Shown here piece after piece: positions 1 through 64,000 of a stretch of 64,000 nucleotides of DNA (positions are counted from its first letter, which is position 1; every line of letters starts with the position of its first letter). The notes below the pieces were generated by a model. The model saw nothing but the letters and a program-made list of their open reading frames with translations. It had not been told where the DNA came from and made no database searches. A program made the position numbers and the translations under genes. Origin of the DNA: an uncultured Ardenticatenia bacterium (GTDB taxonomy: Bacteria > Chloroflexota > Anaerolineae > 4572-78 > NAK82). Location: NCBI GenBank assembly GCA_937127125.1, contig CAKZLO010000034.1, positions 391,257-455,256 on the forward strand, in the 5' to 3' direction.

Positions 1-3000
1 GTGCGGTCGCGAGCTACCTCGCGTGTCAACAGTGTCCCCAGTCCGAAACGGGTGAGAATCTCAGCGTATCCGATGAAGACAACAGCGAACTGGTAGCGCC
101 CTGCCCCCTCAGGGGCCAGGATGCGTAGCATCAACATAGCAAAGCCAAAGTCGATTATGCGGTTCAAAAGGGCCATGACCATAGGAGCCAAGCTGTTCTT
201 GGCGACGCGCTTGATAGGTTGATCGTCCGCTGACTCGCGGTACAGGCGTCCCCAAGCCCACACGCCAAGCAGGAACAGTGTCACCACGGCGGCAATAAAG
301 CTGCCATAAGCACCCAGTTTGACACTCAGGGGCGAGTAGACAAATCGCACTTCCCAATTGCCGGACTCTAGATATACCGCGCGAAAGTTACCATTAGCCA
401 GATGGATGTTGAGCTCTTTCTCTTGAGGATTCTCAGCGGACGTTTCTGTCGTCGGTCGGTAATATGCCTTCCAGCCTGGGAAGTAGCTGTCGGCCAGCAC
501 CAGCCAGCTCGGTGATGACAGTGTCACGCGTACTAGCACCTCGTTAGGTGTATAGCGAGTCACCTGAGCCGGCTGGAGCGGACAGTCTTCCGTCTGCGGC
601 TGGAATGGCCCCCTGATCGCGTGCCCGGCGCCATCGTCCTCCAGAATCACCTTACAGCGCGGATTCAGGCTGCGCAGGGCGTAATCCATCTCCTCTGCTG
701 CCACTTGGTGCGCCACAGGTACACTGAAAGCACGTGGTAATGCGTCCAAGTTCTCATAAACGCGCAGCTCACCATCGTACACGAGACGATAATTGGCGTT
801 AGGAATATGTTCCGTGGTCAGAACGTAGCGGACCCCTAGCAGGTCCAGCAACGCTGAATCGAGCGCCTCGTAGCCAGGAGCGTAGATGGGTGCAATGCGA
901 TTGTAGAGCAGGTCTCCCTGTGTCTGGATCAACCCCATATAATGCGCATATTGTTGCGGGATAATTGAATCGTAGCCGCGGACATCATAGAGATTCCAGA
1001 ACATAGGGGTATTGGCGATCAGGATGCGAGGTTCGCCAGGCACATCGAAGCTAGTAATTCGAAAAAGAGGGTCTTCGCGTTGGCGCTCCAACAACCATCT
1101 CACGACAGGTGGCTGAAACTCCAGCCAACGCGGATCAGCTGCCGGATTGAATCCCCAGTTGGCGGCCAGCAGGTCAGCTGCTACCACCAACACTGCCAGC
1201 GGCCACCAGATGGGTATTCCTCCCAGACGGCGTGGCAGACAAATTGAACAACGGCTGAGGCGTAGGACCACGCCAGCAGCCATCAGGAACAGGCAAAACT
1301 TGAGAAGATTAGGCCACTGATAGCCTAAAAGTTGCGCTCCATCGGCGAAAGCGTTCTGTGCCAGGCCGGACTGATTCAATGCCTGCTGTGCCAGCCGAAT
1401 AAACGGTGTCGGATAAAACGCCGCGGCACTCAGCAATACCATACCGGCTGCCCCACATCCGAACACGAGCCAGGCCAGACGTTGGCTGAGCATATGTACT
1501 GTCCATTTACCTGCCGATTCGCGCTGTGGCGTAGCAGAATTAGTGTGCTCGCTCTTGTCGCCGTTGTGGGCCAGCTGGGTCACTATCAGGCCAGCCAACA
1601 CAGCAACACTCAGCGTGAAGGGGAAGATCCAGCGGAACGGTGAGTGCAGCTGATTCCAATAGGGCAAGCCGTAATACAGTAACGCATACAGCGGTGTGCC
1701 GAAAGCAAAGGCAAGCGACAAAGCGGCCAGCAAGCAGAAGATGAGCTTGTGTCCCTCCCTTATACCTCCTTTCGCGCTTTCTGCAGGATCTGAATCAGAG
1801 ATCGGGTCATGTTCTCTGCGGACTGCTGTGGCTGCGGGGGTGCCCTTTCTCATTAACCATGTGGCTACAGAGGCGAGTACTGTCAATCCCGCCAGCGCTG
1901 CCAGCAAAGACGGCAACACACCAACATATGCGCCTGCCTCTACGCTGGTCTTAATGTCCCAGCCAGTGCAATAAGGGCATAATGGGTTGGGTTTGCCATG
2001 GGCATTGAGGCCGATAGGTTGCCAAGTCCAGCTGCGCAAATCGAACCAGCTGTGATGGCTGGGATTGCCGAAGAAGTCAGGGATGAGAAACGAAATAAGG
2101 CGACGAGGTGGCAAGGCCCATCCGACCACATCTGCATAGGTTGCTGATCCCGCGCGGAAGTTACGACTGGCTACCTCGTACATTGGGACAAATTGGATGG
2201 CGCCTAGCCCTATGCCTAACACCACCATTGCCATTAGCCACATGGCCAGACGCAATATAGGGCGCCAAGTGCGCTGATGTTGCCAGAGCATCAACAGGCG
2301 GCAAGCAGCATAGAACCCGCTCACCAAAAGTGTGTAATAAGTGATCTCTACATGTCCAGCCAGGACCTCCATACCGAGTGCCACTACGCCGACCGCAATG
2401 TATGGTATGGGTGAGTACGGGTGATCACCTTTCTCTTCCTGTTTACGGATGATGACTTCGATCACGGTGAGGAGCAGTGGCAGCCAAATGGCGGCAGCAA
2501 TAATCATGGTAAAAACTATGCTAACCACAAAAAAAGTGCTCAGTTGGAAGGTGACACCAGCCAACAAGGAGCCAACACGATGGGCACGCAGCGTACGCAG
2601 GAAGATGTAGGTGAAAAGGCCACCTAACCATAGCTGTAGCAGGGTAAACCAGCCGTATGCTTTAGCCAGTGGCAATATATAGAATAGGACACTAAAGGGG
2701 TAAAGGGCTGAGTGTTGTCCGTTGGCTAAGAAGGGATGTCCGGCGAAGATGTAAGGATTCCAAAGGGGTAGGCGACGCTCCTGAATGCTTTGCAGAATGA
2801 AACGTTTCCAGACATAGTTCTCCAGGACTAAGTCAGAAAGCAACATATTGTGAGGAGAACCGACTCCCAATTGTTCGGCAAAAGCAGACCATGGGGGCGC
2901 GGAGTAAAGGTTGTCTGCTGGCAGCAGTGTGTAGGATCCCAACGTGACCGGCGCCAGCAGAATAAGTGGCAGGACGAATAAGATCAACGCGCTTAACGCG

Positions 3001-3026
3001 TCCTGCCTGACAATGCGGCCACGCAA
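1..3026 (-). CDS. YfhO-family membrane protein fused to an oligosaccharide flippase domain (3' end outside window)
   Basis: The minus-strand frame is open from a TTG at 3026 to the window edge, about 1008 codons, with its C-terminus missing. I sampled the frame at four places and found no shift. TAGGAG lies 8 nt before the TTG. The first ~900 residues are a polytopic YfhO-like protein: an early N-terminal membrane segment, PLWNPYIFAGHPF near residue 80, many hydrophobic segments, then a lumenal-type part with DVRGYDSIIPQQY and LLGVRYVLT, both typical of the family. After a last helix and a basic stretch a second domain starts near residue 939 (RVAKNSLAPMVMALLNRIID, then LRILAPEGAGRYQFA). This looks like the N-terminus of a Wzx/MATE-type polysaccharide flippase. 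YfhO proteins are linked to glycosylation of surface polymers, so the fusion suggests coupled sugar modification and lipid-linked export. That role is inference. The next gene upstream is a polyprenol-phosphate sugar synthase. Confidence 0.8.
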   Translation of the reverse strand, partial: MRGRIVRQDALSALILFVLPLILLAPVTLGSYTLLPADNLYSAPPWSAFAEQLGVGSPHNMLLSDLVLENYVWKRFILQSIQERRLPLWNPYIFAGHPFLANGQHSALYPFSVLFYILPLAKAYGWFTLLQLWLGGLFTYIFLRTLRAHRVGSLLAGVTFQLSTFFVVSIVFTMIIAAAIWLPLLLTVIEVIIRKQEEKGDHPYSPIPYIAVGVVALGMEVLAGHVEITYYTLLVSGFYAACRLLMLWQHQRTWRPILRLAMWLMAMVVLGIGLGAIQFVPMYEVASRNFRAGSATYADVVGWALPPRRLISFLIPDFFGNPSHHSWFDLRSWTWQPIGLNAHGKPNPLCPYCTGWDIKTSVEAGAYVGVLPSLLAALAGLTVLASVATWLMRKGTPAATAVRREHDPISDSDPAESAKGGIREGHKLIFCLLAALSLAFAFGTPLYALLYYGLPYWNQLHSPFRWIFPFTLSVAVLAGLIVTQLAHNGDKSEHTNSATPQRESAGKWTVHMLSQRLAWLVFGCGAAGMVLLSAAAFYPTPFIRLAQQALNQSGLAQNAFADGAQLLGYQWPNLLKFCLFLMAAGVVLRLSRCSICLPRRLGGIPIWWPLAVLVVAADLLAANWGFNPAADPRWLEFQPPVVRWLLERQREDPLFRITSFDVPGEPRILIANTPMFWNLYDVRGYDSIIPQQYAHYMGLIQTQGDLLYNRIAPIYAPGYEALDSALLDLLGVRYVLTTEHIPNANYRLVYDGELRVYENLDALPRAFSVPVAHQVAAEEMDYALRSLNPRCKVILEDDGAGHAIRGPFQPQTEDCPLQPAQVTRYTPNEVLVRVTLSSPSWLVLADSYFPGWKAYYRPTTETSAENPQEKELNIHLANGNFRAVYLESGNWEVRFVYSPLSVKLGAYGSFIAAVVTLFLLGVWAWGRLYRESADDQPIKRVAKNSLAPMVMALLNRIIDFGFAMLMLRILAPEGAGRYQFAVVFIGYAEILTRFGLGTLLTREVARDR

Positions 3027-3037
3027 CGTTGCCGCTC

Positions 3038-3793
3038 CTAGCAGGGGATCTCGCCAGGTTGTTCGGGGCACGCTTTGATGTGGCGATGGCGCCAGCGAAT
3101 CTCAAATACACGCATCGCCGCTTCGACTTTGACAGGGATGGTCATCTTGCTGCGTCCGATGCGGCGATCCTCGAAGTAGATGGGTAGCTCAAGTATGCGT
3201 AGCCCAATCTTTTCGGCCATGTAGGCCATTTCCACCTGGAAAATATACCCATTGGACATGACTCGTCCGAGGCCAATCTGGCGTAATGCGCTACTGCGCC
3301 ACAACTTGAAGCCGGATGTGGCATCACGTGTGCGGATGCCGAGCGCCAGGCGCACCCATACAGAGTTGGCCCACCAGCTGAGAAACCAGCGTCCCCATCC
3401 CCAGCGCTCGTCCAGCCGTCCTCCTCGAACGTAACGCGATCCTACCACTACATCGTAATCTGTGATCGCCTCAAGGAACACGGGGATGTAGCTTGGGGAA
3501 TGTGAAAAGTCGGCGTCCATCTGGACTATGAAGTCAGCACCATGGTCGAGTGCCCAACGGAAGCCTTGCACATAGGCAGTGCCCAAACCCAGCTTGCCAG
3601 GGCGGTGGATGACGTGAATGATGCCAGGGTAGCGTAGTGCCAGCTCCTCTGCTACCTGACCAGTACCATCCGGTGAGGCATCATCCACGACCAGGAGCTC
3701 CAGGCCTTCTATGCCCAGAGCCAGCAATTCTGCTGCAATGGCGGGCAGATTGTCCGCCTCATTGTATGTAGGTATTACCACAACAAGTTTCAT
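3038..3793 (-). CDS. Polyprenol-phosphate mannosyl/glycosyl transferase (GT2, Dpm1-like)
   Basis: A 251-residue GT2 enzyme that would transfer a sugar, typically mannose from GDP-mannose, to a polyprenyl phosphate at the cytoplasmic face. It starts [16 protein letters not shown] and has DDASPDGTG, the metal-binding [10 protein letters not shown], and GSRYVRGG. These are the hallmark motifs of Dpm1-type synthases. It ends without membrane helices, so it is the short soluble type. The open frame runs to 3823, but an AGGAGA 9 nt before the ATG at 3793, and the family's usual start, favour 3793. The YfhO-flippase gene begins 11 nt downstream on the same strand, so the two probably form one unit for lipid-linked sugar supply and transfer. 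The sugar identity cannot be read from the sequence. Confidence 0.9.
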
Positions 3794-3924
3794 GGTTATG
3801 TCTCCTAATGGACAAAGCACCACACGAGAGGAGAAAGCTTCTCATCCCCAGAAGCCATTATACCGTGTTAGATATACCTTCTGCAAAGTCGCATAGGAAC
3901 CGCTAGGATCAGGTGTCTTAGATG

Positions 3925-3953
3925 TTGTGTAATGTGATACGTCACGGTATACT
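3925..3953 (+). promoter_or_regulatory. Sigma-70-type promoter of the osmC gene
   Basis: TTGTGT (3925-3930) and TATACT (3948-3953) are separated by 17 nt. The osmC start codon lies about 45 nt downstream and has its own Shine-Dalgarno site. Seen by eye only. Confidence 0.55.
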
Positions 3954-3998
3954 GCCATTGAGCTGAAGTTTATTGATATTTCATCAAGGGAGGCAATT

Positions 3999-4439
3999 AT
4001 GGCGCAGGCAACGATTACTCTGGTGGACGGGATGCAATTTGTCGTTGAGACGCCCAGTGGCCATGCTTTTGTGATCGATGCTATCCCTGATGTGGGAGGA
4101 CGCAATACGGGGCCACGACCGATGGAACTACTAGCAGCTGGTGTGGCGGGTTGCACAGCGATGGATGTGATTGCCATCTTGCGCAAGATGCAGCAAAAGG
4201 TAACAGGCCTTAAGGTGCAGGTGACTGGTGAGCAGGCTACTGAGCACCCCAAGCGATTTACCTCCATTCATATTCAGTATACTATTATCGGATATGGCGT
4301 GGAAGACGACAAAGTAGCACGAGCAATCGAGCTATCGCAGACTAAGTACTGCTCGGCAATTGCGAGTCTGCGCTCCGATGCACCGGTTACCTCGTCCTAT
4401 ACAATCCTCGAAGCGAGTTCCGAGACTATGGCGAAATGA
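3999..4439 (+). CDS. OsmC family peroxiredoxin-like protein
   Basis: A 146-residue OsmC-fold protein. The family reduces organic hydroperoxides with two cysteines. Both are visible: C52 in AAGVAGCTAMDV and C118 in TKYCSAIAS, each in its usual family context. The N-terminus has the expected beta hairpin, and RNTGPRPMELL precedes the first catalytic helix. GGGAGG sits 6 nt before the ATG. It is a single-gene unit with its own promoter, flanked by genes on the opposite strand. The sequence is closer to the general OsmC/YhfA class than to Ohr, so the substrate is uncertain. Nothing looks damaged. Confidence 0.93.
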   Translation: MAQATITLVDGMQFVVETPSGHAFVIDAIPDVGGRNTGPRPMELLAAGVAGCTAMDVIAILRKMQQKVTGLKVQVTGEQATEHPKRFTSIHIQYTIIGYGVEDDKVARAIELSQTKYCSAIASLRSDAPVTSSYTILEASSETMAK

Positions 4440-4560
4440 GGCCTGCGTGTGCGCTTGTGATTTAGATTAAGGTCTTGCAAAGTGTTCTTCGGTCAATTGG
4501 ACAATTGCTTGAGCTGACTCATCGCATAGGTTATATACCATCCCTGGCAAAAGACCTTCA

Positions 4561-5190
4561 CTAATCGGTGCCTGGGATGATCTCATATGTGGCAGGGCGA
4601 AAAACAGGGATGTGTCCCAATGCGTGGACAAGTGCAGCATCTTCTCCTAACGTATCGCGCCACAGGTAACCTTCGGTCAGGACTAGGAAGATACCGACCA
4701 CGGTAATGTAGACGCCCCATTCCGTCTTTGCCTTGCGGAAAAGCTCTAGTACTGCCTTCAGGGACATGCCAGTATTGGCCACATCCTCGACTATGGCTAC
4801 TTTCTTGCCATCCAGCTCACGTGCATGCTCACGAGGCAGGTAAAGGTGTTGCACGACATCCGGCTTGGTCACCGACGTGTACTCGTAAACAAGGGGATCC
4901 ACATCAAATGCCTTGGGTGTCTTACGCAACAGATAAGAGCGCCGCAGACCCAACGCCCGTCCTACTCCGTGTACCAATGGGATGCCTTGCTCGGGGATGC
5001 CTACCACGGCATCTGGATGATAGGGTCTGACGAGGGCCACTAGCTCAGCCACAACGGCGTCAATCTTCTCATAAGGTTCGTCATTGCAGTTGATCAGCGA
5101 GATGGCTATACCGCGCCCGATATCCACCATGCGCAGTTGCAGAGGATAACCGCCTTTGAGAACCACTGTGTACGTGTCGCGAATTTCCAT
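4561..5190 (-). CDS. Phosphoribosyltransferase (adenine/xanthine type, purine salvage)
   Basis: A type I phosphoribosyltransferase of 209 residues. The PRPP-binding loop is VAIVEDVANTGMS at residues 131-143. GIPEQGIPLVHGVGRALG near residue 65 matches the PPi-binding loop region of adenine/xanthine enzymes. It would convert a free nucleobase plus PRPP to the nucleotide in the cytoplasm. The open frame extends to 5232, but homology-like sequence begins at MEIRDTY, ATG at 5190. A GGAGG lies 15 nt upstream, which is long, so the start is likely but not certain. It lies 77 nt downstream of a BMP-type nucleoside-binding protein on the same strand, which suggests a salvage role. The base cannot be named. 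Confidence 0.82.
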   Translation of the reverse strand: MEIRDTYTVVLKGGYPLQLRMVDIGRGIAISLINCNDEPYEKIDAVVAELVALVRPYHPDAVVGIPEQGIPLVHGVGRALGLRRSYLLRKTPKAFDVDPLVYEYTSVTKPDVVQHLYLPREHARELDGKKVAIVEDVANTGMSLKAVLELFRKAKTEWGVYITVVGIFLVLTEGYLWRDTLGEDAALVHALGHIPVFRPATYEIIPGTD

Positions 5191-5267
5191 AGGAACGGAA
5201 CGGTACCTCCGTGGTCTGCAGGGGCGATACACTACAACCCCTGCAGACCTTCTAGATATAGTTGTTG

Positions 5268-6563
5268 CTACTTAGTGGGAGTAGGTGTGGGGGTAGGGGC
5301 GTCCCTCAGCTCCAGCTTATGACCTTCCGGTGGTGCAGAGGGGTATTCGCTCTTTACTCCATCCACAAACCACTGCATGGTTAGAAGATCCATATCAGTG
5401 AGACATTTGCCCTGAGGGACCTCGATGCGTACCACTTTTCCGTTCGGGTCCAAGCCGCTGCCGGAGAGCGGACCACAGAAGGGCTCAAAGCCTCCCTTAA
5501 TTTCTGCTACGAGTTGTTCGGCGGCAGCTCGTATTTCAGCTGGGACAAGCTGCTCATTCCAACCTGTCATAACGACAGCATCTGCCTCAAAGCCACCCCA
5601 CCAGTCATGGGGCTTCCAAGCACCATTAAGTGCCTCTTGGACCCGGGTGACGTAGTAGTTACCCCAATTCCACTCGTTGGTAACCAGAGAGCACGGTGCA
5701 TAGGGAGTTACATCAGTGCCGTAACCGACTGCTATGACGCCGGGCTCTTGGCAGGCTGTCTGGCTGCTGTAAGGGGTATCGGCCATCTGCCGGATGACCT
5801 TGTATCCCTCGGCGATGAGACCATCTGCAGCCAGCTGCTCCTTCTGGACGTCCAGCCAGCTGTTAATCCACACTACGCGCACTTCGGCGCTGTTCGGATC
5901 TTGCCCTGCCTCTTGCAATCCACGCTGCAGCCCCAAAGTGAACCCGTTGATCCCGCGCACTGGTTCAGGAATGGGATGGGTACCCACTAATCCGACCTTG
6001 TTGTAACCTAATCGCCCTACCACGTAGCCGGCAACATAGTCTCCTTGTTCTTGCTTGATGAAATAGGTGGAGAGATTGCGGCCGTTGCTCTTGGTCATCG
6101 GGTAGCCACTGCAATGTTCAAACAATACGTCGGCACGCTCTTCTGCCAGGCGTGATAGTGCCCATTGCGAGTCCCACCAAGTGCCAAAGACCAGGTGCGC
6201 GCCTCTCTCGAGCGCTGAGCGCAACACACGCTCAATGTCAGCGTCACTATAACCGACTTTCTCGATTACGCTGACATCCAGGGTGCGTCCGTCCGCGAGT
6301 TTGACCTTGAACGATAGACCACTGGTCTCAGTAACTTCGCCAAGGGTTTTCAGTTGCACGATGCCGCGGTAATGTGCTGCATTCCACCCGTTGTCGGTAG
6401 GCGAGTCGGCCAGCATGAAGACCACTTTGAAAACTTGAGGATTCTCGGCGCTTAGATGTGACATAGTGGCGACTGGCAAAGTTGCGGGTTGACGGGCCGC
6501 TACCAACCACATTGTCAGTAGCACAAGGAGTAATAATGTAAAGAAAGTTTTCCGGCTGTACAT
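5268..6563 (-). CDS. BMP-family substrate-binding protein (nucleoside-type uptake)
   Basis: A 431-residue exported protein of the BMP/Med (PnrA-like) family, which binds purine nucleosides or related ligands for ABC uptake. Residues 1-23 form a signal sequence ending AAR with no lipobox cysteine. KVVFMLADSPTDNGWNAAHY, GAHLVFGTWW, VGLVGTHPIPE and VIAVGYGTDVTPYAPCSLV follow the family pattern in order. The tail TPTPTPTK resembles the Thr-Pro linkers common in Chloroflexota secreted proteins. AGGAGG lies 11 nt before the ATG. No permease or ATPase gene is adjacent; the only partner is the phosphoribosyltransferase downstream. An upstream promoter is visible at 6614-6641. Confidence 0.88.
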   Translation of the reverse strand: MYSRKTFFTLLLLVLLTMWLVAARQPATLPVATMSHLSAENPQVFKVVFMLADSPTDNGWNAAHYRGIVQLKTLGEVTETSGLSFKVKLADGRTLDVSVIEKVGYSDADIERVLRSALERGAHLVFGTWWDSQWALSRLAEERADVLFEHCSGYPMTKSNGRNLSTYFIKQEQGDYVAGYVVGRLGYNKVGLVGTHPIPEPVRGINGFTLGLQRGLQEAGQDPNSAEVRVVWINSWLDVQKEQLAADGLIAEGYKVIRQMADTPYSSQTACQEPGVIAVGYGTDVTPYAPCSLVTNEWNWGNYYVTRVQEALNGAWKPHDWWGGFEADAVVMTGWNEQLVPAEIRAAAEQLVAEIKGGFEPFCGPLSGSGLDPNGKVVRIEVPQGKCLTDMDLLTMQWFVDGVKSEYPSAPPEGHKLELRDAPTPTPTPTK

Positions 6564-6613
6564 AATTGGTCTCCCTCCTTTTTTAATAAGTTTGGATAGC
6601 GGCCTGTGTTGTG

Positions 6614-6641
6614 ATTATATGGAGCACAGCTAACTTGTAAG
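6614..6641 (-). promoter_or_regulatory. Promoter of the BMP-phosphoribosyltransferase operon
   Basis: On the minus strand CTTACA, 16 nt, TATAAT. The -10 is consensus and the -35 matches four of six. It lies about 50 nt upstream of the BMP start codon. Confidence 0.5.
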
Positions 6642-6675
6642 GCAGGCTAAATTTGTCTATATCACCCCCTTTCTA

Positions 6676-6753
6676 AAAATCAAGAGCATTCAGAGCAGCA
6701 AGTTCAAATCTGGAAAACGGCCAATCCGGCCGCTTCTCTGCGGCGAATGCTCT
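6676..6753 (-). terminator. Branched stem-loop ending in a T-run, probable terminator of the lepB transcript
   Basis: AGAGCATTC (minus strand of 6745-6753) pairs with GAATGCTCT (minus strand of 6683-6691), followed by TGATTTTT. Two small hairpins, GCCGC/GCGGC and CGGCC/GGCCG, can form inside the loop. It lies just upstream of the BMP promoter, so it would stop read-through from lepB. Confidence 0.45.
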
Positions 6754-6780
6754 GTGCTCGGTTTTACCCGGATTTCGTCA

Positions 6781-6813
6781 GCGTGCTGTATGCGGAACGA
6801 TCTGACAGCACGC
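6781..6813 (-). terminator. Hairpin directly after lepB
   Basis: A 9-bp stem GCGTGCTGT/ACAGCACGC with a 15-nt loop, starting 4 nt after the lepB stop codon. There is no good T-run, so it may only stabilise the mRNA end. Confidence 0.35.
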
Positions 6814-6817
6814 CTTC

Positions 6818-7591
6818 CTATTGCACTGGTCCTACTGTCTCGGGCGGCCAATAGGAGAACCAAGCTCGCCCGATTACATTCCTCATCGGAATAGGTCCAA
6901 AAGTGCGTGAGTCATTGGAGAAATTGCGATTGTCTCCCAAAACGAAGAGATGCAGTGGAGGTATGTCCACGGGGCCATAATCCCCGTCGGCAGGGAAGAC
7001 TACATAGGGTTCATCGAGTAACTGATGGTTAACGAATACGCGACCATCGCGTATTTCAACCTGATCGCCCGGCAGGCCGACTACCCGTTTGATCAGTAGT
7101 TCATCCATCCCATTGATGCGTAACACGACGACATCGCCGCGTTGAGGTGAGCGTAGGTGTAGCCAATTACTGTAGGAAATCTTTTCCACCACCAGCCGCT
7201 GCTCGCTATGGAGGGTGGGTTCCATACTTTGACCATGCACTCGGGTCGCCTGAGCAACGAATAGATTGATCGCGAGTGCGACTATCATTGCTGGAACAAG
7301 CGTTTCCAACAGTATACGCAGTCCGCGTACCAGATAATGCCAAGCAGGCTGAACGTCATTGCAATGCCTCACTGTTCTCAGCCGCGGGGGGTACAACGCC
7401 GAAGCTTCTGCGGTACCTGTTGAGGAAAACATTCCAGATGACTGTTGCCACACCGGATGTGATCTGGCTGGTGTGGGATCAACGTGAGGGTGCCGTCGCA
7501 ATGGCACCGTATTATGCCTACCATAGTCTGCCTGGTCACGCTTGTGTGGCACGGCTTCGTGACCAGGCCATGGATGTGGCATCTCAGTCAT
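6818..7591 (-). CDS. lepB: Signal peptidase I
   Basis: A 257-residue membrane protease that removes signal peptides at the outer face of the cytoplasmic membrane. One transmembrane helix (about residues 88-112) is followed by HGQSMEPTL with catalytic Ser122, then LLIKRVVGLPGD with Lys168, and FVLGDNRNFSNDSRTFGPI, the conserved C-terminal box. It differs from common family members in an N-terminal extension of ~85 residues rich in His, Pro and Arg with no visible domain. AGGAAGAG lies about 12 nt before the ATG at 7591; an internal Met54 is an alternative start. The gene lies 35 nt downstream of pnp on the same strand. Confidence 0.93.
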   Translation of the reverse strand: MTEMPHPWPGHEAVPHKRDQADYGRHNTVPLRRHPHVDPTPARSHPVWQQSSGMFSSTGTAEASALYPPRLRTVRHCNDVQPAWHYLVRGLRILLETLVPAMIVALAINLFVAQATRVHGQSMEPTLHSEQRLVVEKISYSNWLHLRSPQRGDVVVLRINGMDELLIKRVVGLPGDQVEIRDGRVFVNHQLLDEPYVVFPADGDYGPVDIPPLHLFVLGDNRNFSNDSRTFGPIPMRNVIGRAWFSYWPPETVGPVQ

Positions 7592-7626
7592 GGTAGCATG
7601 TCTCTTCCTAAATGTATCAGTATGTA

Positions 7627-9879
7627 TCAGTGCCGGCGAGGTGGTGGCTTGTTTGTACCCTGTTTGCCTGAGCTCTTCGGGCGCATATCACTGCGCGCTA
7701 CACGGCTGTTGTTGCTTCGCTCCCGTGAGGAGGCAGGGGCACGTCCCTGAGTATGCCGCTGATTCGCTCGTAATGCCTCCTCCACTGTCCAACCTTCCAA
7801 TACTGCTTGACGTGACAGGCGGATCTTGCCATCAGGGTCAATGCTGGTGACCATTACCATAATCTCGTCGCCCACGCGCACCACATCTTCAACACGAGGT
7901 ACACGATAATCAGCGAGCTGGCTAATATGAACCATGCCATCCACGCCCGGCAGAATCTCTACGAAGGCACCGAAGTCGGTGATACGCACTACCTTACCCG
8001 TATATATCTTACCTACCTGTGCCTCTTCTGTCAAAGCACGGACCATCTCAATGGCGCGTTCACTTGCTTCGCGATCGCTTGAAGCGATGTATACCGAGCC
8101 GTCCTCCTCGATATCGATCCGAGCACCGGTCTCCTCTTGGATGGAGCGAATCACTTTACCTCCCGGCCCGATCACCTTTCCGATCTTCTCTGGATCGATA
8201 TGGATAGTGATGATGCGTGGCGCATAGGGCGAGAGGTGAGGACGTGGCTTGTCAATCGTCTGCAACATACGTTCCAAGATGTACAGGCGACCCTCACGTG
8301 CCTGCGCAAGCGCTTTCTCCATTAACTCGTAGCTGAGCCCGCGGGTTTTGATGTCCATTTGTAGTGCAGTGACACCGTCGCGCGTGCCAGCAACCTTGAA
8401 GTCCATATCACCCAAGGCATCTTCCATACCTTGGATATCCGTAAGGATCACGTGGCGATCGCCCTCAGTCACCAGACCCATTGCCACGCCGCTTACAGGC
8501 GCTCTGATGGGCACCCCTGCGTCCATCAAGGAAAGTGTGCTACCACACACGCTGGCCATTGAAGTAGAACCATTTGAAGAAAGCACCTCAGAAACCAGCC
8601 GCAGCGTGTAGGGGAATTCATCCTCGGGTGGGATGACTGGCACCAGTGCACGCTCTGCCAGGGCGCCGTGGCCAATAGCACGCCGGCTAGGGCTTCCCAT
8701 GCGCCCTACCTCACCAGTGGAGTAAGGTGGAAAATTGTAGTGGTGAATATAACGCTTGGTCTCTTGAGGACCCAGTGTGTCCAGGGTTTGCTCCTCGCGC
8801 GGTGTGCCTAGCGTGGTGATAGTCAACACTTGTGTTTCGCCGCGCATGAAGAGACCGGAACCATGCGTGCGTGGCAACAGGCCAACTTCGCAATAGATGG
8901 GACGAATATCCGTAGGACCACGTCCGTCGGGACGCACACCCTCATCGAGAATGCGCTGACGCACCACCTGCCGCAGCTCCTCTTCAAAGACTTGCAGCAC
9001 CTGTTGCGATTGTACCGCTTCGTCTTCCGCGAAGCTTTGGAGCAATTCTTCGCGCAGTTGCTTCAGCACCTGTTCGTTTTCCTTTTTGCTGCCGCCCAAG
9101 ATAGGTATAATGCGGCCGCTCAAGCGGTCCAACACCTTAGCGCGCACGTCCTCAGGCACCTCTGCGATGGTAAACTGCATCGGAGGCTTGCCTACCTGAG
9201 CCGCCATCTCCTTCTGCACTCGAATAAGGTCCTGGATCGCTTCGTGGCCAACGCGCAGCGCTTCCAAGAGGCGTGCTTCGGGGACTTCGTTGGCACCTGC
9301 CTCGACCATCAAAATAGCGTCTTCGGTGCCTGCTACACGCAAATCCAACAGGCTTTCTTTCATTTGACTGGCCAGTGGATTAATCACCAGCTGGTCATTG
9401 ATCAGACCAACGCGCACAGCACCTACTGGCCCAGCGAAGGGGATCCCCGAAACCATCAACGCCGCGGAAGCAGCGTTGATTGCCAGAATGTCGATCTGGT
9501 TCTCACAATCTGAGGAGAGCGCTGTAATTACAACGTGCACCTCGTTGCGTGCCCCTTTCGGGAACAAGGGACGCAAAGGTCGATCAACCAGCCGGCATAG
9601 GAGGATCGCCTCTTCGCTGGGTTTGCCTTCGCGGCGGAAGAAGCTACCGGGGATGCGCCCTGCGGCGTAGAGGCGTTCTTCGTAATCGACATTCAACGGG
9701 AAGAAGTCAACACTTTCGCGTGGCTGTTCAGCCGCTGTCGCAGTTGCAAGCAGTACCGTGTCACCGACGCGCGCCAATACGGCGCCACTCGCTTGGGTGG
9801 CCAAGCGACCGGTCTCAAAAATCACCTCTGCATCAGCAATACGTGCCACAAAGCAATGATTCTCTGGGGGATAAGACAT
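7627..9879 (-). CDS. pnp: Polyribonucleotide nucleotidyltransferase (PNPase)
   Basis: A 750-residue phosphorolytic 3'-5' exoribonuclease of the RNA degradosome. Two RNase PH cores are visible: the first with [20 protein letters not shown], the second with [20 protein letters not shown] and [20 protein letters not shown]. They are followed by a KH domain ([15 protein letters not shown]) and an S1 domain ([20 protein letters not shown]). The tail is Ser/Arg/Lys-rich and ends in RH. The open frame starts at 9918, but GAGGAAAG 9 nt before the ATG at 9879, and the normal start [10 protein letters not shown], support 9879. It follows rpsO on the same strand, the gene order also seen in many bacteria. 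Confidence 0.96.
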
Positions 9880-9994
9880 ACCGTGACTCTTTCCTCGCTG
9901 AAGTACAATCCTGCCCAACAGATTGCCAACCAGTTAGCTGGCAGGTGATCATATGGCTAATCTTGTTGGACGATTTACTATGAGTGGCATATCC

Positions 9995-10264
9995 CTATTT
10001 GCGCAGCCCAAGTCGCTCGAGTACGTCCTTATAGCGGGCAAAGTCTTTGCGGCTGAGATATGCCAAGTGGCGCCGACGTTGCCCAACCAATTGAAGCAGC
10101 CCGCGCCGCGAATCCTCGTCGTGCTTATGCGTCTTGAGATGCTCAATCAGCTGATTGATGCGCTTCGTCAATAACGCAATCTGCACTTCCGGGGAACCAG
10201 TGTCATTAGGGTGAATATGATAAGCGTTAATGATCGCCTGCTTCTCTTCCTTTTTCAGAGCCAC
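9995..10264 (-). CDS. rpsO: 30S ribosomal protein S15
   Basis: An 89-residue ribosomal protein that binds 16S rRNA and helps assemble the central domain of the small subunit. The signature is nearly canonical: [37 protein letters not shown] and [16 protein letters not shown]. The start codon is GTG at 10264, with AGGAGG 5 nt upstream. It lies 115 nt before pnp, and a small CCAG/CTGG hairpin occurs in the spacer. A promoter is visible at 10344-10373. Confidence 0.98.
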
Positions 10265-10343
10265 ACCATCCTCCTGATCACCTGTGAAGCCAATCCAGCA
10301 GCTGGATTCTGCATTCAGCTCTACTGCTAGCCTGATTCTCCTT

Positions 10344-10373
10344 ATTATATCACCTTATATAGTAGCATGGAAA
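10344..10373 (-). promoter_or_regulatory. Promoter upstream of rpsO-pnp
   Basis: On the minus strand TTTCCA, 18 nt, TATAAT. The -10 is a perfect match and the -35 is four of six. It lies about 80 nt upstream of the rpsO GTG. Confidence 0.5.
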
Positions 10374-10476
10374 GACGAATCCTGCAAACTGGGCCGCTCC
10401 AAGATGATGACAGTGTCACTCTGACTTCTGCGTCTCGTAAGCTGCTCAGCTGGTGACAGGTGTAACCACCTTACAC

Positions 10477-11646
10477 TCAGATCGGTCTCATAATCTGGTG
10501 TTCCAGGAGGCGTTTGACCATCAGTATACTACCGTCGCCGGAGTACAGCTCTGCTGCCTCGCGCCACATCTTGATTGGCAATTCTGTTGCCTGTTGCCGT
10601 GTAAAGCCATGATTCTCAAACAGGATCGTGGCCATTGGCCCAGCTTCTGGCCGCAAGAAGGCCAGCATTACTTCACAAGAGAGCTGCCGTGCGTCCTCCT
10701 CGATTGCTCCTAGCAATGCCTTGCCTACTGTTGGCCATAGTGTGGCGGAACGCACAATGCAATCGTCCAAGGTGGCAATTAAGTTCTCAGCATGCAATCC
10801 CATCATGCCCAGTAACTGCCCGCCAGCGTAAGCGAGGAAGTACCCTTTGGAAAAGAAACGCTCCATAATCTGCGATTCATTCAACTGACGTTCTCCACGC
10901 GTTGCATGGGCAATCAGTGCTGCCATCTCCGCCAAGTCGCTACGTCTGGCACGTCGCACTTGGATCTGCCGTACCATCTCAGTAGGCGCTAGCTCCAGTG
11001 TTGCAGTCGTCTCCGTAGCGCGGGCTAGCTCTACAGTTGGTAGGGCTCGCGGGATAGCGGCAAAGTGGCGCTGCACCGCCTTCCATGTCGCCATAACGTC
11101 ACCGCTGTTCTCAATGACGACATCCGCGCGCGCAAGCCATACCTCCTGAGGCAGTTGTGCTTCAATGCGCAGAAGCGCCTGCGAACTGCTCAAACGCCGC
11201 TTGGTCATTAAGCGGTGCAACTGCACGTCGACTGGAGCAGTGACCACCCACACTGCGTCGCACTCTTTTGCTAATCCCGACTCGACCAGCTTGATTGCCT
11301 CGATAGCTACCACATCCGCTTTGGCCTGTGCAATCAGCTGACGTGCCACGGCGACGATGATGGGATGAGTGATTGCCTCTAAGTGTGCCAGTGCGCGCGG
11401 TGCGGCGAACACGATCTCGCCCAGTTTGCTACGGTCTATTTCTCCGTTCTCATCCAACAGATAACGGCCGAACTCGGTGATAATGGGCTGGTACAGAGGG
11501 CCACCACGTCGCATCAAGATATGTGCCAAGTCATCTGCGTCGATTGTGTACGCACCCAGTTCCTTCAGCATGCGCAGAACAAGGGTCTTACCGGTGGCAA
11601 TTCCGCCGGTGAGCCCGATGACATACTTGCGCGACGCTATGCTCAT
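10477..11646 (-). CDS. coaE: Dephospho-CoA kinase with C-terminal GNAT-like domain
   Basis: A 389-residue protein; stand-alone CoaE is about 200. Residues 1-195 are CoaE, which phosphorylates dephospho-CoA in the last step of CoA synthesis: P-loop GLTGGIATGKT, DADDLAHIL, ITHPII and the lid KRRLSSSQALLRI. After a linker, residues ~228-375 read as a GNAT acetyltransferase fold: IQVRRARRSDLAEMAALIAH, GYFLAYAGGQLLGMMGL, then ATILFENHGFTRQ near the end. The GNAT part lacks an obvious Q/RxxGxG/A acetyl-CoA loop, so it may bind CoA without catalysis. The ATG overlaps the stop of the ABC-F gene (ATGA), with GGAGG upstream, so the two are translationally coupled. Confidence 0.88.
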   Translation of the reverse strand: MSIASRKYVIGLTGGIATGKTLVLRMLKELGAYTIDADDLAHILMRRGGPLYQPIITEFGRYLLDENGEIDRSKLGEIVFAAPRALAHLEAITHPIIVAVARQLIAQAKADVVAIEAIKLVESGLAKECDAVWVVTAPVDVQLHRLMTKRRLSSSQALLRIEAQLPQEVWLARADVVIENSGDVMATWKAVQRHFAAIPRALPTVELARATETTATLELAPTEMVRQIQVRRARRSDLAEMAALIAHATRGERQLNESQIMERFFSKGYFLAYAGGQLLGMMGLHAENLIATLDDCIVRSATLWPTVGKALLGAIEEDARQLSCEVMLAFLRPEAGPMATILFENHGFTRQQATELPIKMWREAAELYSGDGSILMVKRLLEHQIMRPI

Positions 11647-13553
11647 GGTTCCTCCAGTTCTGCCCAGCGATCGAACAGGCTTGCCAATTTCTCTTCTGTT
11701 GCCTGGTAGTCACGTCCCAGTGTGGCGATACGTTCGACTGCTTGTGCACGGCTGGCCTCCTCCAGAGCTTGGGCCAGGTATGCTAAGCGTGCTTCCACCG
11801 CCTGGATAGCTTCCTGAATCTCTTGCAACGCGCGTTGGCGTTGATATGTGTTCCAAGGGCGCTTCTCTCGGCTTGCTTCTGCGCGCCGTGCATCTTGCCT
11901 GATGGCTTGTGACGTGCGTTTCTTGTTGCTCTCCTCTTCTGCTGCTTGGCCAGACTGGCGCATCGTTAAGTAGGTGGCGTAATTACCAGGAACCACCTTT
12001 AGCTCCTTATCTTCTAGCGCCCAAATGTGTGAGGCCAAGGCATCCACGAAGAAACGATCGTGGGACACTAGCAAGATAGTGCCCGTGAAGTCGACCAAGA
12101 CGGATTGGAGGATTTCTTGGGAAGGGATATCCAGATGATTGGTCGGCTCATCTAGTATTAGAAAGTTAGCTCCTTGAAGCACTAAGCGGGCCAGGGCCAC
12201 ACGGGCACGTTCTCCACCGCTAAGCGCAGCAATAGGTTTGAAAACATCGTCGCCGCTAAAAAGGAAGCGCCCCAGGAAAGTGCGTGCCTCTAGCAAGGTC
12301 ATCTCTTTGACTGACAAGACCTCTTGCAGAACATTGGAGCTCATATCCAGTCCGGCCTGTGCTTGCGCCAAATAGCCAATCCTCACGGAAGCACCAATGC
12401 GTACTTGTCCTTGTAATGGCTTGATCTCCCCCAGAATCGTTCTGAGAAAGGTGGTTTTGCCGGCGCCGTTCGGTCCCAGTAGAGCGATGCGGTCACCTCG
12501 GTATATCTCCAAATCCGGGCAGGCAAACAAAGGTTCATCTAGACGATAGCCCACCACTATATTGTGTGTGGCCAGGACCAAGTCACCGGAGCGCAAGTCG
12601 CTGGTAAGCCGCAACTTGATATGTCGTTCGTCGCGCACCTGCTCTACGCGTTCTAGGCGTTCCAGACGTTTGCGACGGTCCTGTGCGGAACGTGACCGTT
12701 GATTGGCGAAAGTGCGTCGGATAAAATCCTGCTGACGTGCAATGTACTCTTGCTGCTGCTCGAAGAGACGCTGTTGCCTGAGGCGTCGTTCGATCCGCTG
12801 GTTCACATAAGCACTGTAATTGCCTCGATAGCCTTGAAGGTGGCCACTTTCCAGTTCCCAAATGCGCGTCGTGACACGGTCCAAGAAGTAGCGATCGTGC
12901 GCCACCACTACCAATGCGCCTTGCCAGTTCAACAAATGCTCTTCCAGCCATTCGACAGCGGTCAGATCAAGGTGGTTGGTAGGCTCGTCCAACAACAGCA
13001 GCTCGGGTTCGTCTAACAGCAGCCGTGCCAGATGGGCACGCGTCTGCTCGCCCCCACTCAGCTGAGAGAGGGGACGTCCATAATCATCTTCGCAAAATCC
13101 CAAACCCATGAGCACACGACGCACTCGCTGTTCCCACGTGTAACCACCCGCCCCCTCGAAAGCAGCTTGGGCAGCACCATAGCGCGCGAGAAGGTGGAGG
13201 CGTGCTGTATCGTCGGTCACCGTGGCGAGAGCCTCCTCCAGTTGATGGAGTGCCTCTCCCTGGTGACGCAAAGAGGCAAAAGCTGCTGCCACTTGCTCCC
13301 ACAAAGATATGTCACCAGATTGCAATGTCACCTCTTGCGGTAAGTAGCCGACGCGCAGCCCACGAGCACGGTGCAGCTGACCCGCAGAAGGCTCCTCCAA
13401 TCCAGCCAGGATGCGCAACAAGGTGCTCTTGCCGCTGCCGTTAGCGCCCACCAGTCCAATGCGATCGCCCCGGGCAATTTGCACATTGATGTCTTTGAGC
13501 ACTTCGTGTGCCCCAAAATATTTGCCAAGTCCGACTGTCTGGAGAAGAGGCAT
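11643..13553 (-). CDS. ABC-F family ATPase (ribosome-associated)
   Basis: A 636-residue soluble protein with two ABC ATPase domains and no membrane segments. Domain 1 has GLVGANGSGKST, LSGGEQTRAHLARLLL and LLLLDEPTNHLDL. Domain 2 has ALLGPNGAGKTTFLR, LSGGERARVALARLVL and LILDEPTNHLDIPS. The linker between them is long and charged (FEQQQEYIARQQDFIRRTFA), and a coiled-coil C-terminal arm is present. ABC-F proteins act on the ribosomal E site. The C-terminal arm favours a Uup/YdiF-like type over EttA, but I do not assign a subtype. AGGTGG precedes the ATG at 13553. It is the first gene of the unit with coaE. Confidence 0.92.
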   Translation of the reverse strand: MPLLQTVGLGKYFGAHEVLKDINVQIARGDRIGLVGANGSGKSTLLRILAGLEEPSAGQLHRARGLRVGYLPQEVTLQSGDISLWEQVAAAFASLRHQGEALHQLEEALATVTDDTARLHLLARYGAAQAAFEGAGGYTWEQRVRRVLMGLGFCEDDYGRPLSQLSGGEQTRAHLARLLLDEPELLLLDEPTNHLDLTAVEWLEEHLLNWQGALVVVAHDRYFLDRVTTRIWELESGHLQGYRGNYSAYVNQRIERRLRQQRLFEQQQEYIARQQDFIRRTFANQRSRSAQDRRKRLERLERVEQVRDERHIKLRLTSDLRSGDLVLATHNIVVGYRLDEPLFACPDLEIYRGDRIALLGPNGAGKTTFLRTILGEIKPLQGQVRIGASVRIGYLAQAQAGLDMSSNVLQEVLSVKEMTLLEARTFLGRFLFSGDDVFKPIAALSGGERARVALARLVLQGANFLILDEPTNHLDIPSQEILQSVLVDFTGTILLVSHDRFFVDALASHIWALEDKELKVVPGNYATYLTMRQSGQAAEEESNKKRTSQAIRQDARRAEASREKRPWNTYQRQRALQEIQEAIQAVEARLAYLAQALEEASRAQAVERIATLGRDYQATEEKLASLFDRWAELEEP

Positions 13554-13675
13554 TCACCACCTAGTACTGGAACCATTCTTGAATCTTGCGCGATTATACC
13601 ACGGGCAGGGAGAGGCTCGCTAAAGCGGCAGTGTCCCCTATGCTTTTATGAGCGTCGTGCAGAAGAACGATCGCT

Positions 13676-13705
13676 TTGACAGTACTTCGTTTCCTCAAGT
13701 ACAAT
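13676..13705 (+). promoter_or_regulatory. Promoter of the DUF1385-TPR gene pair
   Basis: TTGACA (13676-13681), 18-nt spacer, TACAAT (13700-13705). The transcript would begin near 13712. This rules out the longer open frame starting at 13648 and supports the ATG at 13738. Confidence 0.7.
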
Positions 13706-13737
13706 CGAGTATATTCCAGGGAATAGAGAGGATGCGC

Positions 13738-14682
13738 ATGGGCAAACCTTTCAACTATGGCGGGCAGGCCATCCTAGAGGGCGTGATGATGCGTGGTGCC
13801 CGTAAAATGTGTCTGGCCGTGCGCAATCCCAAAGGGGAGATCATCACCCACTGCGAAGACCTTAATCCCCGCATCTATGGTGGCCCGATTGTTCGTATCC
13901 CTTTCCTGCGCGGACTGGTAATGCTTTGGGATGCTTTGGGTCTGGGTATGCGCGCCCTGATGTTTTCAGCCGACGTGGCGCTAGGAGAGGAAGAAGTCCA
14001 ATTTTCGGGCCCAATTGCATGGGGAACTTTTGCTATCTCGTTGACTGCTGCCGTGGCGATCTTCTTTGTTGGTCCCTTGCTTCTGATTGGTCTGTTGGAA
14101 CGTTGGATTACCTCTGACCTCTTGAGCAACTTGGTTGAGGGGGTTGTTCGGCTGGGGTTCTTTCTTCTATATGTATGGGGAGTTGGGTTTGTGCCCGACA
14201 TTCGACGAGTGTTCGCCTATCATGGAGCCGAGCATAAAACGATCAACGCCTATGAGGCTGGCGACGCTTTGACCATTGCAGCAGTGAATCGTCGTTCCAC
14301 CACTCACACGCGTTGTGGAACTGCCTTCTTGCTACAGGTAGTGGTTATTTCGATCGTGCTGTTTACCCTGCTGGGACGACCGCCGATGTTGCTACGCATT
14401 GCGTCGCGTATCCTTTTGATACCTGTCATAGCCGGCATCGCTTATGAGTTGCTGCGTTTCACCGCAGCGCATCAGGATCACCCTGTGGTGCGTGCTATCA
14501 GCGCACCAGGCCTTTGGTTGCAGAGGCTGACTACCCGTCAGCCAGATGAGGGGATGTTGGAGGTCGCCATTACTGCGTTGCGCCGATTGCTTGCTGAGGA
14601 GCAACTGGTCAGCGCTTCCGAGGCCCCCGCATCTGTCCAACCGGTCAGCTCACTGTCAGCTGCCACTCCAATGGAACGATGA
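13738..14682 (+). CDS. DUF1385 multi-pass membrane protein
   Basis: A 314-residue membrane protein of the DUF1385 family (function unknown; the Bacillus relative YqhQ is often annotated as a membrane protein). It starts with the family's FNYGGQAILEGVMMRG, then RIPFLRGLVMLWDAL. Four or more hydrophobic segments follow. The most conserved family block is FAYHGAEHKTINAYEAG, then THTRCGTAFLL. The His and Glu residues of AYHGAEHKT look like a metal or catalytic site, but that is only inference. The start is ATG at 13738, with GAGAGG 6 nt upstream. The downstream TPR gene begins 25 nt after the stop. Confidence 0.92.
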   Translation: MGKPFNYGGQAILEGVMMRGARKMCLAVRNPKGEIITHCEDLNPRIYGGPIVRIPFLRGLVMLWDALGLGMRALMFSADVALGEEEVQFSGPIAWGTFAISLTAAVAIFFVGPLLLIGLLERWITSDLLSNLVEGVVRLGFFLLYVWGVGFVPDIRRVFAYHGAEHKTINAYEAGDALTIAAVNRRSTTHTRCGTAFLLQVVVISIVLFTLLGRPPMLLRIASRILLIPVIAGIAYELLRFTAAHQDHPVVRAISAPGLWLQRLTTRQPDEGMLEVAITALRRLLAEEQLVSASEAPASVQPVSSLSAATPMER

Positions 14683-14707
14683 CGAACTTGGCGGGAGAAT
14701 CTCGGAC

Positions 14708-15367
14708 ATGGCATCTGTCGCAGACAAACGAAAGGCAGCGCAATTCAACGAAGAAGGCCTGTTACATTATCGTCATTGGGAGCTGGAAGAGGCGGTCGCT
14801 GCTTTTCGAAAAGCGATCGAGATAGACCCGGAGCAACCGGATTATCACCTCAACCTGGCACGTGCCTTGGTGCGTTATGGCGATTATGAAGGTACCCTCA
14901 AGGCGTTAGGCAGCTTCCTACGCCTGGAGTCTGACCACGCCCTCGTAGAACGTTTCGAACGTATGTTCGGGACAGCGTTGGATGCTGTGGAGTCACTCCT
15001 GATTGGTAAAATGCTGGAGCATGGTATGCCGCTGGAGATGATTGGTTCATCCATCCAAATGTGGATGGAATATCGCATCGCGGTGGGGCGGCACCCACTC
15101 GATGTCAGCAATCCGGCACCATGGGCAGCAGCGGTTGACCTGACGGTCCGTAAGGTGAACTTCTGTGAGGTGTCACTGAGGCAAATTGCTGAATGGTATG
15201 GTACGTCTCCGGCCGCAGTGCGCAAACGTCATCTTGACCTTGTCAATACGCTGGACATTATGCCCTGTGACTACCGTTACTTTCGACAGGATCAAAACCC
15301 CCTCGACAAGTTGGTGGAAGCGGCGACTATGTTTGAGGAGCTGGAAGAGCGCTTCCGCAATCTGTAA
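14708..15367 (+). CDS. TPR protein with a C-terminal helix-turn-helix-like region
   Basis: A 219-residue soluble protein. Residues ~8-75 contain two TPR-like helical pairs (FNEEGLLHYRHWELEEAVAA, then ALVRYGDYEGTLKALGSFLR). After a helical middle comes NPAPWAAAVDLTVRKVNF and then a helix-turn-helix-like segment, VSLRQIAEWYGTSPAAVRKR, near residue 162. The C-terminal half resembles DUF6398-type domains, but this is from memory and unverified. GGGAG lies 12 nt before the ATG. It is probably co-transcribed with the DUF1385 gene. A DNA-binding regulator with a TPR sensor part is possible; no target is evident. Confidence 0.8.
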   Translation: MASVADKRKAAQFNEEGLLHYRHWELEEAVAAFRKAIEIDPEQPDYHLNLARALVRYGDYEGTLKALGSFLRLESDHALVERFERMFGTALDAVESLLIGKMLEHGMPLEMIGSSIQMWMEYRIAVGRHPLDVSNPAPWAAAVDLTVRKVNFCEVSLRQIAEWYGTSPAAVRKRHLDLVNTLDIMPCDYRYFRQDQNPLDKLVEAATMFEELEERFRNL

Positions 15368-15436
15368 CATCTCGTCCGGCAATAATTGCTAGCATTTCAA
15401 AATCCTGGCCAGCAGGCCCTCGTTCGGTATAACCCT

Positions 15437-16969
15437 TTATTTCGGAAAGCCTTCGTTAAGGCGATAGTGATACACCTCCACGCGAGTGAAGGTGCCTGCA
15501 GCGAGTGGTTCGGCGTGCTCGCGGAACCAAGCGCGCATCAGATCGCGTTCGTCCCATAACCAGCTTTCCGAAACCACCAGCCAAATGGTGGCGTTTCCTC
15601 GCACAGTCTCACTCAGCAGCTGGGCCACCGTTTCTGCGCTTTTGCCGTCGTTGGTCCATGGTCCATCTAGCGCTGGGTGCACATGTGGGAAATAGTAGTC
15701 GAACACGTAGCGCACGTAAGGCACTTGGAACATAATCGGTTCGCCGGATTGATAATGCTGCGCCACAAAAGCGGCTGCAGCACGAAAATCGGACTTGAGC
15801 GGTTGCGTGCTTTGTAACCAAATGCCCAGTACACCAGGAGCGATCACCGCCGCTAGCAGGGCAAATCCCATAGGGCGCGCCAGACGTGCTAATCCCAATA
15901 TACCGCGCGCCGTCAGCATCAGGAAAGGTGGTAGGGTGAAAATCAGGTAGCGCGGTTGGAAAAGGGGCAGGCGCAATGTCACTCCGAACAGCAGCACAAC
16001 CGGCATGAAAGTCCACAGCGCTAAAAACAGGTGCTGGCGCCAATTTGAAATGTCTTTCGAGTGATAAGGCATCTCTGCAATCTGCCTTGTTGTTGGCACG
16101 TGAGGCGCAAAGATGCCCAGTAGCACAGCAAAGAGAAAGGCAGCAGAGATGAGCCAATTGCCCACTATCGCTACGCCGCGTGTGTGCAAAGCAAGAAGCA
16201 GGGCAAGCATCTCAGGCAGCGGCACAAATGCGTGTCCAGTGGGGTGGGGGTAAATGAGTAACGGCAGCTGCCAGACTGCCAGCGGCAAGTAGGGTAGTGT
16301 CAGCATTCCTAGCGCAATGAGCCAATCCCACTTATGTCCGCGTGTGCGCCGCCACGCAAGTGGTATTAAGGCATATAGCGGGATCATAAGTAGAGCCAGC
16401 AAGTGAAAGTAAAGTGAAAGGCTAGCTACAATCACAAAGGCCCCCCACCAGATCGCACGCTCGCTTTGTATTGCCCGTCCCAGACACCAAACAGCCAGCA
16501 AGGTCAGCGTAAGAAACGTCGCGTACATCTTAGCATCCTGGGCATACCAGACCAAGTAGGGAGAGAAGGCGGTCAGTAAGGTCGCCAAAAGCGCGGCACG
16601 CCATCCGATCAAGGGACTCGCTATGCGCCATGTAAGCGGCAAGGCCAGCACACCAGAGGCCAACGCGACGAAACGCAACGCAAACTCGCTTGTGCCGGCC
16701 AGATGCAACCAACCATGCATCAGGATGTAATAGAGTGGCCCATTATGCTCAGCTAACGTGAGGCCTTGCAGCAGCTCAGGCAGAGGTTGCGTGGCAAAGC
16801 GGAGGACGTCCATCTCATCGCGCCAAAGGCTCTGGAAAGTGAGTGGCCATGCACGCACCAGAAAGCCTACTAGCGTGATGCCAAGGGCAAAGATGGATGT
16901 TGCACTGGTGGATGAGAGGAAGGAGAAGGGTCTGCTATCAGTCTGCCGTGTATGGTACATTGTAGACAC
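15437..16969 (-). CDS. GT39-type membrane glycosyltransferase (PMT_2-like)
   Basis: A 510-residue integral membrane protein with about ten hydrophobic helices. Such enzymes move a sugar from a polyprenyl-phosphate donor to protein or lipid at the outer membrane face. The first periplasmic loop carries LWRDEMD, where the acidic pair is the likely catalytic site. EHNGPLYYILMHGW and GTSEFALRF follow, as is usual for PMT_2/ArnT relatives. The soluble C-terminal part holds PIMFQVPYVRYVFDYYFPH. The start is either GTG 16969 or ATG 16960, and neither has a clear Shine-Dalgarno site. The acceptor is unknown. It may use donors made by the polyprenol-phosphate transferase at 3.0-3.8 kb. Confidence 0.85.
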   Translation of the reverse strand: MSTMYHTRQTDSRPFSFLSSTSATSIFALGITLVGFLVRAWPLTFQSLWRDEMDVLRFATQPLPELLQGLTLAEHNGPLYYILMHGWLHLAGTSEFALRFVALASGVLALPLTWRIASPLIGWRAALLATLLTAFSPYLVWYAQDAKMYATFLTLTLLAVWCLGRAIQSERAIWWGAFVIVASLSLYFHLLALLMIPLYALIPLAWRRTRGHKWDWLIALGMLTLPYLPLAVWQLPLLIYPHPTGHAFVPLPEMLALLLALHTRGVAIVGNWLISAAFLFAVLLGIFAPHVPTTRQIAEMPYHSKDISNWRQHLFLALWTFMPVVLLFGVTLRLPLFQPRYLIFTLPPFLMLTARGILGLARLARPMGFALLAAVIAPGVLGIWLQSTQPLKSDFRAAAAFVAQHYQSGEPIMFQVPYVRYVFDYYFPHVHPALDGPWTNDGKSAETVAQLLSETVRGNATIWLVVSESWLWDERDLMRAWFREHAEPLAAGTFTRVEVYHYRLNEGFPK

Positions 16970-17071
16970 CCATAGCGGTCAATCTATGCATCCACCCTGG
17001 CTTGTGCGTAAGTGACGGTAGTCGGCGACTGCTAAGGCGTGTTCAGGGGAATGGGCGACAGGGAGACTTGC

Positions 17072-17797
17072 TCACTGCTTAGGTGCGGTGTCAGGGGGCT
17101 GCGGCTTCTTGGTGGGTTCTTCGGGTAACACGCGCGGGCGGCGGCGTCCGCGAATCTCCAACATGAGAAAGGCAAGCGGCACTCCCAGCAGGAGCAAGAT
17201 TCCGCAACAGAGCCAGGGATAGGAAGCATATAATACCAACGTATCCCAGAACTTGGTCCAATTGATAACAAATTCGCTGATACGTGGTGCCGCGTTTTTC
17301 TCCTGCTCTGGCTGAGGCGGTTGTGCTACCGGCTCATCAATTAACAGACCGGAGGATGCCGGTCGGGTTTGTCCCGGAATTGCTGGCGTGGCTAACACGG
17401 CAGGAGGCTGTGGCGACGGGGCTGGCACCTCGACAGGTGCAGGAGCTAACTGTTGGGGTGGTGTGGCCTCCTCCTGGGGTAACGCTTCCGGCATAGGTGC
17501 TGGGGCAGGTAGCTCAGGTGGGGTGATTTCCTCTTGAGGTAATTCCTGAGGTATTAAATCTGCAGGCAAAGGCAGCTCCACTGCCGGTTGCAACGGCGAT
17601 TCTTGGACCAAGAACGCTTCCGGTAGTGGAGACTGGTCATAAGGGAGAGCCGACTGAAAACTTGGGTGCGATGCTGTCGTGACAACAGGCTGAAACACCC
17701 CACTCAACACCAGCGCAGCAATCAACCAAGGCAGCCAATGCCTTAAGTGGCTGAACCTCTCACGCGGCGTAAGTGCCCGATGATATATGCGATTCAT
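17072..17797 (-). CDS. Proline-rich membrane-anchored protein of unknown function
   Basis: A 241-residue protein I do not recognise. A first hydrophobic helix spans about residues 20-42. Residues ~70-160 are a Pro/Glu/Ala-rich stretch with an imperfect repeat (LPQEE-TPP-LPAPAP, present twice). A second helix follows near 190-215 (ASYPWLCCGILLLLGVPLAF), then a short basic cytoplasmic tail rich in Pro and Lys. The layout suggests an extended spacer between two membrane anchors, or a signal peptide plus C-terminal anchor. The promoter's -10 box ends 8 nt before the ATG and no Shine-Dalgarno site exists, so the mRNA is probably leaderless. Confidence 0.75.
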   Translation of the reverse strand: MNRIYHRALTPRERFSHLRHWLPWLIAALVLSGVFQPVVTTASHPSFQSALPYDQSPLPEAFLVQESPLQPAVELPLPADLIPQELPQEEITPPELPAPAPMPEALPQEEATPPQQLAPAPVEVPAPSPQPPAVLATPAIPGQTRPASSGLLIDEPVAQPPQPEQEKNAAPRISEFVINWTKFWDTLVLYASYPWLCCGILLLLGVPLAFLMLEIRGRRRPRVLPEEPTKKPQPPDTAPKQ

Positions 17798-17805
17798 TAC
17801 AAATT

Positions 17806-17835
17806 ATTATACTCTGCTGTGCAGGTCAATGCCAA
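17806..17835 (-). promoter_or_regulatory. Promoter giving a leaderless transcript
   Basis: On the minus strand TTGGCA, 18 nt, TATAAT, then 8 nt to the ATG at 17797. A start of transcription 6-8 nt after the -10 box falls at or next to the start codon. Confidence 0.6.
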
Positions 17836-17931
17836 ATCGCTGGGAGGCGCACAGCGTGTCACGTCGCATGTATGGGCTCGCGTGGCGTCTCTCACTAGAT
17901 GTTTTTTACTGGATCCTGAACCGTTGCTATG

Positions 17932-18588
17932 TCATCCTTCTTCTGTCCGCGTGCTACCTGTCACATACTCTGCCATGTATTTGAGAATCAGGTAGGTGGA
18001 GAGGGCGCCCGGATCAGGATGGCCCAACGTACGTTCACCTAAGGTTCTGGCTTTGCCCACCATAGCTACCATGTCCTTAGTCCGCTCCATACCCAGCCGC
18101 GCCGCCTCAGCTATCTGTGGTAGCGCCTCCGCCAACGGGATGGAAAGCAGTTCCTGAGCGCGCGCGGCGGCTGGTTGCAGCGCATCCACCATCGTTTTAT
18201 CTCCCACCTGCGCTTTGCCGCGCTCCTGCACCGCTTGTAGTCCATCATTCAGTAAGCTTGCCAGCGCGGCAGTATCAAAGTTTTCTAGGACAGCTAGGTT
18301 GCGGGCACCGCTGCGGAAGAGGGTGCCGAACACAGCGCCCGCGGCGCCGCCCACCGAGGTTAATAACGCCATACCTACTGTCTTGAAGAGCTCATCTAGC
18401 GTCGTCGCCGACTGGCTTTCCAGCTTTTGTTGAGCTACTTCGAAGCCTCTAGCCATGCCAATGCCATGGTCGCCATCTCCAATGGCGCGGTCCGCTTCGC
18501 TGAGCAGGTCTTTACTAGCCTGCATACCACGACACATATGTAACAACATCTGAGCGGTCTCTGCAATGGTCAAACTCGTCTTTGTCAT
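17932..18588 (-). CDS. dhaL: Dihydroxyacetone kinase subunit DhaL (ADP/ATP-binding)
   Basis: The nucleotide-binding subunit of a DhaK/DhaL kinase, 218 residues, all helical. The metal-ADP site is ADRAIGDGDHGIGMARG with its conserved Asp residues. TVGMALLTSVGGAAGAVFGTLF, DKTMVDALQPAAARAQE and GHPDPGALSTYL follow the family. The open frame extends to 18675, but ATG 18588, with GAGGAGG 12 nt upstream, gives the standard N-terminus. It starts 25 nt after the dhaK stop. No PTS-type DhaM is in the window, so the phosphate donor (ATP or phosphoprotein) is not settled. Ketotetrose kinases use the same fold. Confidence 0.92.
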   Translation of the reverse strand: MTKTSLTIAETAQMLLHMCRGMQASKDLLSEADRAIGDGDHGIGMARGFEVAQQKLESQSATTLDELFKTVGMALLTSVGGAAGAVFGTLFRSGARNLAVLENFDTAALASLLNDGLQAVQERGKAQVGDKTMVDALQPAAARAQELLSIPLAEALPQIAEAARLGMERTKDMVAMVGKARTLGERTLGHPDPGALSTYLILKYMAEYVTGSTRTEEG

Positions 18589-18613
18589 AGAGCAGCTAGG
18601 CCTCCTCAGATGC

Positions 18614-19615
18614 TCATGCGCGCGTGTAACCAAATGAGCGCGCCGGCATATTATAATAACGTTTGAGCTCCTCATCTAGCTGCATCAGGCTAATGGAGAA
18701 GCCAGCCATCTCCTGAGATGTACAGAAACTCCCCATCACGGTGTCGTGCACAGCAATGCCTTCCTGTTCCAAAATCTGGCGTACCCTGCGATTCACGATG
18801 AGCAGTTCCATCATCGTGGTGGCGCCCAAGTCGTTGATCAGCAGGCAGACTTCGTCGCCGCGGCGGAAGGGCAGATCAGCTAGGATGCGCTGCATCATCT
18901 TGTCCACCAGCGCATCGGCGGGCAAAAGCTTTTCACGCGAGACACCTGCCTCGCCATGCAAGCCCATGCCAATCTCAATTTCATCAGGACCCAGAGTGAA
19001 GGTGGGCTCGCCGGTCTCTGGCAGCGAGCCAGCACTAACCGCTACTCCCATCGAGCGCACACGATCACGCGCCTTGGCGGTGACGCGATATACCTCGTCC
19101 AGGCTATCCAATGTCGCCGCTGCAGCGCCAGCTACTTTGATGACGAAAAGATCACCCGCGATGCCGCGTCGCTGATCCACGCGTTCGGGTGGAGCAGAGG
19201 CCACATCATCCCAAATGCGCACCGTGCGTGTTGCGATGCCTTCCTCGGCAGCCATCTCTGCCGCAATGTCAAAGTTCATATTATCTCCAGCGTAGTTGCC
19301 GTAGAGATACAATACCCCTTTACCCTGATTGAGCGCACGGGTTGCCGCCAGGATCACGTCTGGTGTGGGGGCGGCGAAAATGTTGCCACACGCGGCACCA
19401 TCTGCCATATTGTCACCGATAAAACCGTGGAAGAGAGGCTCGTGACCGCTCCCGCCACCGATCAGCAGGCCCACCTTGTCTTGTGGCAGCTCCGTTTTCA
19501 CCAGAGCATTGACACCCTCCAATTTGCGGATGCGGCCGTGATAGGCTAACATCAATCCCTCCAATAGCTCTGGAACTACATTCCGAGGATCGTTGATGAT
19601 CTTCTTCGCTTTCAT
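18614..19615 (-). CDS. dhaK: Dihydroxyacetone kinase subunit DhaK (substrate-binding)
   Basis: The substrate-binding subunit, 333 residues, that holds dihydroxyacetone as a hemiaminal on a histidine. That residue is H220 in [11 protein letters not shown], and [15 protein letters not shown] at 53-67 forms the substrate pocket. [14 protein letters not shown] and [15 protein letters not shown] are also conserved. Two ATGs are possible. The first (19624) is directly adjacent to GGAGGG, whereas the second (19615) has the usual 10-nt spacing, so 19615 is preferred. It forms an operon with dhaL. The real substrate could be another short ketose, because erythrulose kinases share these features. Confidence 0.92.
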
Positions 19616-19686
19616 TGTTTTCATCCCTCCTTCAACGTGCGTTTACGATCTGGACGCTGGATGTTTAGCTCCTACTCTTGTGTACG

Positions 19687-20364
19687 TTATTTACCGCCGG
19701 CTGTTGGCGTAGATATGCGTGTCAGCGTTGGGGTGCGCGTTTCTGTGGGCGTGTATGTTGGCCGTGGTGTGGGGGTCTGTGTTGGTGTACGTGTGGGTCG
19801 CGGCGTGAAGGTCGGCGTGACAGTTTTTGTTAGGGTTGCGGTCTTTGTTGGTGTGTGCCTGGCGGTGGGCGGCGGAGTTGCCGTATAAGTGGGTGAGGGA
19901 GACGCATAAAGGAATGTCACTCTCAACATATATGCCTGCCCACCGCTCACCCGATTTACATGCACCTGATAAATGCCTGGCGGTGGTTCAAGGAAGAAGC
20001 ATCTCTGCTCAGTCTCAGACGGATAGTGTTTGGGTGCGCAGAGGAACTTGTTAGCCGACAATGGCTGACTGGGTTGCACGATCAGATCAAAGTCTCGATG
20101 ACCTTCCTGCCAGGGAAAGAACAGATGTAGATCCAACTCTCGCAGACCTGGGGGCACTTGGAGCGTATAGGTGTGTCGATCCTCTCCCGGGCAGAACTCG
20201 CCCTCGGTGTCGCCCTGAACAAGTACTTGCACCTGTTGCCCGAGGCAGGGCAGCGGTGTTGCTGTGGCAGTGGCAGGTGATGGTGGCCCCGTCACCAGGT
20301 AGCTACATGTGGCGATGTTGTCGTTAGTGTCTCGATCATGGGCCAGACGTGCTTCAGCATACAT
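19687..20364 (-). CDS. Secreted-protein C-terminal part with Thr-Pro-rich tail (probably severed by a frameshift)
   Basis: This frame begins at an ATG 1 nt after the stop of the gene upstream and has no signal peptide. Residues 1-20 ([20 protein letters not shown]) look like the last strands of a beta-sandwich that starts in the previous frame. A middle domain with [20 protein letters not shown] resembles a pre-peptidase C-terminal (PPC) type beta domain. The last ~75 residues are a Thr/Pro-rich low-complexity tail. In the same frame upstream, [14 protein letters not shown] would join smoothly to the previous gene at a run of five G. So it is most likely the 3' half of one broken gene. If translated alone it would depend on stop-start coupling. 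Confidence 0.7.
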
Positions 20365-20365
20365 G

Positions 20366-21433
20366 CTATCTATAGTCCCCCGTGAGGATGCATTCGGGTG
20401 GTCCATCAACCGCGAAGACGGTGGTATCGCGATCGATCTGGTCATTGCCAGGGATCCAGTAACAGGTGCGCGTGTTGCATTCGCGGTTGGTGAACGTGAT
20501 GTCGCCACTGTAGGCATTCCATACCTCTACCCATTCGTTGTAAGTGCCTTTGGTGATGTTGTGTTCCCACACGTATTTGTAGCCTGCGTATGGTCCACGC
20601 TGGACGGTGAAGCTGTCTCCATCACTCAGCAGACGCACATATCCTTCAGAGGGTTGGCTGTCGATGCCGTTGTGATTCTTCGTCACGCCGCTCAGATCGA
20701 TCAGTGCTCCTACGTTGCTCCACTCCAGTGTGATACCCGTGCCGCTGGGCCGCAAGAAAGGTTCGAGCAAATCGCAGCGGTTATCGTTGTATTGGGTGCG
20801 ACATTGTTCGATCGCTGCATCAGTGATCCAGACACCTGGATAGCTCAAGCTGGGTATATCGTACCTGCTGAGGAGGAGCTTGTGGCCACCATTGCGTTGC
20901 AGGTAAATGTAGAGGCCGAAGTTGCGACTGTAAGAGTTAGGTTGGTATTCAAGCGCTCTGTTGGCATTCCGGTAATTGTCGACTTCGGCGCTGACGCTGC
21001 CCTGCTGGCAGTCTTTGATAGTGGTCCGTACGTTGGGGGCATAGCGGCAATCCTCGATGAAGTAGTTGTCACATTGGTTGGCACACACCGACAGCTGGCC
21101 CAAGATCATCTGCCAGCACTGCATAGTGTACCCACCCGGCGCGTCAACAAGCTCTGCGGCCACGCTTAGTAGAAGCTCGGCGGCGGTGCGCCATGCGGCC
21201 TGATTGCAGCCAGTCAGATTGTAAGCAGAGTCATACCAGGCATAGTAATTGTTGCGCCCGGCCAGGAAGTGCTGGTGGGCCAAGCAATTGACGAGACACG
21301 CATTATGCAGGCATTGTGGACTGTTGCCCTGAGCGGAAGCAGGTCGGGGTTGTAGCCATAAGGCGCTCCACGCTCCGCTGAGCAAAAGACATGACAGCGT
21401 CGCGATGCCAAGGCATGACCCGTATCGTAGCAT
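20366..21433 (-). CDS. Exported cysteine-rich protein, N-terminal part
   Basis: A 355-residue exported protein of unknown function. A signal peptide covers about residues 1-36 (hydrophobic core, cleavage near PASAQG). A region with many cysteines follows (CLHNACLVNCLAHQHFLAG, CWQMILGQLSVCANQCDNY), which suggests disulfides. The C-terminal third is beta-rich, with DGDSFTVQRGPYAGYKYVWE and VFAVDGPPECILTGDYR just before the stop. The second ATG (21433) has GGAG 9 nt upstream; the first, 21442, is too close to it. A frameshift in the GGGGG run near the end would continue it into the next frame. I do not recognise the family. Confidence 0.72.
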   Translation of the reverse strand: MLRYGSCLGIATLSCLLLSGAWSALWLQPRPASAQGNSPQCLHNACLVNCLAHQHFLAGRNNYYAWYDSAYNLTGCNQAAWRTAAELLLSVAAELVDAPGGYTMQCWQMILGQLSVCANQCDNYFIEDCRYAPNVRTTIKDCQQGSVSAEVDNYRNANRALEYQPNSYSRNFGLYIYLQRNGGHKLLLSRYDIPSLSYPGVWITDAAIEQCRTQYNDNRCDLLEPFLRPSGTGITLEWSNVGALIDLSGVTKNHNGIDSQPSEGYVRLLSDGDSFTVQRGPYAGYKYVWEHNITKGTYNEWVEVWNAYSGDITFTNRECNTRTCYWIPGNDQIDRDTTVFAVDGPPECILTGDYR

Positions 21434-21500
21434 AACCTTCATCTCCTCGGTGAGACTTATCTGGCCCGCAAAAGATGTGCTCGCGGGATCGTTGCTGGAC

Positions 21501-22178
21501 TTAGACCCCTTCTTCTACGAACGGCAGCACCATATTAACCAGCAAATGAATAAGCTCCTCACGCACCTTCTTGAAGTGTATCAGAGTCTGGCGCTCAGCC
21601 TCATCACCATTGCCGGCCAGGATGGCGTCCATAATAGCTTTATGCTCACTATTGGCCCGGTCTATGCGACTGAGAATGGTGGTGAAGCCGATACGCACTC
21701 GGTTCCACTGATCATTTAAGTTCCAAATGAGCTTTTGTGCCCGTTTGTTATCCGCCATAGCGAAAATCGCATCATGGAAGCGGTGGTCGGCTTGTATCCA
21801 AGCTGCAGTGTCATGGTTGGCGGCAGCTCGGCACATGTCATCAAAGGCCTGCCGAAGAGCAGTGCGTCTCTCCTCGTCTGTACAGGTAGCTGCTTTGCGG
21901 GCCACCATGCCTTCTACTACTTCTTTGATATCGAAGATCTCTTGGATGTCCTTCAACGAGAGTGTATGCACCCGCCAGCCACGCCGAGCCTCGTAGATGA
22001 GCAAGCTTTCCTTCTCCAGGCGATGGAACGCCTCACGCACAGGGGTACGGCTGATGCCAAGCTCCTTTGCGACGCGAGTATCCGTGATGTATTCGCCGGG
22101 CTTGAAACCCCTATTGATGATTCTGTTCTTGACAAATTCGTAAGCTTGTTGCTGGCACGTGGTAGTTGAGCTCACCAT
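21501..22178 (-). CDS. GntR-family transcriptional regulator (FCD/FadR subfamily)
   Basis: A 225-residue DNA-binding repressor or activator. The winged helix is N-terminal: QQAYEFVKNRIINRGFKPGE, then VAKELGISRTPVREAFHRLE, the GntR signature. The C-terminal FCD ligand domain is all helical; Asp and His residues in QADHRFHDAIFAMADN and the His in ANSEHKAIMDA would bind a metal, as in metal-dependent FCD members. ATG 22178 has a GGTG Shine-Dalgarno site; the open frame extends 7 codons further. It is transcribed divergently from the transporter-transketolase operon. GTATAC motifs in the shared promoter region fit the operator type of this family, so it probably controls that operon in response to a sugar acid or pentose derivative. 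Confidence 0.92.
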   Translation of the reverse strand: MVSSTTTCQQQAYEFVKNRIINRGFKPGEYITDTRVAKELGISRTPVREAFHRLEKESLLIYEARRGWRVHTLSLKDIQEIFDIKEVVEGMVARKAATCTDEERRTALRQAFDDMCRAAANHDTAAWIQADHRFHDAIFAMADNKRAQKLIWNLNDQWNRVRIGFTTILSRIDRANSEHKAIMDAILAGNGDEAERQTLIHFKKVREELIHLLVNMVLPFVEEGV

Positions 22179-22213
22179 TAGACACCTGCCCTGTGGCATG
22201 GAGGTTAACTGAC

Positions 22214-22242
22214 ATTATAGTATGACAACAGACATAAGTCAA
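22214..22242 (-). promoter_or_regulatory. Promoter of the GntR regulator gene
   Basis: On the minus strand TTGACT, 17 nt, TATAAT, about 35 nt before the regulator's start codon. It is back to back with the strong plus-strand promoter at 22277. Confidence 0.65.
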
Positions 22243-22263
22243 GAGCCCTTTGTATTCAGAATT

Positions 22264-22292
22264 GTATACTTTAATATTGACAGGCAGTATAC
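22264..22292. promoter_or_regulatory. Paired GTATAC operator candidates
   Basis: Two GTATAC palindromes (22264-22269 and 22287-22292), 23 bp apart, sit just before and inside the plus-strand promoter. GntR/FCD regulators often bind palindromes with GTATAC-like cores. The second copy lies in the -35/-10 spacer, so binding would repress. Confidence 0.45.
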
Positions 22293-22305
22293 ACTATGGT
22301 ATAAT
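22277..22305 (+). promoter_or_regulatory. Consensus sigma-70 promoter of the transporter-transketolase operon
   Basis: TTGACA (22277-22282), 17 nt, TATAAT (22300-22305): both hexamers are perfect. Transcription would begin near 22312, giving a leader of about 225 nt. Confidence 0.75.
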
Positions 22306-22354
22306 ATCATCAGTATTGATTAGGTGTTGAGCTTCTGTTGAACCTTTGTACCCA

Positions 22355-22456
22355 GTGGTCTGGCAGAGTCTTCGGACGTAAGCCGGGCGTTACTGAACCT
22401 GAGGATTGCTCACAGTCCTGTGCAATCCCTGTCTGCCGTAGCCAGAAGGGGGTGAT
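22355..22456 (+). ncRNA. Structured 5' leader RNA, candidate cis-regulatory element
   Basis: An outer stem GGCAGA/TCTGCC (22362-22367 with 22432-22437) can enclose a strong hairpin GGATTGC/GCAATCC (22403-22409 with 22422-22428, with inner CACA/TGTG pairing) and a weaker GTAA/TTAC hairpin (22378-22393). The region ends in AAGGGGGTGAT, an extended Shine-Dalgarno site with one mismatch. I do not recognise it as any riboswitch class known to me. Folding was done by eye. Confidence 0.4.
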
Positions 22457-22540
22457 GTGAAACGCAAAGTCAAGGTAATAAGACTAAGTGTCGTGTTGAT
22501 GAACCTTTTTCATGCTTTGTCAAGGAGGGATAAAGAATGA
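22457..22540 (+). CDS. Possible 27-codon leader peptide
   Basis: A GTG start 4 nt after the extended Shine-Dalgarno sequence begins a frame encoding MKRKVKVIRLSVVLMNLFHA and a short basic end. Its TGA overlaps the ATG of the next gene (ATGA). The basic N-terminus plus hydrophobic core could be a small membrane peptide, or the frame could serve only to couple translation. It may also be chance. Confidence 0.3.
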   Translation: MKRKVKVIRLSVVLMNLFHALSRRDKE

Positions 22541-22941
22541 AAACCAAGAACTTCAGCCGACGCGAGTTCCTACGCCTCAGCGCCCTGGTGGCGGCAGGTC
22601 TGGCAGCTGGGAGATACATCCAAACCGATCAACCCACACTGGGGACTACTGAAGCGCTGGCTGCTGCACCCCCCGCTGCTGAAGAAGTCACCTTGGATGT
22701 TATGGCGCCGGCGCCTGAGTATGCCAACGCGTATCGGGAAATCTGGAACGTCTTCGAATCAAAGAATCCCGGCATCAAGATCAACCTGTTCTCAATCAAT
22801 GAAGACACCAAAGCTGCCTATGAGGCCAAAATCGCGGCAGGTCAGCTGCCAGCGATGGAAAACACTCAAGATCTCCAGATCACGGCCAACAAAACCAACT
22901 ACCAGATGTTCCTGAATTTGGGCGAGATCGGTTTCCCTTGA
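22537..22941 (+). pseudogene. Sugar ABC transporter substrate-binding protein, N-terminal remnant
   Basis: The first 134 residues of a carbohydrate ABC transporter binding protein; intact members have about 400-450. A Tat-type signal (SRREFLRLSALVAAGLAAG) is followed by the first lobe's start, EVTLDVMAPAPEYANAYREI, and FESKNPGIKINLFSI. The frame then runs into FLNLGEIGFP and a stop, right where permease sequence begins. Thus two thirds of this gene, a first permease gene and half of a second permease gene appear to be deleted. The start has a good AAGGAGGG site and the operon promoter is intact, so the fragment is probably expressed but useless for uptake. Confidence 0.85.
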
Positions 22942-23306
22942 TGATCATGACCTCTTTTATAAGTGCAATCCCCAAGGAAATCGAGGAGGCAGCCCAGCTG
23001 GATGGGGCCAGCCAGATGCAATACATGCGGTATATCTTGTTCCCGCTTCTGAAGGTGCCTATTGCCAGCTTAGTGGTAATTATGTTGCCGCAGTTCTGGA
23101 ATCAGTTCCTGGAGCCTTTCGTCTATCTGGATCAAAATAATACGACGCTGTTGCCGTTGATCCAAAATCTCTCGGGCGTATACTCGACAAACTTTCAGAT
23201 ACTATACACGGCGATTTTTGTTTCCATACTTCCTCTGGCAATAGTTTATCTGGTCTTCCGCCGGTTCTTCATCGAGGGGGCGATGGCCGGTGCAGTTAAG
23301 GGGTAG
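22938..23306 (+). pseudogene. Sugar ABC transporter permease (MalG-like), C-terminal remnant
   Basis: The last ~122 residues of an inner-membrane permease of a carbohydrate ABC importer. The EAA loop that docks with the ATPase is complete: IPKEIEEAAQLDGASQMQYM. Two further helices and the standard ending FRRFFIEGAMAGAVKG follow. The N-terminal helices are missing. Reading starts at a TTG within the fusion point without a Shine-Dalgarno site, in a different frame from the binding-protein fragment. The sequence TTTCCC at the junction (22932-22937) fits both parents and may mark a short-homology deletion. Confidence 0.85.
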
Positions 23307-23398
23307 ACTTTTGCTCGTGATAAGATCCTGCCCGGGACAAGGGGGCGCTTTAAATTGTGTTATCAAATCAGAGCCAGACTACGGAGGAACTAGAATTA

Positions 23399-24496
23399 AT
23401 GAAAACACAGATGACTAAATCTACTCGCCAAGAAGCTCGCGTTGGACAAGAACGTTATCTCGACCCGTTCGATGTGTCTCTTTTTTGGAAGCCTTTCCGC
23501 GAAAACACCCGGCAGCGCTACGATGTATTACCGTTTCACGCTGACTATCCAGAGCTGCTCAGGAGCTGTGAGGTTCTCGCGTACCTGATCCGCAGTTACA
23601 CCGTGTGGGAAATGACCTGCGGGGCGTTGGGCCATCCCGGAGGCAGCTTTTCAGAGGCCGAATGTCTGGCAGTTCTCTTCAACTATGTGCTCCGTTTCGA
23701 TCCGCAAGATCCCGAGTGGCCTATGCGCGACGTGTTCTATCTCTCCAAGTGCCACGCTGTACCTGGCTTGTACACTGTTCTGGCGCTTTTCCGGTATTTC
23801 CCAATCCAGAAACTCAAGTTCTACGGCGCCTGGGGGTCAGGTCTTGAGTCGCATCCGGACTGCTTGATGACACCTGGCATCGAGGTCAGTGGCGGTTCGT
23901 TAGGCCAGATCCCAGGTGTGGCTGTGGGGCGCGCCTTGGGTATTCGTTACAACGGGCCGGACCATAATGACCGGATTGTGTATGTCCTAATCGGCGATGG
24001 GGAGTGCAACGAGGGGTCTGTTTGGGAGGCTTTTATGGCAGCTGGTCACTGGAAGCTCGACAACCTCGTGGCAATCATCGATTATAACAAGGTTGAAGCT
24101 AAGGGGTTCCTCAGCCAGGACATGAGCATCGAACCCTTAGTAGATAAGCTGAAGGCCTTTAATTTCCAAGTCTTCGAAGCTCAGAATGGCCACGATGTTG
24201 CCGAGCTAGTGGATATCTTCAACTGTATCATTGCACAGCGAAGAGGAAAGCCCATAGCGTTAATCTTGAACACGATCAAGGGTAAGAAGGTACGCGAGTG
24301 TCAGTACAACCCGAACTGGCATACGTCGGCGCCGCGCGATGTAGAGAAAGCTGGAATTTGGTTGGAGGAGTTGTGGGAGCAAGACGGTAGACGACTGGGC
24401 ATTCCCAAGGAGTTTCACCTAGCTCTGAAGCAGGCCATTGAGATTGTACCACCTGCTCATGGAAACCCCGATGAGATTGTTGAACGGCAGGCGTAG
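23399..24496 (+). CDS. Transketolase, N-terminal (TPP-binding) subunit
   Basis: The 365-residue first half of a split transketolase, carrying thiamine diphosphate. The TPP/Mg site is IGDGECNEGSVWEAFMAAG plus AIIDYNK. CGALGHPGGSFSEAE and SKCHAVPGLYTVLALF give the conserved His residues. GGAGG 11 nt before the ATG at 23399 decides the start; the frame is open back to 23357. It is followed after 9 nt by the C-terminal subunit. Split transketolases occur in normal pentose metabolism but also in dedicated sugar pathways (apulose-4-phosphate, sulfosugars). The GntR gene and the transporter remnants suggest a dedicated catabolic role here, which is inference. Confidence 0.92.
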   Translation: MKTQMTKSTRQEARVGQERYLDPFDVSLFWKPFRENTRQRYDVLPFHADYPELLRSCEVLAYLIRSYTVWEMTCGALGHPGGSFSEAECLAVLFNYVLRFDPQDPEWPMRDVFYLSKCHAVPGLYTVLALFRYFPIQKLKFYGAWGSGLESHPDCLMTPGIEVSGGSLGQIPGVAVGRALGIRYNGPDHNDRIVYVLIGDGECNEGSVWEAFMAAGHWKLDNLVAIIDYNKVEAKGFLSQDMSIEPLVDKLKAFNFQVFEAQNGHDVAELVDIFNCIIAQRRGKPIALILNTIKGKKVRECQYNPNWHTSAPRDVEKAGIWLEELWEQDGRRLGIPKEFHLALKQAIEIVPPAHGNPDEIVERQA

Positions 24497-24505
24497 GAGG
24501 AAAGC

Positions 24506-25486
24506 ATGGCACAATTTATCATACCTAAACGGGATGAAACCAAGGAAATGCGCTATCAGATGGGGTACGCCTTGGCAGATCTGGCGTACGAATATGACAG
24601 GATCATCGCGGTTGACGCCGACCTTAGGAGCTCCTCTGGTCTGCACATATTCGAGCACTTTCACCCGGCGAAGCTGGTTAAGGTTGGTATTGCTGAGCAG
24701 AATCTGATAGCTGTGGCAGCGGGCCTTTCTCAGGAAGGGTATATCCCATTTCCATGCACCTTTGATGCCTTCAGTCGACGCTTTATGGACCAGCTGTATG
24801 TGACTGTTGCCTACAGTAACCTCAATGTTAAGGTACTTGGCGCTTACCCAGGTTTGTTCACCGGCAAAGCAGGTGCCACACACCAGAGCGATAAGGAGTT
24901 GGGCTTGATCCTGCGCATTCCGAACCTCACGGTGATTGAGCCAGGGTGCAACTTGGAGATGGCTCAGGCGCTGCGTAGCAGTGTCGAAAAACCTGGACCG
25001 TTCTACTTCAGGATCGTGCGATGTGAGGTAGAGTACAACGAAATCTTCGAGGGCTACAAGTTCGAGATCGGCAAGGGCGTGACGGTGTGCGACGCGGGTG
25101 CAGATGTTGGCCTGGTGTGTACTGGCTACATGATCAAGACAGCCAAGATTGCAGCTCAGAAATTAGCGAAGAAAGGTATTGGTGTACGGGTGGATCATCA
25201 CCCAACCTTGAAGCCCTTCGATCGAGATTTGCTCTACGACTTGGCTAAACGGGTATCGTGTATTGTTACTCTGGAGAACCACTGCACGAGTGGGGGATTG
25301 TTCTCCCTGGTTGCCGAGGCTCTGGCTGCAAAGGGGATTGGCGTGCCAGTAGGAGCCATCGGGACGGACCCTGAAGACTTCATTCATACAGGACACGTGA
25401 ACGATTTGCTCTACAGATACAAGATGACCTCGGACGATGTCGTGGAGAAAGCTCTTGACTTCCTCAATCAGAGAAGCAAGGTGTAG
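24506..25486 (+). CDS. Transketolase, C-terminal subunit
   Basis: The 326-residue second half, carrying the pyrimidine-binding and C-terminal domains. GIAEQNLIAVAAGLSQEGY has the catalytic Glu that activates TPP. FDAFSRRFMDQLYVTVAYSN and GKAGATHQSDKELGLILRIP form the substrate channel, with His residues in the last. LENHCTSGGLFSLVAEALA marks the C-terminal domain. AGGAGG lies 5-6 nt before the ATG. It is the last gene of the operon; the next gene is convergent. Confidence 0.93.
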   Translation: MAQFIIPKRDETKEMRYQMGYALADLAYEYDRIIAVDADLRSSSGLHIFEHFHPAKLVKVGIAEQNLIAVAAGLSQEGYIPFPCTFDAFSRRFMDQLYVTVAYSNLNVKVLGAYPGLFTGKAGATHQSDKELGLILRIPNLTVIEPGCNLEMAQALRSSVEKPGPFYFRIVRCEVEYNEIFEGYKFEIGKGVTVCDAGADVGLVCTGYMIKTAKIAAQKLAKKGIGVRVDHHPTLKPFDRDLLYDLAKRVSCIVTLENHCTSGGLFSLVAEALAAKGIGVPVGAIGTDPEDFIHTGHVNDLLYRYKMTSDDVVEKALDFLNQRSKV

Positions 25487-25578
25487 CGAGTCAGTAGTGC
25501 CCTGAATTGGATAGTGGGGTGATACCGGAACAGGAAAGAGCTCCTCCTAGTGATTATGTGAGTATTATGTGAGAAGTC

Positions 25579-25605
25579 GAAAAACTGCGCAGCCTGCTCC
25601 GCAGT
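25579..25605 (-). terminator. Terminator of the glyA-gcvT fusion gene
   Basis: On the minus strand ACTGCG, a 10-nt loop, CGCAGT, then TTTTC, starting 9 nt after the stop codon. The stem is short but correctly placed. Confidence 0.45.
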
Positions 25606-25613
25606 CGACCGTT

Positions 25614-28600
25614 CTATTCTTCTTTCGCGCGCCGGAAGCGCGGCAGAACTGTTGCCGTGTAGTGCAATGCTACCTCGTCACCAAGCTGTAGAGATTTCAG
25701 GTCAGCGCAACTCTTGTGTGCTGGGTTGAAGATCCCGATGCGTGTCCCTGTTTCTGCGTGGCGCTGCTCGACATAGGCCATACCTATTAGGAAGCCGTCC
25801 AGCCCGGCCGCACATGAAGTCACCCAACCAATCATACGTCCGCGCGCATTGACTACAGGGTACCCCATTTTTGGAGGGGGCACCCCTTTCTCATTCATGC
25901 GGAAACGCACTATCGTCATCGAGTTATGGCGCATTCTGGTTATAATCGCTCGACGTCCTACAAAGAACGGTTTATGTAACTTGACATAAGATCCAAATTC
26001 GGCGGCGAAGGGGTCAATGTCGTACGGGCCGGCCAACTCGTGACCGTAGAGCGGCAGGCCAGCCTCGGTACGCGTTGAATCGCGCGCTGCCAGGCCGGCA
26101 GGCTGCACGCCCAGATCAGCGCCAATCTCCAGGATACGTTTCCACAACAATGGCGCATGCGTGGGATGCACAAAGATCTCGTAGCCTATTTCTTCACCCG
26201 TATAGCCTGTGCGGGCGATGATCACATCCAGTCCAGCCAGACGGCCGCACATTAGTGCGGTGCGCGGAAGGCGCTCCAAGCCACAGCGTGTCGCCGGATC
26301 ATCTGCCAAGCGCAGCAGCATATTTCGCGATTGCGGCCCCTGTAAAGCGAGATCCACGCGCTGCTGCTCGCCCCATTGGGCATCCTTCAGATCCTGCAGC
26401 GTGGCCGATGCCTCGATCGTCTTGCCAGGCGCCTCGCGGTCCAGCACTACAGCACGTTGGTTAACCGCGTTCAGCCAATCCCAATCCTTTTCCGCGTTTG
26501 CTGCGTTGACCACCACCAAATAGTCATCGGCGCGCAGGCGGTACACCATAATGTCATCAAGCACGTGACCATCTGGGTCGAGCAGATAGGAGTATTGCGA
26601 CTGACCGTCTTCCAGCCAGGCAACATAGTTGGTTGTCACTGCATCCAGGAAAGAAGTGGCGTGCGGCCCGCTAACGCGCAATACACCCATGTGCGAGACA
26701 TCGTATAGCGCAGCCGTCGTGCGTGTGGCCCGATGTTCGTCGGCGACGCTGGAGTACCACAAGGGCATTTCCCAGCCAGCAAAAGGTGCCAGGTGGCGTG
26801 TGAGCTGCCGATGCTCCTCGTAGAGGCAGGTGCGCTTAAGTGTTGCCTCATTGGGTGGCTGCCAATGCCACTCGCTGCGCGGTTCTTCCGGCGTAGCAGG
26901 AGGTAAGCTGTGCTGACCGATGAAATACAGCTTTTGCAATGCAAAGAGGTCGCGATGGCCAGCGTGGTACAGATTTGCCCCGGAGCGGTCTTCCCCGTGT
27001 TGCCATATGGGTGTATCTTGCTCGCGGACAAATGACAACCAGCGATTCGCGATAGTATATACCTCTTCCATCTCTTTCTTGAGCTCATCCGCTGTCAAAT
27101 CGGCTACTACTACCGGACCTTCCACCTTGGCGAACAGGTCCTGAGGGTCGAATAACAGGTAACCATCCGACAACCCGCGCAGCCACGCCTTAGTCCGTTC
27201 TACAACATTTCTGTGTACCGCCAGCAGGTAGCGTGCGCGGCCGCGTGGGTCGGGGGGTAGGGCACTGACGAAGATGTCATCCAACACGCGACCGTCGGGC
27301 TCTAGCAGCAGCGTGCGGCACGCTTCTCCCACCGACAGGCTGCTCAGGTCGGAAGTGGTCACCTGCTGCATAAAGGCATGAGCGCGCCCACCAATAATAA
27401 GCAGGGCACATCGTTCCTGCTCCTCTGGTTCACGTGCTTGGGATAAAGCATTTGTCGCCTGCTTGGACATTGTAGAAAAGTGTGGGTAGCCACTGCGCGG
27501 TGCTGGCAGTTGGGGTGGGAAAGCATCTACCAGCTGCGCTACGTCGCGTTGCACTGCCTCCAGGATGTCCAGGGCGATCTTGCCGCGCGGCAGCGGGCCA
27601 GTGATACCTTGATAGGTAAAAGGGTGTACGGCACTGATTATGCGATAAATGCAGTCTGCAATAGTGTCCATCTCGGCAGTGCCCATGCCGCGCTGGGTGA
27701 CCCATGGTGTGCCAAGCCGCACGCCACGCGCCTGAGCAGTGACATGATCACCGGGCAGAGTGTTTTTATTAGCTACCAGGCCGCATAGCTCTAGTATGCG
27801 CACCACAGTCTCGCCTAGCAGAGGATAGCCATCGGCGCCTTTGATGGGGCGCAGATCTACCAGCAACATGTGGGTATCGGTGCCACCGTAGGCTAGCTTA
27901 AGCCCACGCTCCTGTAAGGCACGAGCGAGGGCTTGGGCGTTGGTGACGATTTGATGCATCATCGCTTTGAACTCTGGCGTGGCCGCGATCTTGAATGCAA
28001 CAGCCATTGCAGCAAACTTGTTAGGATGAGGACCCCCTTGGGCACCAGGGAAGACAGCAGCATCCACGCGTCGTGCTTTTTCCGGATCTGTGGTCATAAT
28101 CACAGCACCGCGTGGACCACAGATTGTCTTATGTGTGGTGAATACGATCACGTCGGCTAGGCCGACCGGATTGGGGTACACGCCTGCGCTCGCCAAGCCG
28201 GCCGGGTGGGCGATGTCTGCCATTAGGAGCGCGCCGCAGGCATCGGCAATCTCTCGGAAACGCCTCCAGTCCGGTGCCCACGGGTAGGAAGTAAAACCGG
28301 CTACGATCATACGCGGACGATGCTCCAGTGCCAGCGTCATGATAGCGTCATAGTCCAAGCGTTCTGTGACCGGATCAACACCGTAGGAAACGATGCGATA
28401 GCGACGGCCAGATATGTGGAATGGGCTGCCATGCGAAAGATGACCACCCTGAAAGAGGTTCATGCCCATCAACGTGTCGCCAGGTTGCAGGAAGGCATCA
28501 TACACTGCTAGGTTTGCCGCTGCTCCCGAAAGAGGCTGCACATTGACATAGATGTGTTCGGCTGGTACCTCTGGTGTGGCGAACAACTCGGCACAGCGAC

Positions 28601-28937
28601 GTTGCGCCAGCGTTTCAACAAAGTGCACGTACACGGTGCCCTTGTAGAAACGACGGTCGGCATAGCGACGATAATGGGCTAGCTGGTGGTCGAACTCCAG
28701 CAAGAGGTCAGGAGGAACTTGCATCATCCATGTGGGTGGATAACCCTCAGCATACACATTATTGAACACCGAGCCAAGCGCTTGTAGTACAGCTGGCGGG
28801 GCAATACTTTCCGAGGGGATTAGGATGATCTGGCGCGCCTGGCGTTCTGTCTCCAGAGCGATCAACCGTGTGACATCTACGTCAATGTCGGTTAGCTCTG
28901 CGGTCAGGAAGCGGTGTGCGTACACAGCGTTCTCCAT
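25614..28937 (-). CDS. Serine hydroxymethyltransferase - aminomethyltransferase fusion
   Basis: An 1107-residue fusion. Residues 1-445 are SHMT, which makes glycine and methylene-tetrahydrofolate from serine: IPSESIAPPAVL, YAEGYP, and the PLP lysine K270 in VFTTHKTICGPRGAV. Residues ~698-1100 are GcvT, the T-protein of glycine cleavage: HLAPFAGWEMPLWYSSV, ALYDVSHMGVLRVSG, RTGYTGEEIGYEIFV, RDSTRTEAGLPLYGHEL. In between, residues ~505-625 look like a partial second GcvT N-terminal fold (FMQQVTTSDLSSL, then EPDGRVLDDIFVSAL), perhaps a scaffold. Both enzymes share folate, so the fusion could channel one-carbon units. No gcvH or gcvP is nearby. The ATG at 28937 has an AGGAGG about 16 nt away, a long spacing. 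A promoter precedes it. Confidence 0.93.
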   Translation of the reverse strand: MENAVYAHRFLTAELTDIDVDVTRLIALETERQARQIILIPSESIAPPAVLQALGSVFNNVYAEGYPPTWMMQVPPDLLLEFDHQLAHYRRYADRRFYKGTVYVHFVETLAQRRCAELFATPEVPAEHIYVNVQPLSGAAANLAVYDAFLQPGDTLMGMNLFQGGHLSHGSPFHISGRRYRIVSYGVDPVTERLDYDAIMTLALEHRPRMIVAGFTSYPWAPDWRRFREIADACGALLMADIAHPAGLASAGVYPNPVGLADVIVFTTHKTICGPRGAVIMTTDPEKARRVDAAVFPGAQGGPHPNKFAAMAVAFKIAATPEFKAMMHQIVTNAQALARALQERGLKLAYGGTDTHMLLVDLRPIKGADGYPLLGETVVRILELCGLVANKNTLPGDHVTAQARGVRLGTPWVTQRGMGTAEMDTIADCIYRIISAVHPFTYQGITGPLPRGKIALDILEAVQRDVAQLVDAFPPQLPAPRSGYPHFSTMSKQATNALSQAREPEEQERCALLIIGGRAHAFMQQVTTSDLSSLSVGEACRTLLLEPDGRVLDDIFVSALPPDPRGRARYLLAVHRNVVERTKAWLRGLSDGYLLFDPQDLFAKVEGPVVVADLTADELKKEMEEVYTIANRWLSFVREQDTPIWQHGEDRSGANLYHAGHRDLFALQKLYFIGQHSLPPATPEEPRSEWHWQPPNEATLKRTCLYEEHRQLTRHLAPFAGWEMPLWYSSVADEHRATRTTAALYDVSHMGVLRVSGPHATSFLDAVTTNYVAWLEDGQSQYSYLLDPDGHVLDDIMVYRLRADDYLVVVNAANAEKDWDWLNAVNQRAVVLDREAPGKTIEASATLQDLKDAQWGEQQRVDLALQGPQSRNMLLRLADDPATRCGLERLPRTALMCGRLAGLDVIIARTGYTGEEIGYEIFVHPTHAPLLWKRILEIGADLGVQPAGLAARDSTRTEAGLPLYGHELAGPYDIDPFAAEFGSYVKLHKPFFVGRRAIITRMRHNSMTIVRFRMNEKGVPPPKMGYPVVNARGRMIGWVTSCAAGLDGFLIGMAYVEQRHAETGTRIGIFNPAHKSCADLKSLQLGDEVALHYTATVLPRFRRAKEE

Positions 28938-29002
28938 AGTCCGAATCTGAGTGCCTCCTGGGGGTAATGGGCCCTGCTAGGTGACCCTTTTGTAGGGCTG
29001 TC

Positions 29003-29032
29003 ATTGTACTTCAGCTACCCCCAATACGGCAA
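29003..29032 (-). promoter_or_regulatory. Promoter of the glyA-gcvT fusion gene
   Basis: On the minus strand TTGCCG, 18 nt, TACAAT, about 65 nt before the start codon. No glycine riboswitch motif was recognised in the leader. Confidence 0.45.
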
Positions 29033-29091
29033 CCGACAACAGTGGAAAGCGTTAGAGGAAGTTCAGATCGGAAATTCGGTCTGCACAGTGT

Positions 29092-29874
29092 CTACGGGAC
29101 AGCGATCACCATTATGATTAGTGATGCCAGAGACAGCAGCACCAGTGTATTCACAGTGCGTGTCAGCACCATTCCGGTTGTCATTTGGCGGAGTGAGGCA
29201 GCCATCAGGAACGACCAGGTGATAAACAATGTTGTGACGTCGATACGTGCCACTTCACCCCACATCGACCAGGTTCGCCAAGCCGCTGTCCCCAACGCTA
29301 ACGTGGCTGCTATCAACGCAACACGTACCATCCCTTCACCCAAACGTTCGGCCAAAAGTGGATCGGGGTGTTCTTCAGGACGGCACCTTCTTGTTATCAG
29401 TAGAAAGGCACCATATGCTATGCATGTTCCGCTAGCAGCCCCAGCGACTGCATCGCGAGTAGCTGCTAGAAGTGAGGCTATGGTGAGGTCGGGTGCTGGC
29501 TCTGTATTCCCCACCCAGAGGGTAGCTAACGCAGTGCCATAAGCTGTCACCGCATAGCCATACAGACACAATACTAGTAGTAGCACCCCGCCACGCCGTG
29601 CTAAGCCCATTTTTACGAGCAGTGCTATGAGCGCCAAAGGGGGAAGTAATATCAGGCGCCATGAAGGCTGGGGCCAAGTTGTCATAGCATAGGCACCCCA
29701 GCCAGCTGCGGCCAACAACATCCCGGCGCGTGACAGGATCTCGGTGGAGATAAATTGCGCAGGTGTCACCTTTGGGCAAAGCGCTTCGCGGGCATACAAA
29801 ACAAGTGCCGTTAACCACAGCAACATGGCCACCATTCCACCTGCTGTAAACACCATAGTTGTCTGGGTGACCAT
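29092..29874 (-). CDS. CcsA/ResC-like cytochrome c assembly membrane protein
   Basis: A 260-residue membrane protein with about eight helices, directly behind resB. In ResBC-type (system II) cytochrome c maturation, the ResC/CcsA partner carries a tryptophan-rich heme loop. Here the corresponding stretch is WRTWSMWGEVARIDVTTLFITW, a diverged version of the WGxxWxWDxxE motif in which the second Trp and the Asp-Pro-Lys part are replaced. So it may be a poor or altered heme handler. The start is ATG 29874, 4 nt after the resB stop, with AAGGA upstream. The assignment rests on position plus this weak motif. Confidence 0.65.
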   Translation of the reverse strand: MVTQTTMVFTAGGMVAMLLWLTALVLYAREALCPKVTPAQFISTEILSRAGMLLAAAGWGAYAMTTWPQPSWRLILLPPLALIALLVKMGLARRGGVLLLVLCLYGYAVTAYGTALATLWVGNTEPAPDLTIASLLAATRDAVAGAASGTCIAYGAFLLITRRCRPEEHPDPLLAERLGEGMVRVALIAATLALGTAAWRTWSMWGEVARIDVTTLFITWSFLMAASLRQMTTGMVLTRTVNTLVLLSLASLIIMVIAVP

Positions 29875-29878
29875 TCGA

Positions 29879-31363
29879 TTATTCCTTCTCGGCTGTGAAG
29901 GATGACCCCAGAGTCCGCAACCAGTCGAGTTGAGGTGTCTGCGGGGCAAGCGTGTCAACCCAAGTTGTCAAGCGGCAATACCCTCCTGCATCCATCGCTC
30001 GCACAACCAGCCAGACGGGGCGCCGTATTGTCAGCAGTATGCTGCCCACGGCAACAGTCAGCCAGCCCAGTGCTGCCACTGCCCACCACCAATCCTCTTG
30101 GATACGCAGCTGTACATCATAGCTAATGGAAACTTGGTAACGCACTCCTTCGAAGACCACCTCATCGCCGTTGCCAAGAGTGGTGACCCAAGCAGGTGTG
30201 GTTTCCACACCGCGGAAGAAGCTGAGCACAAAATGACCAGGCGGCGCATCTTGGCTTGTGGCACGCCCGACACGCAGGGTGATGTTCTGCGTGGGAAGGC
30301 TGGCGAAACTTGTGTTGCCTTCACCTAAAAGTGACAACCGTGCGTACGGGTACTGAGCACTTGCAGCAGGGGCAAAGGACCATAACCTCAACTCCTCTCC
30401 GCTGTGTGCATCGCTGGCAGTCACTTTCACCATTGGCACAATATTTACCACGGTCCACCACATTCCCTCGACTATCTGACCGGTGTGTAAGGGCAGCGCC
30501 ACTTCTTTGCTAGTGTGCGAAACTCCTTCGATGCGCAATCGCACTACGCCTTCGCGCGGATCGATGGGGTTGCCCACAATGTCAGCAGCTTCCATTTGCA
30601 GTGTGAGGGGTTTTCGGGCAGGCGCGGAGACTGATTGCCCTGGCTGTAACGTGAGCACAGACGCTTGCGCCAGCCAGCTGTGTAGTAGCAAGCCTACTGC
30701 CAGAAAAGCCAGACCGGCATAAACGCTGCAGAACGCCCACCAACTGGCATGCCAACGCCAGGCCAGACCTGCATAGGCCCTTTCCACGCTGAATACATTG
30801 AACCCTTGTTGCGCTAGCTGTTCCATTACGCGTCGGAAAACCTGCCCAGGTGCCTCTGTTCGCCCTAACGCTAACCCGAGCTGGCGACCCAGGGCAGGGG
30901 GCACCTCATATGCATCATTGATAAGACCTGGGCTTACATGATGCATACGGGTACGTTTCCACGCCACGGGCACCCCACGGTATAGCATGACCAGTGCGTG
31001 GATGAGCAGTAGTGCCAGAGGCAATCGCAGCCATGCCGAGGTACGTAGCTGGAAGAGACCGAATGCTCGTAAATCCTCTACCAATGGCCAAAGGAATTGG
31101 GGAATGCTTGCAACCCACTGGCTGTATGCCAGTGGATCGTCCAAGGAGTAAGGGGGTTGCGGAATAATGTAGCTGAGTCCAATGATGGCGCTCAGCCAAA
31201 TTAGGAGTACCAAAGTAAAGTGCGAATTGTTTAGCGTGCGCCACAGAAAACCGAGCAAATCGGGTGCTTCTGGCAGGCGTGCTTGTGCTCGATCCTCGGC
31301 AGGAGCTTCTGTGTGCCCTTCACCTACGGGGGACGGGTGGTTCAAAGGGTGTAACCTTCCCAC
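29879..31363 (-). CDS. resB: ResB-like cytochrome c biogenesis protein
   Basis: A 494-residue ResB/Ccs1-type membrane protein that works with CcsA to deliver heme to apocytochrome c outside the membrane. Three N-terminal helices are visible (TLVLLIWLSAIIGLSYIIP; LRLPLALLLIHALVMLY; YAGLAFLAVGLLLHSWL), then a ~220-residue external domain with FVLSFFRGVETTPAWV, and a final helix WWWAVAALGWLTVAVGSILL. This is the family layout. The frame starts at GTG 31363 with no clear Shine-Dalgarno site; the first ~35 residues are Pro/Glu-rich and may be untranslated. It forms an operon with the CcsA-like gene downstream. Confidence 0.82.
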   Translation of the reverse strand: MGRLHPLNHPSPVGEGHTEAPAEDRAQARLPEAPDLLGFLWRTLNNSHFTLVLLIWLSAIIGLSYIIPQPPYSLDDPLAYSQWVASIPQFLWPLVEDLRAFGLFQLRTSAWLRLPLALLLIHALVMLYRGVPVAWKRTRMHHVSPGLINDAYEVPPALGRQLGLALGRTEAPGQVFRRVMEQLAQQGFNVFSVERAYAGLAWRWHASWWAFCSVYAGLAFLAVGLLLHSWLAQASVLTLQPGQSVSAPARKPLTLQMEAADIVGNPIDPREGVVRLRIEGVSHTSKEVALPLHTGQIVEGMWWTVVNIVPMVKVTASDAHSGEELRLWSFAPAASAQYPYARLSLLGEGNTSFASLPTQNITLRVGRATSQDAPPGHFVLSFFRGVETTPAWVTTLGNGDEVVFEGVRYQVSISYDVQLRIQEDWWWAVAALGWLTVAVGSILLTIRRPVWLVVRAMDAGGYCRLTTWVDTLAPQTPQLDWLRTLGSSFTAEKE

Positions 31364-31403
31364 CTAACATCCATTCTTGCGGGTCACGCGGGAAAATGAG
31401 CAA

Positions 31404-31622
31404 CTATTGTCTGCTCTCGACCCCCTTCAGCTCAGCTAGACGGATGTAGGCCTGTCGGCGTGTTTCCTCAGCCGCACTGCGTGCTTCTTCTAGCGTTCTC
31501 TCCCAACGTTGCTGCAGGCGACGCCGCACCTCGCGACCAGATTGCGGCATGAACAAAACAGCCAGCCCCCAGCCCAATGCCAACCCGATTGCAAATCCTG
31601 CCATAAATTTAAAGAAGCGCAT
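31404..31622 (-). CDS. YtxH-like small membrane protein
   Basis: A 72-residue protein: one glycine-zipper helix (FMAGFAIGLALGWGLAVLFM), then PQSGREVRRRLQQRW and an amphipathic charged helix rich in Arg, Glu and Ala. The sequence G-x3-G-x3-G-x-LF-x-P-x-SG is the YtxH pattern, a stress-linked but uncharacterised family. ATG 31622 has GGGAG 8 nt upstream; the longer frame to 31652 is not needed. It lies 26 nt downstream of the MerR-like gene and 40 nt upstream of resB. Confidence 0.75.
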   Translation of the reverse strand: MRFFKFMAGFAIGLALGWGLAVLFMPQSGREVRRRLQQRWERTLEEARSAAEETRRQAYIRLAELKGVESRQ

Positions 31623-31648
31623 GGCTGTTGCTCCCTGAGATCGTGCGC

Positions 31649-32299
31649 TCAACGACCAATGCCGAACAGTCCACCCAAACAGCCAGAACGCGATTGTAAC
31701 ATCACCATTCGCTGCAGATCCTGCATCCTGGCCTCCAGCTCGGTCCGCAGTGCCTCACGGCGTGCCTCTTGCTCCCGTCCCAACTGTGCCATCTGGCGCT
31801 CCAATTCCAACATGCGCTCGCGCAAACGCGCATTCTCCTCCTTCAGGTTGAAGTTGTCCTGCAGCACGACTCCTAGCAGCTCTCGATTAGCTGCCTGACT
31901 GTTCAGCACTGCCTGCTGGCTGGTAGCTACATTGTGCAGAGTGTCACTTATAAAAGCAATAGCCGGCGCAATCGGCAGGGCAGGTAGGCCGGCAGCGGGC
32001 GTCTGCGTTTGGTTGTCACTCTCAGTCTCCACTGCAGCGGGCTGTGTGGCAGCCCGCAATTCGCTGAGGCGCTGCCGGACCTGGTCATGACTGAGCCCTT
32101 CGTTAAGTAATCCCTTTACCATAATCAGCGTGGCCAAGTCCTCATCTGTGTAGCGGCGTGGGTGCCCAGCGTCGTTTGAGCGTGCCTCTTGGGACAAGAA
32201 TTCGGCAAATTGGTCCGTCCATTGGTGCAATGTAAACGCTGAGACTTCCAGACGTGCAGCCACCTCCTGAGGATGACGATAATAGGTTAAGTCGGCCAT
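31649..32299 (-). CDS. MerR-like DNA-binding protein with coiled coil
   Basis: A 216-residue protein. Residues 5-75 form a MerR-type winged helix: PQEVAARLEVSAFTLHQWTD, RRYTDEDLATLIMVKGLLNE and the wing-end helix LSHDQVRQRL. A linker rich in Thr, Gln and Ala follows, then a long coiled coil (residues ~145-205: LQDNFNLKEENARLRERMLE and on). The last residues, SGCLGGLFGIGR, are Gly-rich. It would bind DNA as a dimer; no ligand domain is seen. ATG 32299 has AGGTGG about 9 nt upstream. Its neighbours are small envelope genes, so it may regulate them. Confidence 0.75.
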   Translation of the reverse strand: MADLTYYRHPQEVAARLEVSAFTLHQWTDQFAEFLSQEARSNDAGHPRRYTDEDLATLIMVKGLLNEGLSHDQVRQRLSELRAATQPAAVETESDNQTQTPAAGLPALPIAPAIAFISDTLHNVATSQQAVLNSQAANRELLGVVLQDNFNLKEENARLRERMLELERQMAQLGREQEARREALRTELEARMQDLQRMVMLQSRSGCLGGLFGIGR

Positions 32300-32354
32300 G
32301 CTTCCATTCCACCTTTCAGAGTCGGCGGTGGCAGCATCTCTAGCTACCACCCTC

Positions 32355-32717
32355 TCAATCATCAAGCACGCGGTAGGTTGTGTCTACCACTTCAGCTTCA
32401 TGGTCAGACGCGCTGTCATCCGTTGTCGATCCATATCGCAGCTGTTGTATCACTTCGCGCGGGCACAACGCCTGAAACAGGCTCAGCCCGATCAGCAAAG
32501 TCATGGCATCATCGAGCTGCCCCAGTCCTAGAATGGGATCTGGGGCTAAGTCAACAGGCGACAGGACGTATAGCACGGTGAGGACAGGGACGAGCTTTAC
32601 CCATAAAGGCACACGACGGTCAAACATCAGCCGCACGGTCAGGAGAATCTCCTGCACCAGTCTTGCCAAAAGACCTGCAGTATGGTGAATACCCATCCCT
32701 TGTCCACGCGATGGCAT
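32355..32717 (-). CDS. DUF1232 (YkvA-like) membrane protein
   Basis: A 120-residue protein with the DUF1232 core: LVPVLTVLYVLSPVDLAPDP followed by GLGQLDDAMTLLIGLSLF, which forms two short membrane helices around a conserved Pro-Asp turn. Function is unknown. It ends in an acidic tail. The AGGAG 7 nt before the ATG at 32717 selects this start over the open frame to 32768. The MerR-like gene begins 55 nt downstream. Confidence 0.82.
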   Translation of the reverse strand: MPSRGQGMGIHHTAGLLARLVQEILLTVRLMFDRRVPLWVKLVPVLTVLYVLSPVDLAPDPILGLGQLDDAMTLLIGLSLFQALCPREVIQQLRYGSTTDDSASDHEAEVVDTTYRVLDD

Positions 32718-32833
32718 TGCCATTCTCCTGGCGTTCCACACTGCTATCCAGCGCGTGTCTATAATCAAATCTAATTGTAATCCACATCACGCTAGAGGGC
32801 AAGGGACTGGAGCACAATGTAAACCCGAACTTT

Positions 32834-33763
32834 TTAGTCCTCTGAGGACGCTCGCCGCATAACCGCAGTTCGTTCCTTATGCATTAGTCGATCCCGGCCA
32901 TAGGCGGTTGCGAAAGCCATACCACCTGCCATGATCACCACCAGCAACTGGATGCTCGGGTTGAATGCGAAAAAGTTGCTGGCCGTCGTGATGTAACGAT
33001 ATGTTGGAGGAGGAGCTAGTAAATAATGCATAAGCGGCATCAGCACATAACTTAGGCCTAACCCTGCTAGAAATATTGCACCTGCGCTGGGCCTATCTTT
33101 ATGTCGCCAGAGACGTAATATGCTCATTCCGGCCAACCAGACCAACCCGCCCAGCAAGCTGCCGATCGCAAGCAGCCATGCTGCGAGGCTGCTGATTGAA
33201 AGCCCCCGACTTGGCAGTTCAACGGCACGTAGCAATAAGAGTACCGACATAAGTCCGAGTCCATCAGCGGCGAGCCAAATCAAGTCCCAAGGACGCTCAG
33301 CCGCCCATTGGCCGGGCATCAGCGCGACAGCCAGTCCGGTCCAGGTCGCCACTACACATGCCATCGCCCACACGAGCGGCAAGGTCGGCGAGTTCACATT
33401 CATAGTAATGGCAAGGATACCTATGCCGGTAGGAATGATGCTGAGCAGCCACACATACCACCAGGCAGGAGGGACGAAGTTTCTGCCACGCTGGCGTGCT
33501 ATCCATCCTTGCAGCCAATTTGCTGCAGTGTAAAGCGTCATCACTGCCCCAGCAGCGACCAGACCGCACATCCAATAACGGCCGGACGTCACTTCGTCAA
33601 ACGGCTGTGCATTGGAGATGCCAGTCGTTGTGTGCCCATACAGGAAGACAACATACCGGTCTGCCAGGCCGTACCAATAATAGAAGAGCCCGAGCACGAA
33701 TGCCGAGGTGAGTGTGGCCTCCAGGAGTGACCGGCGCCAGTACGAGCTCCTGAAATCGGTCAT
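32834..33763 (-). CDS. Multi-pass membrane protein of unknown function
   Basis: A 309-residue protein with eight or so hydrophobic helices, for example LTSAFVLGLFYYWYGLADRY and WDLIWLAADGLGLMSVLLLL. It has a long first loop and a short cytoplasmic tail rich in Arg and Ser. The pattern resembles DUF5671-type membrane proteins, but I cannot support that name. GGGA lies 5 nt before the ATG. It is transcribed in the same direction as the zinc dehydrogenase upstream (74-nt gap) and the DUF1232 gene downstream (116-nt gap). Confidence 0.75.
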   Translation of the reverse strand: MTDFRSSYWRRSLLEATLTSAFVLGLFYYWYGLADRYVVFLYGHTTTGISNAQPFDEVTSGRYWMCGLVAAGAVMTLYTAANWLQGWIARQRGRNFVPPAWWYVWLLSIIPTGIGILAITMNVNSPTLPLVWAMACVVATWTGLAVALMPGQWAAERPWDLIWLAADGLGLMSVLLLLRAVELPSRGLSISSLAAWLLAIGSLLGGLVWLAGMSILRLWRHKDRPSAGAIFLAGLGLSYVLMPLMHYLLAPPPTYRYITTASNFFAFNPSIQLLVVIMAGGMAFATAYGRDRLMHKERTAVMRRASSED

Positions 33764-33837
33764 CTCATTCCCGACGCTCCTTTCTCCGGGAGGCTTGGGC
33801 TCGCACGGGATCAGCCAGGCACAGGGGTAGCCTCAGA

Positions 33838-34872
33838 TCAATCATAGGTGAGCATGACCTTGATGGCACCATCTGCCTTGCTAGCAGCCAGCTCCAAGGC
33901 ACGTTGGGCATCATAGTGTGGCAGTACATGTGTCAGGATCCCTTCTACGTCCACCTGCCCTGTCGCCGCCAATTCGAGAGCAGTATGGACGTCTTTTGTG
34001 ACACTCATTGTGTTCCCGAGCACTTGAGCTTCCTTGCGGATGAGCTCGTAACCCATCAGTTGCAGAGGTTCTGTGCATAGTAGGGCAACCAGGGCAATGC
34101 GACCGTGTCCTTTGGCGATCTGCACTGCCTGGCTGACCAGCCACGGGTCATCTGCGGCGATGCATACCACGTCGACACCAGCGCCTTCGGTAATGCGCAG
34201 CACTTCGGCTACCAGATCCTGCTGCGGCAAGAGAATGTCGTGGGTCGCGCCCATGCGCTCGCGCGCCGCATCCAGGCAGTGCTGCCGGATGTCAGCCGCG
34301 ATGATCGGACGAGCTCCCAACGCATGGCCTACTCCAATGAGCATGCCACCAATGCTACCGCTGCCCAGGACTGCTATCGACTCGCCTGCCTGCAATCCTG
34401 CCCGGCGCAACACGTGCACAGCAATAGTCAGCGGCTCGATCAGACTGCCCTGAACATAGGAGAGGTGGTCCGGTAGTCGAAATATAGCTTCCTCCGGGGC
34501 AAGGATGTACTCGCCGAACGCGCCTGGCCACTCTCGAGTACCCAACACTCGCTTTGCAGGACAAAGGTTAATGTGCCCGGCACGGCAATAGTTACAACGT
34601 CCGCAGGGCCAGTGGGGATCGACGGTCACTCGGTCACCGACTGCTACGCGTGTTACAGCGCTGCCAACGGCGACCACGTCGCCTGCCATCTCATGGCCAA
34701 GGATTGCTGGTGGCTTGCGGAAGGGGTGCGTGCCGTGATATGCGTGCACCTCGGAACCACATATTCCTACCGTGCGCACCCGAATCAGCACCTGGTCGTC
34801 CGCTTCCGGTGTCGGTGATGCGACCTCTTGAATGGCAATATGGCGCACTGATGTCAGAACTGCTGCTTTCAC
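33838..34872 (-). CDS. Zinc-dependent medium-chain alcohol/polyol dehydrogenase
   Basis: A 344-residue MDR-family NAD(P)-dependent dehydrogenase. Catalytic zinc ligands C38 (VGICGSE) and H60-E61 (GHEMAGDVVAVG) are present, and the structural zinc site is C90, C93, C96, C104. The nucleotide fold has VLGSGSIGGMLIG with the Gly-rich turn. The set is typical of sorbitol, threonine or butanediol dehydrogenase relatives; the substrate is open. An AAGGTGA close to the ATG at 34872 gives the start. A single gene or first in its unit, with a 490-nt gap upstream. Confidence 0.9.
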   Translation of the reverse strand: MKAAVLTSVRHIAIQEVASPTPEADDQVLIRVRTVGICGSEVHAYHGTHPFRKPPAILGHEMAGDVVAVGSAVTRVAVGDRVTVDPHWPCGRCNYCRAGHINLCPAKRVLGTREWPGAFGEYILAPEEAIFRLPDHLSYVQGSLIEPLTIAVHVLRRAGLQAGESIAVLGSGSIGGMLIGVGHALGARPIIAADIRQHCLDAARERMGATHDILLPQQDLVAEVLRITEGAGVDVVCIAADDPWLVSQAVQIAKGHGRIALVALLCTEPLQLMGYELIRKEAQVLGNTMSVTKDVHTALELAATGQVDVEGILTHVLPHYDAQRALELAASKADGAIKVMLTYD

Positions 34873-35365
34873 CTTGACCTCCTAGATGTCCATAATACCA
34901 CGGGAAAATAAATGGGGGCAACGACAGCCATTGTTCCCCACTCGGTATACTTGTGTCTCTCTTACGTTTGTAAGCAGGAGCATGCAATGCCGCTTTGCCC
35001 TGTACAGTCTAGAGAATCGCCAGTAGATCTTCCCTCCTGGGTGCCGACCATGAGGATATGCTGGCCAATAATAGGGGAATAGGGAGAGTGTTGAAGAATT
35101 AGCCTCCTGCTCTTTAAGCCTATTTAACAAAATCCATTGGCATAGGGCCTTTCCAGCATTCTCTAGGGTGGTTAGTGCGGGGAGGAAATTGCAGTGTCGA
35201 GATCGGGCACAAATGAGACCCAGTACCAATGACACGATGTGGGAAGCACATCGCCGATCGCGAAGCAAAGTGAACCTGCAATTCGCAATAACCTTTTTGC
35301 TTTCGGGATTGTCAGAAGAATGGTCAATGATGCTCAGGTCTCGATGGAATGAGGCACCAGAAGCG
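34873..35365 (-). other. Gap without a supported gene
   Basis: No frame here shows family-like sequence or a good start. A minus-strand frame does run through it (34882-35613), but it is out of frame with the wecB-type sequence it overlaps and looks like chance. No tRNA or strong hairpin was seen. Confidence 0.5.
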
Positions 35366-36385
35366 CTATTTCTCCAACAACGCTGCGACGATGCGTTCCG
35401 CCGCGTGTCCGTCACCATAGGGGTTGACGGCACGCCGCATGCGTGCATAAACGGCTGGGCTGTCAAGCAATCGGGTCGCCTCGGCGACAATGGTCTCCGT
35501 CTCGCTACCAACCACGCGTGCCACACCCGCTTCCACCGCCTCCGGGCGCTCCGTGACATGTCGCAGCACCAACACTGGCACCCCCAGGCTGGGTGCCTCC
35601 TCCTGGATGCCACCTGAGTCGGTCAGGATGAGATAGGCGTGCTGCATCAGGTAGACAAGGGAACGATAGTCCAGCGGCGGCAACAGCACAACGCCTGGCA
35701 CGCCCTCCAATTCCCGCCGCACCACCTCGTGCACGTTCGGGTTAAGGTGCACCGGATAGGCAATCGTCACATCTCCGCGCGCAGCAAGTATGCGCAATGC
35801 CCGACAGATGTTCTGCAGCGGTGCGCCGAAGCTCTCCCGTCGATGCGCTGTGACCAGAATGAGGCGGCCATTTGCAGGCAGCTGCGCCAGCGCGCTGTCG
35901 GATGGGGGCTGCCACGCCTGTGCCACCACTTGCAGCAGCGCATCCACCACAGTGTTGCCGGTCACTACAATGGTATGCTCCGGGATGCCCTCGGCCAGCA
36001 GGTTCTGGCGTGCCCGCTCCGTGGGAGCAAAACACAAGTCGCTCAGATGGTCGGCGATGATGCGGTTGGCTTCCTCGGGAAAAGGGTTTGCTTTGTCCCC
36101 GCTACGCAATCCTGCCTCGATGTGACCAATACGTATGTGCGCGTGATGCGCTGCAATGGCAGCGGCCGTCACCGTGGTGGTATCCCCCTGCACTAATAGC
36201 CAGTCAGGCCGCTTACATTTCAACAATGTCTCCATACTGGTCACTACTGCCACTAAGACACGCGAGGGCGTCTGCCCGACTTGCATGATGTCCAGGTCCA
36301 CATCAGGACGGATGTCAAACAGATGGAGCACCTGGTCCAGCATCGCGTTTGGTAACATGTCATCTGCTATACAATAACCGCTCAT
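35366..36385 (-). pseudogene. wecB: UDP-N-acetylglucosamine 2-epimerase lacking its N-terminus
   Basis: A non-hydrolysing UDP-GlcNAc 2-epimerase, which makes UDP-ManNAc for surface polysaccharides. Nearly the whole family pattern is here: LDQVLHLFDIRPDVDLDIMQ, VQGDTTTV, GHIEAGLRSGD, PEEANRIIADHLSD, VTAHRRESFG, LTDSGGIQEEAPSLG. But full-length enzymes start with a first beta strand and GTRPE loop (~35-40 residues) that bind UDP. Here the first 15 residues are unrelated (MSGYCIADDMLPNAM) and homology begins at LDQVL. No upstream sequence restores the missing strand. It is therefore truncated at the 5' end, and probably inactive. Downstream sequence is intact to a normal C-terminus. Confidence 0.8.
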
Positions 36386-36418
36386 ATCTGCCTAGCTGCC
36401 GCACTATGCCATTCTACT

Positions 36419-36711
36419 TGTGCTGCTGCTCAACATGCCGCCGCCCGGTGGCACCCAACAGCCCTGCCAGTGTCGAGTCGTCCGGCAAATGGAGTACCTG
36501 ATTGGCGGGTACGTCTTCCAATTCAGCTGTGGGTGAGTCGTGCTCCGGGTAAGCTTGTGATGTCCGAAATTCTCGCGGCGTCGCAAGTAGTAAGGCGACA
36601 AGTGTCGAAGACTAGTCCAGCCACCGCGGTATGTCCTGGAAAGCGCTTGGCCGGCTGGCATATGGAGATGACTAAGACGTCTACTGCCTGCGCTAAGGCC
36701 TCTGGCAATTT
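36419..36711 (-). pseudogene. Decayed coding remnant upstream of wecB
   Basis: Two short minus-strand frames overlap here. One (~36523-36711) reads PEALAQAVDVLVISICQPAK, then VAGLVFDTCRL, which weakly resembles the C-terminal part of nucleotide-sugar dehydrogenases (alternating hydrophobic strand, then VxDxR). The other (~36419-36615) ends in GLLGATGRRHVEQQHK. Neither has a start signal. A wecC-like gene once next to wecB would make sense, but the likeness is faint. Confidence 0.3.
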
Positions 36712-36757
36712 ACCACAAGTTCACTCCGAAGGCACAAGCTTACAGCCGCGAGTCACT

Positions 36758-36791
36758 AAAAAAGCCCCTTTCGAGCTCCTCGAAAGGGGCT
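36758..36791 (-). terminator. Strong intrinsic terminator of the VIT/VWA gene
   Basis: A perfect 13-bp stem (36763-36775 with 36779-36791), 3-nt loop, followed on the minus strand by six T. It lies 26 nt after the stop codon. Confidence 0.9.
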
Positions 36792-36816
36792 GGAGTAATA
36801 AAGCGTCAACATAGCT

Positions 36817-39066
36817 TCAGCGCAACCACACTGCCACTACAAGGAGGGTCAATGCAAGGAGTATCATAGGCTGGCCCAAATGGACGCTACCGAGATCCAA
36901 TGCTGCGGTGGAATCTTGACCTGTTGGCTGATGCTCCGCACTCGGTGACACCATTTCATAAGCCGTCCCGTCGATCACGACGATGACGTGCGTGCCAAGT
37001 GCAAAATAACGCCCTGCTTCCGGGTGCTGTGCCAGAAATTCTGCAAAAACATCCGATCCAAATTCCAGTACAATGGGGGTCATACGCGTCGGGTCGAATG
37101 TGGTATCTGTCCACACCCCCTCGCGCAGTACAAAAGCGCGCTCACCCACGGTGCGCACTTGGCCGGCATATTCGCCTGTGGGTGCCCCAGGCTGTGCTGC
37201 TTTCTCCATCTCGCTCTGAGTGATCGACTGCTCGATCGCAGCAGCACCACTTTGCGGTGCCGGTCCAGCAGTTGCCAGAGCTTGGTAAGCGTCTTGAGCT
37301 ACAGCGGCACGTCCTTCCTCACTCAGCGCACGGGTGGGCTCTTCTACCAAGAAGGAGGTGTAGGGAGTGATGATCCCGTAACGAATAGACAGGTTGACAA
37401 TCTGCTGCACAAGCTCTTGTGACTCTCCACGCAGACGAATCTCATTGAGCAGGTAGCCAATCTTACGCGTAGCCCATAAAGGTGCAATGAAGTCATCCCC
37501 ACCCGTGTCACGGAAGGTGAGGTCTCTGTAGGTGAAGCTTTGCGACTGACTATCAACCGTGCCACGCAGAGTGAGCGTTGCCGGGCCACTGGCATAATAG
37601 CGCCCAGCTAGCACGAGCTGGCTACTTGCGAACAGATCCGGCAGCGGATGAGGGTAGATGTCGTAAACTTGCACCCCTTCCACTTCTAGTTTGACATCAG
37701 CCAGGACTGGCATGCCCACTTTGGCGTAGAGGGCGCTTACATGCTCGTCAATGCGCTCACCGGGTCGCACGTAGGCACTCGCCCCCCGCGTATCGCGTGC
37801 CAGATTGTCAAGCAAAACGGTGTTCACATCATCGCCCACCCCGAAGGTAAAGATGCGCGCGTTGGCTGGCAGGACACGTTTGACGTTGGCCAGAATTGCC
37901 GGCACTTCCACCTCTCCTTCTGTAGGCAGTCCGTCGGTGAGGAATACAACGAAAACAGGACGCTCTGCGCTTTGTGCGCCAGCTGCGATGCGCAACGCCT
38001 CGCGCAATGCTCCGTCAATGTTCGTGCCACCTGCAGCACTTAGGGTTCGCACAAAGGTGATTGCCTCAGATGCTTCCGAAGCTGGACGTAAGCTCTCAGC
38101 AAAAACATGAACTCCTGTGCTGAACTGGACAATGTTAAAGCGATCCTGCGGATTGAGGTGCTGTAAGATATATACCAGGGCATCCTTCGCTTGCTCCAAC
38201 TTCTCTCCTTCCATACTGCCCGAAGTATCCAGCACCAGGATGACGTCTTTAGCGACTGCACGTTCACTTTCCACATGGAGCTGGGGGGTGACCAACAACA
38301 GGAAGAAGCCGTCCTCGCTACGTGCCTTGAAGCTAAGCAGGTTGACGCTCAGCACTTGTTGGGACACGCTGTAGAATAGCACAAAGTCTTTGTCTGGCTT
38401 GACATCGTGCGCTTCCCAACCCACCTGTGCGCGATAATCGCCCTGGCGTTCCACGGCGACTGTATGGCTGGGGGAGTAGACTGCCTTGATAGGTTCTTTC
38501 GAGATAATGGATACGCTGATGGAAGCCTCTCGGAGCGGCTGCGGCGAGAATTTCTCTGGGCTCAGAGGGTACACATAGCGAACCAGGCTACCTTCTGCAG
38601 GTAGCACTTGCGCGTACTCTATCTCCACTCGTCGCTCTTCGCCTGGCGCAATTGGAAAGATGCTCGCCTGAAACAAGTCGCGGCCGACGTATTCCAATAA
38701 AGCTGGATCGCGCCGCCCACGCACAATCTCGTCGTAGCGTCGGCGTGCTTCCTCACGGCTGAGCACCTGGCCCGAGACGCGCTGTCCATCTACCCACATG
38801 CTGAAGTCGGAGATAGCTGCTTCTTCGGGCAGCGGAAAGAGATAAGATCCCTCAACGGTACTGCGCGTATCATTCACGAAAACTTGGTCAACATGGGTAA
38901 CTGCCACTTGATCCTGGATCGTGACAGTAACACGATGGTATTTCACCGTCAGATAGCTAGTGGCTGGTGTGTCAGGAATAATGATCCCGTCTGCTAACGC
39001 AGGGGTTGTGGTAGCCAGCAAGATCCCCACTATCATGAGGCCAATTACTAGTAGCCGCGTGTGCAT
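36817..39066 (-). CDS. Exported VIT and VWA domain protein
   Basis: A 749-residue protein like the inter-alpha-trypsin-inhibitor heavy chain family. Signal peptide 1-26; VIT domain at ~35-165 (EGSYLFPLPEEAAISDFSMW, SREEARRRYDEI); VWA domain from ~272 with MIDAS motif DTSGS at 280-284, and FLTDGLPTEG; a beta-rich region; a C-terminal helix MILLALTLLVVAVWLR that anchors it to the membrane. Families like this bind proteins at the cell surface through a metal ion. There is no sortase motif. AAGGAGG precedes the ATG, and a strong terminator follows. It stands alone between wecB and the thiamine operon. Confidence 0.92.
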   Translation of the reverse strand: MHTRLLVIGLMIVGILLATTTPALADGIIIPDTPATSYLTVKYHRVTVTIQDQVAVTHVDQVFVNDTRSTVEGSYLFPLPEEAAISDFSMWVDGQRVSGQVLSREEARRRYDEIVRGRRDPALLEYVGRDLFQASIFPIAPGEERRVEIEYAQVLPAEGSLVRYVYPLSPEKFSPQPLREASISVSIISKEPIKAVYSPSHTVAVERQGDYRAQVGWEAHDVKPDKDFVLFYSVSQQVLSVNLLSFKARSEDGFFLLLVTPQLHVESERAVAKDVILVLDTSGSMEGEKLEQAKDALVYILQHLNPQDRFNIVQFSTGVHVFAESLRPASEASEAITFVRTLSAAGGTNIDGALREALRIAAGAQSAERPVFVVFLTDGLPTEGEVEVPAILANVKRVLPANARIFTFGVGDDVNTVLLDNLARDTRGASAYVRPGERIDEHVSALYAKVGMPVLADVKLEVEGVQVYDIYPHPLPDLFASSQLVLAGRYYASGPATLTLRGTVDSQSQSFTYRDLTFRDTGGDDFIAPLWATRKIGYLLNEIRLRGESQELVQQIVNLSIRYGIITPYTSFLVEEPTRALSEEGRAAVAQDAYQALATAGPAPQSGAAAIEQSITQSEMEKAAQPGAPTGEYAGQVRTVGERAFVLREGVWTDTTFDPTRMTPIVLEFGSDVFAEFLAQHPEAGRYFALGTHVIVVIDGTAYEMVSPSAEHQPTGQDSTAALDLGSVHLGQPMILLALTLLVVAVWLR

Positions 39067-39185
39067 TGGTTCCCTCCTTGTTCGCTTCCTGTATGTGTCG
39101 CGTCAGGTCCCTTCTTCATCCTCATCCTTGGCTCACATTGCGGTTACGCTTTCATAGACGGCAGGCGAACGTGAGTGGTTCCCGC

Positions 39186-39214
39186 TTGACAATTGCTGTG
39201 CGCAGTAGTAAAAT
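39186..39214 (+). promoter_or_regulatory. Promoter of the thiamine transport operon
   Basis: TTGACA (39186-39191), 17 nt, TAAAAT (39209-39214). It lies upstream of the TPP riboswitch, as required. Confidence 0.7.
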
Positions 39215-39240
39215 GAAATATGAAAATTGAATAGTAAGAT

Positions 39241-39345
39241 GTCTTGTTGGGGAGCTGGGTGAGCCCGGCTGAGAGGAGGCCCGATTGATGCCTCGACCCC
39301 TTGAACCTGACCTGGGTAATACCAGCGTAGGGACTTTGACGAGCA
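39241..39345 (+). ncRNA. TPP riboswitch
   Basis: The THI-box RNA that senses thiamine diphosphate. It contains the diagnostic CTGAGA in the first arm (39268-39273) and TGAACCTGACCTGGGTAATA with CAGCGTAGGGA in the second. GGGG near 39249 pairs with CCCC near 39297. It is followed directly by an intrinsic terminator and thiB-thiP, so ligand binding should stop transcription. Confidence 0.97.
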
Positions 39346-39351
39346 AGTTGT

Positions 39352-39388
39352 GAAGCCACCTACCGTGCAGGGTCAGGTGGCTTCTTTG
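39352..39388 (+). terminator. Riboswitch-controlled terminator
   Basis: GAAGCCACCT (39352-39361) pairs with AGGTGGCTTC (39375-39384), then TTTGT. It lies just after the TPP aptamer and before thiB. Confidence 0.85.
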
Positions 39389-39435
39389 TATCTCGAAAAG
39401 TGTCCGGAAAGTGATTTGGAAAGGAGGTTGAAGTA

Positions 39436-40566
39436 ATGAAAAAGCGAACCTGGTTCCATATGGGGATCCTGATCGTGACGATCGGCCTGACTGCTGCATT
39501 TGCGGCAATATCAACTTTGACCCCTGCCGTCGCCTCTTCACCGCTTCCACAGACTGCGACACCTGAGCAGACGGCTACGCCGGAATTGCCACCCGACGCG
39601 CCCACCCTGACCCTGATGTCGCACGATAGCTTCAACATCAGCGAAGCTGTGTTGCGTGAGTTTGAGCTGGCCAATCAGGTGCGGGTGCAGTTGCTTCCCT
39701 CTGGTGATGCTGGCACTGCGCTCAATCAAGCTATCTTGAGCAAGAATAACCCTCTGGCGGATGTCTTCTTTGGCGTGGACAACACTTTCCTCAGCCGTGC
39801 ATTGCGAGCAGACATCTTCGAACCCTATGACTCACCTGTGCTCGCTGAGATTCGCGACGAGCTCAAGCTAGATGTGCAGAATCGCCTGCTACCGGTGGAC
39901 TACGGTGACGTTTGCCTTAACTACGACAAAGAATGGTTCGCCAAAAAGGGGATTGCACCTCCGCGCAATCTGGAATCTCTCATCGAACCGACTTACAAAG
40001 GGTTGACCGTGGTAGAGAATCCAGCGACTTCTTCACCTGGACTGGCCTTCTTGCTGACGACAATTGGTCATTTTGGTGAGGACAAGTATCTGGATTACTG
40101 GCGGGCTCTGCGCGACAACGACGTATTGGTGGTAGACGGTTGGGAGGAGGCATATTGGGGGCAGTTCTCTGCTGCTTCTGATGGTAATCGCCCTATTGTG
40201 GTGAGCTATGCCAGCAGTCCGCCAGCAGAGGTCTACTTCGCCGAGCAGCCATTGGAGGAAGCACCTACTGCAGCAGTCACGGCGGATGGATCATGCTTCC
40301 GTCAGGTAGAGTTCGTAGGTATACTCAAGGGCACGGCGCATCGCGCTTTGGCCGAGAAGCTAGTGGACTATATGCTCAGCAGACGCTTCCAGGAAGACAT
40401 TCCGCTCAACATGTTCATGTTTCCAGCTAACGTTAACGCGATCTTGCCGGAGGTGTTCGTGAAGTTCGCTCAAATCCCCGAGCAACCGGCGGTGGTGTCT
40501 CCAGAGGCGATCGAGGCGAACCGTGAGCGCTGGATCGAGGAATGGATGGAGGTAGTGTTGCGGTGA
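39436..40566 (+). CDS. thiB: Thiamine ABC transporter substrate-binding protein
   Basis: A 376-residue exported protein of the ThiB/TbpA type, binding thiamine or its phosphates. A signal sequence covers 1-34, then a Thr-Pro linker ([19 protein letters not shown]). The family blocks are [51 protein letters not shown] and [24 protein letters not shown] precedes the ATG. The TPP riboswitch upstream confirms the thiamine link. Confidence 0.95.
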
Positions 40567-40573
40567 TGTCGGT

Positions 40574-42259
40574 GTGACTCGTCACCAACTGATCGTTGGA
40601 GCACTTTATGCCGTCCCGTTGATATTCCTGGCACTGTTCTTCTTTTACCCGCTGCTGGCCATTCTCATTATCAGCTTTGCCCCAGAAGGGGTGCCTGACC
40701 TGAGAGCATTGTACAAGCTGGTCAGCAGCGGGTATTACTTGCGCACGTTGGGTTTTACGGTCTGGCAAGCAGCACTGTCAACGCTCTTGACAGTGGTGTT
40801 GGCACTGCCGGGTGCCTATATCTTTGCGCGTTACCGCTTTCGAGGCAAATGGTTGCTGCAGGCCTTAACCACTATCCCCTTCGTGCTCCCTACCGTGGTG
40901 GTGGCTAATGCCTTCACCGCCTTGTTGGGACCGCAGGGACGCCTCAATTTGATTCTCATGGCATTGCTTGGCCGTTCTGAGCCTGTGATTGACCTGCAAC
41001 ATACCATTTGGATCATCTTAGCCGCTCATGTCTTCTACAACTATGCTGTGGTTTTGCGTATCGTGAGCAGCTTCTGGTCTAACCTCAGCCCGCGCGTCGA
41101 GGAAGCGGCGCGGATGCTAGGTGCTCGCCCACTTGCTGTGTGGTGGCACGTTACCTTGCCGTTGCTGATGCCAGCATTGGCTGCTTCTGGATTGCTTGTG
41201 TTTATCTTCTGTTTCACCAGTTTCGGAGTGATTCTCATCCTGGGTGGGCCACGTTTTGCTACATTGGAAGTGGAGATCTATCGTCAGACCGTCAACTATT
41301 TCAACTTGCCGGTGGCAGCTGCTCTCTCCTTGATCCAGATCGTGTTCACATTCGGGCTGATGTGGCTATACACCCAGCTGCAGCGACGTAGCAGTGTGCC
41401 ACTGGAAATGCGAGCTGTCGCACAGACGCAGCGCAGACCTGCCAGCTGGCGTGCTCGCATCCTGGTGGGCGTCAACGTGTTAGCTATGATTACAGGATTG
41501 CTGTTGCCTTTGCTAGCGCTGGTAGAACGTTCTTTCACCCTCGGAGGCAACTTGACTCTGCGCTATTATGCAGAACTGTTTGTCAACCGACGTGATTCAC
41601 TGCTCTATGTGCCACCCATTCAAGCAGTGCTCAACTCGCTCAGTTTTGCTGTTGTCACAATGTTCCTGGCACTGACGCTTGGCACGTTGGGTGCTGCTAT
41701 GTTGGCCCGTACGACACGTAGCAAATCTGGTCAGAAGCTTCAATCTCTACTCGATCCATTGCTTATGCTTCCATTAGGTACCTCTGCTGTCACGCTGGGC
41801 TTTGGCTTTATTGTGGCGCTGGACAAACCCCCCCTTAATTTACGCGCTTCGCCGCTCCTGATGCCCTTGGCACATACGTTGGTTGCTTTTCCTTTTGTGG
41901 TGCGCAGCCTGTTGCCAGCGCTGCGTGGCATCAAACCGTCTTTGCGCGAAGCCGCTATTGTGCTGGGGGCCACTCCTTGGCGCGTATGGCGTGAGGTAGT
42001 ATTGCCCATCACAGGGCGTGCGTTGTTGGTCGGCGCTGTTTTTGCTTTCACCATTAGCATGGGTGAATTTGGTGCCACTGCATTGATTGCGCGCCCGCAG
42101 CTGCCGACTTTGCCGGTCGCAATCTTTCGTTTCCTGGGACAACCGGGTCTGCTGAATTATGGCCAGGCACTAGCAATGAGCACACTTCTCATGCTCGTTT
42201 GCACGGTGGGTATGCTAGCTATCGAGCGTTTCCGTGTTGGAGGGGTAGGCGAGTTCTGA
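40574..42259 (+). CDS. thiP: Thiamine ABC transporter permease (two fused halves)
   Basis: A 561-residue permease made of two fused halves with about 12 helices. Each half carries the EAA loop that contacts the ATPase: EEAARMLGARPLAVWWHVTL and LREAAIVLGATPWRVWREVV. The start is GTG 40574, 8 nt after the thiB stop, with GGTGAT just upstream. ThiP is normally followed by the ATPase ThiQ, but none is found here: the next gene is an aminotransferase. A shared ATPase elsewhere in the genome is likely. Confidence 0.94.
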   Translation: MTRHQLIVGALYAVPLIFLALFFFYPLLAILIISFAPEGVPDLRALYKLVSSGYYLRTLGFTVWQAALSTLLTVVLALPGAYIFARYRFRGKWLLQALTTIPFVLPTVVVANAFTALLGPQGRLNLILMALLGRSEPVIDLQHTIWIILAAHVFYNYAVVLRIVSSFWSNLSPRVEEAARMLGARPLAVWWHVTLPLLMPALAASGLLVFIFCFTSFGVILILGGPRFATLEVEIYRQTVNYFNLPVAAALSLIQIVFTFGLMWLYTQLQRRSSVPLEMRAVAQTQRRPASWRARILVGVNVLAMITGLLLPLLALVERSFTLGGNLTLRYYAELFVNRRDSLLYVPPIQAVLNSLSFAVVTMFLALTLGTLGAAMLARTTRSKSGQKLQSLLDPLLMLPLGTSAVTLGFGFIVALDKPPLNLRASPLLMPLAHTLVAFPFVVRSLLPALRGIKPSLREAAIVLGATPWRVWREVVLPITGRALLVGAVFAFTISMGEFGATALIARPQLPTLPVAIFRFLGQPGLLNYGQALAMSTLLMLVCTVGMLAIERFRVGGVGEF

Positions 42260-42305
42260 GCAACTGGTACATCTGTTGGTCCCTAGATGAGAGGGTGCAG
42301 CGCTT

Positions 42306-42334
42306 TTGGTATGGTCAGGAGCACGTGCTATACT
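42306..42334 (+). promoter_or_regulatory. Promoter of the PatB-like gene
   Basis: TTGGTA, 17 nt, TATACT (42329-42334), about 70 nt before the ATG at 42409. Confidence 0.45.
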
Positions 42335-42408
42335 CAATTACCCAGTGTTTGGAGAGCTTTTGACTCGTTTGCAGCTGACAATCTTCTCATTTGGTATCAC
42401 ACACAACA

Positions 42409-43572
42409 ATGCACTACGACTTTGATACTCCCATCGATCGGCGTCAATCCGACAGTGAGAAATGGAGCCGTTATCCCGATGATGTGCTGCCGCTTTGGGT
42501 AGCAGACATGGATTTTGTGTCGGCGGAGGCTGTGATACGGGCACTCCGGCAACGTGTGGCGCATGGTGTATTCGGCTATGCTAGCGAGCCAACAGAATTG
42601 CGGCGAGTTTTAGTCGAACGATTGCTTCGCCTCTATGAATGGCCAGTCTCAGAGGAACATCTTGTGTTCGTGCCTGGGGTGGTGGTTGGTTTCAACTTAG
42701 CCTGTCGTGCAGTAGCATCGCCCGGTGATGCTGTTTTGGTGCAGACGCCGGTCTATCCTCCCATCTTAGAAGCGCCAGGTAATGCCAACTTGCAGTGCAA
42801 GGTTGTGCCGCTAGTGCAAGGCGTGGATGGCTGTTATTACATCGATTTCGATCTATTTGAGAGAAGCATCGATGAACACACGCGCCTTTTCATTTTATGC
42901 AATCCGCATAACCCTGTAGGACGCGTTTTCAAGCGTGAAGAGCTGAAGTGCATCGCGGAGATCTGTCTACGTCACAACCTGATCATATGTTCGGATGAGA
43001 TTCACTGTGACATGGTCTTTTCTGGTCATCGTCACATTCCCATCGCTGCGATAGATCCTGCCGTCGCAATGTGCACTATTACCCTGATGGCGCCGAGCAA
43101 AACGTTCAACATTGCTGGCTTACAGTGCTCGTTTGCCGTGATCCCCAACGCTGCCCTGCGTCAACGCTTCCGGGCGGCACGCGCCGGGCTGGTGCCACAG
43201 GTGAATCTTATGGGCTTCACTGCTGCGCTGGCAGCTTATCGAGATGGACAATCTTGGCTGGACGAGGTGTTGGTCTATCTGGAGGCAAACCGTGATCTTG
43301 TCGTAGAATATGTTAACACCTGCATGAATGGGGTTAAAGTGTGTCGACCCGAGGCAACCATGTTGGCCTGGCTTGATTGTCGCAGCGCACCTGTCCAAGG
43401 AAATCCTTATCGCTTTTTCCTAGAGCGTGCTCGCGTGGCGTTAAGTGATGGCACACTGTTTGGGTTGGGCGGTGAAGGTTTTGTGCGGCTGAACTTTGGG
43501 TGCCCGCGCAGTATTCTGGTGGAGGCGCTGGAGCGTATGTGCTATGCCCTGAACGGCGCGTCAGGTCGATGA
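42409..43572 (+). CDS. PatB/MalY-type PLP aminotransferase (cystathionine beta-lyase-like)
   Basis: A 387-residue fold-type I PLP enzyme of the MalY/PatB group, which cleaves C-S bonds of cystathionine or cysteine conjugates. Features include VLPLWVADMDF near the start, FGYASEP, FVPGVVVGFNLACRA, LCNPHNPVGRVF, CSDEIHCDMVF, and the PLP lysine in MAPSKTFNIAGLQCSF. The ATG at 42409 fits the family start; there is no Shine-Dalgarno site, and a TTG six codons upstream is possible. It follows the thiamine operon, but an independent promoter exists. Confidence 0.9.
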   Translation: MHYDFDTPIDRRQSDSEKWSRYPDDVLPLWVADMDFVSAEAVIRALRQRVAHGVFGYASEPTELRRVLVERLLRLYEWPVSEEHLVFVPGVVVGFNLACRAVASPGDAVLVQTPVYPPILEAPGNANLQCKVVPLVQGVDGCYYIDFDLFERSIDEHTRLFILCNPHNPVGRVFKREELKCIAEICLRHNLIICSDEIHCDMVFSGHRHIPIAAIDPAVAMCTITLMAPSKTFNIAGLQCSFAVIPNAALRQRFRAARAGLVPQVNLMGFTAALAAYRDGQSWLDEVLVYLEANRDLVVEYVNTCMNGVKVCRPEATMLAWLDCRSAPVQGNPYRFFLERARVALSDGTLFGLGGEGFVRLNFGCPRSILVEALERMCYALNGASGR

Positions 43573-43581
43573 ATGATATTG

Positions 43582-46542
43582 CTACAACAAATCCACTGGG
43601 TCCACGTCCACACGCCAGCCGATGGGCAGCGTTACTGGACGCAAAACGTCCTCCGGGTGGTCGGCACGCACCAGGATATGCCAGCGGTAATTTCCTCCTA
43701 ACTGCTCGTAGAAACACGGGGCTGGTCCAATAACTTCTACGCCAGGTACACCCATGCGTGCGATGTGCAGCCGCAGCTGTTGCGCCATACGCTCCGCCTC
43801 GTGCTGTGCCCGTTCAGCACCGGAGCCGACGTAGATCAACCGCGCGAGCCGTTTAAAGGGTGGATAGTGGGCTTGGTAGCGGCTGCGCAGCTCATCGCGG
43901 TAGAACAGGGCATAATCATGCCGTGCGGCAGCTTGGATGAGTGCCAGCTCGGGATGGTAGGTCTGAATGATCACTCGTCCGCCCAGAGGGCTGCGTCCTG
44001 CACGGCCAGCGACTTGCATCAATAGCTGAAATGTGCGCTCGGCGGCTCGAAAATTGGGCAGGTAAAGTGCCACATCGGCGCTGATCACGCCTACTAGGGT
44101 TACACGTGGCAGATCTAACCCCTTGGCAATCATCTGAGTGCCCACCAGCACGTTGGCGCGTCCACTGATAAATTCCTGTAGAAAGGCTTCGTGACTGCCA
44201 CGCAGACGTGCACTGTCAGCGTCCCAGCGCAGTACGCGCGCTTGAGGGAATGTCTCACGTACGGCAGCTTCAACACGTTCTGTGCCGATGCCGAAATAGC
44301 GAATGCGAGTGCTGTGACACTGGGGACATTGCGCTGGGCTGATCTGTCGTCGGTTGCAATGATGGCAGATCAACAGCGTTTGCCCTTCATGATACGTGAG
44401 CGGAGTGCGGCAGCGTGCACAGCGTGCCACATAACCGCAATCGCGACACAGGACAAAAGTTGCCGTGCCACGCCGGTTGAGGAAAAGAATAACCTGCTGG
44501 CCAGCGTCCAGTGTTTGCCGCACGGCCTGTTGCAGTGCACGGCTAAAGATGGAGCGATTGCCTGCCTTGAGCTCCTCTGCCAAGTTCACCACTTGCACCC
44601 GCGGCAGGGGCAGGGTGCGCCATTCCCTTGTCTTCGACGATGTTGCTATGCTAGTAGCCGCTCGATCACGCGTTGGCCATTCATCACGGTGAGCGAGCAC
44701 ACGACGTGGCAATGTGATCAGCTGGATCTCGCCGCGTTCGGCACGACGGTAGGTGACTACGTCCGGTGTGGCACTGCCCAGAACCACAGTGGCCCCAGTC
44801 AGACGCCCCAGCTGCAACGCTACATCGCGGGCATGGTAGCGCGGCGTCCGCTCCGCCTTGTAGGCGGGTTCATGTTCTTCGTCCACCACGATCAGCCCTA
44901 GATCGCGCACTGGTGCAAACAGTGCACTGCGCGCACCTACCACCACTGGCAAGCTCCCATCGTGCACACGCTGCCATGTATCGAAACGCGCCCCCAGCGA
45001 GAGATCACTGTGCCATACAGCTACCTTTCCGGGAAAGCGTGCTGCTACACGCTGAATCGTCTGTGCGGCAAGCGCGATTTCAGGCACCAGCACGATGGCA
45101 CCCTTGCCCCTCTCCAATGCGCTGGCGATTGCTCGCAAGTATACCTCTGTTTTGCCGGAGCCGGTCACACCATGTAATAAGAATGCACGGCCAGCCGCCT
45201 CCGGCGCGCTGATCGCTTGCCAGGCTGCTTCTTGCTCTGGTGTCAGGGATGGCGGTCGTTCTAAGGCAAAGTGGCGGTCGGCCAGCGGGTCGCGCCAGCG
45301 TCGTTCTTCGTCCAGTGCTACCAGGCCAGCGGCAGCCAGGCGGCGCAATGTTTCTAGCGTAGCACCCGTTTGAACATATACCCAACCGACCCACACGCGT
45401 CCTCCTTCACGTGCCAGCAAATCGAGCACAGCAGCCATTGGGGTAGCATTGCGCAGCTCGATCACGGCATCGAACACTTCCTCCGGTTCCAGCGCCAGTG
45501 CAGCAGTAGCTGGCTCTTGCCAACGTTGCACATATCCTTTCTTTATCAAGCTGGACAAAATGGAAGCAGGGATTTCCAGTGCTTGGACGTCGTGAGGGCC
45601 AGGATGTTCTCCTAGAAAAGCCATGGCTTTATGCTGGGAAGGTGCTCTTTTCAACTCCTGCAATGCTGTCTGTAGTGCTTCGCTCCTAAGAGGCGTGGCA
45701 ATTAACGTGCGTGTTGGGTTGAATTGGATATAGCCGCGCACGGCTAGCTCCCGTACTACCCCTTCTCCGCAATCTACTGCTTTGAGCACTTCATCCAGCG
45801 TGGGCAGCGGGTCATCCGAGGCTGCCAAGTACAGGAGCACATCAGCCTGCTTAGAGGGACGACCTAAGTGGATCACGGTGGTCATTGCTTCCTCAGGTGT
45901 GACGATCAGCTCTACTGTGCGATCCAAGTGTGCCGTCACACGTGGTGGCGCCAGCCGATGCGAAAGACGCACCGCTCCAATGTCAACCAGAAGTTTGAGA
46001 GCGGAGGGATCCAACTCAGATGTCGGGGTGACACCACGACGTTGCAGGTAGAGGTACAGAGCAGCTGCGCGCGCGTCGATATCAGGGGGCAACGTTTTGT
46101 CTGGGACAGCTTCTGCCACCTGTTGAGAAGAACGACGGACACCGGGTGGCAGAAACAGCCAGATACACTCGCTGAGTGGGGCGAGGTAATAGTGGCTGAG
46201 CCAACGCGCCAATTTCAGCTGTATTTCATTTAGCGCTAGTGAGCGATCAAGCAGGGTGGTAATGGGACGTACAGCGACGCCCTCAGGCGCTGTCTCGCGC
46301 AGGTTTATGATCACGCCCTGCAGCGTTTCATTGCGGAAGGGGACCTCCACTAGCTGCCCAGGCATCACCTGATCACAAAGCTCTTTTGGGACCAGGTAAG
46401 TGAACGTGCGCAGCAACGCATCCTCGGCATAAGGTTCATCCGTTGCCGGTGGTTGTATCTGCCGTGTCAGCGGGCGGCGCACAAGTGGGCGATTGATAAC
46501 AATTTCGGCGTAAAGAGGGCGCGAGATGGCGTCTCCGGTCAA
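43582..46542 (-). CDS. priA: Primosomal protein N' (replication restart helicase), enlarged
   Basis: A 986-residue PriA; common PriA is about 730. It reloads the replisome at stalled forks. The N-terminal DNA-binding domain has TFTYLVPKEL and MPGQLVEVPF. Walker A is LLHGVTGSGKTEVYLRAI and Walker B VVDEEHEPAYK. The eight zinc cysteines lie in two sets beginning LCRDCGYVARCARC and ICHHCNRR...QCPQCHS. GTQMIAKGLDLPRVTLVGV and QVAGRAGRS complete the helicase. The extra ~230 residues lie between the N-terminal domain and Walker A, with winged-helix-like segments. It starts at TTG 46542, overlapping the MEMO stop by 4 nt, with AGGAG upstream. Confidence 0.95.
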   Translation of the reverse strand: MTGDAISRPLYAEIVINRPLVRRPLTRQIQPPATDEPYAEDALLRTFTYLVPKELCDQVMPGQLVEVPFRNETLQGVIINLRETAPEGVAVRPITTLLDRSLALNEIQLKLARWLSHYYLAPLSECIWLFLPPGVRRSSQQVAEAVPDKTLPPDIDARAAALYLYLQRRGVTPTSELDPSALKLLVDIGAVRLSHRLAPPRVTAHLDRTVELIVTPEEAMTTVIHLGRPSKQADVLLYLAASDDPLPTLDEVLKAVDCGEGVVRELAVRGYIQFNPTRTLIATPLRSEALQTALQELKRAPSQHKAMAFLGEHPGPHDVQALEIPASILSSLIKKGYVQRWQEPATAALALEPEEVFDAVIELRNATPMAAVLDLLAREGGRVWVGWVYVQTGATLETLRRLAAAGLVALDEERRWRDPLADRHFALERPPSLTPEQEAAWQAISAPEAAGRAFLLHGVTGSGKTEVYLRAIASALERGKGAIVLVPEIALAAQTIQRVAARFPGKVAVWHSDLSLGARFDTWQRVHDGSLPVVVGARSALFAPVRDLGLIVVDEEHEPAYKAERTPRYHARDVALQLGRLTGATVVLGSATPDVVTYRRAERGEIQLITLPRRVLAHRDEWPTRDRAATSIATSSKTREWRTLPLPRVQVVNLAEELKAGNRSIFSRALQQAVRQTLDAGQQVILFLNRRGTATFVLCRDCGYVARCARCRTPLTYHEGQTLLICHHCNRRQISPAQCPQCHSTRIRYFGIGTERVEAAVRETFPQARVLRWDADSARLRGSHEAFLQEFISGRANVLVGTQMIAKGLDLPRVTLVGVISADVALYLPNFRAAERTFQLLMQVAGRAGRSPLGGRVIIQTYHPELALIQAAARHDYALFYRDELRSRYQAHYPPFKRLARLIYVGSGAERAQHEAERMAQQLRLHIARMGVPGVEVIGPAPCFYEQLGGNYRWHILVRADHPEDVLRPVTLPIGWRVDVDPVDLL

Positions 46543-47381
46543 GTGCTCCTGCCCTTAGGACGGGTTAGAACCACGGCAGCGTAACCTACCACCTGTGCTC
46601 GATCTGGCCAGACGTCACCCGAGGTGGCATACTTCACCAGCTGGGCGTGCTCTGCGCCCAGCTCTCGCGCAGCGAACATCATCGCTGCGACTGGTCCTCC
46701 TCCGCATGCGTGTGCCTGGTCGCGTGACAAAGCCATACACAGTCCTTCAGGGTCGAATGAAAGGATATACTGCAAGGTGTTGTGGTCGAGCTCACGTGCT
46801 ACTGCCTCGGGGTGGTAATGTGACAGGTCGGTACTTGCGACCAGCAATGCACGTTTCTCCCGTACCAGTTGAGCGACCGCTGTGCCCAATTCTCGGCATA
46901 CGGATGGCGACTGGCTGCCCATCATCACTGGGAGCAGGCGGAAGCTGGGTAATGCTACTTGAAGGAAGGGAAGCTGAACTTCCAGAGAATGCTCCCGGTC
47001 GTGGCGGATACGTCGCATCGTCACGAAATGACCCAACTCTGCAACTAAACCCATGTCCACTGACACATCGCCGAGCGGGGTGTGCCAAGCCGAATAGTCG
47101 GGCACAGCTAGTCCTCCCATCGTGGCGCCGGTGTGATCTGGTCCAATCAACACCACCAGGTCATAGGTACCGTCACGCACTTGACGATACCCAGCACCAG
47201 CGACATGGCCGGAGAAATAATAACCCGCGTGAGGTGCGATCAGGCCAATCACCTCGCCTGGCAGGTCAAGCGTCTTAGCGCTCTCGATGTAGCTGTTGAC
47301 CTCGCGTCGCAGCTCAGCGCCAGAGGCAGGATACCAACGGTCATCGGCACACACGGCGGGTCGAGTTCTCTGTTCTGTCAT
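46539..47381 (-). CDS. MEMO family protein (AmmeMemoRadiSam system protein B)
   Basis: A 280-residue MEMO1-fold protein. VIGLIAPHAGYYFSGHVAGA has the first His; LIGPDHTGA and SLEVQLPFLQ, then LLVASTDLSHYHP, hold the other conserved His/Asp residues that line the pocket. In many genomes MEMO forms a set with AMMECR1 and a radical SAM protein, but neither is in the window. ATG 47381 has GGGAGG 8 nt upstream. It is translationally coupled to priA downstream through an overlapping TTGA. Confidence 0.92.
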   Translation of the reverse strand: MTEQRTRPAVCADDRWYPASGAELRREVNSYIESAKTLDLPGEVIGLIAPHAGYYFSGHVAGAGYRQVRDGTYDLVVLIGPDHTGATMGGLAVPDYSAWHTPLGDVSVDMGLVAELGHFVTMRRIRHDREHSLEVQLPFLQVALPSFRLLPVMMGSQSPSVCRELGTAVAQLVREKRALLVASTDLSHYHPEAVARELDHNTLQYILSFDPEGLCMALSRDQAHACGGGPVAAMMFAARELGAEHAQLVKYATSGDVWPDRAQVVGYAAVVLTRPKGRST

Positions 47382-47461
47382 CAAAACCACCTCCCGCTAA
47401 CCATTTCCCTTACCGCTGCACTGTAGATCCAGAAACATCTATCTGCTGCGTCTCTCCGCAG

Positions 47462-48352
47462 TCACTTCTGTTTGGCGCTGACTCGGAATAGCACTGCCTG
47501 TGCGGCATCGCGCACTGCCTTGCCTTTTGCAAGCTCTGCTAGGTTGTTGACCGCTTCCTTGCCACTTTGCAGGATGCCAATCAGCGAATGGGCTGGCCCT
47601 GGCCCAGCGCCGATGATCAAACCAGTGACCAGCATATCAAGAATGCGTGGCATCGGGATGCCGAGCACGCGGAACATTCCTAGATCACCAATAACTGCTA
47701 CTACCAGCCCTGCCAACAGGCCGACCCAGATGGAAAGTGCTCGCTTCCAGGCGCGGTATTCGGGGGCACTGGTCCAACTGCGCAGACGAGCCTCTGCCTT
47801 TGCCAGACGTTCCTCAGCTTCTTGCAATGCCTGGATTGAGGCAGGGGTCAGCGTCACCGCAGCAGCCTCTGCGGCTGCTGCAGCGGCTTCATAAGCTTCT
47901 TGGTACTCGCGACCGATCCAGTCAAGTGTCTCCCGTGGCGCTGCCAATATCTCGGCGGTACACCGTGTCGTCTGCTCGAACCAATCGAAGGCGGTCTCTA
48001 GCAAGCGCTCGATCGCCACGGAGACTGCTACTAATGGCGCCAGTACGACGGCGACATCACCTACCTGTTGCACCACAGGTGGGATGGTGAACAACCACAG
48101 GAGGCCGCCACTTTCGCCAAGCGAACGCAACACAGCCAGCACAACACCCACCGACAGCAATGCAGCGAACAGCACTCGAATGTCGAGTGTCCACTTGCGA
48201 CCCATCAGCTGACGTGCCATATTCTGCCTGCGCCGCACAGCTTCTGCCGCTGTGATCTTGCCCTCGGTCAGCATTGCATCGAGTCTCGCCAGCTGGTTGC
48301 GCACCGCACCGACCTGCGCGGTACGCTGCATCGAAGAGTTTGGGATGGACAT
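47462..48352 (-). CDS. Membrane protein with Ala-rich coiled coil, unknown function
   Basis: A 296-residue protein I do not recognise. A short helical hairpin comes first (LARLDAMLTEGKITAAEAVR), then two helices (VLFAALLSVGVVLAVLRSL; VAVVLAPLVAVSVAIERLLE), an Ala/Glu-rich coiled coil (~150-200), and two more hydrophobic stretches, the last with LVTGLIIGAGPGPAHSLIGI. The start has AAAGGGGG 5 nt before the ATG. It stands alone. Confidence 0.78.
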   Translation of the reverse strand: MSIPNSSMQRTAQVGAVRNQLARLDAMLTEGKITAAEAVRRRQNMARQLMGRKWTLDIRVLFAALLSVGVVLAVLRSLGESGGLLWLFTIPPVVQQVGDVAVVLAPLVAVSVAIERLLETAFDWFEQTTRCTAEILAAPRETLDWIGREYQEAYEAAAAAAEAAAVTLTPASIQALQEAEERLAKAEARLRSWTSAPEYRAWKRALSIWVGLLAGLVVAVIGDLGMFRVLGIPMPRILDMLVTGLIIGAGPGPAHSLIGILQSGKEAVNNLAELAKGKAVRDAAQAVLFRVSAKQK

Positions 48353-48450
48353 AGTCGCCCCCTTTCATTAGTGTAGCTTCAGAAGAGATTGGATCGAAAG
48401 ACCACTGGCACAATTCTTCACAACCCATGTTAACACAAAAGATGCACATC

Positions 48451-48658
48451 TGAAAGAGATAATGTTGTGCTGGGACAACCAAAAGACCCTGATGAGGATG
48501 TTCAACATCTTGGGACATCTACGAGGGATGAAGTTATGCAAATCCTCACTTTGGAGGGTATGCAGGATAAGAGAGCTGCTTCCTATCTAGGACCTAGGAG
48601 GATGTAACGCTACAGTCAAAAACGGGGGTCGAACTGACAAATACTAATAGATCAGGTA
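48451..48658 (+). pseudogene. Decayed 3' end of a 23S rRNA gene
   Basis: At 48634-48653 the sequence CTGACAAATACTAATAGATC differs by about one base from the common last helix of bacterial 23S rRNA (CTGACCAATACTAATAGATC). Upstream, in the right order but loosely spaced, come AAGAGATAA with GTGCTG (48454 on), GATGAGG (~48490), and CTATCTAGG...GGAGG-TGTAACGC (~48583-48610), which correspond to the last ~190 nt of the molecule. The rest of the gene is absent and no 5S follows. The gap from 48353 to 48707 holds no gene otherwise. Confidence 0.5.
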
Positions 48659-48707
48659 ACTTCGTAGGAGCAATTTCGAAGCATTGTGCTTATCTCGGCT
48701 AACAGTG

Positions 48708-50258
48708 CTAAGGAGAAGGGTTCCCTGCTGAGCGAACAGACCGGCCAGGTGTGGCATCCACTCGCGCGCGTATCCATTCCCACGCCTGTGCGCGCGTAGT
48801 CACCTCTCCTGCCGCCTGCGCTTCCTGCAGGTCGCGCAATAAGGTGCCAATCAATGGCCCAGGAGATAATCCCAATTGATCAACAATCTCACCGCCGCTG
48901 AGCAAGGGTGGCGGCGAGACAATCTCGCCTCGCCGCTCAAAGTAAGCCTCTAGCAGCTGCCCGACAACTATAGACACTTTGTCTGAGTCTTCGCGGGCTT
49001 CCGGCCTATCGGCTGTCGCATTCTCGGCCAGAGCGAGCAACGCGATACTTACTCCGACCTCGCCTACATCGCGGAAGAAACGATGCAGTGCACGTCGGCT
49101 TACGGTTACCTCCCGTGCCAATAGCAGTGGACGGAGATGCCAGCGCACTATGGACGCCACCCATTCATTCACTGGACGAGAGAAATGCAGGCGCGCCAAA
49201 ACCTTTCTTGCCAGTTGAGATCCCACCTTCTCATGGTCAAAGTAGTGGATGTTGCCATCTTCGTGGCGTCCGAACGTGGATGGCTTGCCAATGTCGTGCA
49301 ATAGTGCGGCCAAAATCAACAACACGCGACGGTCGTAGCCATCTCCAACCAATGTGGCCAGATGTTGTATGATGTGCTCGTAATAAGGTAGGACTGTATC
49401 TGGCAGGGCATGGTTACCCTCAAGCAAGTTGTATAGCGCCTGTGTTACCTGTATTGAGTGGGCAAAACAGTCCTTTGTACTGCCGGGCTGGGGTAAACCT
49501 TTCAAAGTGTTCAGTTCAGGTAGGATGACATCCAGCAGGCCGAATGTATCCATTTGCTTCAGCGATGTGGCTGGATTTGGCAGAGAGAGGATTTTCATGA
49601 GCTCATCGCGCACTCGTTCTGAGGAGATCCTACTGAGCAGAGGAGCTGCAGCGTGGATCAAAGCAGCAGTGTGTGGATCAATGCGAAAGCCGAATTGAGC
49701 GCATAGGCGCACCGCGCGTAGCGCGCGTACTGCGTCATCGGATAGCGCGTATTCTGAAGTAGCACGCAGTCGGCCAGCACGCAGATCGTCTATTCCGCCA
49801 AGTGGATCCAGCACCGTCAGTGGATGTTGGGTGAGGTCTACTGCCATCGCATTGACGCAAAAATCGCGGCGTGCAAGGTCCTCCCAGAGTGTTATCCCCT
49901 GATAGGCTGCCACATCAATCACACGCCAGTCTGGTCGGCCTACTGTGCCAAATACGACACGCCCTACGTCGCGTTCGTGATCCAGGACATAAAAAGCGGC
50001 ACCAAATTCATTCGCCAAACAGCGTGCTAGGGAGATACCCCCACGTGGCACCAATAGGTCAAAATCGTAGGTCTGAGCTGGCACTGTTAGATCAGCTTTC
50101 AGGTCGGGCAGACTGCGCAATAAGCCATCGCGGATCGCCCCACCTACCAGAAAGCATGGTTGCGTTACCAGAGGCAACCAATGCAATAGTTTTTCGATCA
50201 GGGGGTCGCCGTTCGATCCACTTAAGCACTTGGCAGAAGCAAACACGTGTGGGGTCAA
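48708..50258 (-). CDS. CCA tRNA nucleotidyltransferase / poly(A) polymerase family with HD domain
   Basis: A 516-residue class II nucleotidyltransferase. [12 protein letters not shown] and the metal-binding TYDFDLLV give the head; [14 protein letters not shown] and [18 protein letters not shown] follow, then [20 protein letters not shown]. The HD phosphohydrolase domain has [14 protein letters not shown] and a later [14 protein letters not shown]. It adds or repairs the tRNA CCA end. The start is TTG 50258, 8 nt after an AAGG at the sucD stop. It is third in the sucC-sucD unit, which is unusual company. Confidence 0.9.
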
Positions 50259-50268
50259 GATCGGAACC

Positions 50269-51135
50269 TTAGAGACGTTCTGCTACCAAATCAGCCACCT
50301 CAGCAGGGTGACGCGCCACGCGAATACCCACCGCCTCCAACGCTGCGATCTTCTCCTGAGCAGTCCCCTCACCCCCTTCTATGATTGCGCCAGCATGGCC
50401 CATACGTTGGCCCGGTGGCGCCGTACGACCGGCAATGAAAGCGGTTACCGGCTTGCTCACTTCGCTGGCGATGAAACGCGCGGCTTGTTCCTCGTCGGTG
50501 CCCCCGATTTCACCGATCAGCACAATGGACTGGGTAGCAGGATCATTCTCAAACATGCGCAGCACATCCACAAATGACGTGCCAATGATGGGATCGCCCC
50601 CAATACCCACCGCGGTGGACTGACCCAGGCCGCGGTCGGTGAGCGCTTTTACCACTTCATAGGTCAGCGTGCCACTGCGCGAGACAATCCCCACTGGTCC
50701 CGGTGTGTGGATGTGCCCAGGCATAATGCCCACCTTAGCCTGACCCGGCGTGATAACACCAGGACAATTAGGACCGATCAGACGAGCATCCGTGTCCTCC
50801 AAGAATTGGCACGCGCGCATCATGTCCAACACTGGAATACCCTCTGTAATGCATACGATCAGCTCAATGCCTGCATCTGCTGCTTCCATGATAGCGTCGG
50901 CCGCAAAGGGAGCAGGCACATAGATGATCGATGTATTGGCACCGGTAGTTTGTACCGCCTCGCGCACGGTGTCGAACACGGGCACCCCATGTACCCATTC
51001 TCCACCTTTTCCTGGGGTGACCCCGGCAACCACTTGTGTGCCGTAGTCTAGCATCAGGCGCGTGTGGAAGCTGCCCTCATTACCCGTGATGCCTTGCACC
51101 ACTAACCGTGTTTCTCTATTTACCAGGATGCTCAT
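50269..51135 (-). CDS. sucD: Succinyl-CoA synthetase alpha subunit
   Basis: A 288-residue subunit of the TCA-cycle ligase that makes succinate from succinyl-CoA with NTP formation. The N-terminal CoA-binding fold shows [10 protein letters not shown] and [19 protein letters not shown] follows; the phosphorylated histidine is H247 in [16 protein letters not shown] lies 10 nt before the ATG. sucC lies 152 nt upstream on the same strand. Confidence 0.97.
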
Positions 51136-51287
51136 ACAGTATCATCCTCAGTGCATTCGAATGCGGTTATGCTTAACTATAGCCACAATACTGGCGACCG
51201 CTGCCAAGAGGCTCGAGGCAGGTATGGGAACGGAGCTGGTTTCCTGGAATCATGCACAACTGCGCGAGCTCACGAGAAATAGTTTGG

Positions 51288-52445
51288 CTATGGGCGTTGC
51301 ATTTGGCTCTGACCGCTGGCCAGCTCCACCGCTTTTTGGGCGGCTTCAATCAACGAGGTGGCATTGATGACATTGGCAGCGGCCAAGAGCTGTCGGCCTT
51401 GCTCTTCATTGGCACCTACTAAGCGTACCACCATAGGTGGCACGGGTGTCGATGCCTCCTCCATCGCTGCGAGGAGACCACGCGCCACTTCGTCACAACG
51501 CGTGATTCCCCCGAAGATGTTAATGAGAATTACCTTTACGTCAGAATCGGCCAGAATGATGTGCAATGCGGCAGCCACTTTGTTTGCTCTGGCTCCACCG
51601 CCGATGTCCAGAAAGTTGGCTGGGCGGCCGCCGTACAAGTCCACAAGGTCCATTGTTGCCATAGCCAGGCCAGCACCATTGACCATACAGCCGATGTCGC
51701 CGTCCAGTTTGACATAGGACAGATCAGCTTGACGTGCCTGGCGCTGCGCTTCGGTTTCGCCTTGCAAATCGCGCATCTCGTTCAGCTCCAAATGGCGGAA
51801 CAAAGCGTTATCATCCAGTGTGATCTTACCGTCCAAGGCGATCAACTGCCCCTCTGAAGTAATTGCCAAGGGATTAATCTCGGCCAGGGTGGCATCATTT
51901 TCGACAAACACGCGCCACAGACCACGTGCAATGGCCGTAAAGGGGCGAATGAGACCGCCGTGCAATCCCAGTTCGAAAGCCAGATTACGTGCTTGGTAGT
52001 CCATCAGACCGCGCAGAGGGTCAATTGGTAGCCGGAATATCATTTCTGGCCTGTTTTTGGCAAGTTCCTCGATCTCAATACCTCCTTGAGCTGAAACAAT
52101 CATTATCGGCTTGCGGTGAGTGCGATCAACAACAATGCCCATATACATTTCCTGGGCGATGTCGGTGGCTTGCTCAATCAGCACTTTGTAGACTTTCAGA
52201 CCTTTGATAAACATACCGATGATCTGGCGGGCTGCTTCTTCTGTTTCCTCGGCATCTTTGGCCAACTTGATGCCACCAGCTTTGCCGCGTCCACCCGTCA
52301 GCACCTGTGCTTTGACAACCACTGGCCCACCTAACAGGTGAGCCACCTGACGCGCTTCTGCAGGGGTCGTGGCCACGTTGCCTTGTGGCACTGGCAACCC
52401 ATAGCGAGCAAAAATCCTCTTCGATTGATATTCATGCAGCTTCAC
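51288..52445 (-). CDS. sucC: Succinyl-CoA synthetase beta subunit
   Basis: A 385-residue ATP-grasp subunit. [20 protein letters not shown] is the standard start; [20 protein letters not shown] and the nucleotide site follow; the C-terminal domain has LDIGGGA and [16 protein letters not shown], which grips the phosphohistidine of the alpha subunit. Start GTG 52445, with GGAG 6 nt upstream. It is the first gene of sucC-sucD-cca, with its own promoter at 52500-52528. Confidence 0.97.
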
Positions 52446-52499
52446 TGCAGGCTCCGTACATCTATGGTGTGGGTGATACTAGAGGTTCCGTTGTGGGCG

Positions 52500-52528
52500 A
52501 TTATACTCTTCGTGTTGCTGTCTGACAA
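52500..52528 (-). promoter_or_regulatory. Promoter of the sucCD operon
   Basis: On the minus strand TTGTCA, 17 nt, TATAAT, about 55 nt before the sucC GTG. Confidence 0.65.
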
Positions 52529-52546
52529 TCTTGCCCAAGAAAAGGG

Positions 52547-52579
52547 GAGAGACCGACTGCTGCCGTCAGTCGGTCTCTC
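52547..52579 (-). terminator. 13-bp hairpin, probable terminator upstream of sucC
   Basis: GAGAGACCGACTG (52547-52559) pairs with CAGTCGGTCTCTC (52567-52579), 7-nt loop. On the minus strand it is followed by CCCTTTTCTT, an imperfect T-run. It separates the sucC promoter from the gene ending at 53000. Confidence 0.6.
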
Positions 52580-52999
52580 AGAGGAGGAGAAGAGGAGATT
52601 ACTTTTATCGATTGTTTTTGGGTTATACCAGCTGCCTTTGTACCCCTAGGAAGGGAATAGCTGATAACTTTTTATCAAGCTTATAATAGCACAACTAGCG
52701 ATTCATTACCATACGCCTACCCTACGAATAGCATACGCCTGACCATCTCTTCTTCAACTGGTGCGACCGAAAGGGCTTTTAGAGCATTTGCCAATCGGGT
52801 GCGCAGGTTATGTTATACCCACAGACCGCTCCAGCTCTATTGGGCTATGCTGCACATGGTTGTACCGTTTTCTTATGATTCACCACCTCAGTTGCAGATT
52901 CTTGTTCTACCATTTAGTCTCTCGATGCAGTAGGCTTTGTCAGTACAATCGAAGTACAATGGATAGTAAGTTAACATAATATATGAGTTCTTATACTTT
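52580..52999. other. Gap without a supported gene
   Basis: AT-richer than its neighbours, with no convincing frame. AGTACAAT occurs twice near 52950. I see no clear -35 element for it, no tRNA and no other strong hairpin. Confidence 0.5.
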
Positions 53000-54127
53000 C
53001 TACCATTCCGTCAGCCGGTCGAGAAACTGTGCCACCTGATCAGCACCGTTCTCGCCCTCGCGAGAAACACGCGGCAGTGCCAGCAGCTTCGGCAAGCTGG
53101 CAAGCCATTCGCCGCGGTCAAAACTCTCTTCGTTCACTGGTATGCATGGCATCTCCCGCTCTATGAACTGCACCAGTGCCTGTGATTCGCGGAAGTGCGG
53201 ACGCGGCACATATCCGAACGGAACACCTGCCCAATAGACCTCAGCCACAGTGCTGTAGCCTGCCTTGCCGATGACTGCATCGCTAGCATTGACCAGATCA
53301 GGATGAAAGAAGCGCGACCGATGTGGCAAGGCGACCAGATTGCCCGGCAAAGAGATTTGTGCCCCTAGTTTCTCCTGGGCTTCCCGAGCGCCTGGCACAA
53401 CGAAGAAGATCCCAAGATGCTCACCCAACACTTCCAGAAAACGATATTCCCAAGAAAATCCGCCCATTGTGATCAGTACCATACGGGCACCATCTGGTAT
53501 GCCCAATAGACGGCGGACAAGGGTGGCCGGAGTGCGCGGAGCACGACTTACTGGCGCTGTGGTCAACTGGCTGGGCGTACGTTGGCACACCGGCTCTGTC
53601 TGAATGCGATAGTCCACAGACGCATACAGCTCGCGCAACTGGCTCACATACTCTTGGAAGCGCCTATCCTTTTCCAAATAGCCCTCGTAGATGTAATCCC
53701 ACGTGAAGTTCTCGATCAAGACGCAAGGGATACCTGCTGCGCGCGCTACAGCAATGCCGAGAGGAGCGATGTCGCACACCACCAACCGACATTCGATGCG
53801 CTTCAGATGGTCTGCTAGCCGGCGCACAATCACTTGGTCAAATGGTAGGAAACGGCTCAGCTGACGTAACGTCCCCTCTAGATCCTCATGAAGGGCGGTG
53901 TGTTGTGCCATGCCGATGTCGGTCAGCACGTTGTGCAGGGCATATGAGCCGTCTAATGTGCCTTCGAAAAACCACGCCGGCACACGTGCAAAGATTTCAA
54001 ATCGCAAATCCTGAGCACGTCTGCGCCACGCTGCCATTACTGCTGTGGAACGCGCAGCGTGACCGTAGCCATGGGGGGTAATGAAAAAAGCGACACAACG
54101 TCTATACCTGTGCAATCCAGCTTCCAT
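53000..54127 (-). CDS. Glycosyltransferase, MurG/GT28-like
   Basis: A 375-residue GT-B enzyme. The N-terminal lobe has FFITPHGYGHAARSTAVMAA, the usual glycine-rich start of MurG-type enzymes. The C-terminal lobe has LITMGGFSWEYRFLEVLGEH, then SDAVIGKAGYSTVAEVYWAG, which is the donor-binding box, and GVPFGYVPR. No membrane helices. It begins 9 nt after the glycerol-1-phosphate dehydrogenase gene, so it may glycosylate a product of that pathway, perhaps a glycerolipid. Acceptor and donor are not known. Confidence 0.85.
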   Translation of the reverse strand: MEAGLHRYRRCVAFFITPHGYGHAARSTAVMAAWRRRAQDLRFEIFARVPAWFFEGTLDGSYALHNVLTDIGMAQHTALHEDLEGTLRQLSRFLPFDQVIVRRLADHLKRIECRLVVCDIAPLGIAVARAAGIPCVLIENFTWDYIYEGYLEKDRRFQEYVSQLRELYASVDYRIQTEPVCQRTPSQLTTAPVSRAPRTPATLVRRLLGIPDGARMVLITMGGFSWEYRFLEVLGEHLGIFFVVPGAREAQEKLGAQISLPGNLVALPHRSRFFHPDLVNASDAVIGKAGYSTVAEVYWAGVPFGYVPRPHFRESQALVQFIEREMPCIPVNEESFDRGEWLASLPKLLALPRVSREGENGADQVAQFLDRLTEW

Positions 54128-54136
54128 GACCGTTTG

Positions 54137-55381
54137 TTACAAAATGCCCAGCATGCGACCTAATCTGGCCACTGTGAATCGGTTGCGCAGATAATGCGAA
54201 CAACACATGGCCAGCTCGACTTCTTGGTCGCTCAAACCCAATGCACTTGGTCTGGTCGGGGCACCTGCAGCTGCCAACATACTCTCGATTTGATCTGCTG
54301 GTGGCACTGTGGCTGCTATCTCTTGAATAGCATCCCAACTATCAAGAATGCGCTTCTGAAGACGTGTATAGGCTGCTTCATCCATATTAAGGAACGGGGA
54401 CTGTTCTGCAATGATGGCTTCGGCCATCGGGCCATATACCTGGCGGATGATCTGCACTTCGACAACCCGGTCTGGCGATGGCACTCGTGCCATACGCTGC
54501 TCTGCCTGAGCACGTGAGATTTGCTTGACCCGATCGTATAGTGAGGCCACCAGCACTGTCGCTACGCCCACCTTGGCGCCGTGGAGCTGGGACGGCCGGT
54601 GTTCCCACAAAAGCTTCATCTCCCAGAAATGGGAGGCGTGATGCTCAGCACCTGAGGCCAAAGTAGTCTTGCCGAATTCTAGCATGCAGAGGCCTGATTC
54701 GATAAGTGCCTCCATCAGGTTTTGCACAGCGGCTGACTCTGCTCGGCCAATTGCTGCGGCATCGCGAACGCACGACTCAAGAGCACGTCGCGCGCGCTGA
54801 GCCAAAGATGCATCGTACTCCTCGTCGCAGACCAGATGGCCCAGCTGCCAATCGGCCAGTGAGGTAAATTTACCTAGGATATCACCAAATCCAGCTCCGA
54901 TTAGGCGGCGCGGAGCAGCACACAACGTTGGCAGGTCGGCGAAGACGGCAAGTGGCGGCTGCGCAATCAGCGTGCGCTTGATACGCTCTAGAACTAGCGG
55001 TGCACCGATGGAAGTATAACCGTCCACCGACGGCGCTGTCGGTAGCGAGATAAACGGCAGTCGCGCGCGGTGGCTGACAAAGCGCACTAGGTCGGTGATC
55101 GTACCCGAGCCGGCGGCTAAGAAGACGCGATCAGTTGCGTCCATTTGAACAAGTATTTGCACGATCGCGTGCTCATCGGCGACAATCTCTTCTCCGCTGA
55201 GCAAGATCGTTTGCACGTCGTATCCGCGAGCGCGCAGCTTCTCCTCGGCAGCTTGGCCGAGTGCAGCGTAGGTGTTCTGGTCGGCGACTAACGCCAGGGA
55301 ACGTATGTTCTGCGCAGCACAAAAGTCAAGCAGGTGTGCCAGCGCATCATTTCCAATATAGATGGGGATGTCGTAGCGCAT
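54137..55381 (-). CDS. sn-Glycerol-1-phosphate dehydrogenase family protein (AraM/EgsA-like)
   Basis: A 414-residue Fe/Zn-type NAD(P)-dependent dehydrogenase that reduces dihydroxyacetone phosphate to sn-glycerol-1-phosphate in its relatives. AAGSGTITDLVRF is the NAD-binding glycine loop; SLPTAPSVDGYTSIGAPLVL follows; metal ligands are the Asp in GFGDILGKFTS and the His residues in GAEHHASHFWEM and LHGAKVG. G1P is the backbone of archaeal lipids; bacteria such as Bacillus make heptaprenylglycerol from it. AAGGA is directly before the ATG, a tight spacing. Coupled to the glycosyltransferase gene downstream. Confidence 0.87.
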   Translation of the reverse strand: MRYDIPIYIGNDALAHLLDFCAAQNIRSLALVADQNTYAALGQAAEEKLRARGYDVQTILLSGEEIVADEHAIVQILVQMDATDRVFLAAGSGTITDLVRFVSHRARLPFISLPTAPSVDGYTSIGAPLVLERIKRTLIAQPPLAVFADLPTLCAAPRRLIGAGFGDILGKFTSLADWQLGHLVCDEEYDASLAQRARRALESCVRDAAAIGRAESAAVQNLMEALIESGLCMLEFGKTTLASGAEHHASHFWEMKLLWEHRPSQLHGAKVGVATVLVASLYDRVKQISRAQAEQRMARVPSPDRVVEVQIIRQVYGPMAEAIIAEQSPFLNMDEAAYTRLQKRILDSWDAIQEIAATVPPADQIESMLAAAGAPTRPSALGLSDQEVELAMCCSHYLRNRFTVARLGRMLGIL

Positions 55382-55407
55382 TCCTTTTGTCTACTTGAGC
55401 TCTCTTT

Positions 55408-55992
55408 CTAAACATGTCCAATTTTATACGAGGCAGAGCTACTTGACGAATTCTTTAGATCTGCAAGTTTTCCACTACGCAGTAGCTGCCACAGCCGTGT
55501 TGGCTGATACAGCTGATTGCGCAGCACAAAAGCGACCAACGCTAAGAGACCGAGCACCTCCCATACCCACAGCTCTGGACGACGCGTGAATGCATGCCAG
55601 TAAGCACTTTGGATCTCCCTCTGCTCGCTACCCTGCTTGCGCCATACGTGAAAACGCCAACCGTGTAGTGGCCACCAGAACGTGTCACGAAATAACCACA
55701 GTCGATCCTCTAACCCATGCAGAAGGAACGCGACCGCATAAGGCCAGTGTTGTGGCATTTTAGTTACCGTGATCCAGATCACAAGCAGTTGTGCCAACAG
55801 TGTATGCGCAAACAACATTGCCGCTTTGAAACGTCGATAGAAGTATAGCGCTGCCAGCGGTTTGTCGACGAGGTCTGGGGCACTGGTCGCCAACGCGATC
55901 AGACGCACGTCCAACCGGTTAAGCTGTGGAAAGCGACGGCGTGCCAGATCAAACGCTAACAGTGTCAGCGCGATGTGACTGTGTGGCAACAT
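55408..55992 (-). CDS. Membrane metal-dependent hydrolase-like protein
   Basis: A 194-residue membrane protein. It begins MLPHSHIALTLLAFDLARRR with a His pair, then ALATSAPDLVDKPLAALYFY with an Asp, and a His-rich helix MLFAHTLLAQLLVIWITV. These His/Asp placements recall the YdjM-type membrane hydrolases (PF04307). A C-terminal helix WVWEVLGLLALVAFVLRNQL follows, then a Ser-rich tail. ATG 55992, with AAGGGA 8 nt upstream, is preferred over the open frame to 56067. It lies 56 nt after the SGNH gene. Confidence 0.7.
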   Translation of the reverse strand: MLPHSHIALTLLAFDLARRRFPQLNRLDVRLIALATSAPDLVDKPLAALYFYRRFKAAMLFAHTLLAQLLVIWITVTKMPQHWPYAVAFLLHGLEDRLWLFRDTFWWPLHGWRFHVWRKQGSEQREIQSAYWHAFTRRPELWVWEVLGLLALVAFVLRNQLYQPTRLWQLLRSGKLADLKNSSSSSASYKIGHV

Positions 55993-56048
55993 AGCGCAAT
56001 TCCCTTGGAGAGCAGTAATAGTGAGTGAGTCTGCATCCCCATAACATG

Positions 56049-57311
56049 TTACGACTGTGGAGAGCACCCCGTAAGGATATTCTCGCGACAGAGATAAGCG
56101 AGCACTGCATTGCTCACGACCTGATTGCCTGCTTCATTGTAGTGACCTCCTGGCGCGAAGTATCCCGTGAAGTCGCGACTCTCGTGATTAGCTGCAACAA
56201 ATTCGGGTGTCAAATCGAGCACAGGGATATCTCTCTGGAGCAACTGATCGATAAGATCCTGATACATAGGAGGACTGCCTGCAGCATATTCCTCAAAGGT
56301 GGGGCGATAAGCGAACATCAGTACTAATGGGATACTTCCATTCTCTCGGACTGTTTGCGCGAATTCGGTGAGCAGGCGTAGTGTGACTTCCACTTGGAAG
56401 GGGTCTGCGTAGGAGTCTCGCCATGTGCTCAGATAGGGTAGCTTCCCCTGATAATGCATCTCAAAGACCAGCGTGCGCAGCAGGCGATAGGTGAACAGGC
56501 TGTCGAGGGGAAGCGGTTGATAACGCTCGCGCACACAAAAGAGATCGTGGGGACATACAATGTCGAGAAAGTAGGAAGGGTTCTTTAGGGCAGCGTCACG
56601 CAACGCAGCTAACGAGCGAAAAGGGTTTTCTAAGAGCTGCAATCCATCACTCTTTGGAATGAAGACTGGCTTCGTGAGCGGCATCCCGGTTTGTGCGTGA
56701 ACAAAGGGACGATAGCGGTTGACGTTACGGCGTATGTTGTCCTCTTCATACGCGATGATCACTACGTGGGGTGCGTAAGCAGCGCCCTGCGTCGTATAGC
56801 GCAGGAAAGACTGATCGGTACCATAGCCGCCCACTCCCCAGTTCATCACTTCAAGGTCGGGCCGGCTTTGCTCGAGCAGATAGGGCCAGGAATCAGATAA
56901 TGCGACGTCATCGGCATGAGCAAAGGAAGGGCCGAAGACAGCAATGCGCGTCACACCCGGCGGCGGCAGCAGCGCGTAGGAGCGTTCGGCGCGCACGCCA
57001 ATCTCGTTCGACTCGTATGGGGTGCCGTTTTCAATTGTGCGGCTGTTCGGTCGGATGCTCCATCCTAATACTGGATCGAACTGGTCAAAGTTCTTTCCCT
57101 CACGTTCACGCTGTTCGAAGATTTCCAAGATTTCGCGTTGCTCGTCTGTTAGGATGGGAGCTGGCAATAGACAGATCATCCGATCTTGCAAAGCCAAACA
57201 GTCACGTTGCCACCACACTAGACGTGTGCTGATCTCCAGTAGTGCAAAGGTGATCGTTATCACAACGCTCGCTTGCAATGGCAAACGCATCCAGCTCCGC
57301 AATCTGATCAT
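56049..57311 (-). CDS. SGNH/GDSL-hydrolase-like membrane-anchored protein
   Basis: A 420-residue protein with one N-terminal helix (QASVVITITFALLEISTRLV) and a large external SGNH-fold domain. The nucleophile block is IAVFGPSFAHADDV, where GPS replaces the usual GDS. The Gly/Asn block is NWGVGGYGTDQ; the last is GGHYNEAGNQVV, with the His. Members deacetylate or esterify surface sugars. FDPVLGWSIRPNSR precedes block I, as in many exopolysaccharide-linked SGNH proteins. The start at ATG 57311 has no Shine-Dalgarno site; the frame is open to 57377. Confidence 0.8.
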   Translation of the reverse strand: MIRLRSWMRLPLQASVVITITFALLEISTRLVWWQRDCLALQDRMICLLPAPILTDEQREILEIFEQREREGKNFDQFDPVLGWSIRPNSRTIENGTPYESNEIGVRAERSYALLPPPGVTRIAVFGPSFAHADDVALSDSWPYLLEQSRPDLEVMNWGVGGYGTDQSFLRYTTQGAAYAPHVVIIAYEEDNIRRNVNRYRPFVHAQTGMPLTKPVFIPKSDGLQLLENPFRSLAALRDAALKNPSYFLDIVCPHDLFCVRERYQPLPLDSLFTYRLLRTLVFEMHYQGKLPYLSTWRDSYADPFQVEVTLRLLTEFAQTVRENGSIPLVLMFAYRPTFEEYAAGSPPMYQDLIDQLLQRDIPVLDLTPEFVAANHESRDFTGYFAPGGHYNEAGNQVVSNAVLAYLCRENILTGCSPQS

Positions 57312-57492
57312 CGATGTGTAATCCACTGGTGGTATAGCCTGTTCGCTTACTCTGCACCGTGTTAACGCCCAGGGCATTATATCGGCTGAGAGGAACAGGG
57401 CAAATTGACCTGTTATGCCTTACCTTGTTCCCGATTTGCTCTCTGGCACGACTCAGACAATACTGGACCGTAGAAGCGAGGCAAGGGGTTCG

Positions 57493-58068
57493 ATGCGAGT
57501 TATCGCTGGCAGTGCCAAAGGGCATCGATTATACGCTGTGCCAGGAGAAGCGACGCGTCCCATCACCGATCGTGTCAAGGAAGCTCTTTTCAACATCTTA
57601 GGCGACTTTATCGTTGGTGCTTGGGTGCTGGATTTGTTTGCTGGCACCGGATCGGTAGGGATCGAGGCGCTGAGTCGCGGAGCAGCCTATGTGGTTTTCG
57701 TGGATAAGTCGCCTGTCGCTTTGCGCACTGTGCGCCGTAATCTCGAACACACCCGCTTGAGTGAGCGAGCCACGCTTGTTCAGGCAGATGCTTTTCGCTA
57801 CCTGGCCAGGCCAATCGGGCAGTCTTTTCATCTAATCTATGTGGCACCTCCACAGTATCTTGGGATGTGGACGAAGGTCATACAAATGCTGGATGAACGA
57901 CCTCAGTGGCTTGCACGTTCCCTAGACAAAGATGCCCTGGCAATCGTTCAAATTCATCCGCGCGAGCACCAGATGCTGGAACTCCAGCATTTGAGCCTGT
58001 ACGACTTACGCCGTTATGGCAGCACCCTGCTGTGTTTTTACAGGTTGTGTTCCACACCGGCGATCTGA
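57493..58068 (+). CDS. rsmD: 16S rRNA (guanine-N2)-methyltransferase RsmD
   Basis: A 191-residue SAM-dependent methyltransferase for G966 of 16S rRNA. MRVIAGSAKGHRLYAVPG and TRPITDRVKEALFNIL are the family start; VLDLFAGTGSVGIEALSRGA is the SAM site. The catalytic motif, normally DPPY, reads LIYVAPPQYLG here: the Asp is Ala. The first Met in the frame is at 57415, but AAGGGG before the ATG at 57493 fits the normal start. It ends overlapping by 31 bp the convergent GT2 gene. Confidence 0.93.
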   Translation: MRVIAGSAKGHRLYAVPGEATRPITDRVKEALFNILGDFIVGAWVLDLFAGTGSVGIEALSRGAAYVVFVDKSPVALRTVRRNLEHTRLSERATLVQADAFRYLARPIGQSFHLIYVAPPQYLGMWTKVIQMLDERPQWLARSLDKDALAIVQIHPREHQMLELQHLSLYDLRRYGSTLLCFYRLCSTPAI

Positions 58069-59624
58069 GAACTTGGCGGTGCGTATTCTGGCGTGGCTGT
58101 CACGGAGTAGCTGGCGGCGAACTCAGAGGGGACGGCTGTACCCGAGTATTGTGCTGGGAGAGCATGCAGTTGCGGGCGTGTTTTGCGCCTCTGCTTGAGC
58201 CGTGCTTCCCAAAGGCCCAATCCTCCCACATATGCGAACCCAGCAGCATAGAGAAGCAATGAGGGGATCATCTGAGTGTAGCCATTTTGCCACGCTGCTA
58301 CAACGCTAGCTAGTGCATAGAATGCCAATGCCAGCTCTCCCAGCGTGACAATGTCCACTTCGAGCACGTATGGGTTATCTTGCCATTTCCCTTTGCTTCC
58401 CTCAAGACCGAACTTGGGAGTGCGATGGAACACATTGTTCGTGCCAAACAATGCCTCGATCACTCCACGTGTGTTGTTCAAAGCGATACCGATTCCTAAC
58501 AACATCAGTAGCGGTGAGCTAGCATAATGTCTCAGCCACCGCCTACGGTAGAGCACGATTTGCCCAACAGCATACATCAAGAGAGGGGACGCAGTGAACA
58601 TACCGATAATCCCAGGCGAGACCAGAGGTGGAAGAGGAGACAGGGACATCGGCAAAGTCGCAAGCAGAGACAACAGTAGAAGTGGATGCACCAGGTAAGC
58701 ACTCAAGTGGATGAAAGCCATACCACGTACATACCAAGGGAGATGGGAGGATGCTACCTGCTTTCCCAGCTTGAGCAGGCACTGAATAGTGCCCTTCGCC
58801 CAACGGAACTGCTGGCGCTTGAGAGCTGCCAATTGAGGCGGAATCTCGGCTGGTGTCACCACTTCTGGCAGATAAAGGCACTCCCAACCGGCCAGCTGGG
58901 CGCGAAAGCTGAGGTCCATATCCTCACAGAGTGTATCGCTTTGCCATCCACCTGCCTCCTCAATGCACTCACGCCGCCAGATACCGGCGGTTCCATTGAA
59001 GATGAATAACAGGCCAGAGCGGTGCCGCGCTGTCTGCTCGACCACAAAATGGCCGTCGAGCGCAACAGCCTGAGCGCGCGTGAGCAAAGAATGCTCACGA
59101 TTAAGATGTGACCAACGCGTCTGAAGCATGCCGAGTCGTGGGCGACTCAAAAAGTAGGGCACCGTCCTCTGCAGCCAATTACGTTCTGGCACAAAATCGG
59201 CGTCGAAGATGGCAATCAGCTCCCCTGTGGCGTGTCGCAGACCCATATGCAAGGCACCCGCCTTGTATCCACTGCGTTCCTCACGTCGCAGAAGCTGGAT
59301 GTCGAAGCCTTCAGCGCGGTAACGCGCTACACATTCCTGTATAATGAGAGACGTCTCGTCGGTGGAGTCGTCCAGTATTTGGATTTGCAGCCGGTTGCGC
59401 GGCCAGTCAAGGCGGGTGACTGCGCGGAGCAAGCGCTCGACCACCATTGCTTCGTTGTAGATGGGGAGCTGCACTGTAACGCGGGGATAGTAGACCAGTT
59501 TGACACACTCGTGCACTTCTGAACGGTGCAACAGATAGAGAAACGTCAGCGCAAGTGCGTTGAGTGCATATGCCGCCAACAACAGCGTGGCGACAGTGAA
59601 TACGATGCTAGCTGCTGCCGTCAA
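58038..59624 (-). CDS. Processive GT2 membrane glycosyltransferase (cellulose synthase-like)
   Basis: A 528-residue glycosyltransferase with an N-terminal helix, a cytoplasmic GT2 domain and four to five C-terminal helices. PRVTVQLPIYNEAMVVERLL and LDDSTDE begin the catalytic domain; FDADFVPE is DxD; GGWQSDTLCEDMDLSFR is the TED-like acceptor site; QQFRWAKGTIQ is the QxxRW motif of processive enzymes. Start TTG 59624 with AGGAG 7 nt before it. The longer frame (to 59756) overlaps two promoters and looks untranslated. The product may be a beta-glucan or glycolipid. Confidence 0.9.
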   Translation of the reverse strand: MTAAASIVFTVATLLLAAYALNALALTFLYLLHRSEVHECVKLVYYPRVTVQLPIYNEAMVVERLLRAVTRLDWPRNRLQIQILDDSTDETSLIIQECVARYRAEGFDIQLLRREERSGYKAGALHMGLRHATGELIAIFDADFVPERNWLQRTVPYFLSRPRLGMLQTRWSHLNREHSLLTRAQAVALDGHFVVEQTARHRSGLLFIFNGTAGIWRRECIEEAGGWQSDTLCEDMDLSFRAQLAGWECLYLPEVVTPAEIPPQLAALKRQQFRWAKGTIQCLLKLGKQVASSHLPWYVRGMAFIHLSAYLVHPLLLLSLLATLPMSLSPLPPLVSPGIIGMFTASPLLMYAVGQIVLYRRRWLRHYASSPLLMLLGIGIALNNTRGVIEALFGTNNVFHRTPKFGLEGSKGKWQDNPYVLEVDIVTLGELALAFYALASVVAAWQNGYTQMIPSLLLYAAGFAYVGGLGLWEARLKQRRKTRPQLHALPAQYSGTAVPSEFAASYSVTATPEYAPPSSQIAGVEHNL

Positions 59625-59665
59625 TGAGTTTCTCCTGAGTGCGTGGCACGATGATGTTACAGGCA

Positions 59666-59694
59666 AGTATACTACCACTGAGATGTTGCACCAA
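59666..59694 (-). promoter_or_regulatory. Promoter of the GT2 gene
   Basis: On the minus strand TTGGTG, 17 nt, TATACT, about 40 nt before the TTG start. The -35 is weak. Confidence 0.4.
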
Positions 59695-59728
59695 ATCCAC
59701 AACCTGGTACCAATGCTCTTTTCACGTT

Positions 59729-59757
59729 TTGACCCATTGCAGTTCTGAAAGTACAAT
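59729..59757 (+). promoter_or_regulatory. Promoter of the trkA pair
   Basis: TTGACC (59729-59734), 17 nt, TACAAT (59752-59757), about 70 nt before the first RCK gene. Confidence 0.65.
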
Positions 59758-59826
59758 CAATATTAGGGTGCCCACAGTGTGGTGAGGAGTGGGCACTTTG
59801 TGCTTTGGTGAGGAGATGAAACTGAA

Positions 59827-60477
59827 ATGAACGTCATAGTGGTAGGCTGTGGACGGTTCGGTGCAGAGCTGGCCTCACGTTTATACCAAAAGGGACATCA
59901 GGTGTCCGTGATCGACCAGACAGCGGCATCTTTTGAAAACCTCGATCCAAGGTTTCGTGGGCGGCTCATCGAGGGGGACGTTCTATCCCAAGATGTGCTG
60001 CATCGTGCTGGGATCGAACATGCCGATGGCGTGGCGGTGGTGACCAACTCCGACACGCTGAATGCTGTGGTGGGGCATGTAGCGCGCACAGTGTACCATG
60101 TGCCTAACGTGGTGGTGCGCAACTATGATCCTGCCTGGCGATCCACGTATGAAGCGTTTGGACTTCAGGTGGTTAGCTCTGTCAGCTGGGGGGCACAACG
60201 AGTAGAGGATCTACTTGTGCAGCCAGATATTCGTACCGTTTTCTCTGCAGGCAACGGTGAGATCGAGATCTATGAGTTTCGGGTACCGCCACGCTGGCAC
60301 GGACGCAAGCTGAATGAATTGCTTCCCGACCTGCCGTGTGGTGTGGTAGCACTGACACGTGCCGGACGTGCATCACTGCCCAGCTGCGATGTCACACTAG
60401 AGGCAGACGATGTAGTGTACTTCAGCACCACCCTGGAAGGGATGCAAGTATTGCATCGCCTTTTCGAGGAGGGTTAA
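59827..60477 (+). CDS. RCK/TrkA-type NAD-binding regulator of potassium uptake
   Basis: A 216-residue single RCK unit. VIVVGCGRFGAELASRLYQK is the NAD-binding Rossmann start; EGDVLSQDVLHRAGIEHADG follows; the C-terminal RCK_C domain (residues ~140-212) includes WHGRKLNELLPDLPCGVVAL. It would gate a Trk/Ktr K+ transporter by nucleotide binding. A GGAG lies 12 nt before the ATG. A second, paralogous gene follows after 1 nt. No channel gene is in the window. Confidence 0.9.
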   Translation: MNVIVVGCGRFGAELASRLYQKGHQVSVIDQTAASFENLDPRFRGRLIEGDVLSQDVLHRAGIEHADGVAVVTNSDTLNAVVGHVARTVYHVPNVVVRNYDPAWRSTYEAFGLQVVSSVSWGAQRVEDLLVQPDIRTVFSAGNGEIEIYEFRVPPRWHGRKLNELLPDLPCGVVALTRAGRASLPSCDVTLEADDVVYFSTTLEGMQVLHRLFEEG

Positions 60478-60478
60478 C

Positions 60479-61207
60479 ATGTTCGTGGTAATCGCTGGCG
60501 GAGGACGCACTGGTACTTATCTGGCCGGACTGCTCGTTGCACAGAAGCAGGAGGTGCGTCTGATCGAGTATCGCAAGGATCTGCTGGGGCGTGTCCACCA
60601 TGAGTTGCCCACTGAGGTGATCTATGAGGGAAATCCCTCCAAGCCGGGTGTGCTGGAAGAGGCAGGCATTCGGCGAGCCGATGTGTTGGTGGCATGCACC
60701 GACAGTGATGCAGATAACCTTGCTATCTGTTACTTGGGTCGTGTGTGCTACAACGTGCCGCGCATCATTGCGCGCATCAACAATCCACGTGCCGGCTGGT
60801 TGTTTGACAAGAAGTTTCATGTGGATGTGGCGGTCAACCACACTGAGATCCTGGCAAGTCTCATTATGGAGGAAATGTCGCTAGGCGATATGGTAACGCT
60901 GCTAAAGCTGCGGCGTGGCAACTACTCGCTGGTGGCAGAAAAGATTGCTGAGGGTGCTAAGGTAATAGGTGTCGCCATCAAAGACTTGGGCTTGCCGCCA
61001 CATTGTGTCATCGCTGCCATTATTCGCCGAGGTGAAGTGGTAGTGCCACGTGGCGTGACCACCTTCGAAGTAGGCGATGAAGTGCTGGCAGTAACAGACC
61101 GCGCAGGCGAAGAGGAGCTTGTGAGACTTTTCACTCCGCCGAACCACACCAATCATGTTTTACGCAGTGCCAGCACTGCAGCCTCACTGTCAGGCGGTCG
61201 TCCCTAA
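60479..61207 (+). CDS. RCK/TrkA-type NAD-binding regulator, second copy
   Basis: A 242-residue paralogue of the preceding protein. FVVIAGGGRTGTYLAGLLVA is the Rossmann start; ADVLVACTDSDADNLAICYL and PRIIARINNPRAGWLFDKKF are RCK_N features; RCK_C starts near 135. GGAGG before the ATG supports high translation. The pair probably forms a hetero- or homomeric gating ring. The end overlaps the convergent purB by 18 bp. Confidence 0.92.
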   Translation: MFVVIAGGGRTGTYLAGLLVAQKQEVRLIEYRKDLLGRVHHELPTEVIYEGNPSKPGVLEEAGIRRADVLVACTDSDADNLAICYLGRVCYNVPRIIARINNPRAGWLFDKKFHVDVAVNHTEILASLIMEEMSLGDMVTLLKLRRGNYSLVAEKIAEGAKVIGVAIKDLGLPPHCVIAAIIRRGEVVVPRGVTTFEVGDEVLAVTDRAGEEELVRLFTPPNHTNHVLRSASTAASLSGGRP

Positions 61208-62602
61208 CACTTCCAATAAGTGTCGTGCCATGGAACGCGCGCGAGCTGGTGCATTGCCCACATAATCCGCTGCGTTCAGCAGAGCACGTACACGCTGTGG
61301 GGGAAGATAAGCAGTTATCGCAGTATCCTCACTGAGAAGTCGGGGCAAAGGGTTATCGTCGCCTCGCTGGACTGCCTCCCACGCGTGCATGCTATGTGTG
61401 CGAATGATCTCGTGCATCTGTTGACGGTCAGCGCCTGCCTTAACCAATTCCATCAACAGCCGTTCGGTGGAAGCAAACGTGCCGTAGGCGTGCAGGATTC
61501 GCGCGCTCGCCCCTTCGTCAATCCGCAGATTGCGTACCAGACGCAGCGCTCGTGATAACATCTCATCGACAGCCAGGAAGGCCTGTGGCAAGAACACACG
61601 CCGGTTCGCCGAGTCGTCGAGCGTGCGCTCCAGCAAGCTATGTGCTGCGTTGTCCCATGCCACGTTTGGCAAAGTGGCGACGTAACGCGCTAAGCTGTCG
61701 ATATTCTCCGCGTTGATCGGATTGCGCTTAAAAGGCATCGCGCTTGATCCGACCTGGCGCCTGCCAAATGGCTCCGCCCATTCGCCCAGCATAGGCTGCT
61801 GCAAGATGCGCAAGTCGAAGGCAAACTTGTACAGTGAGGCAGCTATTCCAGCCAGTGCGTTTAGCACGCGCCAGTCTTGTTTGCGTGGATATGTCTGTGT
61901 GGTCACGTCGAAAGCTTCTAGGCCCAGCGCTTGCATAACCTGTTGTTCCATAACACGGGCTGCTTCAGCAGAACCGAGCAGTTGTATGTAGGAGGCTGAG
62001 GTGCCCACCGCTCCGCTCAGTCCTTTGCCACGCAAGTTACTACGCACCTGGCACAAGTCTTGGTAGTCCAGCCACAGATCTTGAGCATACTGTGCCAGCC
62101 GGTATCCAATGGTTGTCGGTTCAGCAGGCTGCAAGTGAGTAAATCCCATACATGCCGTGTCTGCCCAGTGGTCGATCTGTGTGGCCAGCGCCTGCAATAC
62201 TTCCTTCAGACGCTGCAGGATCAAATCTATCGCGGCACGCAGTCGAAGCACATCTGCGTTGTCTTCAATGTCCATTGAAGTGGCCCCCATGTGTAGAATG
62301 GGGCCTCCTAGTGGACACTGGTTGGCAAACACACGCAGCTCGGCCATCAAATCGTGCTGGATTTCTGCCTCAATCTGATGGGCCTGTTCGATGTCAATGT
62401 CCTCCACATGAGCGCGCAAGTCCTCCACCTGTGCCTCAGTCACCAACCCGAAAGTGCATTGTGCTTCAGCCAATGCCAGCCAGATGCGACGCCAAAGCCG
62501 GCGCTTATGGACTTCGCTCCACAGCGCGCGCATTTGAGGGCTGCCGTAACGCCAACTGAAAGGAGAAACATAGTGCTTGTGTTCGCAGTATGTGTCTGCC
62601 AT
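61190..62602 (-). CDS. purB: Adenylosuccinate lyase
   Basis: A 470-residue fumarase-superfamily lyase acting twice in purine synthesis (SAICAR and adenylosuccinate cleavage). The superfamily signature is GSSAMPFKRNPINAENI with the flexible loop Ser. LHMGATSMDIEDNADVLRLR and GFTHLQPAEPTTIGYRLAQY carry the catalytic His. The N-terminus MADTYCEHKHYVSPFSWRYG is of the longer, vertebrate-like type of ADSL. GGAG lies 9 nt before the ATG. Single gene. Confidence 0.95.
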   Translation of the reverse strand: MADTYCEHKHYVSPFSWRYGSPQMRALWSEVHKRRLWRRIWLALAEAQCTFGLVTEAQVEDLRAHVEDIDIEQAHQIEAEIQHDLMAELRVFANQCPLGGPILHMGATSMDIEDNADVLRLRAAIDLILQRLKEVLQALATQIDHWADTACMGFTHLQPAEPTTIGYRLAQYAQDLWLDYQDLCQVRSNLRGKGLSGAVGTSASYIQLLGSAEAARVMEQQVMQALGLEAFDVTTQTYPRKQDWRVLNALAGIAASLYKFAFDLRILQQPMLGEWAEPFGRRQVGSSAMPFKRNPINAENIDSLARYVATLPNVAWDNAAHSLLERTLDDSANRRVFLPQAFLAVDEMLSRALRLVRNLRIDEGASARILHAYGTFASTERLLMELVKAGADRQQMHEIIRTHSMHAWEAVQRGDDNPLPRLLSEDTAITAYLPPQRVRALLNAADYVGNAPARARSMARHLLEVLGTTA

Positions 62603-62648
62603 AGGTGATTACTCCAATCTTAGCAATCTGAGCTCAGATTCGCCTCAC

Positions 62649-62677
62649 TTGTGTTACCCCCAACTTGCTGATAGAAT
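62649..62677 (+). promoter_or_regulatory. Promoter upstream of the ParB-like gene
   Basis: TTGTGT, 17 nt, TAGAAT (62672-62677). Transcription near 62684 leaves room for the upstream ATG at 62720 or the TTG at 62849. Confidence 0.4.
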
Positions 62678-62848
62678 GAAAATTAACCGTGGTGGAATAC
62701 CACGGGATCGCAGGGCGCAATGTCGCAGATGGTATCGACCAGAAGGCAGCAGTCTTCTGGAGAGGCACAATATCATAGGGTTACTAAGAGGTCAATCTCT
62801 AACCTGTCTGCTTTTCGGGGATGTGCGACGGAGCGAAGGGAGAAGCGA

Positions 62849-63787
62849 TTGCCCAGTCAACTCAGACAAATAGAGGCCGTACAGGAATTTGATCGGCTGC
62901 GTGAGCGCGCCATCCTCACCGAGTTGCTGAGCTTGGTGACTCGTTCTGAGGTGGGGCTGTTGCCGTTTGAAATGGTGCGTGAGAAGCTCCATGCCCGTGA
63001 GGCGGGCGAACGCGGTTTGCGGGATATCCCGCTGGATAAGATTGTGGGCAGTGTAGGGCGTTATAACGACTTCACACGGCATTTTCTCCCTCGCTCTTCG
63101 TCGCTACGTCAGCGTTGGGTTAGAGTGCGCTCGCTCGCCGAAGAGTTACAAGGGTGGCCTCCCATTGAGGTTTATCAAATCGGCGATGTATACTTTGTCA
63201 AGGACGGCAATCATCGCGTTTCAGTGGCTATGGAGATGGGCCTCAAGACCATCCAGGCTTATGTGATCGAATATATTGCACCTGTGCCATTGGAGAGCTC
63301 CGACACCATTGCTGATTTGATACTGAAAGCGGACCGGGCCGACTTCTTGACCCGTACAGATCTAGACCGTCTGCGACCAGGTCACGAGATTGAAGTAACC
63401 CTTCCCGGCCGTTACCAGGTTTTGCTGGCTGAGATTGCAGCTCACCAGTATGCGATGGAACAACGCGCTGAGGTCCCGGTGTCATGGGAAGAAGCAACGC
63501 TCAGCTGGTACGATAGCGTTTACCAGCCAATGGCCCAGCTAATTGAAGAGAAAGGGTTGTTGCGGGAATTCCCACATCGCACTGTCGCTGATCTATATAC
63601 ATGGATCGTCGAGTATCGGTTGGAGTTGCGTGACCTGTGCAAAGCACCCCAGGTGGATGAGCAGGTAGCCGTTGAAGACTTTGCCAGTCGTTACAGTGGA
63701 CGCCCTCTAGTTGCCCAATTGAAGGCGGTACGCCGTTTCCTGGAGAACTTGTTTGGACGTCGTCATGCGCCGTGTGAAAGGTTGTGA
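62849..63787 (+). CDS. ParB-like (Srx/ParB N-terminal fold) protein of unknown function
   Basis: A 312-residue protein. The core at ~58-135 has RGLRDIPLDKIVGSVGRYND, then WPPIEVYQIGDVYFVKDGNH and RVSVAMEMGL; GNHRVS matches the ParB/sulfiredoxin nucleotide-binding box. A helical C-terminal half follows (REFPHRTVADLYTWIVEYRL). Chloroflexota carry similar proteins, from memory. TTG 62849 has AGGGAG 7 nt upstream and gives the start I expect; the ATG at 62720 with AGGG is an alternative that adds 43 low-quality residues. It precedes the acylphosphatase gene by 3 nt. Confidence 0.8.
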   Translation: MPSQLRQIEAVQEFDRLRERAILTELLSLVTRSEVGLLPFEMVREKLHAREAGERGLRDIPLDKIVGSVGRYNDFTRHFLPRSSSLRQRWVRVRSLAEELQGWPPIEVYQIGDVYFVKDGNHRVSVAMEMGLKTIQAYVIEYIAPVPLESSDTIADLILKADRADFLTRTDLDRLRPGHEIEVTLPGRYQVLLAEIAAHQYAMEQRAEVPVSWEEATLSWYDSVYQPMAQLIEEKGLLREFPHRTVADLYTWIVEYRLELRDLCKAPQVDEQVAVEDFASRYSGRPLVAQLKAVRRFLENLFGRRHAPCERL

Positions 63788-63790
63788 GTG

Positions 63791-64000
63791 ATGCTGCGCG
63801 CGCACGTTCTGATCTCCGGTCACGTACAAGGTGTCAATTTTCGTTGGTACACGCGGAACAAAGCACAAACGCTGGGGGTAAAAGGGTGGGTGCGCAACCT
63901 GTGGGATGGCCGGGTGGAGGCCGTTTTTGAGGGTGAGGACAGTGCAGTGCGCCAGATAGTCCAGTGGTGTCATACTGGCCCTCCTTCAGCCTATGTGGAA
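63791..64000 (+). CDS. acyP: Acylphosphatase (3' end outside window)
   Basis: The first 70 codons of an acylphosphatase, which hydrolyses carboxyl-phosphate bonds; full length is about 90. [18 protein letters not shown] has the catalytic Arg in the family loop, and [17 protein letters not shown] the catalytic Asn. The ATG lies 3 nt after the previous stop, with AAGG about 9 nt upstream. The frame is open to the window edge. Confidence 0.95.

Follow-up and report, generated by a model that had tools for sequence, protein, structure and literature searches.

A widespread SHMT-GcvT fusion protein in Anaerolineae carries the remnant of a second GcvT between its two enzymes

Why should a single bacterial chain carry two folate enzymes of glycine metabolism, with a piece of one of them repeated in between? 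The window, by which we mean the whole 64,000-nucleotide stretch of DNA from an uncultured Ardenticatenia bacterium that was analysed here, encodes such a chain on its reverse strand: a protein of 1107 amino acids (aa) that begins with ATG, has no internal stops and is preceded by AGGAGG 16 nt 5' of the start codon. The first-pass annotation had read it as serine hydroxymethyltransferase (SHMT), a partial GcvT and a GcvT in one chain, a reading that is borne out by the uninterrupted frame and by the Pfam matches to SHMT (392.8 bits), GCV_T (277.5 bits, in two stretches) and GCV_T_C (29.5 bits). The order SHMT, GcvT piece, GcvT is found in 77 distinct relatives, which rules out chance or misassembly as its origin; the fusion is a real, widespread architecture built of known enzymes. 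Its parts are the following:

25614..28937, reverse strand: the SHMT - GcvT remnant - GcvT fusion gene
27618..28880, reverse strand: SHMT domain, aa 20-440 (Pfam, and alignment to Geobacillus SHMT 2vmv)
28662..28736, reverse strand: SHMT insertion of about 25 aa, aa 68-92 (alignments)
27099..27413, reverse strand: middle GcvT remnant, aa 509-613 (T-profile positions about 53-156)
26916..26933, reverse strand: KLYFIG of the middle, aa 669-674 (the K-P-Y-F-[VI]-G motif)
25728..26840, reverse strand: complete GcvT (T-protein) domain, aa 700-1070 (Pfam, alignment and structure match)
26553..26555, reverse strand: codon of the catalytic Asp, D795 (T-profile position 97)

The N-terminal part scores 418.9 bits against the SHMT model NF000586, whose cut-off is 335. 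It keeps the PLP lysine K270 within TTHK (267-270), together with Y62 and E64 (both in YAEGYP), H166, D241, H244 and R407, which in the alignment to 2vmv correspond to Geobacillus Tyr51, Glu53, His122, Asp197, His200 and Arg357; the residues that bind substrate and folate are invariant or nearly so among the fusions. In these respects the domain resembles GlyA (NF000586; 2vmv, 1dfo), but it differs in having extra domains at its C-terminus and the insertion of about 25 aa, which lies between YAEGYP and RRFYKG, beside the active-site loop. This insertion is present in the fused clade and absent from Geobacillus SHMT and from the long standalone SHMTs that we compared. Standalone SHMTs of the same class form a clade separate from the fusion SHMT. 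Five genomes of the same order that have no fusion (G011, G016, G009, G007 and G015; loci L176-L180) carry a long-form SHMT of 504-537 aa, again without the insertion. In an AlphaFold model of the monomer, structural matches for SHMT span aa 12-477, with the small domain displaced relative to solved SHMTs (about 19 Å rmsd over the matched SHMT residues); this displacement is probably an artefact of modelling a monomer or of a shallow alignment.

The C-terminal GcvT exceeds the cut-offs of both TIGR00528 (gcvT; 283.9 bits against 235.85) and NF001567 (315.7 bits against 300), and matches the T. maritima T-protein 1wos over 355 residues at 1.6 Å (Z 46.6), that is, over the three-domain fold. By profile position, D795 corresponds to Asp97 of the E. 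coli ETD97N structure 3a8k, and this catalytic Asp is kept in all 77 fusions. Also kept are Y782, Y912, E920 and R956, in columns where Y, E and R are conserved in at least 96% of the 77. The likeness to GcvT (TIGR00528; 1wos, 1yx2, 3a8i) therefore takes in the fold, the catalytic Asp, the folate-site residues and an above-cut-off score, and extends in relatives to a place in an operon with gcvH and gcvP; the difference is that the fusion adds an N-terminal SHMT and the remnant of a second GcvT. Standalone GcvTs of the same class form a clade apart from that of the fusion. Domains of the GcvT family are able to demethylate other substrates as well, and dimethylglycine and sarcosine dehydrogenases, like DmdA/LigM, have a GcvT domain inside a larger folate enzyme. 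In the two dehydrogenases, however, the partner of GcvT is an FAD oxidase, whereas in the fusion it is SHMT, and the fusion falls far below the cut-offs of the dimethylglycine/sarcosine dehydrogenase and DmdA/LigM families. All parts of the window fusion are under purifying selection relative to a sister species, with NG86 omega values of 0.02 for SHMT, 0.05 for GcvT and 0.20 for the middle; these values are rough, because dS is high and near saturation in parts.

What, then, is the segment between the two enzymes? Alone, it passes the GCV_T cut-off with 32.7 bits over profile positions 52-122. Across the 77 distinct fusions the stretch from SHMT to the last GcvT measures 174-366 aa, and its match to the GcvT profile of 372 positions is graded, from positions 54-136 (about 83) up to 1-304; the most complete middle, that of L112, scores 255 bits, and one truncated frame (L023) is too short for its middle to be scored. 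All 20 long middles fall, with full support, in one clade apart from the C-terminal and standalone GcvTs. Short middles retain two pieces, a core at T-profile positions 53-156 and the K-P-Y-F-[VI]-G motif, which aligns with KPFFVG (T-profile 291-296) of full GcvT. The second half of the GcvT domain is missing from most middles, the folate tyrosine column has disappeared, and only 42 of the 77 retain the catalytic Asp. The state of the middle, long or short, changes about eight times on an SHMT tree of 76 fusions, suggesting that it was probably trimmed repeatedly.

The first-pass annotation had called this segment degenerate GcvT and had made that reading depend on its adopting a GcvT fold. 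AlphaFold gives a pLDDT of 84.5 and a pTM of 0.82 for the whole chain, and 87.4 and 0.81 for the middle alone; in the latter prediction the middle resembles known T-protein structures (1yx2, Z 16.1; 1wos, Z 15.3), and its top 32 structure matches all belong to the GcvT superfamily. The predicted fold agrees with the graded series in relatives and the lost folate and catalytic residues in upholding the earlier description. YgfZ/IBA57, GcvT paralogues without T-protein activity, have this fold in common with the middle (1nrk, Z 14.6), but the long middles score strongly to GcvT, the profile they were scored against, and form one clade, so a YgfZ-type middle was rejected. We conclude that the middle descends from a second GcvT, which stood in tandem with the first in the ancestor and has since eroded. 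Its role today is most likely that of a folded spacer that positions both enzymes.

The relatives of the window protein provide the context for its function. We surveyed 54 genomes, 42 with the fusion or a split form of it and 12 without. No other PF00464 protein scores above the cut-off in 34 of the 42; of the other eight, six encode a standalone SHMT of the classic kind and two only a divergent second PF00464 protein. By contrast, each of the 12 fusion-free genomes encodes a standalone SHMT. The fusion also accounts for all GCV_T matches in 20 surveyed genomes (G025, G030-G034, G036, G040, G041, G048, G075, G082, G103, G126, G159, G181, G216, G253, G262 and G278), and P- and H-protein (GcvP, GcvH) matches occur in all 54, the window's own genome (G000) included. 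Since the glycine cleavage cycle needs a T-protein and those 20 genomes have no other GcvT, in them it must come from the fusion, barring genes that the assemblies lack; the incompleteness of metagenome-assembled genomes could inflate these counts of only copies, although most of the surveyed genomes are more than 90% complete. Genomes that bear the fusion can appear in annotation to be without standalone glyA, gcvT or both.

Gene order in several relatives places the fusion among the glycine-cleavage genes. Fusion, gcvH, gcvPA and gcvPB follow one another co-directionally in L041, L169 (G041) and L170 (G084), and in the same order as far as the contig end in L063; L175 has fusion-gcvH-SHMT-gcvPA-gcvPB, and in L172 the gcv genes adjoin the fusion convergently. 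In L012 and L040 a glycine riboswitch precedes the fusion frame by no more than about 300 nt. In L170 and L175 it is upstream with a short gene between, and L011 has a similar gap. That both halves work on one and the same folate one-carbon unit is supported by this, since within the glycine-cleavage regulon of relatives the fusion stands in for the two separate enzymes. The companion remark that no P- or H-protein gene is near holds for the window and fails for the family, where these genes are adjacent in several relatives.

We propose that the fusion is a glycine-cleavage T-protein and SHMT in one bifunctional glycine/serine enzyme, with an eroded tandem GcvT as spacer; we consider this likely, its job being read from relatives. 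The GcvT end would convert the aminomethyl group carried by GcvH to NH3 and 5,10-methylene-tetrahydrofolate (methylene-THF), and the SHMT end would transfer the methylene carbon to another glycine, yielding serine and releasing THF. The net reaction would be two glycines to serine, CO2 and NH3, and the flow could be reversed where serine is the starting compound. In many organisms methylene-THF couples SHMT metabolically to the glycine cleavage system, but with the enzymes as separate proteins it has been difficult to test whether folate is handed over directly; in the fusion, SHMT and GcvT are one chain, which in many genomes is the sole copy of both. No earlier description of an SHMT-GcvT fusion was found in open-access PMC, a search whose scope excluded most subscription papers and preprints, so novelty is unproven.

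Within this explanation, rather than as alternatives to it, there are two ways in which linkage might matter. One is that the fusion serves co-expression only: it would fix a 1:1 ratio of SHMT to T-protein, methylene-THF would leave to the bulk, and the middle would be a passive linker. We give this about an even chance. In Roseilinea and its relatives the chain is split into two adjacent genes, SHMT plus middle and then GcvT, the break falling after the middle, and both products are nested in fused clades on both trees, indicating secondary fission. Covalent linkage is thus dispensable in these species, and the repeated trimming of the middle likewise fits a linker with no active part. Nonetheless, the fused form has been kept over the whole class and beyond, and the split proteins may still associate, since the middle stays on SHMT.

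The other is direct transfer: the T-protein would pass its methylene-THF to an SHMT site in its own chain or an adjacent one, so that less of it decays to formaldehyde. We regard this as possible but doubtful. The suspicion has a chemical basis, in that the formaldehyde formed by the E. coli glycine cleavage system, when reconstituted, comes mainly from decay of methylene-THF (PMC7227101). The product of one domain is the substrate of the other, and the insertion beside the SHMT active-site loop is specific to the fused clade; on the other hand, the displaced small domain makes active-site distance and geometry, and any tunnel, unreadable from the model. Channelling of methylene-THF between GcvT and SHMT, which had been raised from the sequence at the outset, is plausible. 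A more elaborate and, we think, unlikely version is that the inactive remnant holds T-protein and SHMT such that methylene-THF passes unreleased, and cleavage and serine synthesis run as one unit without any other SHMT or T-protein. If so, many Anaerolineae, and apparently some archaea, would possess a natural folate-coupling machine.

The window's own genome provides an argument against the proposed role. On contig C14 there is a gcvT-gcvH-gcvPA-gcvPB operon headed by a glycine riboswitch immediately upstream, and the contig that holds the window also encodes a standalone SHMT, about 150 kb from the fusion; the window fusion is thus additional to a separate gcv operon and a separate SHMT. Neither gcvH nor gcvP was found near it, both being confined in this genome to C14, nor was a glycine riboswitch found at the fusion, the only riboswitch in the window being a distant TPP riboswitch (39238-39350, forward strand, 62.9 bits). 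With a full gcv operon and SHMT elsewhere and no riboswitch at this copy, the window protein could have drifted into a different role.

Adjoining the fusion is an island (21315-25626 of the window) with a GntR regulator, ABC-transporter remnants and a split transketolase. At 22537-23306 an ORF without Pfam match, resembling the N-terminus of a substrate-binding protein, leads straight into a C-terminal piece of a permease, as though a transporter operon had lost its central part by deletion. The sister species (L037) is without the island, and there the homologue of the gene at 20366-21442 starts about 300 bp after the fusion. We found no homologues of the split transketolase, DhaK/DhaL or ABC genes beside the fusion in other loci, and for these reasons rejected a pathway link between them and the fusion. 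That the GcvT half has, in the window genome, switched to a different methyl or aminomethyl donor outside the glycine cleavage system would suit the separate riboswitch-led operon and SHMT and the neighbouring sugar-transport remnants and split transketolase, but is improbable given the conserved folate and catalytic residues, the low omega, the sister species without the island, which shows that these neighbours are not a conserved partner, and the lack of an oxidase domain such as sarcosine or dimethylglycine enzymes have.

A taxonomic survey, one of the follow-ups that the first-pass annotation had suggested, places the fusion in about half of the Anaerolineae sampled (151 of 298 genomes, some with two copies; 514-aa query of SHMT plus middle, E <= 1e-110), in other Chloroflexota classes and in a record titled Euryarchaeota with five further genomes from its neighbourhood. 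Searching genome contigs gave 42 loci, nearly all titled Chloroflexota and one titled Euryarchaeota (L046), in which the fusion is the only SHMT and gcvH comes after it. The ribose-phosphate diphosphokinase on the L046 contig passes the cut-off of NF002095, which we take to be the archaeal type. Six of the 60 genomes in the neighbourhood of the L046 record have a close relative of the query, and the SHMT domains of these relatives group together in a single clade next to those of Chloroflexota (SH-aLRT 91); the middles of L046 and L185-L192 are often long. The L046 group is probably an archaeal branch, with possible transfer between Chloroflexota and archaea. The family preserves a clear record of its evolution: a fusion, a GcvT in tandem, one of the copies worn down repeatedly until a folded remnant was left, and a single return to separate genes.

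Some genomes, among them G033, G054, G068, G071, G099, G132 and G150, have two different fusion genes, one nearer to the window's and the other more divergent. A 1432-aa frame in G060 was rejected as another fusion: it is a GcvT ending a long spurious open frame. In one Anaerolineae subgroup a gene for the bacterial small SRP RNA is a recurrent neighbour, lying about 0.7-1.2 kb downstream of the fusion in L049, L057, L058 and L062.
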